A stretch of 38,718 bases of DNA, taken from contig JAHLVZ010000016.1 of the NCBI GenBank assembly GCA_019058165.1, positions 1 to 38,718 of the forward strand, read 5' to 3'. Source of the stretch: Candidatus Heimdallarchaeota archaeon. Lineage in GTDB: Archaea; Asgardarchaeota; Heimdallarchaeia; JABLTI01. This document shows, in pieces, positions 1-38,718 of the stretch (positions are counted from its first letter, which is position 1; each line of letters starts with the position of its first letter). The notes under the pieces were generated by a model that was given only the letters and a program-made list of their open reading frames with translations, searched no databases and was not told the DNA's origin. The translations under genes were made by a program, and so were the position numbers.

Positions 1-54
1 CCGAGTCCACGACTCGAGAGGCCGTGATGATTGACCGAACTACACTATCGGGGC
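1..54 (-). tRNA. tRNA-Glu(CTC), 5' part only
   Basis: Read on the minus strand, the first 54 bases begin with the acceptor strand GCCCCGA, then TA, a D-arm starting GTGT, and an anticodon arm with stem ACGGC/GTCGT around the loop CTCTCGA. The anticodon is CTC, which reads the Glu codon GAG. The gene runs off the left edge before the T-arm, so the 3' half is not visible. No intron is seen at 37/38. It is the left neighbour of the accessory block at 55-3888, with its 5' end facing that block. Confidence 0.85.
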
Positions 55-130
55 AAGATATTATTATTTCATTGGTAATTATTTGCAATAAATGATTTTC
101 TATTATTGTGCTATTAGGAAATAGGGAAGA

Positions 131-700
131 TTAAGCACTTAATCTTGTTTCCCAATCCACTGCTTTTTCTAATATATCCTGTTTATCGCTCGCTTGAAAT
201 TCGTTGTCTCCTTTCCTTATCAAACCATTACCTATTCTACGAATTTCATAGAAAACACGGCTAAATGAAAAGCTTGATTCGATCTGTTCTAGAGCTTCAA
301 TTAGAATCTCTCCGGCTTCCTTGAATTTTTCTGCTTCATTTATTTTCTTAGTTAAATCAACAAAAATAGGATGTTGTGCATCAGTCGTTGTAGTATATTG
401 TGCAGCATCAGCAATTACTTCTTTTGTTGTTGTTTTGGCTTTGTCTGCTTTTGCTTTAACAACTTTTTCAGCTGCTGGTTGTTTAGGCATTTTTTCGATT
501 TTCGTTGAAAGAGTTTCTACTTTATTGCCAAGATTGGTTAATTGTGAATTTATATTTGTTATACCAGTTCCAAGACCATCTATTGAAAGATGGATATTTT
601 CAACGGTTTTTTTTAACGAATCTAAAGTAGTGTCAATCTTTGTTAAAACTTCTATCATTTGAGTAAATGTTTTTAGAAATACATCATCTTCACTTGACAT
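131..700 (-). CDS. coiled-coil protein of unknown function, 189 aa
   Basis: I do not recognise the family. Residues about 8-70 have the heptad pattern of a long coiled coil (for example the stretch IEVLTKIDTTLDSLKKTVEN). Residues 72-105 are a Lys/Ala/Thr-rich linker likely to be disordered. Residues 111-189 form a second, mostly helical segment with basic patches. There is no signal peptide or membrane segment, so it is probably cytosolic and oligomeric. ATG start. It is the only minus-strand gene in the accessory block and is divergent from the AAA+ ATPase at 894. Its coiled coil and basic tail could suit a DNA- or filament-associated role, but that is a guess. Confidence 0.7.
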   Translation of the reverse strand: MSSEDDVFLKTFTQMIEVLTKIDTTLDSLKKTVENIHLSIDGLGTGITNINSQLTNLGNKVETLSTKIEKMPKQPAAEKVVKAKADKAKTTTKEVIADAAQYTTTTDAQHPIFVDLTKKINEAEKFKEAGEILIEALEQIESSFSFSRVFYEIRRIGNGLIRKGDNEFQASDKQDILEKAVDWETRLSA

Positions 701-876
701 TGAATCATCTCATATTATTTTGTATATCAGAATAATTCGTTTCCATTATTATTTATTCCCATTTAGACATTTTTTGTTTTATATGAAAGAATTGTTAGTT
801 AAATTCGCTCAAGAATACCGACACTTTTTTAATAAAAAAAATGTTATCTAATAATTAGTTCTAGTAAGAAGAAATA

Positions 877-885
877 CATATATTA
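877..885 (+). promoter_or_regulatory. single nonamer (CATATATTA) before the ATPase gene
   Basis: One 9-bp unit matching the CAWGTAWTA repeat family lies 8 bp upstream of the GTG start of the ATPase. The surrounding 15 bp AATACATATATTACA (873-887) recur exactly at 3861-3875, at the other end of the block. It is a candidate binding site for the ribbon-helix-helix protein, and possibly marks the module edge. Confidence 0.4.
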
Positions 886-893
886 CAGAATGG

Positions 894-1859
894 GTGAAAT
901 CATTGTCAGGAATCCAAAAGAAAGTATCACCTTTTACCAAACATTTTGAGGCTAGAAAAGAAATCCTAAATTCATGGATAAAACATATGGAATTTAGAAG
1001 AAATCCATTTTTGGGCTTTACATTACCAAATCCAGAATTATTAGTGGAAATGTCTGAATTCCTTGTATCATTAGTAGATATTGTTGTATCAAATGAAAGA
1101 CCTGCAATATTCTTACGAGGTCCTGTAGGTGTCGGCAAATCAACTCATCTAATTTTAATTCGAAGAGATATACAAAATTTACAAGATCTACATAGTAATG
1201 CCTTTAGAACTGCTTATATTGATAGATCAGGATTACACGCTCGACAATTTGCTAGATTATGCGCAATTGGTTTTAATGTTAAATTCAACAAATCAGATGA
1301 TTCCGATGAAATAATGGATTCAGTAGGTAAAGACATTATAGAAAAATATGAGAAAGAAAAAATAAGATCGGTTTTGTTAGCTGAGGATATAAGTGAAAAC
1401 CAACATGAGATTTTTAGTAAACTTCAATATTTAGCTGATTTGAATGCGGAGAAAACTGAAGAACCAATTGCAACAATTATAATGACTGGAACTAGTGAAT
1501 ATTTCCAAGCATTAACTGCAGTTTTGCCGCAGATAGCAGATAGAAGCGAACCAATAGATGTACCTCGATTTGAATGGAAACATTCCCGTGAATTCATTGG
1601 AAGAAGAATAGCTTATGCAAAAGGAGAAATCAGTAGCTTTGATATCGATGATTTCTCAATTTACCCATTTGAAGAAGATGCTGCTAAGATTCTGGCCGAT
1701 AGCTCTCGAGGTATTCCTAGAGATTTAAGATTGTTATGTAGAGCTGCAGTAAGCGTCACTGCAGATGCTCTTTTACGAAAAGAAGGAAAAGGTGAAATTA
1801 CTTACGAAATAGCAAAAGTTGTCTCAGAGTATTATCAATCTTTCTTAAGTGAAGTATAG
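894..1859 (+). CDS. AAA+ ATPase, Orc/Cdc6- or ExeA-like, without a DNA-binding C-terminus
   Basis: A 321-aa P-loop ATPase. Walker A is GPVGVGKST (residues 76-84). The Walker B-like strand is VLLAED (160-165), a sensor-1-like strand is IMTGTS (196-201), and a sensor-2 helix begins GIPRDLRLLCR (273-283). The order and the Gly-x-Pro-Arg sensor 2 resemble the Orc1/Cdc6, TniB and ExeA branches of AAA+ proteins. The protein ends soon after the lid domain, so the winged-helix domain of true Orc1/Cdc6 is missing. GTG start; a TGGGTG lies just before it. The next gene, 64 bp downstream, encodes a ribbon-helix-helix DNA-binding protein, so the pair could act as motor and adaptor in DNA partition, replication initiation or transposition-like target choice. 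It is not a ParA-type (deviant Walker A) ATPase. Confidence 0.8.
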   Translation: MKSLSGIQKKVSPFTKHFEARKEILNSWIKHMEFRRNPFLGFTLPNPELLVEMSEFLVSLVDIVVSNERPAIFLRGPVGVGKSTHLILIRRDIQNLQDLHSNAFRTAYIDRSGLHARQFARLCAIGFNVKFNKSDDSDEIMDSVGKDIIEKYEKEKIRSVLLAEDISENQHEIFSKLQYLADLNAEKTEEPIATIIMTGTSEYFQALTAVLPQIADRSEPIDVPRFEWKHSREFIGRRIAYAKGEISSFDIDDFSIYPFEEDAAKILADSSRGIPRDLRLLCRAAVSVTADALLRKEGKGEITYEIAKVVSEYYQSFLSEV

Positions 1860-1883
1860 AATGTCTGAGTAATATTTATATTT

Positions 1884-1901
1884 CATGTATTACAAGTATT
1901 A
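1884..1901 (+). repeat. two tandem nonamers (operator-like) before the RHH gene
   Basis: CATGTATTA (1884-1892) is followed directly by CAAGTATTA (1893-1901). The pair ends 22 bp before the ATG of the ribbon-helix-helix gene, where an autoregulatory operator would lie. RHH proteins commonly bind tandem short direct repeats, one dimer per repeat. Confidence 0.65.
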
Positions 1902-1923
1902 ATTATAAAAGAAGGTAAATGAG

Positions 1924-2253
1924 ATGAGCTTGTTACAGAAATATAGAAAAGATGAAACCAGAAAAACTACTCATGATGAAGAAAGAAAAACAACTAAACA
2001 GCCACCAATAAAAGAAGAAAAACCCATAGCTCCAAAAGAAAGTGTAAAAAAAGTCAAAAGGAGAAAAGTTGAAGGTGGAGCAGGTATAAGAAGTAGACCA
2101 GTTATTTCAGCTACCGTAAGATCGGAATTAGTTGATGCATTAAACACTTTAACTGATGAAAAATATTTGAATAGATCAAAGTTTATTGAAGATGCATTAA
2201 TACGAACAATAAAAACAGAGTTTCCTGATATAGCATCAAAATACGGATTCTAA
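1924..2253 (+). CDS. ribbon-helix-helix DNA-binding protein (ParG/omega/SegB-like), 109 aa
   Basis: Residues 1-57 are a charged, lysine-rich, probably disordered N-terminal tail. Residues 58-101 match a ribbon-helix-helix fold: beta strand RPVISATVRS, helix A SELVDALNTLTDEK, then helix B NRSKFIEDALIRTIKTEF with the usual NRSxFIE turn. This layout (flexible basic tail plus C-terminal RHH) is that of centromere-binding partition proteins such as ParG, omega and SegB. ATG start. It follows an AAA+ ATPase gene and is flanked on both sides by 9-bp tandem repeats, two units upstream and at least four directly downstream. It probably binds these repeats and controls its own promoter. A plain transcriptional repressor is the alternative. 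Confidence 0.85.
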   Translation: MSLLQKYRKDETRKTTHDEERKTTKQPPIKEEKPIAPKESVKKVKRRKVEGGAGIRSRPVISATVRSELVDALNTLTDEKYLNRSKFIEDALIRTIKTEFPDIASKYGF

Positions 2254-2256
2254 TTA

Positions 2257-2310
2257 ACATTATTACAGCTATTTCAAGTATTACATGTATTACAAATAAT
2301 TCATGTAATA
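2257..2310 (+). repeat. six in-phase nonamers, four of them good
   Basis: Starting right after the stop codon of the RHH gene, units follow each other every 9 bp: two weak units (2257-2274), then CAAGTATTA (2275), CATGTATTA (2284), CAAATAATT (2293) and CATGTAATA (2302). This is the densest array in the window. Confidence 0.7.
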
Positions 2311-2422
2311 TTAATTATTATTATTTTCATTTTAGTCACATGATCTAAGATTTAAAATCTAAAAATTAAAACTTATTCTAAATAATAATCTATATAATAT
2401 TATATAGGTACTTAGAACTTGT

Positions 2423-2449
2423 TCTGTATTACTTGTAATGCAAGTAATA
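2423..2449 (+). repeat. three in-phase nonamers
   Basis: TCTGTATTA (2423), CTTGTAATG (2432) and CAAGTAATA (2441) are directly adjacent with a 9-bp period and belong to the CAWGTAWTA family. Confidence 0.6.
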
Positions 2450-2574
2450 TAATAGATATTTCAGCGATTTGATTATATTAGGAGTAAACAGGATCCATAT
2501 AGGAACAGATTTCGGAGGATTATAGAATCAGCATAATATTAAAATATATAATATTATAAGTATGATAAATAATA

Positions 2575-2637
2575 TTTGTATTACTAGTATTATTTATATT
2601 TTAAATAGTTCAAGTATTGTATATATTAGTAATATTA
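2575..2637 (+). repeat. nonamer array, seven phases
   Basis: TTTGTATTA (2575) and CTAGTATTA (2584) are followed, after two weak phases, by CAAGTATTG (2611), TATATATTA (2620) and GTAATATTA (2629). The two clusters are separated by exactly 36 bp, so the 9-bp phase is kept across the gap. Confidence 0.5.
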
Positions 2638-2802
2638 CTGTCCTGTTTAAATAAAAGCCTAAAGGATATTCGCTAATACAAAAGTTTAGGGAAAAACGAA
2701 TATTTTTTACTTATATTGCAATTTCCCCCCATCTGGAAACATTATAGCTTGGATCTAATTAAAAAGAATTAATTTTTGACATTAAAAATATTGAGAATAA
2801 TA

Positions 2803-2829
2803 CAAGTCATACATGTAATACAAAGGATA
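2803..2829 (+). repeat. three in-phase nonamers
   Basis: CAAGTCATA (2803), CATGTAATA (2812) and CAAAGGATA (2821) are adjacent at a 9-bp period. Confidence 0.55.
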
Positions 2830-2877
2830 TTATGTTATATGAAGAAATAGTCTTTTAGCAATACTTTGTGCTAGTTT

Positions 2878-2916
2878 CTGATAAAAAGCAACATATTTTC
2901 AATTGGTTTTTATCAG
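2878..2916. repeat. perfect 10-bp inverted repeat
   Basis: CTGATAAAAA (2878-2887) pairs exactly with TTTTTATCAG (2907-2916) around a 19-nt loop. It lies in the middle of the noncoding repeat region and could be a stem-loop in single-stranded DNA or RNA, or a protein-binding dyad. Confidence 0.5.
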
Positions 2917-3129
2917 AATCATATAATTAAGCGAAAATTTAGGTTTTATCTCATTTAATAGTCTAATATTATTCAATTACGCAGGCTTATTCTATATTAT
3001 ATATCATATATATTGATATTTTCGTGTTTTTTGTATTTGAAATCAACTAAGAGCTAAAACTCAAATAATAACCTGATCAGTAGCATATTTCTAATAATTT
3101 CTAAGGGTATAACATAATATTTTATAGAT

Positions 3130-3156
3130 TATGTATTATTTGTAATACAAATATTA
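3130..3156 (+). repeat. three in-phase nonamers
   Basis: TATGTATTA (3130), TTTGTAATA (3139) and CAAATATTA (3148) are adjacent at a 9-bp period, about 200 bp before the next gene. Confidence 0.55.
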
Positions 3157-3196
3157 CTCAAATCATCTATTTCTATAAGAAAAAGAGGATGTTTTC

Positions 3197-3265
3197 ATGA
3201 AAAAACGCATGTCAGCAAGTCTCAATTTTTATGGACAGTATGTCAGATTATTGAGGCAAATTTAG
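3197..3265 (+). CDS. doubtful 22-aa basic peptide
   Basis: An ATG frame of 22 codons starting MKKRMSASLNFYGQYVRLLR, preceded by a purine-rich AAAGAGGAT about 6 bases upstream. It is very short and has no recognisable family; its only support is the possible ribosome binding site. It could equally be noncoding. Confidence 0.2.
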   Translation: MKKRMSASLNFYGQYVRLLRQI

Positions 3266-3349
3266 ACATTTTTTAAGTTATTCATGATAAACGGAAACGT
3301 TTTATAGTAATGGCTGTTAGTCGTATTATATTGTATACTTGGTGATTAA

Positions 3350-3853
3350 ATGAGCAATAAAGAAATAAGAGATATAAAGTTAAGAGTTAAAGAAATACAA
3401 GAGAACCCAATAATTAAATTATTTTTTGAAGATGATAAATCTACAGGTAAAGGCTCAAAAGAGTGGACAAATCTTACCAAAATACAGCTGGAAACCCTAA
3501 TAGTGGATCTTATAACAGATGAAATAAATCCAAAGCTTGGTTATTTAGAAAGAGGAAAATTAAGAGGCGTTACTAAAAGATCGTTTTATAGAACACTAGA
3601 ACAAGCTAGATTGAACCTAATTAGAGCAATTTTTACTATAATGGTTGCTTCATTTCTTAATATAATAGATTCACCGAGATTATCAGATTTCAATGAATTA
3701 TCACAAAACTTCCTGGATTTGGTTACAATAAATAACTTGGAAAATCAAACTCCTGAAGAAAAAGAGAAATGGATAAAAATCTATACAAAAATGATATTTG
3801 ATAATGTCCAAAATCTAAAAAAACAAACAGCTCTAGCAAATCAAGATAAGTAA
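3350..3853 (+). CDS. unknown helical protein, 167 aa
   Basis: I do not recognise it. It is predicted to be almost all helical: a charged N-terminus (MSNKEIRDIKLRVKEIQENP), a basic segment RGKLRGVTKRSFYRTLEQAR (residues about 77-96) that could be a DNA-contacting helix-turn-helix, a hydrophobic helix around residues 98-115 (NLIRAIFTIMVASFLNII) and an amphipathic C-terminus. There is no clear signal peptide. ATG start. It is the last gene of the repeat-bearing block; nonamer units overlap its 3' end and it converges on HypF. A replication or partition accessory role is possible from context only. Confidence 0.7.
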   Translation: MSNKEIRDIKLRVKEIQENPIIKLFFEDDKSTGKGSKEWTNLTKIQLETLIVDLITDEINPKLGYLERGKLRGVTKRSFYRTLEQARLNLIRAIFTIMVASFLNIIDSPRLSDFNELSQNFLDLVTINNLENQTPEEKEKWIKIYTKMIFDNVQNLKKQTALANQDK

Positions 3854-3882
3854 TGCTTGTAATACATATATTACATATTTGC
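3847..3882 (+). repeat. nonamer array closing the accessory block
   Basis: In-phase units TAAGTAATG (3847), CTTGTAATA (3856), CATATATTA (3865) and a weak CATATTTGC (3874) overlap the 3' end of the unknown gene and stop just before hypF. I saw no comparable array to the right of this point. Confidence 0.55.
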
Positions 3883-3888
3883 TTAAAT

Positions 3889-6210
3889 CTAGTCTTTAGC
3901 TTTCAATGCTGCAATTATTGCTTGACCACTACTAATACCACCATCACCACATGGTAAAGATTTGTGCTGTAAGAATTCCAAATTAGCAGCATTTACTTTT
4001 TTAGCTATTTGACGAGTGATTATATCATTGTAAGCAACACCACCTGTGAAACCAATCTTCTTAATGGAATTAGATAATGCATAGTCAATTGCTGAATCTG
4101 CAAATTGATTCGCTAAGTAAAGATGAATAGCCAAAGCAATATCAGCGGGTTGCTCATTTGAGATTAAATGTTCATAAGCTTGATATAACATCGAAGTTGT
4201 GTTGATTATTCCTGAATTCCTTTCAGGTAAATCAAAACCTATTTTTCCTAATCTGCCTTTACGGGCTAATGCTTCAAGAATTATCGCTGGTTCTCCTTCA
4301 TATGTTCTTTCATAACAGGATTTCAGTAAAGCACTTGACGCAGCTAAAATTCTGCCTGTGCTCGTAGTATTGAAAACATTTATTCCTTTGTTTAATTGCG
4401 AGAGAACTACTTGTATTTCATTTTCTCCGCCAGGCAAACTATTTGGATAATTATTCAATAGTAAATCTGATAACTCATTTTCGGAGAATCTCTTTGATAA
4501 AATACCTACAACCATCCTAATAGGATAAAAGGTAGCACGATCTCCACCAATCATTGGTTGTTCTTCGAGATGTCCTATTCTTTTAAATTCTGTATAGGAA
4601 TTATGAAAAATTTCTCCACCCCAAATTTTACCGTCGGAACCATAACCAACTCCATCAGCAATAATTGATATTATTTCTTCTTTTTTTGGTACTTTATTAT
4701 CTAACATTAATGCTACGGCATGAGCATGATGGTGTTGTATTCTAAATAGTTGAGCATCATATTCTTTCTTATATTTCTCTGCTAATCTTGTAGAGAGAAG
4801 ATTCGGATGCAAATCACTACCAATTGAATCATAGGAATTTACATCTAATAGTGAAGTCATATGATTAATAGCCGCTTCAAGAAAAGCAAGAGTTTCAAGA
4901 GTATCTACATTACCGATAAATTGAGTAGGAAAACATCGATTTGTTTTAGCAATTGCTCCTGTTGAAGTTAAAAGTGGTCCAACTCCCAATGAAGAAAACT
5001 TACCTAGATTAAATGGTAGTTTAACAGGTTCTGGAACCCAACCTCGAGATCTTCTAATTAAAACCGGGTTATCATTAGCATAACGTACAACACTATCATC
5101 TGCACGTTGGAAAATTCTTCTATTATGTAACAAAAAATAGTCTGCAAGTTCACCTGCATTTTCTAAAATCTCATCATTATCAATATACATAGGAATTTCG
5201 GAGGGATTTGCACTTGTTAATATCAATGCTGGATCTTTTATTTCATCTAGAATTAATGAATGAATCCCGGAATATGGGAGCATTACGCCTACATTAAATA
5301 GTTTTGGCGCAATCCACTTTGATAAAGGAAAAGGTTCTTTTTTCTCAAGTAATACAACGGGTCTTCGATGACTTGTTATTATTTCTTCTTCACTGGTATT
5401 GATTTTCGCATATTTCTTTACATCTATAATTGAACTTGAGATAATAGCAAAAGGTTTGTATTTCCTTTTACCTTTGCGAGTTCTTAATTTTAGTATCGTT
5501 TCATCGTTATTTACTGAGCATGCTAAATGAGTGCCACCGATCCCTTTAATTACGATTATATTCCCTTCAGAGATTAATTTACTAATTTCTTTGAATATAT
5601 TTTGTAATTCTAATTTTTCCCCATTTTTGTTATGAAGCGATAATATTGGACCACATCTTATACAGCAAGTAGTTTGCGCATGATGTCGACGATCAAGAGG
5701 ATCATTGTATTCTTTACTACATGATTCACAAAATGGAAAATCTATCATAGTTGTATTAGGTCTATCATAAGGAAGTTTAGTGATTGTAGTATAACGAGGA
5801 CCACAAATTGCACATGAAGTAAAGGGATATTTAAATCGATAATCTTTACGATTTTTCATATCACTTAAACATTTTTCACAAATAGAAATGTCAGGTGGAA
5901 GATAAGAGACACCACCAATCTTCCGTTTTGAGCTTTTTTGAATCTCAAAAATTGAAAATTCATCTTGGAAGCTACTCCAGGTAACTTGATAATCTTCATA
6001 CTTGGCTAAATAAGGTTTATCGAATTTTAAAGAAGCAACAAATTTCAAAAGAACTTTCTTTAATCCCTCGGCTACGATTAATACTCCAGCATCACCTTGG
6101 TTTCTTACAAATCCTGTTAATCCTAATTTAATTGCTATTTGATAGACAAAAGGTCTAAAGCCAATACCCTGAACTATACCTCTACAAATGACTTTTACTC
6201 GAGACCTCAA
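3889..6210 (-). CDS. hypF: HypF, carbamoyltransferase for [NiFe]-hydrogenase maturation
   Basis: HypF makes the cyanide ligands of the [NiFe]-hydrogenase active site: it turns carbamoyl phosphate into carbamoyl-adenylate and loads it on HypE. All family domains are present in 773 aa. They are an acylphosphatase domain (about 5-90, VQGIGFRPF motif), two zinc fingers (C111/C114/C133/C136 and C161/C164/C183/C186), a YrdC-like domain (about 200-390, with KRKYKPFAI and LTSANPSEIP), and a Kae1/HypF-like C-terminal domain with HHHAHA at 493-498. ATG start. No other hyp gene or hydrogenase subunit lies in this window, so it acts with genes elsewhere. It converges on the accessory block to its left; no promoter was examined. 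Confidence 0.95.
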   Translation of the reverse strand: MRSRVKVICRGIVQGIGFRPFVYQIAIKLGLTGFVRNQGDAGVLIVAEGLKKVLLKFVASLKFDKPYLAKYEDYQVTWSSFQDEFSIFEIQKSSKRKIGGVSYLPPDISICEKCLSDMKNRKDYRFKYPFTSCAICGPRYTTITKLPYDRPNTTMIDFPFCESCSKEYNDPLDRRHHAQTTCCIRCGPILSLHNKNGEKLELQNIFKEISKLISEGNIIVIKGIGGTHLACSVNNDETILKLRTRKGKRKYKPFAIISSSIIDVKKYAKINTSEEEIITSHRRPVVLLEKKEPFPLSKWIAPKLFNVGVMLPYSGIHSLILDEIKDPALILTSANPSEIPMYIDNDEILENAGELADYFLLHNRRIFQRADDSVVRYANDNPVLIRRSRGWVPEPVKLPFNLGKFSSLGVGPLLTSTGAIAKTNRCFPTQFIGNVDTLETLAFLEAAINHMTSLLDVNSYDSIGSDLHPNLLSTRLAEKYKKEYDAQLFRIQHHHAHAVALMLDNKVPKKEEIISIIADGVGYGSDGKIWGGEIFHNSYTEFKRIGHLEEQPMIGGDRATFYPIRMVVGILSKRFSENELSDLLLNNYPNSLPGGENEIQVVLSQLNKGINVFNTTSTGRILAASSALLKSCYERTYEGEPAIILEALARKGRLGKIGFDLPERNSGIINTTSMLYQAYEHLISNEQPADIALAIHLYLANQFADSAIDYALSNSIKKIGFTGGVAYNDIITRQIAKKVNAANLEFLQHKSLPCGDGGISSGQAIIAALKAKD

Positions 6211-6302
6211 TTATTTTTCCTCAGCTTATGATAGATATTGCTAGTTAAATAATTAATTAACAACTCGTATAAAACGACAGCTGTTTACATGCTAAGAAAA
6301 GC

Positions 6303-7790
6303 TTACTCAATATCATTGAATAAAAAGAAATTATCTGGAAATACCCACTTATTTTCTTTGTAGAATTTGTAAGGAATAGGACGGAAAATACCGCTTGTTT
6401 TAGATGCTAGAGAAAATTGAGCGTTTTTTATTATTGGAAGAGTTTCGCAAACCAAATCATTTAATCGATGGGCGCCATTCATTAAATCGACTGTAATTAT
6501 TGCTCCTCCATTTCTAAATGTATACGAAAAAGTTTGAGGCATTCTAAGTATAGTTTTTTCTATAGAATTTAATTTTTCTTTTGAAATTTTTTCAAAAAAT
6601 AAGATTGCAGATTGATTTAAACCCATGTAATACAATAAAATCATTGGAAACATTAATTCCTTAATTCTCTCAATGTGAAAATTAGTATCATCCCAGGAAA
6701 GTGATAATCTTTTGGAAATTGTACGAACAGAACTATCTAAATCTCTTCTAAATAATGTCATAACTTTCAAGTCCCTTTCAGAGAATTTTACTGGATTGCC
6801 TTCAAAAGAGAAACGGTGAAATGCTTTAGTGGAATCATCTGAACTTTCAGTCATGCTTAAAATTCGTTCTTTAAACCAATCAATAAAGAATCCAGGCTTA
6901 TTAGCTGACAAAACAGAAGGTCTTTTTGAATACGTATAATAAGTGAAATTAAGATTGTTTGAGATAGTTTTTACCTCATCACAATAGAAAGATCTAATTT
7001 TGTTTGAATCGCTTAATTTTACAAGATATTCGAATAGCTTCTTTTCATGAATTTTCGGAATTGTTAAGGAGACAATGTAATCAAATCGCTGATTTGGACA
7101 TCGGCGGATAGTTCTTGTATATGGAGAAGAGAAAAATTTGGGAATAGATTCTTGAAATTCGGGTGTGGACTCAAGAAGAATGATATACAAATTCAAACCA
7201 ATTCTAGGAAAATTGACGGTTCCAGTAACCCGGAAATATGCATTATTTCGTAGATAGCCGATTCGTCGACTGATATAATTAGAACGTACTTGTAATTTTT
7301 CTGATAATAATTCATTAGTATAATATTGTTGTGTGTCAATTAAATCTCTAATTGTTTTAATGATCCTAACATCCATTTCTGACAAAGGAACAACATAATA
7401 CCTTTCTAAATCAAATAGGATAGCACATGATTCATAAAAGGATAAATTCTGAAATTTCGACATTTGTTCTAGTACAGTCTCTATAAACAAGCCATTCATG
7501 ATCTTATCTAGATAGATAAAATCAATATATGGTCTATAATGAAATTCACCCATTGGAAGTTGTACGATTCGGTGAGTAGATTTTTCCCGCCAAAAATCTA
7601 ACAAATCATACTTTTCATCATCATCATCCTCAAGATGTCTATATATAAAGAGAAAACCTAAATCTAATGCTATGTGAGAATTTAATTTTTTGACTTTTGG
7701 ATACAATTCCAACATCATTTTTTCGAAAATATTGGAGAAATTTAAATCGTTACTAATTGATTTAAGATTTTCGAATAATTGTTGTGACAT
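6303..7790 (-). CDS. large transcriptional regulator with two HTH segments
   Basis: A 495-aa protein with an Lrp/AsnC-like winged-helix segment at about 136-190 (SEMDVRIIKTIRDL, then the recognition region SNYISRRIGYLRNN) and a second similar segment in the C-terminal half (about 335-385, FSERDLKVMTLFRRDLDSS, then TISKRLSLSWDDTNFHIERI). The regions after each HTH look like alpha/beta sensor domains, suggesting an internal duplication. No membrane segments. ATG start. It lies between hypF (same strand, 92 bp) and divergent uvrC. The ligand and targets are unknown. Such long double-HTH proteins occur in archaea without a named function; I cannot assign it further. Confidence 0.65.
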   Translation of the reverse strand: MSQQLFENLKSISNDLNFSNIFEKMMLELYPKVKKLNSHIALDLGFLFIYRHLEDDDDEKYDLLDFWREKSTHRIVQLPMGEFHYRPYIDFIYLDKIMNGLFIETVLEQMSKFQNLSFYESCAILFDLERYYVVPLSEMDVRIIKTIRDLIDTQQYYTNELLSEKLQVRSNYISRRIGYLRNNAYFRVTGTVNFPRIGLNLYIILLESTPEFQESIPKFFSSPYTRTIRRCPNQRFDYIVSLTIPKIHEKKLFEYLVKLSDSNKIRSFYCDEVKTISNNLNFTYYTYSKRPSVLSANKPGFFIDWFKERILSMTESSDDSTKAFHRFSFEGNPVKFSERDLKVMTLFRRDLDSSVRTISKRLSLSWDDTNFHIERIKELMFPMILLYYMGLNQSAILFFEKISKEKLNSIEKTILRMPQTFSYTFRNGGAIITVDLMNGAHRLNDLVCETLPIIKNAQFSLASKTSGIFRPIPYKFYKENKWVFPDNFFLFNDIE

Positions 7791-8014
7791 TAATAATCAT
7801 AGTCCTCTTCTCATTTTTCATTATACCCTTCGATTTATGTGGAATAGTGCATTATGATACCATTTGAGCTAATCGACCAAGAGTTAATTAAAAAAGAACT
7901 ATAAAAACACCAAGAGAGGAACTTTAGATTTAAATAATGTAAAAATGATAATTAACTACAATATCTAAGTTAGAGTAAAAGAAGTTGAAAGATTATAATA
8001 AAAAGTGAAAATAA

Positions 8015-9865
8015 TTGACTGCTGAAGATAAGGATAATTTGTTACTACGAATAAAGTCTTTTCCAGATAAGCCAGGAATTTATTCCTTTAAGGATGATAA
8101 AGGGAAAGTAATCTATATCGGAAAAGCAAAATCATTGAAAAAAAGAATTGCCTTTTATTTTGTTGAAGGAGATCTTGAAAGAAAGGCATTATCAATTAAA
8201 AGATTGGCAAGAGATGTGGAATTTATAGTTACAAATACAGAAACTGATGCACTAATACTTGAAAACAATTTAATAAAACTACATAAACCTAAACTAAATA
8301 TTAGGTTAAAAGATGATAAAACATATCCTTACCTAAAAATAACTACTAGTGAAAAATATCCAAGAGTAGAAATTATAAGAAACAGGGAAGACAATGATGA
8401 TCTTTATTTTGGACCATACACTGATGTTAAAACATTAAGAATAGCATTAAAAAAGGCTTTAACAATATTTCCAATTGCAAGATGTAAAAAACCAATAATT
8501 GATGGCAAAGTTGAACGTTCTTGCTTATTTTTTCAACTTGACAGATGTTTAGCACCATGTGTTGATAAAATTGAACAAAAGAAATACTTGAAAACAGTTA
8601 AGCAATTCATCAAATTATTTGAGGGAAAACAAAAAGAGCTAATAAAAGAGTTAAATGAAGAAATGCAAAAAGCTTCTAAGCAATTGAATTATGAAAAAGC
8701 AGCTTTACTGAGAGACAAGGTTCTTGCCTTAGAAAAACTGGTTCAAAAACAAACAATTGTTTCAAAAGATGTGAATGCTGAATATGATATAATTGGCCTT
8801 TATCAAACTCAAAAGGTATCATTAGCTCAAATACTAGCAATGAGACAAGGAAGGATTACTGAGCAAAAGCATTTTGTTATGGATTTGCCTTATGATTTGA
8901 GTGAGGATAAAATATTAACATCATTTATTAAACAATATTATTCGAAAACAGATTTTATTCCAAGAAGAATTTTAACAAAGATAGAAATTGAAGATGAAAT
9001 TACTATCAACAATTGGTTAAGAGATAAACAAAGACTAGAGGAAATAGGAACAATACTTGCAAGACCAAAAACTCGTGAACAGATGGCATTTATTGAGCTT
9101 GCATATTCAAATGCTAAAATTAACTATCACACAATAACTAAAGTGCAAGAAATGAGAGAGAATAAAATCTCTGAGGCATTACAAGAACTGAAAGATGTTT
9201 TAGATCTTAAGGAAAAACCAAAAAGAATTGAAGGATATGATGTCTCAACTTTACTTGGAACTGATACTGTTGGTTCCTGTGTTGTTTTTGAGAACGGATT
9301 ACCTAAGAAAAGAGATTATCGAAAATTCATAATAAAAACAGTTGAAGGACAAGATGATTACGCATCGATGCAAGAAATAATCAAGAGAAGATTCACAGGT
9401 AGTTTAGCCAAAAAAAATCCAAATCCTGATCTCATTCTTATTGATGGAGGACCGGGTCAAATAAGTTCTGTTTTAACAGTATTAGCTGAAATTAGTCTAA
9501 ATATTCCCATTATTGGACTCTCAAAAGAATTTGAAGAAATTCATTTTACTGATGATAGAAACTCAATTATCTTAGATGAAAAATCTGATGCGTTAAAGGT
9601 TTTACAAAGAGTGAGGGATGAGGCTCATAGATTTGCTGTAAGTTTTCACAGACAAAGAAGAACTAAAAAAATGATCAAATCCTCTCTGGAAGAGATTCCT
9701 AATTTTGGTGAAAAAAGAATTAAAATGTTAATTGAGCATTTTGGTAGTATTAAAAACATCAAAAATGCAAGTGTAGATGATTTAGTAAAAGTAAAAGGTA
9801 TAAGTAAAAAACTTGCTTTAGAAATTTTTGAATATTACAGCAAGAATGTATTTACATTTAGCTAA
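8015..9865 (+). CDS. uvrC: UvrC, excinuclease ABC subunit C
   Basis: UvrC makes both incisions around a DNA lesion after UvrA/UvrB loading. The 616-aa protein has the GIY-YIG 3'-incision nuclease at the N-terminus (G21-I-Y, Y34-I-G, R44), the UvrB-binding UVR helix pair around 213-243 (LNYEKAALLRDKV), the RNase H-like 5'-incision domain (EGYDVS, LILIDGGPGQ and DEAHRFAVSFHRQRR motifs) and C-terminal helix-hairpin-helix motifs (IPNFGEKRIKMLIEHFG and VKGISKKLALEIF). Length is normal for the family. TTG start chosen because the conserved N-terminus begins there and no ATG is in frame upstream. Archaeal Uvr genes are generally taken as acquired from bacteria; uvrA and uvrB are not in this window. 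Confidence 0.95.
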   Translation: MTAEDKDNLLLRIKSFPDKPGIYSFKDDKGKVIYIGKAKSLKKRIAFYFVEGDLERKALSIKRLARDVEFIVTNTETDALILENNLIKLHKPKLNIRLKDDKTYPYLKITTSEKYPRVEIIRNREDNDDLYFGPYTDVKTLRIALKKALTIFPIARCKKPIIDGKVERSCLFFQLDRCLAPCVDKIEQKKYLKTVKQFIKLFEGKQKELIKELNEEMQKASKQLNYEKAALLRDKVLALEKLVQKQTIVSKDVNAEYDIIGLYQTQKVSLAQILAMRQGRITEQKHFVMDLPYDLSEDKILTSFIKQYYSKTDFIPRRILTKIEIEDEITINNWLRDKQRLEEIGTILARPKTREQMAFIELAYSNAKINYHTITKVQEMRENKISEALQELKDVLDLKEKPKRIEGYDVSTLLGTDTVGSCVVFENGLPKKRDYRKFIIKTVEGQDDYASMQEIIKRRFTGSLAKKNPNPDLILIDGGPGQISSVLTVLAEISLNIPIIGLSKEFEEIHFTDDRNSIILDEKSDALKVLQRVRDEAHRFAVSFHRQRRTKKMIKSSLEEIPNFGEKRIKMLIEHFGSIKNIKNASVDDLVKVKGISKKLALEIFEYYSKNVFTFS

Positions 9866-9910
9866 TTTGGGAAAAATTTGTTAAATAAGATCCCTTTTTT
9901 CTTTAGAGAG

Positions 9911-9928
9911 AGATAGTTTTTACTATCT
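9911..9928. terminator. weak hairpin after uvrC
   Basis: AGATAG pairs with CTATCT around a six-base loop, 45 bp after the uvrC stop; a T-run (about 9894-9900) lies just before it. Archaeal termination relies mainly on T-runs, so the T-run may matter more than the hairpin. Confidence 0.3.
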
Positions 9929-10046
9929 ATCGTAATACCTATATATGAGCAATGAGATATATTAGAAGGTTATAAAAGTTTAAAAAAGAAAAAAACAAGA
10001 AATTTGTAGTTATAAATTTGCAAATTTGAAAACGAGATGTTAAAAT

Positions 10047-11492
10047 ATGTCTATGAGAAGCTATGCAATAAGGCGTTTTCTTTATATGCTCCCAACATTA
10101 CTTGGAATTTCTATGGTAAGCTTTGCATTGATAGCTGCATCTCCTGGAGATCCTATTCAGATTAGAATGGGATTGTTTAAAGGAGAACAAACGGATTACA
10201 TACGAAGATACAATGAAATCGGTATAGCAATGGGTATGCTAGAAAAAGATGGACAAGACGCAGTTTCATTTGATATTACTATGAGTACAGCAAATGGATT
10301 TTCATTAAAAGAAATAAACGTTACGGGACCAGAAACAGGTTACATTGATTTTACTACAGTTACGTTAAACCTAAGAAGTGATATACCGCGGAACTTTAGT
10401 ATAACGGGATATGGTACTACATATGGATATGATATCCATCTTGAACTTCCCGGAGATAATACTCTTTTTACCTATATTTTCTTAGCGGACAAACTTTCTT
10501 ATGATCAACATTTCAACACATCCAACAATGAAATTTATTATACACTGGAAAGACCATTTAATTACACAGCCTCAGGTATTAGTGAAACAGGCAGAATGAT
10601 TATCGAATACACACAATACACAAGAATTGGTGGATTTGTTAGATATCTACAATGGCTTGGATTAATGAAGAAATTCATCATTGAAGATTTAGACAGCGAC
10701 GGAACTGTAGAAAGAGTATACAAACGTCATGGAATTCTACAAGGAGAGTTAGGACGATCCTGGCACTGGATAGAAGGTAGTGCAGATCAAGGAAAGCCAA
10801 TTATGGATATCATTGTAGGAAGGATGTGGTACACACTATTTCTGACTACACCAGCGTTTGTCATTAGTACCATTTTAGCAACGGTTATTGGAGTTATCCA
10901 AGCAACGAGACAATATTCTATTTGGGATAAAGGAGTAACTCTGGCTTCACTTATAGGATATTCAATGCCCACGTTTTGGTTAGCTAAACTAGTAATGCTC
11001 GCATCATTTTATGTCTTTAATTTCACCGGAGCAACTACAGGTGAAGCTTTCACGGAACCGTTTATACTTAATGGTACATTTTACGTCTTTCTTATACTAC
11101 CTGTAATTACACTAGTTTTAACAGGATTAGTATTTCTGGCAAGACTAACGAGATCGCAATTACTTGACATTCTGCGGCAAGACTACATTACAACGGCAAG
11201 AGCTAAAGGATTATCAGAACGCTCAGTTATTTACAAACACGCATTCAGAAATGCTATGCTGCCTATAATAACAGTAGTAGGTATGGCCTTACCTGGTTTG
11301 TTAGGCGGAGCAGTCATGACTGAAGGTGTATTTGGTTGGCCTGGTTTAGGAACAGTGTTCTTAACAAGTGCACTCCAAAGAGATCATCCGATGATGATGG
11401 CTACGAACTTCATCTTTGGTGCAATGTTTCTTGCATTCAGGTTGATAGTTGACTTGAGCTATGCTCTAGTTGATCCGAGGATACGGTATTAG
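10047..11492 (+). CDS. ABC transporter permease, DppB/OppB type, with a large extracellular insertion
   Basis: An inner-membrane channel subunit of an oligopeptide/dipeptide-type importer. It starts with the typical RRFLYMLPTLLGISMVSF first membrane helix. The core domain after about residue 265 has five hydrophobic segments and the EAA loop (DILRQDYITTARAKGLSERSVIYKHAFRNA), which contacts the ATPase. At 481 aa it is about 150 residues longer than most DppB proteins. The extra part lies between the first two membrane helices (about 45-250), is rich in Thr, Tyr and Asp, and probably forms an extracellular domain. ATG start. The stop is 14 bp before the second permease gene, so the two are co-transcribed. 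No binding protein or ATPase gene is nearby. Confidence 0.9.
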   Translation: MSMRSYAIRRFLYMLPTLLGISMVSFALIAASPGDPIQIRMGLFKGEQTDYIRRYNEIGIAMGMLEKDGQDAVSFDITMSTANGFSLKEINVTGPETGYIDFTTVTLNLRSDIPRNFSITGYGTTYGYDIHLELPGDNTLFTYIFLADKLSYDQHFNTSNNEIYYTLERPFNYTASGISETGRMIIEYTQYTRIGGFVRYLQWLGLMKKFIIEDLDSDGTVERVYKRHGILQGELGRSWHWIEGSADQGKPIMDIIVGRMWYTLFLTTPAFVISTILATVIGVIQATRQYSIWDKGVTLASLIGYSMPTFWLAKLVMLASFYVFNFTGATTGEAFTEPFILNGTFYVFLILPVITLVLTGLVFLARLTRSQLLDILRQDYITTARAKGLSERSVIYKHAFRNAMLPIITVVGMALPGLLGGAVMTEGVFGWPGLGTVFLTSALQRDHPMMMATNFIFGAMFLAFRLIVDLSYALVDPRIRY

Positions 11493-11506
11493 GAGATGTT
11501 TAGAAT

Positions 11507-12544
11507 ATGGCTACAGTGAATGAAACAAGCGTTGATAGAGAAACACGAATCCTTGAAGAAATCAAACTTGTAGAAGGTTCAAATCTTTGGGCGCTTGTTA
11601 TGAGACGAATGCGTAAAGATCAGATGGGCATGATAGGATTTTATATCGTTGCTTTTCTGGTTATTATTGCAATTGTAGCGTTTCTTATTCAACAATATGA
11701 TGCATTGTTCGGTTTGAATAATCCTACCGATGATCCTTATGATATTCTTAATTACTACATTGAAATTTGGATTCCTGGAACTCAGAAACATCTGCGTTTG
11801 ATAGCACATCCAAAATACATTATTCCCGGAGATCAAACATTAGCTCCAAATGCACAATACCCATTTGGTACTGATACAAGAGGTTTTGACATACTTTCCA
11901 GAACATTCTTTGGATCCTCATTATCATTAGTCCTAGGTTTTATAGGTCAAATGACAACAAGCATTTTGGGTATGATAATTGGATCATTTTCAGGCTATTA
12001 TGGTGGATTTTTCGACGATATAGTACAAAGAATCAACGAAATCATAAGCGCTATGCCAGGATTTATCCTCTTCATCTTTATCGTTGCTATCTTCAGAGAT
12101 ATAGCTGGCGCAATCCCAGGCGGAATATATATGGTGGTAATAGTAATATTTGCACTGATCGGCTGGGGTGGAACTAGTCTGATTGTGCGGAGTACGATTC
12201 TGTCGCTGAAAAACACGGAATTCATAGAAGCTGAACGGGCACTTGGTGCCAAGGATTCAAGAATAATATTTAGACATATTATTCCAAACTCACTATCCCC
12301 AGTAATTGTCATTACCACTTTAGGAATTGCCAACACATTGATGTTCATTGCAGCACTTGCATTCTTCGGTTTAGGAGATCCTACAGCTGTTTCGTGGGGC
12401 GATGATTTAGCATATCACCGAGATCATTTACTAACTTATTGGTGGATGCCAACGTGGCCTGCGACGATGATATTCATAACAATTCTTGGTTTTAACCTAA
12501 TGGGAGACGCATTAAGAGACGCATTAGATCCGAAACTAAAATGA
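11507..12544 (+). CDS. ABC transporter permease, DppC/OppC type
   Basis: The partner of the preceding permease, 345 aa. It has the N-terminal cytosolic segment and first helix typical of the family (LVMRRMRKDQMGMIGFYIVAF), the signature FGTDTRGFDILSRTFFGS, a core of five hydrophobic helices and the EAA loop (LKNTEFIEAERALGAKDS, then RIIFRHIIPNSLSP). ATG start, with GGAGATG a few bases upstream. It ends two stops before a good hairpin terminator, so the operon holds only the two permeases. The substrate could be peptides, but this family also moves sugars and nickel; the window does not decide it. Confidence 0.9.
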   Translation: MATVNETSVDRETRILEEIKLVEGSNLWALVMRRMRKDQMGMIGFYIVAFLVIIAIVAFLIQQYDALFGLNNPTDDPYDILNYYIEIWIPGTQKHLRLIAHPKYIIPGDQTLAPNAQYPFGTDTRGFDILSRTFFGSSLSLVLGFIGQMTTSILGMIIGSFSGYYGGFFDDIVQRINEIISAMPGFILFIFIVAIFRDIAGAIPGGIYMVVIVIFALIGWGGTSLIVRSTILSLKNTEFIEAERALGAKDSRIIFRHIIPNSLSPVIVITTLGIANTLMFIAALAFFGLGDPTAVSWGDDLAYHRDHLLTYWWMPTWPATMIFITILGFNLMGDALRDALDPKLK

Positions 12545-12553
12545 TAAAAAATA

Positions 12554-12583
12554 GACGCTTAGGCGTCTTAATTTTTCTTTTTT
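12554..12583 (+). terminator. hairpin plus T-run after the permease operon
   Basis: GACGC (12554-12558) pairs with GCGTC (12563-12567) around TTAG, followed by TTAATTTTTCTTTTTTT. It lies 10 bp after the permease stop codon. Confidence 0.6.
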
Positions 12584-12893
12584 TAATTTTAACTAATCAG
12601 TCCAAGTCAAAAAACAATGATTTTTACTCGAAAAATGCTATTCAAATAAATATTTTTTCGAAACTTTTATATATGAAGTTCTAACAAAAACGTTAGAAGT
12701 AATATAAAAGTCTTTCCCGAAATGATAAAATCTTATGTAAAATAATGTGGGGCCATTTTAAATAGAAGATATAATCTTCTATATTAGACTGTCTTCTTTG
12801 TCCAATTGTTAATGGGTTATTGGATTCTATCGTTTACAGGATAAGAAATAGAATATAAGAGTCTGATTCAATAAAGGAGTGGCTTATTAAATA
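12584..12893 (+). promoter_or_regulatory. upstream region of TFB with a TATA-like box and a dyad
   Basis: This gene-free stretch holds CGAAACTTTTATATATGAA at about 12658-12676, which looks like a BRE plus TATA box. It is followed by an inverted repeat TTCTAAC/GTTAGAA (12679-12698) where the initiator or an operator would sit. That would give a leader of nearly 200 bases before the TFB ATG. A closer promoter is possible but not obvious. Confidence 0.4.
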
Positions 12894-13829
12894 ATGTCCA
12901 AAGAAAATTCTCAAGAAGAAAAAGCTCAAATTGTATGTTCTGAATGTGGATCGCCAGATATCATCAGTGATTCAACAAGAGGAGAAAGAATATGCACAAA
13001 TTGTGGCGCAGTAATTGATGAGCACATTATAGATGAAGGACCGGAATGGAGAGCCTTTACATCAGAAGAAAGAAACAAAAGAAGTAGAGTTGGTTCCCCA
13101 ACATCTTTTGCAGTTCATGATAAAGGTCTAGCAACTCAGATAGGATGGGAAGATAGAGACGTCTATGGTAAAAAATTATCACCAAGAAGAAGAGCTCAAA
13201 TTTATAGATTAAGAAAATGGCAAATTAGAACAAGGGTTCACTCATCAATGGACAGAAATTTAGCATATGCTATGAGTGAGCTTGACAGATTAAGCTCTCA
13301 GATTGGTATACCAAGAACTGTGAAAGAAACTGCAGCAGTAATTTACCGAAAAGCAATTGAAAGACATCTAATTCGTGGAAGAAGCATTGAAGCAATGATA
13401 GCAGCAGCTGTTTACGCAGCAGCTAGAATTAGAAGAGTTCCAAGAACATTAGACGAAATCGCTAAAAACAGCAGAATTTCCAAAAAAGAACTTGGTAGAT
13501 GTTACAGGTTAATTATAAGAGAATTGCAAATACGTATTCCTTTAGCAAATCCAAATGACTATATTATAAGATTTAGTGCTGAACTTAGATTATCTGGTCA
13601 TACAGCACAAAGAGCAATAGAAATCATAGATCAAGCTAAGGAAAATGGTCTTACTGCAGGTAAAGATCCTACAGGATTAGCAGCTGCATCAATATATATA
13701 GCTGGAATCATCGAAGGTGAAAGAAGAACTCAAAGAGAAATCGCAGAAACCGCTACTGTTACTGAAGTTACTGTTAGGAATAGATACAAAGAACTTGTAC
13801 GAAAATTAGGAATTGAAATAACAGTATAA
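12894..13829 (+). CDS. tfb: transcription initiation factor TFB
   Basis: TFB bridges TBP-DNA and RNA polymerase in archaeal initiation. The 311-aa protein has the N-terminal zinc ribbon (C15/C18/C34/C37), the B-reader/B-linker region (ERNKRSRVGSPTS), and two cyclin-fold repeats. The first includes VKETAAVIYRKAIERHLIRGR and the second AGKDPTGLAAASIYIAG, with the final helix TEVTVRNRYKELVRKL. Length and motifs are standard. ATG start; GGAG lies 19 bases before it, so the site is loose. It is followed by a perfect hairpin terminator and then cofE on the same strand. Confidence 0.97.
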   Translation: MSKENSQEEKAQIVCSECGSPDIISDSTRGERICTNCGAVIDEHIIDEGPEWRAFTSEERNKRSRVGSPTSFAVHDKGLATQIGWEDRDVYGKKLSPRRRAQIYRLRKWQIRTRVHSSMDRNLAYAMSELDRLSSQIGIPRTVKETAAVIYRKAIERHLIRGRSIEAMIAAAVYAAARIRRVPRTLDEIAKNSRISKKELGRCYRLIIRELQIRIPLANPNDYIIRFSAELRLSGHTAQRAIEIIDQAKENGLTAGKDPTGLAAASIYIAGIIEGERRTQREIAETATVTEVTVRNRYKELVRKLGIEITV

Positions 13830-13842
13830 TGATTCGCAGTTT

Positions 13843-13875
13843 GATTCTGAAATTTCAGAATCTCTTTTTATTTTT
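13843..13875 (+). terminator. perfect 20-bp palindrome plus T-run after TFB
   Basis: GATTCTGAAATTTCAGAATC (13843-13862) is perfectly self-complementary and is followed by TCTTTTTATTTTT. It lies 13 bp after the TFB stop and before cofE. Confidence 0.6.
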
Positions 13876-13897
13876 ATCTTGTTAGGGATTGTTTAAG

Positions 13898-14647
13898 ATG
13901 TTAGAAATTTTTTCGCTAAAGCACTTTCCAATTATTAAACAAAAAGATAATATTGCTAAAGAAATTTTAACAAATCTGAGAAAGAATAATCTCAAGATAA
14001 AAAAAGGTGATATAATAATTATTGCGCAATCAATTATCTCGAGAGCAGAAGGTAGACTCATCAGACTCGATGAAATAAATCCTTCAGATTTTGCGATTGA
14101 AATAGCAAAACAAAGTAATAAGGATCCTAGACATGTCGAAATGATACTAAAAGAAGCAAAAAACATATGTAAAAATCGAAATGGTGTTTTAGTTACAGAA
14201 ACGAAACATGGATTTGTTTGTGCAAATAGTGGGATAGATAAATCAAACGTTCTAGGGGAGAATACAATATCATTACTACCTGTTGATCCTGATAATTCAG
14301 CAAAAAAAATACGAGAATATATTAAAAAACAAGCTAAAAAAGACATAGCAATAATAATTTCAGATACACATAATAGACCGTTTAGATTAGGTGCTATAAA
14401 TATCGCAATTGGATGTTCTGGAATCGATCCATTAAAGAGTTACTTAAAAGAAACAGATTTATTCGGATATTCCTTAAAAACATCAACAATTTCAGTTGCT
14501 GATCAATTATGCTCAGCAGCGGGTTTAATAATGGGAGAAGCTAGGGAAGGAACACCTGTCATAATAATTCGTGGTTACAAATTTTCTGATATGGATATTT
14601 CAGCAAAAACTTTGATTCGACCAACAGAAAGAGATTATTTTAGATGA
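13898..14647 (+). CDS. cofE: CofE, coenzyme F420-0:L-glutamate ligase
   Basis: CofE adds glutamates to F420-0 using GTP. Family signatures in the 249-aa protein are KKGDIIIIAQSIISRAEGR near the N-terminus, DPRHVEMILKEA, the stretch from TKHGFVCANSGID to ENTISLLPVDPD, the metal-binding SDTHNRPFRLGAINIAIG, and ADQLCSAAGLIMGEA followed by GTPVIIIRG. I prefer the ATG at 13898 (MLEIFSLKHF, like other CofE proteins) over a TTG three codons upstream, because AGGG at 13884 is better spaced from it. Its last 8 bp overlap the convergent gene at 14640. Its presence implies F420 use; no other cof gene is here. Confidence 0.95.
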   Translation: MLEIFSLKHFPIIKQKDNIAKEILTNLRKNNLKIKKGDIIIIAQSIISRAEGRLIRLDEINPSDFAIEIAKQSNKDPRHVEMILKEAKNICKNRNGVLVTETKHGFVCANSGIDKSNVLGENTISLLPVDPDNSAKKIREYIKKQAKKDIAIIISDTHNRPFRLGAINIAIGCSGIDPLKSYLKETDLFGYSLKTSTISVADQLCSAAGLIMGEAREGTPVIIIRGYKFSDMDISAKTLIRPTERDYFR

Positions 14648-16571
14648 AATATCTCAAAGAGAAGAAGATTACTTGAAAAATTGTGACTATATTTTCTAAT
14701 TGTATAACAGAAGAAACCAATTCATAAGAGCTTATTGTGTAAAGAGGATTGGATATTCTAATAGTTCCAATATTGGGATAAGGGTTACTCGAGGTAATAT
14801 TAACACTACCAGTAACAATCACACCAGTTTCAATATAACTTAGGGGAATATATCTCAAATCATATGTTGGAGTTCGAATGCCTTGCCATTCAGCAACTAT
14901 ATAGTGCAATCCACTAGTTGCGTTAACAGGATATGAATAACTAATCGTTGCTTCACCATTAATATTAGTTAAGGCAGATCCAAGGATATCATTTGTCGTA
15001 GTGTCTATGAAAGTAATTTGTTCTCCTTGAATAAACTCTAAGTCACCAGGTCCTAGGCCTAAAATATAATTAAAGAAATCTTGATCTTTTCCAATAGCTA
15101 AATAGGCTGTAAGGGAAAATGATTGTGATCTATTAACATAGGGACCATACCAAGTTCCAGGATTATAGGGATCATTGTACCAAGCAGTAGAGAGAGGATT
15201 TGGTACAAAATATGGATACGAAGGTTGCGGTAACATATGCATGGGAGAGATAAAAAATTCATTTGTACAATAGAAAACAGATTCGAAACCAATGGTATTT
15301 GCACCAAATTGGTCACGTAAACCCGGAATTAAAGGTGATGGATCAAATGCAACCCAATAACCACCACTAGCTGTAGGAATAAAAACCTCAACCCAAGAAT
15401 GGATGTGTTTTGCTCTTATTATAAATTCACTGCCAACTTGATCGCCGGAAGAATAGCCTAAAACAATTCGTGATGGAATATTTTGTAAGCGACAAATAAT
15501 TGATAAGGCAGCTGCATAATGAGCTGCAGTGCCCATTCGCCGATCCAAAAACCATTCAACATAATCCTCGCCTGGAGCAGGTTCTTCAGTAGAAAGACCT
15601 AACAACATATCAAGATCATAACTACAATTATTTGCAAGCCAAAACATATCTCTGTAAACTTGATTATATATAGTGTTAGAAGAATTAAGCAAACTATTTG
15701 CTATTTGTACGGTATCTGGTGCATGAGTTGGATAATCAGTAGGAAGCTGAAGATATCTATCACTTAAAGTGGAATTAGAAGCAACAAGAGTTGCTAGAGA
15801 ACTAAAGCCTTCACTTTCCTGTCTAATATTCGAATTATTTTGTAAAGTATAATAAGTATCATAAGAAATTGTAGTATTTCCTAGTGTAGGCTCAAATTGA
15901 GCACTAATTACTTTGCATCCATACATATCTTCCTGTAATAATGTGTAAGGTTCCATCCACTCACTATTAGGTTCAAAATATGTATTATTTGCAAAAACTT
16001 CATTGTATTGATAATGATAAGGAGCAGGAAAATTACTTGTGATAATACCACCACCGTAAGCAAGATCAGCTTGAACAGTAAAGGTTCCATCATCATCAGC
16101 TGCAGGATGAGATGTATATCCAGAAATTTCTGTTGTGACAGTGTCTTTGCCCCAAATATCCATTAGGTATTCATCAAAAACTTCTAATCGCCAATAGAAA
16201 TACTCGTCTGCAGGTGTTATTCGAAACATAATACGGTCTGGATCAACTACTCCATTTGTAAAACCATCCATAAAATCCTCAGTGCCATTTATATCTACAT
16301 TAAAGTGAGGGGTCAAATTATCAAATGCATCATCTGGATCAAATGGAAGGGGTAAGTCTATTATATCATCAATTCTTTGATGACGAGTATTGAAAGCTTC
16401 AAAAAGAACAGGGGTTAAGATAACAGCTATCAAGAAAAGCGAAGGTAAGAAAATTTTTGTAAAATTAGATTTAGTAAAGATTTTACTCTTTTCTGGAGCA
16501 ACTTGTTCTTTAGGACTTCTAGGAACAGGACCTCGTTGAGACTTTCCTCTATCTTGAGACAAATAGATCAC
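14640..16571 (-). CDS. membrane-anchored transglutaminase-fold protein lacking the catalytic Cys
   Basis: A 643-aa exported protein: basic N-terminus (1-38), one membrane helix (about 40-58, IFLPSLFLIAVILTPVLFEA), then a large outside part. Residues about 340-412 match the transglutaminase-like core, including AAALSIICRLQNIPSRIVLGY, then RAKHIHSWVEVFIP and YWVAFDPSP. The His (H391) and Asp (D410) of the triad are kept, but the position of the catalytic Cys is Ala349 (codon GCA at 15525-15527), 16 residues before IPSR as in active members. It is therefore probably a binding or structural protein. The C-terminal part (about 500-610) looks like a beta-sandwich (EQITFIDTTTNDILGSALTN). GTG start. 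It is the last gene of the leftward set and ends inside cofE by 8 bp. Confidence 0.75.
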   Translation of the reverse strand: MIYLSQDRGKSQRGPVPRSPKEQVAPEKSKIFTKSNFTKIFLPSLFLIAVILTPVLFEAFNTRHQRIDDIIDLPLPFDPDDAFDNLTPHFNVDINGTEDFMDGFTNGVVDPDRIMFRITPADEYFYWRLEVFDEYLMDIWGKDTVTTEISGYTSHPAADDDGTFTVQADLAYGGGIITSNFPAPYHYQYNEVFANNTYFEPNSEWMEPYTLLQEDMYGCKVISAQFEPTLGNTTISYDTYYTLQNNSNIRQESEGFSSLATLVASNSTLSDRYLQLPTDYPTHAPDTVQIANSLLNSSNTIYNQVYRDMFWLANNCSYDLDMLLGLSTEEPAPGEDYVEWFLDRRMGTAAHYAAALSIICRLQNIPSRIVLGYSSGDQVGSEFIIRAKHIHSWVEVFIPTASGGYWVAFDPSPLIPGLRDQFGANTIGFESVFYCTNEFFISPMHMLPQPSYPYFVPNPLSTAWYNDPYNPGTWYGPYVNRSQSFSLTAYLAIGKDQDFFNYILGLGPGDLEFIQGEQITFIDTTTNDILGSALTNINGEATISYSYPVNATSGLHYIVAEWQGIRTPTYDLRYIPLSYIETGVIVTGSVNITSSNPYPNIGTIRISNPLYTISSYELVSSVIQLENIVTIFQVIFFSLRYFI

Positions 16572-16634
16572 CCATTAAGTAGAATAAAATATTAGCATTA
16601 AACTATATCAATATACGCTTTGGAACATATTTAA

Positions 16635-17150
16635 CTAGGTTTTAGAAATATGAGAAATTATCTGTTCTACAATATTTTCAGGAATAAGGTCAGAAGTGTC
16701 TATTTCAAGAATAAGGGAACTTGGTAGTTGTTCTTGCATAGCAATAAGACATTCGTCCATAATTTCTGCTTGAACGTTTTCCTCTATTTTGTTGTGAGAG
16801 TAATCTCGAGATAAAGATAGTCTTTCTCGTAAAATACTCGGATTACATCTTAATATGAGCGCAAACTTTACAAATTCCATAGGAACAATTTCAGAAGTAT
16901 GGCCCTCAATAAATAATAATCCAGGAAATTGCTCAAGTTCTTTTTCAATTTTGATCTTTAATACATTTTCATCGATAATGACACTCTCTCGAGAGTAATC
17001 ATAACCAAAGTATAAACCATGTTGAATTATAAAATCGTTGAGGTTTATAACAGAGTATTCTTTTAATCTCAATAAATCACTAATAGTTGTTTTACCTACA
17101 CCAGGTGTTCCGGAAAGCAGAATTACTCGAGATGATTGTTTTTTGGACAT
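16635..17150 (-). CDS. Fap7/hCINAP-type adenylate kinase
   Basis: A small 171-aa P-loop kinase. The P-loop is GTPGVGKTT (residues 14-22). The lid region is LILRCNPSILRERLSLSRDYS, followed by NKIEENVQAEIMDECL, the signature of archaeal homologues of Fap7/AK6. This family has adenylate kinase and ATPase activity and acts in maturation of the small ribosomal subunit by binding uS11. It replaces the larger bacterial-type Adk in many archaea. ATG start. It lies 64 bp after the DUF2073-like gene in the same leftward direction. Confidence 0.9.
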   Translation of the reverse strand: MSKKQSSRVILLSGTPGVGKTTISDLLRLKEYSVINLNDFIIQHGLYFGYDYSRESVIIDENVLKIKIEKELEQFPGLLFIEGHTSEIVPMEFVKFALILRCNPSILRERLSLSRDYSHNKIEENVQAEIMDECLIAMQEQLPSSLILEIDTSDLIPENIVEQIISHISKT

Positions 17151-17214
17151 TAATTACATCACAACATATGTAAGAAACTATGAAATAAAAAAAATATTGG
17201 AAAAAAAGGAAAAA

Positions 17215-17580
17215 TTACCTTGCACTCTTAGGTTCTAGTTCAATTGAAAGTAAGTCTTCGCTATCTTCAATGACTTGTACTGCTGCCGAAGGAGCTACTA
17301 CAGTGTATTTTGCATCATTAGCTTGAGGTAATTTTTTGAAGAACCTTCTAGATTCAGTAGGACCACGATTCCAATTGAAGAACTCAACACCAATAAAATT
17401 ATCAAAATCAATAACCATCATGGTTTGTTTGATTAATTCAGCTTGTTCTTCGGATGTTAATCCACTTTCAATAATTAAGACTCTATTCTGTCGTACTAAA
17501 CGAATAATCATCTTAATTTTCTCGAAAGCAGTAAGTCTATCTGTGGCTTTTTTGGTAATAAAATCTACGTAATACTTCAT
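17215..17580 (-). CDS. DUF2073-like protein, partner of the Era-like GTPase
   Basis: A 121-aa protein with KYYVDFITKKATDRLTAFEK, then KIKMIIRLVRQNRVLIIESG and LTSEEQAELIKQTM. It matches the length and pattern of DUF2073 proteins, which in archaea are usually encoded directly after an Era-like GTPase gene. That arrangement is seen here: its ATG is 9 bp from the end of the GTPase gene, and GAGGTG overlaps the GTPase stop as its ribosome binding site. The biochemical role is unknown; the tight coupling suggests a GTPase partner. Confidence 0.75.
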   Translation of the reverse strand: MKYYVDFITKKATDRLTAFEKIKMIIRLVRQNRVLIIESGLTSEEQAELIKQTMMVIDFDNFIGVEFFNWNRGPTESRRFFKKLPQANDAKYTVVAPSAAVQVIEDSEDLLSIELEPKSAR

Positions 17581-17589
17581 TTTTTCACC

Positions 17590-18201
17590 TCAGGATATCT
17601 TCCTAATTGCTTCATACAATGCACTAACATTGTCCCCTGTTTTAGCGGAAACAGCAACAATCGCTTGATCAGAAAATGTTTGCCGTACTAATTCAGGTCG
17701 TGAATCAGGTAAATCAGTTTTGTTGGCAATAATAATAATTGGAATTTTTTGTAACTGTAAATTTCCAATGATAGTTAAATTAACTTGTTCAAAGGGTGTT
17801 TTAGTGGAATCTAAGATTATTAGTGCAACATCAACTTGATCAATCATTTTTATGGCTTCAAGAATTCCTTTTGTAGCTTCTTTTGCTCTTTGTATTGCTT
17901 CGCTTTCTGTTAACCCGAATTTTACAAAATTACGATAGTCAACAGTCGTAGCTATTCCTGGCATATCCATTAAAGTAAAGTTTAATTCATAGCCATCCTT
18001 TTTTAACTGTGCATTCTCCAATTTGACTACTTTTCGCGTTTCATGTGGTATCTCAGATACCGGTCCTAAATCTTCATGACCTAGATCATTGGCAATACGA
18101 TTAGCCAAGGTAGTTTTCCCTGCATTTACCTCACCATAAAACGCAAGTCTTATGTCTTTTTTCTTCTTTCTACTTAGGATTCTGCTAATCCAACTGGCCA
18201 A
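17590..18201 (-). CDS. Era-like archaeal GTP-binding protein
   Basis: A 203-aa soluble GTPase with all G motifs: G1 GEVNAGKTT (23-31), G3 DMPG, G4 NKTD and G5 SAK. It is related to the Era/TrmE branch and is found in many archaea next to DUF2073. I chose TTG at 18201 (MASWISRILSRKKKKD) because GGAGGT at 18208-18213 sits 6 bases upstream. A TTG nine codons further upstream would place this ribosome binding site inside the gene. It is the first gene of the leftward set and reads away from the putative replication origin. Substrate unknown; ribosome or RNA binding is a family-based guess. Confidence 0.85.
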   Translation of the reverse strand: MASWISRILSRKKKKDIRLAFYGEVNAGKTTLANRIANDLGHEDLGPVSEIPHETRKVVKLENAQLKKDGYELNFTLMDMPGIATTVDYRNFVKFGLTESEAIQRAKEATKGILEAIKMIDQVDVALIILDSTKTPFEQVNLTIIGNLQLQKIPIIIIANKTDLPDSRPELVRQTFSDQAIVAVSAKTGDNVSALYEAIRKIS

Positions 18202-18637
18202 ATACAGACCTCCATTACATAATAACAAGTTAACAAGAACAAAATAAGCACATAAGAGGTATTATTATCTACATATTTCCCTCATAAGATTTCTAGAAAA
18301 AAGTAAGAATTTATACAGGTTATTCACAAAAATTGTGTATACACATGAACACTGTATATACAATATACACAGTATACACAAGATAACAATTGAATAGTGA
18401 ATAAACCATCATTTTACTCAAGAGAGTAATAGTGAAAGTAATAGAAAAACAGGATTTTATTAGTAATATGAAATTTATACTGTTTTTTATCATTTTTACT
18501 CAAAATATTATTTATTATTTGTTAAAATTAAGGATTTCTTTGAATAATTGATCAAAAAAGAAGGTTTCTCCGGTTTTCTTTTCACAAAAGGACGATGTTC
18601 TCCAATTCATTTGTGAATTCACAGATTTTCTGTGAAC

Positions 18638-18653
18638 GTGTGAACGAAACGGG
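18638..18653 (+). promoter_or_regulatory. degenerate ORB-like half box
   Basis: GTGTGAACGAAACGGG resembles the right half of the archaeal ORB (GTGGAAACGAAAGGGG), differing at three of 16 positions. The left half is not conserved. Confidence 0.35.
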
Positions 18654-18676
18654 AAATATCCGTATTTGGTTTGATT

Positions 18677-18700
18677 TTCCAGTGGAAATTAAGGGGTTTT
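18677..18700 (+). promoter_or_regulatory. origin recognition box 1
   Basis: TTCCAGTGGAAA followed four bases later by GGGGTTTT matches the archaeal ORB layout: a TTCCAGTGGAAA dyad plus a G-string bound by the Orc1/Cdc6 winged helix and AAA+ domain. Only the four bases between dyad and G-string (TTAA) depart from common versions. Confidence 0.8.
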
Positions 18701-18837
18701 AATAAATGATAATAAGAAAAGAGTATTTTTGTCGGCTTATTTTCTTTTTTATTGAAAAATTATTCAATGTTCACAAATAGATAAATAGTTATTCACAAAA
18801 TAAAGGTTTCCAACCATTCCTGGATCAAATTTTTGGT

Positions 18838-18861
18838 ATCTCCCCATTACTTCTATTGGAA
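18838..18861 (-). promoter_or_regulatory. origin recognition box 2, inverted
   Basis: Read on the minus strand: TTCCAATAGAAG, then TAAT, then GGGGAGAT. It has the same length and spacing as box 1, with the dyad partly degenerate. Its G-string faces that of box 1, the usual inverted pair around a duplex unwinding element. Confidence 0.6.
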
Positions 18862-19155
18862 CTACTATATTTATCCTAATAACCTAATCTCATAAAATAA
18901 TATATAATATATAAATCTCAGTTTGGTACTTAAGATACTATCTAATATATTAATCTTTGGTCTAATTAAATAGATAATATTTAAATAAAATAATTATCTC
19001 CATTAGAAATATACGGGTCTAAGACCTTAAAAACCAGGATCACTTACTAATAATAAAGAAAAAAAGATAATGAAAACACATAATATCCCGATAATATTCA
19101 GATAATAAAACATAATATAAATTAACTTACCTATACTTCTATTGGAGACAAGCCA

Positions 19156-19593
19156 TTGAGTAAGAGAAAAGTTAAAGTTGAAATGAGTGACGAGCAAGAT
19201 AATAAAGTCACAATAACTTTTGAAGGAACTTTAGATGAAAAAAGCTTGAAGTCTTTAGTTGTCTCTGCTAATAATATATTAGGGAAAAGTCCAGGATCAC
19301 TAGAAGATTCACCTGATATCCCAATAGAAGATGCATTAGATATGCCGGTTTTTGACCGAGTTAAACTGTTAATTTCAACAGCTTTTGGAACAGGAGCATT
19401 ATTTACAACAAATGATATCTGTGATTCTTATCAAGACCTATTCAATACCAGGTTAAAAATAACAACAGGAAGCACATATTTGGCCAGATTATATGAAGAA
19501 GGATTCTTAACTCGCAGTGGAAACAGAAATGAACGAAAATATCAATTAAAAAGAGAAATCCGAGAGAAACTCCCAAAATTAATAACTCAATGA
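19156..19593 (+). CDS. small winged-helix protein next to the origin
   Basis: A 145-aa protein. Residues 1-50 may form a small beta-rich part (KVKVEMSDEQDNKVTITFEG). Residues about 65-140 resemble a winged helix: FDRVKLLISTAFGTGALFTT, then NDICDSYQDLFNTRLKITTG, a recognition-like helix STYLARLYEEGFLTRSG and a wing RNERKYQLKREI. TTG start with GGAGA 12 bases upstream; an in-frame ATG at codon 10 is an alternative. It is the first gene right of the origin-like region and converges on another small winged-helix gene with one base between the stops. It may be a regulator or an origin-associated DNA-binding protein; the family is not recognised. Confidence 0.65.
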   Translation: MSKRKVKVEMSDEQDNKVTITFEGTLDEKSLKSLVVSANNILGKSPGSLEDSPDIPIEDALDMPVFDRVKLLISTAFGTGALFTTNDICDSYQDLFNTRLKITTGSTYLARLYEEGFLTRSGNRNERKYQLKREIREKLPKLITQ

Positions 19594-19594
19594 A

Positions 19595-19903
19595 TTAATG
19601 ATCATAATTGATATTATTAGCTATTTCAATTTCATTTTGAAATAAATTTCCAAGTGAATCAAACACTTTTTTTCCAAATTCAGATAAATAAACTATTCCT
19701 GGAGCATTTGCAATTAAACTTGCTTTACCAAATTCTTGTAGGTATCTTGAGATAGTAATGCTGGAAAAGCCGGTCCAGTCAGCTAATTCATTTCGGGTAC
19801 AAAAATCGCTTTTAGATATAAGAGTGAATATTAACCTGGAACTATACGTACTAAAACAATTTTTTGTAATATTGACAAGTAATAACTCTTGAATCATAGT
19901 CAT
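19595..19903 (-). CDS. small winged-helix transcriptional regulator, 102 aa
   Basis: It looks like a single MarR/ArsR-type winged helix: RLIFTLISKSDFCTRNELADW, then TGFSSITISRYLQEFGKASL (turn and recognition helix) and the wing IVYLSEFGKKVFDSLG. There is no effector domain. ATG start, with a second ATG two codons later. It lies downstream of the TGT gene on neither transcript: it is convergent with the gene at 19156 and 49 bp after the TGT end on the same strand, so it may be the distal gene of the minus-strand set. Confidence 0.6.
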   Translation of the reverse strand: MTMIQELLLVNITKNCFSTYSSRLIFTLISKSDFCTRNELADWTGFSSITISRYLQEFGKASLIANAPGIVYLSEFGKKVFDSLGNLFQNEIEIANNINYDH

Positions 19904-19952
19904 CTAAAATATATCTAAAATTTAAGAATAAAAACTCAGCAATAATGAAAGA

Positions 19953-21563
19953 TTAAACTTGAATAATGTCAAAAATAGCTGATAATTGTTCAAAGTTATC
20001 TTCATTAATACTAAAACCAAATGTCTTTATCTTAGTTTTTAAGTCTGATAGAAGATTAATTTCTTTTTCCAAACTAATAAATTCCTTAATTTCACCAAGT
20101 AAAAATATTTCCTGAAAAGACCACTTCTTAACAAGATTAATACTATCATAGATGATAGCTTGCATTTTCTCTTTAGAAATATCCTCAGCTAATACTGATT
20201 GTGTTAAAGGATAAACTTCACTAATCTCAATTGGTAAAAGCCCAAAATATGGGGCAACAATCCAAATCTCGAATTTCTTAATTAAATTCGGATGTTTATT
20301 AACATAATTACGAATAATTTTGTAGATTTGATATGTTTCTTTAATCTCATCATTTAATATTGAAATAAGTAAAAGCTTCTTCCTCTTCTTTGTAGATAAA
20401 TTATTTAACCGGTTTTTATGAAGCAAAATCTCAGGTCGATTTAAATCGGATTCAGATGTAAACAAGATACCTTTTTTCTTTGTAGAAGCTGTGTTCTTAG
20501 ATAGTTGTCTCAAGTATTTCTGTAACCTATCAAATCCTCTTCTTAAACTCGGATGAACTCGAGATCTACTCTCGAGTAAATTCCAGAAAGTGCCAGAAGA
20601 GATTGAACTTCTAATATGCTTAATCTCAGTTTGACAAACATACAAATTATGTGCTGATAATAATTTCTTCCTTTCAAATTTCTCTAGCTTCAAAAGGTCC
20701 TTTGGATTAATGTTAGAGCAAATGGGGCAATTACAAGGAAATTCGTTAAGATCTGCTAATTGGTAAGTGTAATTAGTAGTCATATATCGATCATCTTGAG
20801 CATATAAAGCATAGGCTGCTGAATCAAAAGTATCACAACCAGCTGCAACTATTAATGGAAACATAGAGGGGTGTCCTGCTCCAAATAAATGGATGGGTTT
20901 TGCAGGATTGAGAATCTGTTTAGCTGTAAGAATAATATCTATTAAAATATCATAATTATAATCATTCATTAATTCAACTACACTACCAATGGCGAACATA
21001 TTAAAACAATCAACTTTATTTGCTTCAATGGCTGATTTCTTTACTAAATCTAGAAATCTTCCACCTTGAATAGGACCCACCCAAATAGTTTTTTGTGATT
21101 TAATCAATGAAGGAACTTTTTGATTTCGTAAAATAGTTTCTTGAACTTTATACTTAGCAATTTCATAAGAGTCAGTTTTTGATATTGGAATATCCAAAGG
21201 AACAGCAAAATCAGAACCAATCATTTCTTGAAACTCAATGACATTTTCCGGGGTCAAATCAATCTCACCATAAACTAATGATTGATACGCTCCGGAATCA
21301 GTCATAATTGGACCTTGAAAATTAGTAAGATCATGAAGATTAATCTCACTATCAGAAAATCTTCTCTTTAAGATATATGAACTTGTAATAATTAAATCAA
21401 CATCAAACTTTGATTGAAAATCTACAACATTTATAAGATTCTTCGAAACTTCCGGATGAACTACAGGAACAAAACTAGGGGTTCTAATCTTACCTTTTGT
21501 AGAATGAATTATTCCATTTCTTCCCAGTAAATCACTTTCAAATATTTCAAACAAAACAGTCAC
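19953..21563 (-). CDS. tgtA: archaeosine tRNA-guanine transglycosylase (TgtA), without a PUA domain
   Basis: TgtA exchanges guanine-15 in the tRNA D-loop for preQ0, the first step toward archaeosine. The catalytic barrel (about 1-310) shows MTDSGAYQ (D89), VPLDIP, IQGGRF, the FDSAAY segment with the likely nucleophile D247, and the zinc ligands C277/C279/C282/H305. After that, residues about 355-490 resemble the C1 domain shared with ArcS (DUF5591-like: WIVAPYFGLLPIEISEVYPL). The 536-aa protein ends without the C-terminal PUA domain seen in classic archaeal TgtA of about 580 aa or more, so tRNA binding may rely on another protein. GTG start. SmAP lies upstream, 39 bp away, on the same strand. 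Confidence 0.9.
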   Translation of the reverse strand: MTVLFEIFESDLLGRNGIIHSTKGKIRTPSFVPVVHPEVSKNLINVVDFQSKFDVDLIITSSYILKRRFSDSEINLHDLTNFQGPIMTDSGAYQSLVYGEIDLTPENVIEFQEMIGSDFAVPLDIPISKTDSYEIAKYKVQETILRNQKVPSLIKSQKTIWVGPIQGGRFLDLVKKSAIEANKVDCFNMFAIGSVVELMNDYNYDILIDIILTAKQILNPAKPIHLFGAGHPSMFPLIVAAGCDTFDSAAYALYAQDDRYMTTNYTYQLADLNEFPCNCPICSNINPKDLLKLEKFERKKLLSAHNLYVCQTEIKHIRSSISSGTFWNLLESRSRVHPSLRRGFDRLQKYLRQLSKNTASTKKKGILFTSESDLNRPEILLHKNRLNNLSTKKRKKLLLISILNDEIKETYQIYKIIRNYVNKHPNLIKKFEIWIVAPYFGLLPIEISEVYPLTQSVLAEDISKEKMQAIIYDSINLVKKWSFQEIFLLGEIKEFISLEKEINLLSDLKTKIKTFGFSINEDNFEQLSAIFDIIQV

Positions 21564-21602
21564 CAGAAGTTAAAATGAAATTTGGAAGAAGATAAAAACA
21601 AA

Positions 21603-22055
21603 TTATTCATCTTTTTCTTCTTCTTCAGCTAGACTTTCCATGAATTGTTCAAAAACAACTCTGACTCTATCTGCTACAGGACCTGTGCCTTCGACTCCTT
21701 TCTCTGTAACCTTGACTTTGTTCAAAACTTGGATCATACGAGCATCCTCATATAGTTTAACATCAGCTTCAAGTAAATTCAATCTTTCTTGTAATTCCAA
21801 AGCGAGTCCGCTTAAATCAAAAGGTTGTTCAGAAATTAAAATCTCAGAAATGATAGGTCCTCTAAGAAAAACTTTGAAGTAAGAGTTTTTACCCTCATTA
21901 ACATTTGATAAGCATAAATCAAAAGTATCAGGGTTCCAGGCTTTTAACAAACCGTTGAAGCTTTTCCCAGTAGTAGTAACAACTGTGATATATTTTCCTT
22001 TTAAATCGGCTAATTCTTTATTGAAAACCCATTTTGGGGTTGTGGTAGTTGACAT
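21603..22055 (-). CDS. Sm-like archaeal protein with a C-terminal extension (SmAP3-like)
   Basis: The N-terminal 75 residues match an Sm fold: Sm1 motif (LADLKGKYITVVTTTGKSFNGLLKAWNPDTFDLCLSNV) and Sm2-like IISEILISE. Residues about 80-150 add a helical and acidic extension (LSGLALELQERLNLLEADVK; tail SLAEEEEKDE), as in archaeal SmAP3-type proteins of about 140 aa. Sm proteins form rings that bind U-rich RNA. ATG start. It is followed by tgtA 39 bp downstream, suggesting a shared RNA-related operon. Confidence 0.8.
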   Translation of the reverse strand: MSTTTTPKWVFNKELADLKGKYITVVTTTGKSFNGLLKAWNPDTFDLCLSNVNEGKNSYFKVFLRGPIISEILISEQPFDLSGLALELQERLNLLEADVKLYEDARMIQVLNKVKVTEKGVEGTGPVADRVRVVFEQFMESLAEEEEKDE

Positions 22056-22160
22056 TACTAATCCTCGTCCTATGTTCTAGTTCGAAGGAAATTTCTTCTA
22101 AGTTAAAAAAAATTCGGTCGCTTCCCTTTTGAAATACAATAAGGAAGCAATTATTATTGT

Positions 22161-22856
22161 TTATTTGAAGAGATAATCGTCATTACTTGCTCTTTCGACT
22201 AAGATTCGTTGTCCACATTTTGGACAGGAATTCCAAGTAGAATTTATATCATAACCGCATCTTTTGCAATATGAATTAGAGAGCTCTTCAGTTTTATAAT
22301 CATAGACCTGTTTCTCTTGAGAGTATTCCTTCTCTGGGTATTTCTTACTCTGGAAAAGTGAATCCTCAAATTGTTTCTCTCGAGGATTATCATAGAAACT
22401 TTCATCTTCAAATTGAGGTCGTTCCTCTTTTTCCGGTTCCTCATAGAAATTCGATCTATCCGAAATATTGCCCTCAAACAAATCATGATTATTTGGTTGT
22501 ATAAAATCACGTCTCGAAGGTTCTTTTCTATAATCTGATGAATCACCACGTTCTTGCATAGGACGAGCTAAAGGCGGTTCATAGTCATAATTATCTTCCT
22601 CTTGTACAACTTGAGTCTTTTGTAGCTTTAAGAATTCAACAAGAGCAATTCTCTTATCACAAGCAGTAGCCAAAGGACACCTATTCCCGTCTAAATTAGA
22701 AATTGAGGTAATTTGTTCACCATCGATTGTTAAACCAGTTCGGTTCAAATGGATTCGAATACCATGACGACGCATAATACTAATTAAATCATTTACAGAG
22801 AAAATTTGACCGTTAAGTACAAAAATTCCTTCAGGGTTATCCTCGTAATTAATCAT
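22161..22856 (-). CDS. zinc-ribbon protein with disordered middle, unknown function
   Basis: A 231-aa protein in three parts. Residues 1-80 are a folded N-terminus with FVLNGQIFSVNDLISIMRRH and RCPLATACDKRIALVEFLK. Residues about 85-195 are a Glu/Arg/Ser/Tyr-rich, probably disordered stretch. The C-terminus carries a zinc ribbon CKRCGYDINSTWNSCPKCG (about 196-214). No membrane segment. ATG start, 105 bp upstream of SmAP on the same strand. I do not recognise the N-terminal family; context hints at an RNA-related role but no more. Confidence 0.65.
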   Translation of the reverse strand: MINYEDNPEGIFVLNGQIFSVNDLISIMRRHGIRIHLNRTGLTIDGEQITSISNLDGNRCPLATACDKRIALVEFLKLQKTQVVQEEDNYDYEPPLARPMQERGDSSDYRKEPSRRDFIQPNNHDLFEGNISDRSNFYEEPEKEERPQFEDESFYDNPREKQFEDSLFQSKKYPEKEYSQEKQVYDYKTEELSNSYCKRCGYDINSTWNSCPKCGQRILVERASNDDYLFK

Positions 22857-23035
22857 TTGGAAACACCACTACAAAGGATACTTTTACGGAAGTAATACAT
22901 AAAAATACGGTATTTCCAGATGTTATCTTAATATTCCCAGCAACAATACGTTAGTATTTAAAATTAAAATTTTGTTTTCCTAACAAAACATTAAAAAGAG
23001 ACTGTATCAGCAAACATAATTACCCATCAAAAAAC

Positions 23036-23123
23036 GCGGGGGTGTCCTAGTTAGGTCAATGGAGTAGCGCTGAGGTCGCTATGGTGTAGGCCTCCGTGGG
23101 TTCAAATCCCATCCCCCGCACCA
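23036..23123 (+). tRNA. tRNA-Leu(GAG)
   Basis: Acceptor GCGGGGG pairs with CCCCCGC; the D-stem is TCC/GGA. The anticodon stem TAGCG/CGCTA encloses the loop CTGAGGT with anticodon GAG. There is a class II variable arm and a T-arm GTGGG TTCAAAT CCCAT. Discriminator A at 23120; the CCA end is encoded (23121-23123). No intron. It converges on the uL2 gene. Confidence 0.93.
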
Positions 23124-23209
23124 GTTTTCTAATCACTTTATCTCGAGTAAATAGACCTTAATACGTTTAATTTTATAAGAAAATAAATAAATAAAAAAAG
23201 AAAAAGAAA

Positions 23210-23932
23210 CTATTTTCTTCCTCTTTTACGACCAGATTGCCTGGCTGCTATTAACCCAACTTTTGCACCAGGAGGAGCGTTTCTTGAAACAGTTCGCGTA
23301 CTACTTCCACCACCATGAGGATGGCTAACAGCGTTCATTGCATTTCCACGTACTCTTGGATATTTGTGACCTTTTGCTCTCAGATGATGATGTTTTGCTC
23401 CTGCTTTGAGGAAAGGTTTCTCGGTTCTTCCTCCTCCAGCAACAACACCAATTGTTGCTCGAGATCTTGGATTAAACGGTTTCAAAACACCGCTAGGCAT
23501 CTGACAAATAACTTTTTTTCTGCTATGTGAAACAATAGTAGCAAAAGCACCTGAAGCTCGAACCATTGCCCCACCATCTCCTGGTCTTAATTCAACATTG
23601 TGAACATAAGTACCATCTGGGATGTTTTTTAGAGGTTTAATAGTTCCGAGTTTGATGGGTGAATTTGGACCTTGGAATATTTTTTGACCGACTCTGATAC
23701 CTTCAGGAGCTAAGAGAAGATGTTTCTTTCCATTTTGGTCTCTAACTTCCATTACTGGAGCTCCTCTACCAGGATCGTGCATGAGGTTAAGAACTATTAG
23801 ATGTCTTATTGCTTTCTTGTAATCCTCAGCAGTTAATTGTGGATACTTCACAGGTCCTCTGCTTTTGTGGGTGCTTGCTCTAAATTGAGAGCCACCGCGA
23901 CCACGTCTTTGAACTAAAATTCGTTTTCCCAT
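23210..23932 (-). CDS. rpl2: ribosomal protein uL2
   Basis: Large-subunit protein near the peptidyl-transferase centre. The 240-aa protein has the archaeal/eukaryotic pattern: MGKRILVQRRGRGG at the start, the central VHNVELRPGDGG, and the invariant C-terminal HPHGGGSSTRTVSRNAPPGA loop with the catalytic-site His. ATG start. It is the fourth gene of the uL3-uL4-uL23-uL2 transcript and, unusually, the last one: uS19, which normally follows, is replaced by a convergent tRNA-Leu gene. Confidence 0.97.
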   Translation of the reverse strand: MGKRILVQRRGRGGSQFRASTHKSRGPVKYPQLTAEDYKKAIRHLIVLNLMHDPGRGAPVMEVRDQNGKKHLLLAPEGIRVGQKIFQGPNSPIKLGTIKPLKNIPDGTYVHNVELRPGDGGAMVRASGAFATIVSHSRKKVICQMPSGVLKPFNPRSRATIGVVAGGGRTEKPFLKAGAKHHHLRAKGHKYPRVRGNAMNAVSHPHGGGSSTRTVSRNAPPGAKVGLIAARQSGRKRGRK

Positions 23933-23945
23933 TTGTCTACCACCA

Positions 23946-24215
23946 TTACATTAATCCAAGCGCAGTGGCAAGATCAACCGCACTATTTGTTGGGTGTAAT
24001 CTTACAATCGCTTTCTTCTTGCCGGAAGGTGTAATCATAGTATTTACTTTCACAACCTTCACGTTGTAAAGTTTTTCAATTGCCCGTTTGATTGTAGTCT
24101 TGTTTGCTTTCTTGTTAACAATAAAAGCAAGCTTGTTTTGGCTTTCAATTATCTCGAAGATCCTTTCACTACTGTAAGGTGAGATAATAATTTTGTAGTA
24201 ATTTTCTTCAGTCAT
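23946..24215 (-). CDS. rpl23: ribosomal protein uL23
   Basis: An 89-aa exit-tunnel protein that binds 23S rRNA and helps dock the signal recognition particle. It has the family layout: N-terminal SSERIFEIIESQNKLAFIV, then ANKTTIKRAIEKLYNVKVVKVNT (the conserved helix and strand) and the SGKKKAIVRL end strand. ATG start. Exactly 13 bp separate it from both neighbours, as between all genes of this operon. Confidence 0.95.
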   Translation of the reverse strand: MTEENYYKIIISPYSSERIFEIIESQNKLAFIVNKKANKTTIKRAIEKLYNVKVVKVNTMITPSGKKKAIVRLHPTNSAVDLATALGLM

Positions 24216-24228
24216 TAGTCTTTATCTC

Positions 24229-25041
24229 CTAATTAGTAGCGGTAGTTTTCTTAACTTGTGAAGGATAAATATCATTGATTTCTTTCAATGCTTTTTCCAT
24301 CCAAACAGTTAGTCTTCCAGCATGTGTACCAGGGGCGAGCATTTCGGCATTTAAATACTTTACATGCACTACATCAACACCAGGAAGGTTTTTAACAGCA
24401 TTGCAAAAGTTAGACTTTCTATCAACAACGAAGAGAGGTCCAACAGGATTACGGTATTTCCTACCGCGACCTTTCCCTTTGCCAGCTCTAATCTTTTTAC
24501 CATCCTCAGCTCTAGTGATGTCACTAATCAAACCAGTTTTCGTAAGCAATTCAACAGCATCTTTGGTTTTTACTATCTTGTCATGTATTGCATCTTCAAA
24601 AATGATAGGTAATAACTCAAAGCTATCTGCTCGATGACCTCGACCAATTACAAGGTCTTTTCTAGAAGTAGCAGCAATAGCACTACGTATGGCTAATCTG
24701 CGTTCTTTCTTGTTAATATTTTCAACGATCTTTTTCTCAGCTCTCGGTGGATGAGCAACTCGCCCACCAACAGTATAGTTAACAAGAGCTCCTCTTTGAG
24801 AGTGATGTGTTCTTCGACCATGAGTTCTGGGAGTTCTCGCGGCACCTCTACCAGTACCCCAACTTGAAGCAACTATCCAACCAGCTTGGTATTTTGTACC
24901 TTTTGGTTGTCTTTTTGTGCTCTGAACAGCAAGAACTGCTCTTCGAATTAAATCGGGGCGATAAGGTGTCTCGAATACCTCTGGTAAGTCAACTCGAGTC
25001 TTTTTTGCTAAGCCTATTGCACCATAAATTTTTGCTTTCAA
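24229..25041 (-). CDS. rpl4: ribosomal protein uL4
   Basis: A 270-aa large-subunit protein of the archaeal/eukaryotic type, with the long extension reaching the exit tunnel (GRGAARTPRTHGRRTHHSQRGA, then the VGGRVAHPPR loop) and the globular part (SAIAATSRKDLVIGRGHR; AGKGKGRGRKYRNPVGP). TTG start (KAKIYGAIG), supported by AGGAGG about 11 bases upstream and by the 13-bp gap to uL3. Confidence 0.95.
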   Translation of the reverse strand: MKAKIYGAIGLAKKTRVDLPEVFETPYRPDLIRRAVLAVQSTKRQPKGTKYQAGWIVASSWGTGRGAARTPRTHGRRTHHSQRGALVNYTVGGRVAHPPRAEKKIVENINKKERRLAIRSAIAATSRKDLVIGRGHRADSFELLPIIFEDAIHDKIVKTKDAVELLTKTGLISDITRAEDGKKIRAGKGKGRGRKYRNPVGPLFVVDRKSNFCNAVKNLPGVDVVHVKYLNAEMLAPGTHAGRLTVWMEKALKEINDIYPSQVKKTTATN

Positions 25042-25054
25042 CCTTTGCGTCCTC

Positions 25055-26050
25055 CTACATCTTACTTGTTAATGAAATTGCTACGATGTCCGGAGCAGAA
25101 GTCTTGTTCTTACCTCGGATTGGGTTTCTCATGGTAATCATTCGTTTGGCAGTTCCTTGAATACTACCTTTCATTATTACATAGTCATTGTTAACAAAAC
25201 CATATCTTTTGAAACCACCAGCAGGAGTAATATTCTCCTCTTTAGTTCCAACCTTCAAGATGAGTTTGTTGTACTCTGTGCGTTGATGATAGCCGTGTTG
25301 ACCTTGATGAGCAACTGTATACATTGTACGAGCGGGACGCCAGGGGCCAAGTGCACCGGGCTTACGCTTAACACCTCTTGTCTTGCGAGACAAGATCTTA
25401 ATTCCGAACCTTTTAACAGGTCCTTGAATACCTTTACCTTTTGTCACACCAATAGTGTCAATAAATTCGCCTGTCTCGAAAACAGCATCAATAGTGATCG
25501 TTTTCCCTAACAGTGTTTTGGCAAACTCAAAACCTTCCTTCACATCTTTGCAACCCACTTTTATCTCGAGGATATCGGGTTTCTTGCGAGGAAGTTTTGC
25601 ATCCTTTGGATTCGTGATTACTATAGCTCTCAATTCATAAATTGACCCAAGACGCTCTTGTAGGGTTTTTAGGCGTGAAGCGGCTTTGTACTTTTTAGGA
25701 ATAATCATTTTCCTTTCAAGTTCTGGAGGGAGGTCCTTAATCATTGCTTCAGCAGCGATTTGAAGACCAGTAGGAGTATAGGTATACCCCCTTATGCCGA
25801 TCACTTTGAGAGGAGGGCATTCTAAAACAGTCACAGGAACAATGCGTTCTTGATTGAACATCGGACTGTTTTTACGATTCTCAATAACGGTGATGTGCGT
25901 CATGCCGGCTTTGAAACCTGCGAATCCTAAGAGTTTTGGTTCACCATCCCATGTAGGCCATGAGCGAACTTTTCCCTTCTGAGTCTTAGCACGGACTCTT
26001 CTGAAGGAAAGGGAACCTTGGTGTGGGGCGTTACTTTTACGATGACCCAT
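25055..26050 (-). CDS. rpl3: ribosomal protein uL3
   Basis: First gene of the ribosomal operon, 331 aa, archaeal/eukaryotic type. Markers are the start GHRKSNAPHQGSLSFRRVRA, the loop reaching the peptidyl-transferase centre (GVKRKPGALGPWRP, then HQGQHGYHQRTEYN) and the GVTKGKGIQGPVKRFG segment. ATG start. The 280-bp space to divergent uS10 should hold both promoters. Confidence 0.97.
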   Translation of the reverse strand: MGHRKSNAPHQGSLSFRRVRAKTQKGKVRSWPTWDGEPKLLGFAGFKAGMTHITVIENRKNSPMFNQERIVPVTVLECPPLKVIGIRGYTYTPTGLQIAAEAMIKDLPPELERKMIIPKKYKAASRLKTLQERLGSIYELRAIVITNPKDAKLPRKKPDILEIKVGCKDVKEGFEFAKTLLGKTITIDAVFETGEFIDTIGVTKGKGIQGPVKRFGIKILSRKTRGVKRKPGALGPWRPARTMYTVAHQGQHGYHQRTEYNKLILKVGTKEENITPAGGFKRYGFVNNDYVIMKGSIQGTAKRMITMRNPIRGKNKTSAPDIVAISLTSKM

Positions 26051-26332
26051 TTTTTTGTTTCTCCAATCGATTTTTCGATTGACTTTTTCAAAGCCAAATT
26101 GGATGTCTTACTTTTATAAGACCCAATTGATAATAAATTGAACATGATAGTCTCACATTCATTTATTAGTGGAGTTTTGCCACTTCTTACACTATTTTAA
26201 TATTGTTATTATTTGCAACAAATGACTCCTTTAAAAAGGAAAAAAACGGCTTACGTTCAATTTCAATGCAAAGTTTTTTAAAAGAATCAAGAACCAAAAG
26301 AAATTAGCGAAAAATAGTAGGTTTGAAAAATA

Positions 26333-26647
26333 ATGTCTACGCAACGTGCGAGAATAAGACTCAGTGCACAAAACACAAACACCTTGGCAAGAATCTGTGA
26401 CCAGATTAGAAAAATTGCCGAAAGAACAGGTGTGCGAATGTCCGGACCAATTCCTCTACCAACAAAAGTAATAACCGTACCAGTAAGAAAATCTCCTTGT
26501 GGAAACGGTACACAAACATTTGAACACTACGAAATGAGAATACACAAAAGACTAATCGACATAGACGCAGAAGAAAGAACTCTCAAACAAATAATGAGAG
26601 TAAAGATGCCAGACTCCATACATGTAGAGATCGAGTTGTCAAGGTAG
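26333..26647 (+). CDS. rps10: ribosomal protein uS10
   Basis: Small-subunit head protein, 104 aa. Family signatures are QRARIRLSAQNTNTLARICDQI, then GVRMSGPIPLPTKVITVPVR and FEHYEMRIHKRLIDIDA. ATG start. In most archaea it follows the EF-1A gene; here it stands alone and divergent from the uL3 operon. The next gene, tRNA-Ser, lies on the opposite strand. Confidence 0.97.
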   Translation: MSTQRARIRLSAQNTNTLARICDQIRKIAERTGVRMSGPIPLPTKVITVPVRKSPCGNGTQTFEHYEMRIHKRLIDIDAEERTLKQIMRVKMPDSIHVEIELSR

Positions 26648-26791
26648 TATCCGGTCGAGTTTCTGAGTTTTTAAATTACGATTTCACCAAGCAGAATCAG
26701 TTTCGGAGAACCTCTGTTTGGATTCAATATTCTCCTTAGCTAGTTTTTATAAGAATCATTTCTCTCCTAATTTTATCAAGACAAAATTTTT

Positions 26792-26898
26792 TGGTGCTGG
26801 AGAGGGGATTCGAACCCCCGCATCTTTGCAGATAGTGGTTATCTCGAGATAAAACAAAAATTTCGAGACCACCGCCGTAACCGCTTGGCTACTCCAGC
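26792..26898 (-). tRNA. tRNA-Ser(CGA) with a short intron
   Basis: Minus strand: acceptor GCTGGAG/CTCCAGC, D-arm GCCAAGCGGTTACGGC and anticodon stem GTGGT/ACCAC. The loop CTCGAA is interrupted after base 37 by about 21 nt that include a CTCGAG able to pair with the anticodon side (bulge-helix-bulge). A long variable arm marks it as class II; the T-arm is GGGGG TTCGAAT CCCCT. Discriminator A at 26795; encoded CCA at 26792-26794. Confidence 0.88.
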
Positions 26899-27066
26899 TT
26901 CTACTTACAATTATTGGAAAACTTCTATTTAAACTTAAAATGTTTTGTGTCTTTTTTTGAAAATTAAATGCTAAATTGTAAAATTTGTTGAATAATCATT
27001 ATGAAACACAAAACTTTTTAACAAATGAGAAGAGAAAAAACAAGTGCTGTTGACTATAAAAGACGT

Positions 27067-27204
27067 GCGGAGGTAGCCCAGCTAGGTCAACGGCGGAGGA
27101 CTTAAGATCCCTAATCGTGTTGGTTAGGAACTCCATAGGGCCAGAAAGTATAGGAAATCCTCTCCTGTAGAGGTTCGTGTGTTCAAATCGCGCCCTCCGC
27201 ACCA
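27067..27204 (+). tRNA. tRNA-Leu(TAA) with a 50-nt intron
   Basis: Acceptor GCGGAGG/CCTCCGC; D-arm GCCCAGCTAGGTCAACGGC. The anticodon stem GAGGA/TCCTC encloses the loop CTTAAG + A, split after base 37 by an intron at about 27107-27156. The intron contains a hairpin CCTAA...TTAGG. Class II variable arm TCCTGTAGAGG; T-arm GTGTG TTCAAAT CGCGC. Discriminator A27201 and encoded CCA 27202-27204. Only 44 bp separate it from the enolase start, so the two may share a transcript. Confidence 0.9.
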
Positions 27205-27248
27205 ATTACATTTTTCAAATTAATCATGGTTTGTATCAGGCGTTTAAT

Positions 27249-28574
27249 ATGACTTCTGAAGATATTTACACAATCGAAAAAATCATTGCTCGAGAAGTAT
27301 TTGACTCGAGAGGAAACCCTACTATTGAAGTAGAAGTTTATACTGATTCTAAGCATAAAGCTCGCGCTATAGTTCCCTCAGGTGCGAGTACTGGAACTAA
27401 TGAAGCTCTTGAGTTACGAGATAAAGATAAGAACCGTTTTCTTGGTAAAGGTATTCTTACTGCTATAAAAAATACTCAAGAAAAGATTTTACCTGCTCTG
27501 AAAGGTAAAGATGTTCGAGACATTAAAACCTTAGATAAGCTCATGCTCGAGTTGGATGGTACACCTAATAAATCTAAGTTAGGTGCTAATGCTACTTTAG
27601 GTGTTTCACTTGCTAGTTGTAAATTAGCTGCTAAACTCGAAGGTATCCCTCTTTACGAGCAACTCTATAATCTTGCTTATAATAAAAAAACTACTAAATA
27701 TCTCCTTCCTGTTCCAATGGCGAATGTCATTAATGGTGGAAGTCATGCAGGAGGTAAACTAGCTCCTCAAGAGTTCATGCTTATGCCACTTGGTTTCACT
27801 GATTTTCGTGAAGCTATGCGTTCCATTTCAGAAATTTACCAAATTCTAAAGAAAATTCTTGAGAAGAAATATGGCCCTTCAGCAACTAATGTAGGGGATG
27901 AAGGTGGATTCGGCTCCCCAGTAGACACCAGTAAAGAAGCTATGGACTTACTTGTTAGTGCAACAGAAGAAGCTGGTTACAAAGTGAAAGATGAAATATG
28001 TTTTGCTCTTGATCCTGCTGCGTCTGAATTCTATAAGGAAGGCAAGTATCACATTGATGAGAAAGTAATTTCTGAAGGTGAATTAGTTGATTATTGGTAT
28101 GATTTGATTCAAACCTATCCTATTGTTAGTGTTGAAGATCCATTTGATGAAGAGTCATTTTCTGGTTTCGCTGAACTACGTAAGAAAGTAGCTGATAAAG
28201 TCCAAATAGTTGGTGATGATTTAACAGTAACTAATACAAAGCGTCTCGAGATAGCAATAAAGAAACAATCCATTAATTCTCTCCTTCTAAAGATAAATCA
28301 AATTGGAACAATTACTGAAGCTTTTGCTGCTGCTAAAATGTGCTGGGAGAATGATTATTCAGTAGTCGTTTCACATAGAAGCGGGGAAACTGAAGATACC
28401 AGTATAGCTGATCTCTCTGTTGGTCTATGTGCCGGACAAATCAAAACAGGCTCAATAGCCAGAGGTGAGAGAACTGCCAAGTATAACCAACTTTTGCGAA
28501 TTAGTGATAAACTAGGTTCAAAAGCTGAATATCCTGGTGCAAACTTCAGAACAGCATATAAGAAATTCATTTGA
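27249..28574 (+). CDS. eno: enolase
   Basis: Interconverts 2-phosphoglycerate and phosphoenolpyruvate in glycolysis and gluconeogenesis. The 441-aa protein shows REVFDSRGNPTIEVEV and VPSGASTG near the N-terminus, the Mg ligands in ALDPAASEF, VSVEDPFDEE and GDDLTVTN, the catalytic Lys region (LLLKINQIGTITEA) and SHRSGETEDT. ATG start at 27249; the frame is open further upstream, but that part runs into tRNA-Leu. The DNA has several CTCGAG palindromes (27289, 27305, 27546, 28245). Length and motifs are normal. Confidence 0.97.
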   Translation: MTSEDIYTIEKIIAREVFDSRGNPTIEVEVYTDSKHKARAIVPSGASTGTNEALELRDKDKNRFLGKGILTAIKNTQEKILPALKGKDVRDIKTLDKLMLELDGTPNKSKLGANATLGVSLASCKLAAKLEGIPLYEQLYNLAYNKKTTKYLLPVPMANVINGGSHAGGKLAPQEFMLMPLGFTDFREAMRSISEIYQILKKILEKKYGPSATNVGDEGGFGSPVDTSKEAMDLLVSATEEAGYKVKDEICFALDPAASEFYKEGKYHIDEKVISEGELVDYWYDLIQTYPIVSVEDPFDEESFSGFAELRKKVADKVQIVGDDLTVTNTKRLEIAIKKQSINSLLLKINQIGTITEAFAAAKMCWENDYSVVVSHRSGETEDTSIADLSVGLCAGQIKTGSIARGERTAKYNQLLRISDKLGSKAEYPGANFRTAYKKFI

Positions 28575-28665
28575 GTAGATTTACTCGAGATAATTATCTT
28601 GAAAGGCTTGTTATTGGCCTTTTAAGAACTCTTTTTATTAAGGATAATGTTCAGTTTATCATAGT

Positions 28666-29310
28666 TTGGTTGTAGAAGACTTGCGGGTAAAACGAAAAGA
28701 CCTCGAGATGTTTCTTTCAAACTTAGAAGGTATTCCTGAACCAAAATTACATTTGGAACAATACCCTACATCTGCTCGAGTAGCTGCTAATATGCTTTGG
28801 AACGCTGGTGTCGATCATAACGATATTTACGCGAAAAATGTCCTTGATTTAGGATGTGGAACTGGTACACTCGCAATAGGTGCAGCTTATTTAGGAGCGA
28901 GAAAAGCAATTGGTATTGATATTGATCTAGAAGTCATACAAATTGCAAAAAAGAACTGTGAAAAATTGGATTTCACTGAACGGTGTGATTGGATATGTAT
29001 CAGTGTTGAAGATTGCAATTTGAAGGGCATAGATACAATAATTATGAATCCACCATTCGGAATGAGAAAAGAAAGTATCTCGAGAGATAGGTTCTTCATA
29101 GAAATTGCATTAACACTTACAGATACAATTTATACAATAATTCCCTATGCAGAAAAAACAAGGGATTTCTTCAAAGAACATTGCAAAGAATTGGGAGCAA
29201 AGATTGAACAAATCATTCAAATGGATTTTGAAATTATTAGACAATTTGAATTCCACAAAAAAGAATTGCACATTACTTTTGTTGATTTATACAGAATCAT
29301 AAAGCTGTAA
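28666..29310 (+). CDS. METTL5-like rRNA N6-adenosine methyltransferase
   Basis: A 214-aa class I SAM-dependent methyltransferase. It has LEGIPEPKLHLEQYPT (the LEQYPT motif typical of the METTL5 family), the SAM-binding VLDLGCGTGTLAIGAAYLGA, the acidic IGIDID and the catalytic NPPFG of N6-adenine methylases, ending FHKKELHITFVDLYRI as in METTL5. In eukaryotes METTL5 methylates 18S rRNA; an equivalent archaeal 16S target is inferred. The TTG start is uncertain; a second TTG lies five codons later. Same direction as enolase, 91 bp downstream. Confidence 0.85.
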   Translation: MVVEDLRVKRKDLEMFLSNLEGIPEPKLHLEQYPTSARVAANMLWNAGVDHNDIYAKNVLDLGCGTGTLAIGAAYLGARKAIGIDIDLEVIQIAKKNCEKLDFTERCDWICISVEDCNLKGIDTIIMNPPFGMRKESISRDRFFIEIALTLTDTIYTIIPYAEKTRDFFKEHCKELGAKIEQIIQMDFEIIRQFEFHKKELHITFVDLYRIIKL

Positions 29311-29321
29311 AAGAATTTCTT

Positions 29322-29576
29322 TTACTCAGCCACTCCATTAATTAAGTCAAGCTTTCTCTGCCTTGGTAACCTCTTTAGTTCGAGTTCCCTCAGCATAGCA
29401 TCTTTCTGGGTCTGCACAATCTCAACAAATGAGAGTTTAACTGGTCTTCGGGTTTTAGTATATCTTGCTCCTTTGCTCCCAGAATTATGTTGTTCTATTC
29501 GTTTCAAAAGGTTCTTAGTATAACCAGTGTAAATTGTTCCATCAGAACACGTAACCATATAGACGAAAAACTTCAA
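29322..29576 (-). CDS. small GIY-YIG domain protein (UPF0213-like)
   Basis: An 84-aa single-domain protein: FVYMVTCSDGTIYTGYTKNL (the GIY-YIG strands), then RIEQHNSGSKGARYTKTRRP and the RELELKRLPRQRKLDLI end, as in the YhbQ/UPF0213 family. TTG start, needed to keep the first strand. These proteins are common in bacteria and scattered in archaea, so transfer is possible. Its stop faces that of the METTL5-like gene, 11 bp apart. Confidence 0.85.
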   Translation of the reverse strand: MKFFVYMVTCSDGTIYTGYTKNLLKRIEQHNSGSKGARYTKTRRPVKLSFVEIVQTQKDAMLRELELKRLPRQRKLDLINGVAE

Positions 29577-29703
29577 AGTAAGCGCTCCACAATAAAATTA
29601 ATACGATTTCTTAAAAAACCTCCGATTTTAAGAGTTAAAAAATATTTAAAGAAGAGAAAATTCTATTTACATGAAGCACAATTGTGCTGTGTAGTGCTAG
29701 TTT

Positions 29704-30006
29704 ATGTCGAGAAGAAGATCAAGTCTAAGACGCTCAAAATATGAGATTTACAATGAAATCCTCAATATCATCTATTATCAATCAGACCTACCACTAACAA
29801 GGATTGCCAGAGCAGCTAATTTACCTGTAGACAGAGCTAAACCCTTATTGATATTTTTGATGGCAAGAAATCTCATTTTCGATGACGAAGATGAAGGATT
29901 AACGATCTATCGAATCTCACCTTCAGGTGTTGAATTCTTAGAATTGTTCAAAAGATTAGCAAAGCTTATTCCATCTGATGATGACCTTGATGGGACCAAT
30001 CTCTAA
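29704..30006 (+). CDS. small winged-helix protein, 100 aa
   Basis: A basic N-terminus (MSRRRSSLRRSKYEIYNEIL) is followed by a winged helix: LPLTRIARAANLPVDRAKPL as turn and recognition helix, and the wing LTIYRISPSGVEFLELFKRL. It resembles archaeal single-domain HTH_45-type regulators. ATG start. It converges on the Roadblock gene, with 11 bp between the stops. Target unknown. Confidence 0.7.
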   Translation: MSRRRSSLRRSKYEIYNEILNIIYYQSDLPLTRIARAANLPVDRAKPLLIFLMARNLIFDDEDEGLTIYRISPSGVEFLELFKRLAKLIPSDDDLDGTNL

Positions 30007-30017
30007 GAGAATACTTC

Positions 30018-30386
30018 TTAAATTAACTCAGATAACTGAGTACAAGATTTTCTTGATAATAATAGAATTAAACCTAGGTTTGCATCAGTTTTCGCTAATA
30101 CTGTTAAAACAGCTCTTGAGGCAACATCAAGCAGAATAATATAACCATTATCACCTAAAATTGAGATATTGTTAATTTTTCCTTTTCCAAGTTCCTTAGT
30201 AACTCTTTCAGAAACTGATGAAATTGCTGCAGTCATAGCAGAAATGAGATCCTCATCAGCACCACTATCAAAAGCAGAATCAATTGGAAGTCCTTGAGCA
30301 GTAACTAACAAGCAGCCTTCAACACCATCATGACCTGCTTTTAGCTTTGTAAGTATTTCGTGAATCTGTTCAACCCGAGATGACAT
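30018..30386 (-). CDS. Roadblock/LC7 domain protein
   Basis: A 122-aa protein made of one Roadblock/LC7 fold: N-terminal helix SRVEQIHEILTKLKAGHDGV, strand GCLLVTAQGLPIDSA, central helix LISAMTAAISSVSERVTKEL, strands INNISILGDNGYIILLDV and a C-terminal helix. Such proteins dimerise and regulate small Ras-like GTPases (MglB type). They are widespread in archaea and expanded in Asgard genomes. No Ras-like GTPase is adjacent. ATG start. Confidence 0.9.
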   Translation of the reverse strand: MSSRVEQIHEILTKLKAGHDGVEGCLLVTAQGLPIDSAFDSGADEDLISAMTAAISSVSERVTKELGKGKINNISILGDNGYIILLDVASRAVLTVLAKTDANLGLILLLSRKSCTQLSELI

Positions 30387-30660
30387 GATAATTACACACT
30401 TTAACGAGTTTCATAAATTAGTTAATATCTTTTTGTATATTTACATATTAACCAATCTGGACAATAAATAAAAGTAGCATATGATTAAAATATTATGTAT
30501 CGGACAAAAATGACTTATTTGTAGACGAATAGCAAGATTTTTCAAAAAAAACTTGAAGAAAAGATTTTAAAGCTTAATTTAATGCAAGAACGATAACGTT
30601 TATGTATCCTCTAGGTAGAGGAGATTTATTCGTACTCTCTAAATTTCAGAGGTGTAAAAT

Positions 30661-32415
30661 TTGCAAATGAAGATAAGAAAACTACTATGGACTTTAACAG
30701 TCATTTCTATTATTGTCCTCGGGAATGGTTTGACAACAAAAGCAATACCTAATCAAATTAATGATGATATCTCGCCGGATCTATTTCACATTGGAACAGT
30801 TTATTTAAACATAAATGTTTCCGCAACAGAATTTACTCCGGCTGAATTTACAGTAAAGGAAAGTACCACTGTAAATATAACAATAGAAAGTGTTGATATT
30901 GGACATAGTTTCGAAATTTTAGAGTACGGAATTAATGAAACAATAATTGCAAACTCAACCGTTAGTGTAGAGTTTGTTGCTGATACTTTAGGTACATTTG
31001 AGTATTTGTCACTAAATTGTTCAACAACAGGTACAATGACAGTGGAAGATCCTTATGTGCCAGATTTACCAAGACCAGAGGATATTACAATTCTGTTTGA
31101 TTTAAGTCATAATGATAATACCACAGATATTGCGCTAAAATACTCTGGAATAGCAAATTGGACTAATGATAATAATTTTCAGTTGATTGTTAATGACGGC
31201 GATGAATTGGTCGAAACAACTCTTCGATACATTGATGTTTTAATGATCCTGGAACCTGATCTTAATTTTTCAATTCCGGAATTAACGGATCTTACATCTT
31301 TCATAAATCATGGACGTAGTTTGATAATTGCAGGATCCGAGGCTACTGCTTCTACAAACGCATGGGAATTAACAAAACCATTTGGGTTCCAATTTGATAA
31401 CACTTCTGCAAGATTCATAAATGCAACTCTCCCAGCTGATGATGGAGAGAATAACACATTATCATCATTCTTCTCTACTGATTTCCTAGATCATCCATTA
31501 ATCAATGAGAATCAATATGTTCCACTTACTGATGAAATCATAACCAAAATAAAATACACCGGAACTCTTCTAGAACAAAATGCAAGCTGGATAACAGGAT
31601 TTACTGAAGAAAGCAATCTAACAGACAGTGATGAACTAATTGACAGCTATTCACTATTTTATGGAAATGAATCAATATTCGCCGATGAAAATGGTGATAC
31701 AATATACTGGTTAAATGAAACAACTGGAGTGAACAACTCCTTAGTTGCTGCAGTTGAAACATCTTATGGTTCGAGAATTTTAGGTATTGGATCAGCTGAA
31801 ATCCTAAATAATACAATGATCGGAAGATATGAAGTTAATGATATATTCTTCCAAAGAGCTTTACAATGGGTTGCGAAAATGTATGCAGTACTTCGTAGTG
31901 ATGATTATTATGTCAGTGCCTACGATGCGAAAATTGGAGACTTATTAAACAGTAGTGTATCATATTGCGCTCAAAATGATTCAGTAATAGAAGACATCAA
32001 TGTAACATTAAGAATTTGGAGAGCAGCGCGAATAACAGATTCATTTTACATGACACAAATAAACAATTCTTATTACGAAGGTGTAATTAATACAACTAAT
32101 CTAAAGAAAGGATTTGTTAGCGTAAACATCGTAGCCCACAAAAGAGGATACGGCTTTAATATAACAGAGGAAGTCTATTTAGAGATCCATCCAGGAGAAG
32201 CCATTCCATATCCTGTACCAATACTATACATAATCACATTTGTAATTACAATTGGTATAGGTGTTCTAGCGCTGGTATTCACCTTTATTAGAGTAATAAG
32301 AACTCCAAAAACTGAAGATGCAATCGAAGACATTGAGGAAGAAGAAGAACCAGAAGAAGAAATCGATTTAGAAGAATATGAAACGGAAGAAGAAACGGAA
32401 CCAGATGAAACATAG
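30661..32415 (+). CDS. secreted, membrane-anchored protein with degenerate cupredoxin and IFT52/GldG-like domains
   Basis: 584 aa. Signal peptide at about 1-28 (LLWTLTVISIIVLGNGLTTKA). Residues about 45-128 look like a cupredoxin: IGTVYLNINVSATEFTPAEF, GHSFEI with H82, and FEYLSLNC (C120) with M126. The second His ligand expected between Cys and Met is absent, so copper binding is doubtful. Residues about 138-420 resemble the IFT52/GldG/DUF4350 fold (ITILFDLSHNDNT; LTDLTSFINHGRSLIIAGSE). A beta-sandwich follows (about 430-520), then one membrane helix (about 527-549) and a Glu-rich cytosolic tail. Many Asn-X-Ser/Thr sites fit a cell-surface protein. TTG start with GAGGTG 7 bases upstream; an ATG two codons later is possible. 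Confidence 0.7.
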   Translation: MQMKIRKLLWTLTVISIIVLGNGLTTKAIPNQINDDISPDLFHIGTVYLNINVSATEFTPAEFTVKESTTVNITIESVDIGHSFEILEYGINETIIANSTVSVEFVADTLGTFEYLSLNCSTTGTMTVEDPYVPDLPRPEDITILFDLSHNDNTTDIALKYSGIANWTNDNNFQLIVNDGDELVETTLRYIDVLMILEPDLNFSIPELTDLTSFINHGRSLIIAGSEATASTNAWELTKPFGFQFDNTSARFINATLPADDGENNTLSSFFSTDFLDHPLINENQYVPLTDEIITKIKYTGTLLEQNASWITGFTEESNLTDSDELIDSYSLFYGNESIFADENGDTIYWLNETTGVNNSLVAAVETSYGSRILGIGSAEILNNTMIGRYEVNDIFFQRALQWVAKMYAVLRSDDYYVSAYDAKIGDLLNSSVSYCAQNDSVIEDINVTLRIWRAARITDSFYMTQINNSYYEGVINTTNLKKGFVSVNIVAHKRGYGFNITEEVYLEIHPGEAIPYPVPILYIITFVITIGIGVLALVFTFIRVIRTPKTEDAIEDIEEEEEPEEEIDLEEYETEEETEPDET

Positions 32416-32543
32416 GTCTGGTTTCCAAATATTACTTCTTTCCTTATTTTCTTTATTTTATACAAATTTACCATAACCATAGAGTTTTTGAAGCTTAATT
32501 AGTTTAACAAATATTGTAAAAACCAAAGCGGACTTGTTTTTGA

Positions 32544-33311
32544 ATGAAAACTCAAATTGACCACCTAAAAGGAGAAGCAGAAGCAAATTACAGTGCCAGT
32601 CGATGGGAGGACTCTGCAAAGACGTATGAACATTTGGTTGGATTAGCTCAACAAAACAATGAATTAGAACAAGCAATTGAGTTTGCTATTGCAGCAATTC
32701 GCGCCTGGAAACAAATGACTGGCAAAGAAACAAGAATAAACAGACTTTACCAAGCAATAGGATTAATTGGAGTAAAAAAAGCTGCAGTAGGTTTTGAACA
32801 ACAAGCAAAAATAGCTGAAACAAATAATGAGCTAAAAAATTCTGCCTTGAATTTCGAAGAAGCAGGCACAGGATACAGTTTAATACAGAATTATGATCGA
32901 GCAAAAACTTGCTTTGAGAGTTCTGTGAAAATTTTTGAGAATTTAAGTTCTGAAGCAATGAAAGATGCAGACTTTGAAACTGCGATACATATGTTTGATC
33001 GAGTATGCAATTTGTACGAGAAAATTATTACAACACTCGATAAAATCCTAATTGATAAAAAAGAACTTGATAGGCTTGCTAAGCACTCTTTACTTGAGGA
33101 GAAAGCAAAGATGGAAAAGAATATTGCTTTATCTAAAAAGAATAAAGCATTCTCCCATGAGAAATTAGCACATAGCTACTTAGATAAGGATGATCCTGAT
33201 TGTAATCGAATTGCTGAGAAAGAGTACACAAAAGCTATTGAAATCCTTGAATCTATAGACGAAATACAATTGGCAAAGAAATTACAAGCCAAAAAAGAAA
33301 AAATTCCTTAA
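32544..33311 (+). CDS. TPR-like helical repeat protein (alpha-SNAP-like layout)
   Basis: A 255-aa all-helical protein. Repeated helix pairs with TPR-type spacing include ANYSASRWEDSAKTYEHLVG, then ALNFEEAGTGYSLIQNYDRA, KTCFESSVKIFENLSS and AEKEYTKAIEILESIDE. The order and the FEEAG and AKTCFESS patterns recall alpha-SNAP, the eukaryotic SNARE-disassembly adaptor, but plain TPR proteins look similar. No signal peptide; cytosolic. ATG start. Its last 4 bp overlap the convergent YkgJ-like gene. A scaffold role is inferred. Confidence 0.65.
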   Translation: MKTQIDHLKGEAEANYSASRWEDSAKTYEHLVGLAQQNNELEQAIEFAIAAIRAWKQMTGKETRINRLYQAIGLIGVKKAAVGFEQQAKIAETNNELKNSALNFEEAGTGYSLIQNYDRAKTCFESSVKIFENLSSEAMKDADFETAIHMFDRVCNLYEKIITTLDKILIDKKELDRLAKHSLLEEKAKMEKNIALSKKNKAFSHEKLAHSYLDKDDPDCNRIAEKEYTKAIEILESIDEIQLAKKLQAKKEKIP

Positions 33312-33706
33312 TCGTTGGCTTTTTCTCTGAGTAAATACTTTACAAACTTTTTCAGATCCATAGTGAAACTTTGCAGAGTTTTTTCTGAGATTGTGTGAAC
33401 TAAAGGACAATCATCATCAAGAGTTGTTTTGTTTAAATCCAAATCAAAAATTATCGGATAAAATTTGCATCCTTGTGGTCTGTCAGCATAAATCTGACAC
33501 TTGTTTTCTTCTAAAAAGAAGCAGTTACCATTAATATTGCGAAGTTTGAAAAAACCATCTTCATCCAGAAAGCAAAAATCATCTTTCTTATATCCTAATT
33601 TTTCTATCTTTTCAATATCATTTAATGAAAGCATCATCTTGGTATCTTTACAACATATCGCACAGGTAAAATCAGCACAGACACCACCAAGACTTAAAGA
33701 TTTCAA
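33308..33706 (-). CDS. YkgJ-type cysteine-cluster protein
   Basis: The cysteine pattern CAICC near the N-terminus, then GNCFFLEENKCQIYADRPQG and CKFYP, is that of the YkgJ/Fe-S oxidoreductase-like (CxxCxxxCC) family, thought to bind a zinc or iron-sulfur centre. Function is not established. The frame stays open to a TTG at 33778, overlapping the divergent phosphohexomutase. I prefer the TTG at 33706 (KSLSLGGVCADF, about 133 aa) because GGTGA lies just upstream and it leaves room for both promoters. The C-terminus overlaps the TPR gene by 4 bp. Confidence 0.75.
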   Translation of the reverse strand: MKSLSLGGVCADFTCAICCKDTKMMLSLNDIEKIEKLGYKKDDFCFLDEDGFFKLRNINGNCFFLEENKCQIYADRPQGCKFYPIIFDLDLNKTTLDDDCPLVHTISEKTLQSFTMDLKKFVKYLLREKAND

Positions 33707-33763
33707 AGTATCACCGACACAATTAATTGCTAAAGAAATTAATATATTGATTAATGTTCTGAT

Positions 33764-35362
33764 TTGATTAAGAAACAATTGGTGAAATATTTGACACTCC
33801 CAAAACTAGAACCTCTTAAATTAAGCACATCAAATCCCATGGCTGTTCCTGAATACAACTTCAATATAAAATTAGCACAGAAAACAGGAACAAATGGACC
33901 AAGGGATTTATTTTCAGCCTATAATGTAGATTTCTTTGAAAAGTATACCGCAGCATTTGCTAAAACTCTCGAGAGTGAAATCTTAATCGGGTATGATGGT
34001 AGTAGGGTTCACCAATCAATTTCTATAAGTGCTCGAGAGTATTTAAGACGCTCTGGTCTCTCAATTAAAGAATTAGATGGACCAGTAACAGTTCCCGAAT
34101 TCATGTTTGCTTGTTATCAACTAAAGGTACCAGGATGTTTCTTTGGGAGAAGTCATAGTCCTCAGCAATACATTGGTTTGAAGTTAGTAATTAATGCGAA
34201 AAATGCCTTTCAATTACTTGAAAAAAACGGAGCTGAAATAACTTGTCCACCAAGTCTTGAATCAGAAAAGATCTATGGATTTTTACCTAGAACACTTGCT
34301 CCCGTAGTAGAAGAAGCAATAAAAGATACTGTAATGGTTCACCCCAAAGAAATAGGCCAATATGAAAAAATAGAAGCGTCTGCTTTGCGAGAAGAATTCT
34401 TCACTTCCATAAAAAAAGTAGTTCCCTTAAAGAAAATTGAAGGAGAATACATAGTTGATTGTAGACACAGTATGGCAGGACCTGTTTGGGAATTAATTAA
34501 AAGTGAAATGAATGCAGATATAATTCTTCATAACGATGTTTTAAATCCTATAGCACCTGATAGGGATCCAAGAGAAATATGGGGCGACCTAACTCAGAAG
34601 TATATGAATCAATCAAAAGCTGTTTTTAATCATGATGGAGATGCTGATAGAACATTCCTCTTAAAAATTCCTGGGACAGGTAAAGAAACAATAGTCGATA
34701 ATCAGGAAGAATCATTCACAACAGGATTAATCGCAGAATCAAAAAGTAGAAAATCTGATGCTTATATTCTTGTCCAAGAAAGAATATCATTAATTATGCT
34801 TTCGGCATTATCTGAGATAACGAAAAAGGTGTATGCAACAGCTCAAGGAGAACCAGCATTCTTCTTAGGTGTTACCGAATTACTCACAAGAAATCCAGAT
34901 ATGAACCGAATATCTGGAGCAGATTATACTAATATTTTCTTTAACAAAACGCATCCGATATGTATGAAGTCACCTTTTCAACAAGCACTTTGGTTGATGA
35001 ACTGGTTCACAAACAATAGCCAATTACCGAAATATCCATCCGTAGAGGTTGTAAGAACACAAATAGATATGGTGAAACTAGATTATCCACAAAGACTTCA
35101 GAAAGTGTTAAAGTCTACAGAGGAAATTAACAAGTATTTCAATGAAAAATTCCAAGTAGTTTACCACTCGACAATGGATGGCCAAAACCTCATTCTAAAA
35201 GATAAGAAAGAAAACATGCTGATAGTGAGTATTAGACCAAGTGGAACAGGGAGATATACAAAAGTCTTCTCAGAAATTGGTCTTGGAAAATCAACAAGCA
35301 AAGAAAGAAAATCAATAGCTGAAGAAGTTAACAGAACTATTGAAAAAATAATTACCAAATAA
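33764..35362 (+). CDS. phosphohexomutase (phosphoglucomutase/phosphomannomutase family), divergent
   Basis: A 532-aa member of the alpha-D-phosphohexomutase family, which moves phosphate between C1 and C6 of hexose phosphates. The metal loop DGDADR (291-296) and the phosphate-binding RPSGT (491-495) are intact. The catalytic serine loop is GRSHSPQQYIGLK (128-140) instead of the usual TASHNPxxYNGxK; S130 is the likely phosphoserine. The sugar-binding loop reads AQGEPAFF rather than GExSGH. The exact sugar is therefore uncertain. TTG start; a GTG six codons later is an alternative. A strong hairpin follows the stop. Confidence 0.85.
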   Translation: MIKKQLVKYLTLPKLEPLKLSTSNPMAVPEYNFNIKLAQKTGTNGPRDLFSAYNVDFFEKYTAAFAKTLESEILIGYDGSRVHQSISISAREYLRRSGLSIKELDGPVTVPEFMFACYQLKVPGCFFGRSHSPQQYIGLKLVINAKNAFQLLEKNGAEITCPPSLESEKIYGFLPRTLAPVVEEAIKDTVMVHPKEIGQYEKIEASALREEFFTSIKKVVPLKKIEGEYIVDCRHSMAGPVWELIKSEMNADIILHNDVLNPIAPDRDPREIWGDLTQKYMNQSKAVFNHDGDADRTFLLKIPGTGKETIVDNQEESFTTGLIAESKSRKSDAYILVQERISLIMLSALSEITKKVYATAQGEPAFFLGVTELLTRNPDMNRISGADYTNIFFNKTHPICMKSPFQQALWLMNWFTNNSQLPKYPSVEVVRTQIDMVKLDYPQRLQKVLKSTEEINKYFNEKFQVVYHSTMDGQNLILKDKKENMLIVSIRPSGTGRYTKVFSEIGLGKSTSKERKSIAEEVNRTIEKIITK

Positions 35363-35375
35363 AAGAGAAAGATGA

Positions 35376-35405
35376 GCACCACAAAGAGTGGTGCAATTAA
35401 TTGTT
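35376..35405 (+). terminator. hairpin after the phosphohexomutase gene
   Basis: GCACCAC (35376-35382) pairs exactly with GTGGTGC (35388-35394) around five bases, then AATTAATTGTTTT. It lies 13 bp after the stop codon and could also end the minus-strand 39-aa gene coming from the right. Confidence 0.55.
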
Positions 35406-35441
35406 TTCGTGAGGGATTCAAACATTAGTGAATCCTATTAG

Positions 35442-35561
35442 TCATTTCCGCGAATCAGCAGTAGCTGCGAGGAAAACGAAATAACCAATAACACATATGC
35501 CTATGGTTCCAACGAGAATCGCTAAGGAAATGAGCACCCAAGCCCACCATACTAAAACCAT
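35442..35561 (-). CDS. 39-aa single-span membrane protein
   Basis: An ATG frame of 39 codons reading MVLVWWAWVLISLAILVGTI, then GICVIGYFVFLAATADSRK. One long hydrophobic helix is followed by a short charged C-terminus. GGTG 6 bases before the ATG is a good ribosome binding site, and the codons carry little besides hydrophobic residues, which argues for selection. No family recognised. It is a lone gene between the phosphohexomutase terminator and the tRNA-Arg fragment. Confidence 0.6.
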   Translation of the reverse strand: MVLVWWAWVLISLAILVGTIGICVIGYFVFLAATADSRK

Positions 35562-35626
35562 TTGTTACACCTTAAAATATAATGATAATAAGTAATTGCT
35601 CACGATATAAGAAGTTTTCAGTCTTG

Positions 35627-35662
35627 AAAGAAGTGGCAGGCCCAGACGGATTCGAACCGCCG
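35627..35662 (-). repeat. copy of the 3' end of tRNA-Arg (att-like)
   Basis: 36 bp match 38153-38188 with three mismatches. On the minus strand they cover the T-arm (GGCGG TTCGAAT CCGTC), the 3' acceptor strand TGGGCCT, G73, CCA, and a few bases beyond. No D- or anticodon arm follows, so it is not a tRNA gene. Its position, 2.5 kb from the intact tRNA-Arg with one gene between, is that expected of an attachment site made when an element integrates into a tRNA 3' end. Confidence 0.8.
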
Positions 35663-35731
35663 CTTTAGAATTTTATATAAAAGAAGCTAAATTAGAAAAA
35701 AAAAGGAAAAAAGAAAATGGAAGACACTTAA

Positions 35732-37939
35732 CTATTTTCTTCTTCTCCTTTGCGGAATAATTACTATTATTGTAGCAATAATTATCAGGACGGAAAATGT
35801 CAGAGTGATTGATCCAATTGTTGGTAAACCAATACCTTGTGTAACATCTTCGAATAAAAGCTTGAAAACAAAGCAATCTTTACCACCATTTTGTATTTGA
35901 TCATAAGCATTTACTGTCGTTGGAAAATCACTTGATCCTGTTGAACCAGTCACGTAAACATTTCTTTCACTGTCAAGGGCCATTGAATACCCAAAGTTAT
36001 CACTGCTTCCCCCAATAAACGTTGAATAGAGTAAGGAGGAACCATCAACAGAGAGCTTGATGACAAAGCAATCAGTACTACCAACATGAGTTCTAGAGTA
36101 AGCGTTTTCCGTTGTTGGAAAGTCACTTGATTGTGTCGAACCAGTTACATAAGCATTTCCTTGATTATCAAAGGAAATTGAAAATCCTTTATCATCCCAG
36201 TTTCCTCCGACAAATGTTGAGTAGAGCAAAGAGGAGCCATCAGTTGAGAGTTTGAAGACAAAGCAATCCCCATCCCTATTGTATTTCTTATCATAGGCTT
36301 CAGTAGTTGTTGGAAAATCATCTGAATCTGTATAACCAGTCACGTAAACGTCCCCCTCATTGTCAAGGGCAATCGAATTTCCAGAGTCTTCACTGCTTCC
36401 TCCGACAAACGTTGAGTAGAGCAAAGAGGAGCCATCAGTTGAGAGTTTGAAGACAAAGCAATTCCTATATCCTCCAAGGATTCTGTTGTAAACGTTTTCT
36501 GTCGTTGGATAGTCACTTGATCCTGTCGAACCAGTCACGTATGTGTTCCCTTCATTGTCAAGGGCAATCGAAACACCATAATCAAGATTGCTTCCCCCGA
36601 TAAATGTTGAGTAAAGCAGTGAGGAACCATTAGCTGATAGTTTGAAAACAAAGCAATCATCTCCACCATTAAATGACTCATCAAAGGCATCTACTGTCGT
36701 TGGAAAATCAAATGAATCTGTATGACCAGTCACGTAAGCGTTTCCCTCACTGTCAAGGGTAATCGAAGACCCAGAGTCAGCAAGCATTCCACCAACAAAT
36801 GTCGAGTAAAGCAGGGAAGAACCATTAGCTGAAAGTTTAAAGACAAAGCAGTCCTCTTCCATATTAAATGATTCATTAAATGCACCTACTGACGTAGGAA
36901 AATCGGTCGACTTTGTATAACCTGTCACGTAAACATTCTCTTCACTGTCAAGGGCAATCGAATCTCCAGAGTCATCATCCATTCCACCAACAAACGTTGA
37001 ATAGAGCAGTGATGAACCATCTGCTGCAAGTTTGAAAACAAAGCAATCAAGAGCGCCACTATAGGTTCTATTGTAAGTATTTGCTGTTGTTGGAAAGTCA
37101 TAGGAATAGGTTCTACCAGTCACATAAGCGTTTCCTTCGCTATCAAGGGCCATTGAATGCCCATAGTCAAAAGTGTTTCCCCCAACAAATGTAGAATAGA
37201 GTAATGGATCAATTATCAATGATTTGGTCTTATCATACTCGCTTAGTTGAAATCCAAAAATATCGTTCCCCTTAGAAACAAATTTTGCATCAATTTCTAT
37301 GTCATCCTGTAAGACCTTTAATCCCTCATCTATGAATCGACTATTACCTTTCAGAATGGTCAATGTATCTTTTCCAATGATAAGTTGTTCTTGATCTTCA
37401 CATTGTATGCTGATATCTTCAGGTTTAGCACCAGGGGCTACTCGGAATTCATACTTTACTCCCTTAGAAGTAGCTTGGTAATAGAGATCAATACCATTCC
37501 ATAAGTTGCTATATAGAATTGCACCATAACTCTTCACATCAGTATATGTTCCTCGATTGCCAAGGAAGTAGTTACTCTTTGTCATGAGTTCTTTTATTCC
37601 TATTGGCAAAACCTCTTGAGCTCCTATGAACTTGAGAGTAATGATACAATTCATCCCCTCCATCCAGAGCATTGCTTTACTCTCACCGAAAGCTATTTTC
37701 CCATTTGGTAGTGAACCATAGAAAATGATTTCTTCATTTCCTAATTGCCCTTGATTTTCAAGGAATGGACTTTTGAATTTATTACTAATTTCATTAGCTA
37801 TTTCCTGCTCACTTAAAGAAAGAGATTGATTATCATTACTTCTTTGGGTATTTCTTCCTTCAACAAACTGTCCTCTAACAGTTACTACACTAAGTAAAAT
37901 CAAACAAATTAACATTACATTCATTATTCTTTTAGTCAC
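35732..37939 (-). CDS. secreted SBBP beta-propeller repeat protein with C-terminal membrane anchor
   Basis: A surface protein of about 735 aa. N-terminal signal peptide (TKRIMNVMLICLILLSVVTV). A conserved N-terminal domain follows, with PFLENQGQLGNEEIIFYGS and NYFLGNRGTYTDVKSYGAI, as in proteins that carry SBBP repeats (DUF7948-like). Seven repeats of 65 aa come next, each LLYSTFVGG...YVTG.T...DFPTT...DCFVFKLS.DGSS, probably one or more beta-propellers. One membrane helix (GSITLTFSVLIIIATIIVII) and QRRRRK end the protein. I chose GTG at 37939 because GGAGG lies 7 bases upstream; an ATG nine codons earlier includes that site. It lies alone between two copies of the tRNA-Arg 3' end, suggesting acquisition by integration. 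Confidence 0.85.
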   Translation of the reverse strand: MTKRIMNVMLICLILLSVVTVRGQFVEGRNTQRSNDNQSLSLSEQEIANEISNKFKSPFLENQGQLGNEEIIFYGSLPNGKIAFGESKAMLWMEGMNCIITLKFIGAQEVLPIGIKELMTKSNYFLGNRGTYTDVKSYGAILYSNLWNGIDLYYQATSKGVKYEFRVAPGAKPEDISIQCEDQEQLIIGKDTLTILKGNSRFIDEGLKVLQDDIEIDAKFVSKGNDIFGFQLSEYDKTKSLIIDPLLYSTFVGGNTFDYGHSMALDSEGNAYVTGRTYSYDFPTTANTYNRTYSGALDCFVFKLAADGSSLLYSTFVGGMDDDSGDSIALDSEENVYVTGYTKSTDFPTSVGAFNESFNMEEDCFVFKLSANGSSLLYSTFVGGMLADSGSSITLDSEGNAYVTGHTDSFDFPTTVDAFDESFNGGDDCFVFKLSANGSSLLYSTFIGGSNLDYGVSIALDNEGNTYVTGSTGSSDYPTTENVYNRILGGYRNCFVFKLSTDGSSLLYSTFVGGSSEDSGNSIALDNEGDVYVTGYTDSDDFPTTTEAYDKKYNRDGDCFVFKLSTDGSSLLYSTFVGGNWDDKGFSISFDNQGNAYVTGSTQSSDFPTTENAYSRTHVGSTDCFVIKLSVDGSSLLYSTFIGGSSDNFGYSMALDSERNVYVTGSTGSSDFPTTVNAYDQIQNGGKDCFVFKLLFEDVTQGIGLPTIGSITLTFSVLIIIATIIVIIPQRRRRK
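35850..37210 (-). repeat. seven 195-bp tandem repeats inside the SBBP gene
   Basis: Conserved DNA words such as the LLYSTF.GG segment recur every 195 bp (near 36013, 36211, 36408, 36600, 36797, 36991 and 37185). The repeats are coding and in frame, and similar enough to recombine, so copy number may vary between strains. Confidence 0.75.
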
Positions 37940-38159
37940 ATTGCTCCCTCCAAGCGATAACACCATAAATCAAATTTTTTTAGTCAAGTTTAACACTTCA
38001 ATTATTCTCAATAAAGTTTTCTGTAAATAACAGCCAGTTTCTTGCATTAAACAAAATTTAATTTTTTTTCTGGTGTTTTTAACTCTCGAGTAGAATATAT
38101 TTTTGTCAGTTGATAACTAAGAATTTTTTCTGATTAAGCTAAATTAATCATTAAAGAAA

Positions 38160-38266
38160 TGGCAGGCCCGGACGGATTTGAACCGCCGATCTCTCGGTTA
38201 CTTCAGCACAATCGCATGAGAGTGCTTCCGAAGCCGAGTATTCTATCCGGACTGAACTACGGGCCT
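38160..38266 (-). tRNA. tRNA-Arg(TCG) with a 29-nt intron
   Basis: Minus strand: acceptor AGGCCCG/CGGGCCT, D-arm GTTC...GAAT and anticodon stem CTCGG/CCGAG. The loop CTTCGG + A is split after base 37 by an intron at about 38199-38227. CTTC in the loop pairs with GAAG in the intron, a proper bulge-helix-bulge, and GCAC/GTGC closes the intron hairpin. T-arm GGCGG TTCAAAT CCGTC; G73 at 38163; encoded CCA 38160-38162. Its 3' end is duplicated at 35627-35662. Confidence 0.9.
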
Positions 38267-38394
38267 ACAGGAATAAAATATTATTCGTTGGTGTAGGTCA
38301 AAATCTTTCTCTATTTAATATTTTTCGTGACTTGTATTTTGATAATTCTTTTAAATAATGTTCATTATTAGTTTTATTGAGGGAGATTGTTTCG

Positions 38395-38478
38395 ATGAAG
38401 GCAGAAGCGATCATACTTTTAGCTATCTTTTCGACTTTATTTTTACTTGAATGGAGAAGAAAAAAAGATGAGTTGTAA
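38395..38478 (+). CDS. 27-aa membrane peptide
   Basis: The ATG frame reads MKAEAIILLAIFSTLFLLEW, then RRKKDEL: one hydrophobic helix and a positively charged end, as in small single-span proteins. GGGAG lies 10 bases upstream. Its last 11 bp overlap the start of the next gene in another frame, suggesting translational coupling. Family unknown. Confidence 0.5.
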   Translation: MKAEAIILLAIFSTLFLLEWRRKKDEL

Positions 38479-38718
38479 ATGTTGTAGTTCATGCATAAAA
38501 ATCAATGAACGAGCAGACGAGTTGAGCTCTTCTGGTTGTTGTGGTTATAAAGCATCATTAGAGGATGTACTTTTTAGTTTTTTAATTGATTGGATTAAAA
38601 TGAGAAGAAAAATGAGGAAAAGAGAGAAAAAACTAGCCAAAGGACTTTGTCCAAAATGCAATACTCCCTTTGACCCAAGTCGGAGTATTTGCACCTATTG
38701 TGGGCAGGTACTCAGAAC
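38468..38718 (+). CDS. cysteine-rich zinc-ribbon protein, 3' end outside the window
   Basis: An open frame of 83 codons running off the right edge. It starts MSCKCCSSCIKINERADELS with a Cys cluster (C3, C5, C6, C9, C24, C25), continues with a helical basic part (DWIKMRRKMRKREKKLAKG) and then a zinc ribbon CPKCNTPFDPSRSICTYCG. ATG start inside the preceding small gene. The ribbon suggests nucleic-acid or protein binding; the family is unknown and the C-terminus is missing. Confidence 0.6.
   Translation, partial: MSCKCCSSCIKINERADELSSSGCCGYKASLEDVLFSFLIDWIKMRRKMRKREKKLAKGLCPKCNTPFDPSRSICTYCGQVLR

Follow-up and report, generated by a model that had tools for sequence, protein, structure and literature searches.

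An origin-linked AAA+ ATPase and ribbon-helix-helix gene pair with phased palindromic repeats, a candidate DNA partition system of Asgard archaea

In the stretch of Candidatus Heimdallarchaeota DNA analyzed here (38,718 nucleotides, referred to as the window), about ten clusters of tandem 9-bp repeats surround the genes for an AAA+ ATPase and a ribbon-helix-helix (RHH) protein close to a predicted chromosomal replication origin. We propose that this origin-linked locus constitutes a DNA partition system driven by the AAA+ ATPase, in which the RHH protein binds the centromere. We assign this reading a probability of roughly 0.6; the function is untested.

Results

Phased palindromic repeats around the gene pair

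A previous sequence-only reading had described adjacent genes for an AAA+ ATPase and an RHH protein, accompanied by eight clusters of nonamers of the consensus CAWGTAWTA in strict 9-bp phase and confined to positions 877-3882. The gene pair and the phasing held (Table 1); the arrays proved larger than first seen, and the number of clusters had to be corrected to about ten. The consensus captures only a single register of an array that is strand-symmetric, (GTAWTAC)(WW)n; its repeat unit is the 7-bp palindrome GTAWTAC followed by a spacer of 2 bp, giving a period of 9, and the motif is without direction. The confinement mostly held, with one weaker conserved pair outside at 4404-4419, at the position of which two genomes (G008 and G001) carry the better copy GTTGTAC-NN-GTAATAC-NN-GTATTTC.

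Table 1. Features of the window discussed in the text
Feature	Position	Strand	Remarks
Array cluster 1	871..886		2 units, immediately before the ATPase start; probable operator/centromere site
AAA+ ATPase, ExeA/Orc type, 321 aa	894..1859	+	Walker A GPVGVGKST, Walker B VLLAED, sensor-2-like GIPRDLR
Array cluster 2	1869..1902		4 units, between ATPase and RHH genes
RHH protein, 109 aa	1924..2253	+	directly follows ATPase gene; predicted binder of arrays, no binding data
Array cluster 3	2260..2311		6 units
Array cluster 4	2426..2450		3 units
Array cluster 5	2551..2593		5 units
Array cluster 6	2614..2638		3 weaker units
Array cluster 7	2797..2821		3 units
Array cluster 8	3133..3157		3 units
Gene 4, 167 aa, no family assigned	3350..3853	+	third conserved gene of module
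Array cluster 9	3850..3874		3 units, between gene 4 and hypF
hypF-like gene	3889..6210	-	syntenic neighbor
Weak conserved array pair	4404..4419		within hypF coding sequence
Candidate chromosomal replication origin	18229..19155		AT-rich intergenic stretch with ORB and inverted degenerate ORB-like copy
Origin marker gene, 145 aa	19156..19593	+	homologues beside ORBs in f28, Odin-like, f12 and f13 genomes

Single nonamers with one mismatch were only mildly enriched (91 vs. 63), and counting them was dropped as weak evidence; phased triplets were used instead. Within 801-4500, 14 triplets of 25 bp scored ≥17/21, compared to a mean of 0.003 and a maximum of 1 in 1000 dinucleotide shuffles. When ≤3 mismatches were allowed, the triplet occurred at 10 sites in the whole 3.36-Mb genome, all of them at the window locus (C108:1869-3874). 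The reversed control pattern yielded 0 sites in the whole genome, and no triplets with other spacers (0, 1 or 3-6) were present within the window. The array signal resides in the tandem phasing and not in the lone nonamer. Genome-wide abundance of the repeats had been named in advance as a finding that would refute the module; the repeats are not genome-wide, and the reading survives.

Across the genus, the distances from cluster to cluster are kept while the DNA between them diverges. Roughly 1 kb of non-coding DNA downstream of the RHH gene holds six clusters, and apart from the arrays the sole conserved element standing out in the intergenic region is a promoter-like block before gene 4. 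All seven module-bearing members of the genus have a counterpart of cluster 1 at -23 to -38, and the corresponding element upstream of the ATPase gene at the loci of a second Asgard family, f28 (probably Thorarchaeia), reads GTATTAC-NN-GAACTAC-NN-GTGATAC. The repeats, their phasing, confinement and conservation are established from the sequence.

The ATPase and its putative DNA-binding partner

The assignment of the ATPase to the Orc/ExeA AAA+ type, not to ParA, was upheld by Pfam and profile searches. Its best Pfam matches are AAA_22/ATPase_2, and the closest curated family over most of its length is TIGR03015 (17/20 members, best E 8.5e-23); the window protein itself scores 32 bits, far under the family cut-off of 324.5. 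The profile also reaches Orc1 structures (E 1.7e-4), placing Orc1 among the closest solved relatives by sequence, so that a role in replication stays open. A Pfam search gave no C-terminal match to the Cdc6_C winged-helix domain, and a search of the genome with the orc1/cdc6 family (TIGR02928) gave none at C108. The deviant Walker A motif of the ParA family (KGGxxK[ST]) is absent, as is any ParA-family Pfam match, and as an AAA+ P-loop protein the ATPase is of neither the actin-like nor the tubulin-like NTPase type (ParM type II, TubZ type III). An AlphaFold model built from seven close homologues was poor (pLDDT 44) and unusable.

The RHH protein consists of an invariant N-terminal peptide, MSLLQKYRK, a variable charged linker and a predicted C-terminal RHH domain. 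The RHH_1 match of the window protein (16.8 bits, E 0.0067) remains under the Pfam cut-off of 20.5; RHH_1 matches 4 of 15 homologues, with a best E of 2.5e-4. The monomer model contained helices only and Foldseek found nothing, which is uninformative. A toxin-antitoxin reading found no support, as Pfam identified no toxin family in the neighbors of the RHH gene (AAA+ ATPase, gene 4).

Distribution among Asgard genomes

The locus is syntenic in 7/9 genomes of the genus, a Heimdallarchaeota-lineage group of Asgard archaea. The module is missing from the other two members (G006 and G007), which also lack hypF and a close uvrC, and loss cannot be distinguished from an assembly gap. Most other Heimdallarchaeia genomes do not have the module. 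A profile search detected the ATPase, usually as a single copy, in 43 f28 genomes, in genomes resembling Odinarchaeum and in members of three more families; at the inspected loci the ATPase gene is followed by a small gene of RHH or RHH-like type, and a third conserved gene is nearby. The co-occurrence of the two genes, on which the sequence-only reading also depended, was confirmed in all seven genus loci and in 22/22 parsed f28 loci; other lineages and plasmids have the pair with a partner that has diverged. The idea that the RHH partners are homologous in every lineage had to be abandoned: the RHH profile fails to find the partners in Odin, f12/f13 or haloarchaeal loci, and comparison of the Heimdall with the haloarchaeal profile gave a probability of 0.1%. 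Only position and pattern connect these partners, and those outside Heimdall g1 and f28 are RHH-like by pattern alone. Homologues of gene 4 adjoin the module in f12, f13, f20, Odin-like and f28 genomes; hypF does so in f12, f13, f20 and f28 and is probably a passenger.

Heimdall and f28 loci share repeat core and period, with ATPases that are 43-47% identical. In f28, the roughly 12 kb separating module and origin are filled by 13-18 clusters of the GTAWTAC repeat with period 9. On one 592-kb f28 contig, 13/13 strong clusters fall inside a single stretch of 8.5 kb located between module and ORBs; in the f28 genome G194, 7 of 18 clusters are located within coding sequences. An Odin-like genome has the same core at period 10, and 6 of 12 pairs lie ≤20 kb from the ATPase gene (1.2 Mb read). 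No relatives were identified in the viral contigs or phages searched.

Linkage to predicted origins

The ORB TTTCCAGTGGAAATTAAGGGGT at 18676 (+) in the candidate origin is the only 0-mismatch ORB in the genome, and the inverted degenerate copy lies near 18840-18861. In every lineage with linked markers (ORB boxes, orc1, the shared marker gene), the module is located 1-18 kb from the predicted oriC; ORBs and/or orc1 are found at this distance in Heimdall g1, f28, f25, f12 and f13. The occurrence of the gene pair and the third gene across Asgard lineages, as well as the fixed proximity to oriC, is hence evident from sequence data.

Homologues on plasmids

Nine records of haloarchaeal plasmids, among which pNG100 and one Natrinema plasmid each count twice, contain distant ATPase homologues, as does Methanohalobium pMETEV01. 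In four of the plasmid regions read, orc1 is the next annotated gene. The plasmid gene pairs have their own repeats on both sides, with unbiased periods of 6 and 7; an unbiased lag statistic was used here as a stricter one missed degenerate arrays. On pNG100, hexamer arrays are confined to the module locus. The deviant Walker A mark of ParA was not found in pNG100, and the Natrinema A29 plasmid has one implausible match only. Plasmid-borne homologues with flanking repeats are thereby demonstrated.

Discussion

In the proposed mechanism, RHH dimers would bind side by side every 9 bp, one per GTAWTAC unit, the clusters would act as a centromere near oriC, and those upstream of the ATPase and RHH genes would double as operators. 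The basic N-terminal peptide MSLLxKYRK on its flexible linker may contact the AAA+ ATPase and control its ATP cycle, by analogy to ParG, omega and SegB, whose N-terminal tails act in this way on ParA-type partners. The ATPase would toggle between DNA-bound or oligomeric and free states and so hold or move sister origins, with gene 4 as a putative accessory component. Binding of RHH protein to DNA, contact between tail and ATPase, ATP-driven movement and segregation as the output are all inferred without experiment. A partition or replication-initiation module, as first suggested, is supported by the present data; partition itself remains an inference in the absence of binding data.

Some hallmarks of ParABS and SegAB systems are present, namely a partner gene of predicted DNA-binding type adjoining the ATPase gene and centromere-like repeats at a locus near the origin, although binding is again only inferred. 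As in SegAB, which segregates chromosomes in Sulfolobales, a two-gene pair includes an RHH protein, here only predicted to bind its sites, a likely operator lies upstream of the pair, and sites, many of them intragenic, cluster at the pair and near an origin (PMC12284271). In contrast, SegA is a ParA-type and not an AAA+ ATPase, the SegB site is a single 13-bp palindrome instead of tandem 9-bp units, and SegAB has no gene 4. An RHH protein with an N-terminal tail, as found here, is also known from TP228 ParF/ParG and pSM19035 delta/omega, where tandem short repeats before the operon (7-bp heptads for omega) serve as operator and centromere. These systems differ in ATPase class and in period (9 here; 6, 7, 10 and 13 in relatives of the module), and the present module is chromosomal and origin-linked. 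Orc1/Cdc6 initiators share the AAA+ core, with detectable profile similarity, and the location near ORBs; unlike them, the module ATPase comes with an RHH partner and repeats of its own, and coexists with genuine orc1 genes. The closest curated relatives, the ExeA-like AAA_22 ATPases of TIGR03015 (XrtA/PEP-CTERM-associated), occur in a wholly different gene context.

The main rival to partition, which remains possible, is replication control: an Orc-like AAA+ factor together with array-bound RHH protein would license, repress or time initiation at oriC, e.g., with the arrays as a titration site or the ATPase as an initiator loader. The similarity to Orc1 structures and the constant neighborhood of ORBs or orc1, including on plasmids, speak for it. 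However, most of these replicons possess a separate orc1, the ATPase lacks a match to the initiators' winged-helix domain and is missed by the orc1/cdc6 search, and the arrays are 1-18 kb off the ORBs without overlap and also occur inside genes (hypF), unlike iterons in an unwinding region. We consider it unlikely that the module is a chromosome organizer, in which a condensin-like or bridging activity would be loaded or positioned at the origin domain by the ATPase together with arrays coated in RHH protein, with no active segregation taking place. The many clusters across about 12 kb beside the f28 origin and the ties of SegB to chromosome compartments (PMC12284271) would fit, but the module versions carried by plasmids of about 30 kb have little to organize and need stable inheritance.

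That the RHH protein merely represses its own operon and neighboring genes is very improbable. In Heimdall g1, clusters do lie directly before both genes of the pair, as they do before the ATPase gene in f28, but most are off promoters, such as the six past the RHH gene and the intragenic ones in f28, and the origin linkage would be unexplained. Clusters inside genes are more in keeping with a centromere than with a regulon; most SegB sites, too, are intragenic and grouped close to segAB and oriC1 (PMC12284271). A remnant or addiction module from an integrated plasmid or virus is strongly disfavored: homologues do exist on plasmids, but the module is single-copy and conserved at orthologous origins with core-gene neighbors in several Asgard lineages, and besides this synteny the lack of any homologue in the viral contigs and phages searched speaks against it. 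Taken together, ORB boxes, orc1 and plasmid context point to partition or another origin-linked function.

How Asgard chromosomes are segregated is unknown, and a recent review states only that ParA/ParB homologues exist and may serve (PMC7617429). The genomes studied here also encode ParA/MinD-family proteins, and the module therefore need not be the sole segregation system; the best ParA-family gene in the genus, the only one checked for SegAB, has no RHH neighbor. The module provides a concrete candidate whose genes are named, whose binding motif is predicted and whose region beside the origin is mapped, and the ORB, orc1 and marker-gene data supply predicted origins for several Asgard groups. 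Partition systems are classed by their NTPase (PMC13245405), and to our knowledge none uses an AAA+ ATPase of this class; an AAA+ member, if true, would be a new type. A bolder reading sees here a new NTPase-defined class of AAA+-driven segregation, including a true chromosomal centromere beside oriC, that would descend from early Asgard archaea and also be present on archaeal plasmids; whether this reading applies is in our view evenly balanced. Haloarchaeal versions such as that on pNG100 of Haloarcula marismortui make the system testable in a genetically tractable host.

Identification of the module

The sequence-only reading had placed an AAA+ ATPase gene, an RHH gene and CAWGTAWTA nonamers within 877-3882 as a possible new partition or replication-initiation system, and all three elements were confirmed. 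The ATPase possesses a Walker A (GPVGVGKST), a Walker B (VLLAED) and a sensor-2-like motif (GxPRDxR); its top-scoring families are AAA_22/ATPase_2 and TIGR03015 (ExeA-like ATPase), and a profile of its family extends to Orc1 structures in the PDB. Neither sequence motifs nor family profiles revealed ParA features in this protein. The adjacent gene encodes a 109-aa protein with an invariant N-terminus (MSLLQKYRK), a charged variable linker and an RHH-like C-terminal domain, and gene 4 had no family match above the Pfam cut-off.

Read strand-neutrally, the arrays have the structure (GTAWTAC)(2 bp)n, and it is because the unit is a 7-bp palindrome with a period of 9 bp that the CAWGTAWTA nonamer matches both strands. 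Between 801 and 4500, 14 triplets of at least 17/21 were observed, compared to no more than one in any of 1000 dinucleotide shuffles. A 25-bp triplet pattern occurred at 10 sites in the 3.36-Mb genome, every one within the module locus, and the reversed control at none in the same whole-genome search.

Features of the module and the candidate origin in the window
Feature	Position	Strand	Remarks
Coiled-coil protein gene	131-700	-	starts MSSEDD
AAA+ ATPase gene	894-1859	+	
RHH gene	1924-2253	+	
Gene 4	3350-3853	+	
hypF-like gene	3889-6210	-	
Array clusters (starts)	871, 1869, 2260, 2426, 2551, 2614, 2797, 3133, 3850		2-6 units each
Weaker array pair	4404		within hypF
Candidate chromosomal replication origin	18229-19155		perfect ORB at 18676, with a degenerate ORB-like copy in inverted orientation near 18840-18861
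TATACAC-like short tandem repeats	18333-18380		inside candidate origin
Small gene beside ORB	19156-19593		

Conservation of the module

Seven of the 9 genomes of the genus carry the ATPase and RHH genes, each in single copy and at a syntenic position. The offsets of the clusters from the ATPase start are nearly constant (about -23 to -38, +955 to +975, +1342 to +1367, +1520 to +1555, +1650, +1700, +1900, +2240 to +2290, +2960 to +3012 and +3510 to +3557), and alignment identity is 53-60% inside clusters versus 38-42% in the diverged DNA between them. In the other two, G006 and G007, the ATPase, the RHH gene and the arrays are missing, as are hypF and a close uvrC, and true absence could not be distinguished from an assembly gap; they may form a sub-clade whose origin region differs, or contigs may be missing. 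The coiled-coil gene stays beside the ATPase in genus members whose contig reaches that far.

In other Asgard archaea, the ATPase profile, which included plasmid homologues, matched in 73/228 genomes; matches outside the groups named below were weak and did not enter the analysis. Strong full-length matches (E 1e-57 to 1e-68) occurred in 43 genomes of family f28, which we infer to be probably Thorarchaeia, with one copy each save in one highly contaminated genome. Both Odin-like genomes (f25) gave strong matches, and in families f12, f13 and one f20 genome full-length matches were interrupted by an insertion. In all 22 parsed f28 loci, the gene 3' of the ATPase encodes an RHH protein starting [MLV]S[LV]L[GK]KYR. 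The neighborhood in f12, f13 and f20 matches that of the window in combining the ATPase with a small RHH-like protein, gene 4 and hypF; gene 4 homologues also adjoin the module in f28 and an Odin-like genome, and hypF in f28. The hypF-like gene lies beside the module in five groups including the window's genus, and array clusters occur within its coding sequence. As a test, a profile built from Heimdall and f28 ATPases only was run against 6,685 open frames; below E 0.01 it recovered solely the ATPases of f12, f13, f20, the Odin-like group, haloarchaea and Methanohalobium.

Distant ATPase homologues (about 25% identity to the window protein) were found on plasmids of Haladaptatus, Halomarina, Natronosalvus and Natrinema, on Haloarcula marismortui pNG100 and on a Methanohalobium plasmid. 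After each comes a gene for a small protein whose N-terminus is charged and whose end is RHH-like, and in four of the regions read the next annotated gene is orc1. Deviant Walker A motifs were absent from the entire pNG100 plasmid, and the sole match on the Natrinema A29 plasmid was implausible. Across pNG100, hexamer triplets were restricted to the gap between the two genes and to the DNA on either side of the pair.

The repeats vary among lineages. Upstream of the f28 ATPase, GTATTAC-NN-GAACTAC-NN-GTGATAC has the core and period of the window, and both recur after the RHH gene. On a 592-kb f28 contig, 18/21 clusters scoring at least 17 and 13/13 scoring at least 18 are located around the module and the ORBs (origin recognition boxes) or in the stretch that separates them, at a density of roughly one per 0.4-1 kb; 7/18 are intragenic, and control spacings gave 0-1 clusters. 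Seven other f28 genomes showed the same pattern, which was sparser in G214. An Odin-like genome has the window's core at a 10-bp period, with 6/12 pairs less than 20 kb from the ATPase (1.2 Mb searched). A different core with period 13 occurs in f13 and f20, in f13 around GATATC, and unbiased lag analysis gave a period of 6 in 6/6 haloarchaeal plasmids and of 7 in pMETEV01. Constant anatomy with drifting core and period is what would be expected of a binding protein co-evolving with its site.

Linkage to the replication origin

A genome-wide search of 28 genomes for ORBs (TTCCASTGGAAANNAAGGGGT) was complemented by a local scan. In all 12 examined f28 genomes with ORBs, these boxes are about 9-15 kb from the ATPase (the genome-wide search found none in f28 genome G192). 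The distance is about 5.5 kb for both Odin-like genomes, up to about 5 kb for f12/f13, and 16.5-18 kb for three Heimdall genomes including that of the window. In three Heimdall genomes, orc1 is located about 10 kb beyond the module's other side; in f12, f13 and f25 it is 2.5-4 kb from the module. Two orc1/cdc6 genes occur near the module on one 100-kb contig (G008:C6, 46107-47168 and 80058-81149).

Homologues of the small gene beside the window ORB likewise adjoin the ORBs of f28, Odin-like, f12 and f13 genomes; in f20 the gene lies close to the module. As it is common to these surroundings across lineages, they represent the same ancestral origin region; found beside ORBs in five Asgard lineages, the gene is a useful marker for Asgard origins. 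A second small gene (RIYVYDVKEG...), not found in the window, lies beside ORBs in f12, f13, Odin-like and f28 genomes, e.g., at 12472-12825 of locus L165 (genome G075) and 8139-8414 of locus L164.

The published analysis of Odinarchaeum used a local skew minimum to place a potential origin at nucleotide 1 (PMC9246712). On the Odin-like chromosome G174:C1, an ORB pair and orc1 at 622-625 kb coincide with the cumulative GC skew maximum (1.2 Mb covered). In our weighting, ORBs, orc1 and the marker gene outweigh the published placement, but the conflict remains unresolved.

Possible function of the module

We have little doubt that the module is real, conserved and origin-linked. Its function is inferred from sequence, and partition is the output that we favor, with a probability of about 0.6. 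Because it is laid out like a partition system, the module is classed with this known kind. The RHH protein SegB of SegAB similarly binds at many sites, most of them intragenic, that cluster near segAB and oriC1 (PMC12284271), and plasmid ParF/ParG and delta/omega show parallel anatomy. However, while ParA-type systems are alike in layout, the ATPase class differs, and the module is thus not a ParA-type system. The RHH protein may coat the arrays near oriC, its N-terminal peptide would engage the AAA+ ATPase, and the ATP cycle of the latter would pair or move sister origins, with operator arrays setting module expression.

Plasmids carry the module next to an initiator gene and without a visible ParA, for which a partition module is the simplest reading. 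The main alternative, which we consider less likely, is that the module controls replication initiation. No description of such an AAA+/RHH system was found in the open-access literature searched, although this absence is no proof of novelty. If segregation were shown, the AAA+ ATPase would make the module a new type of partition system.
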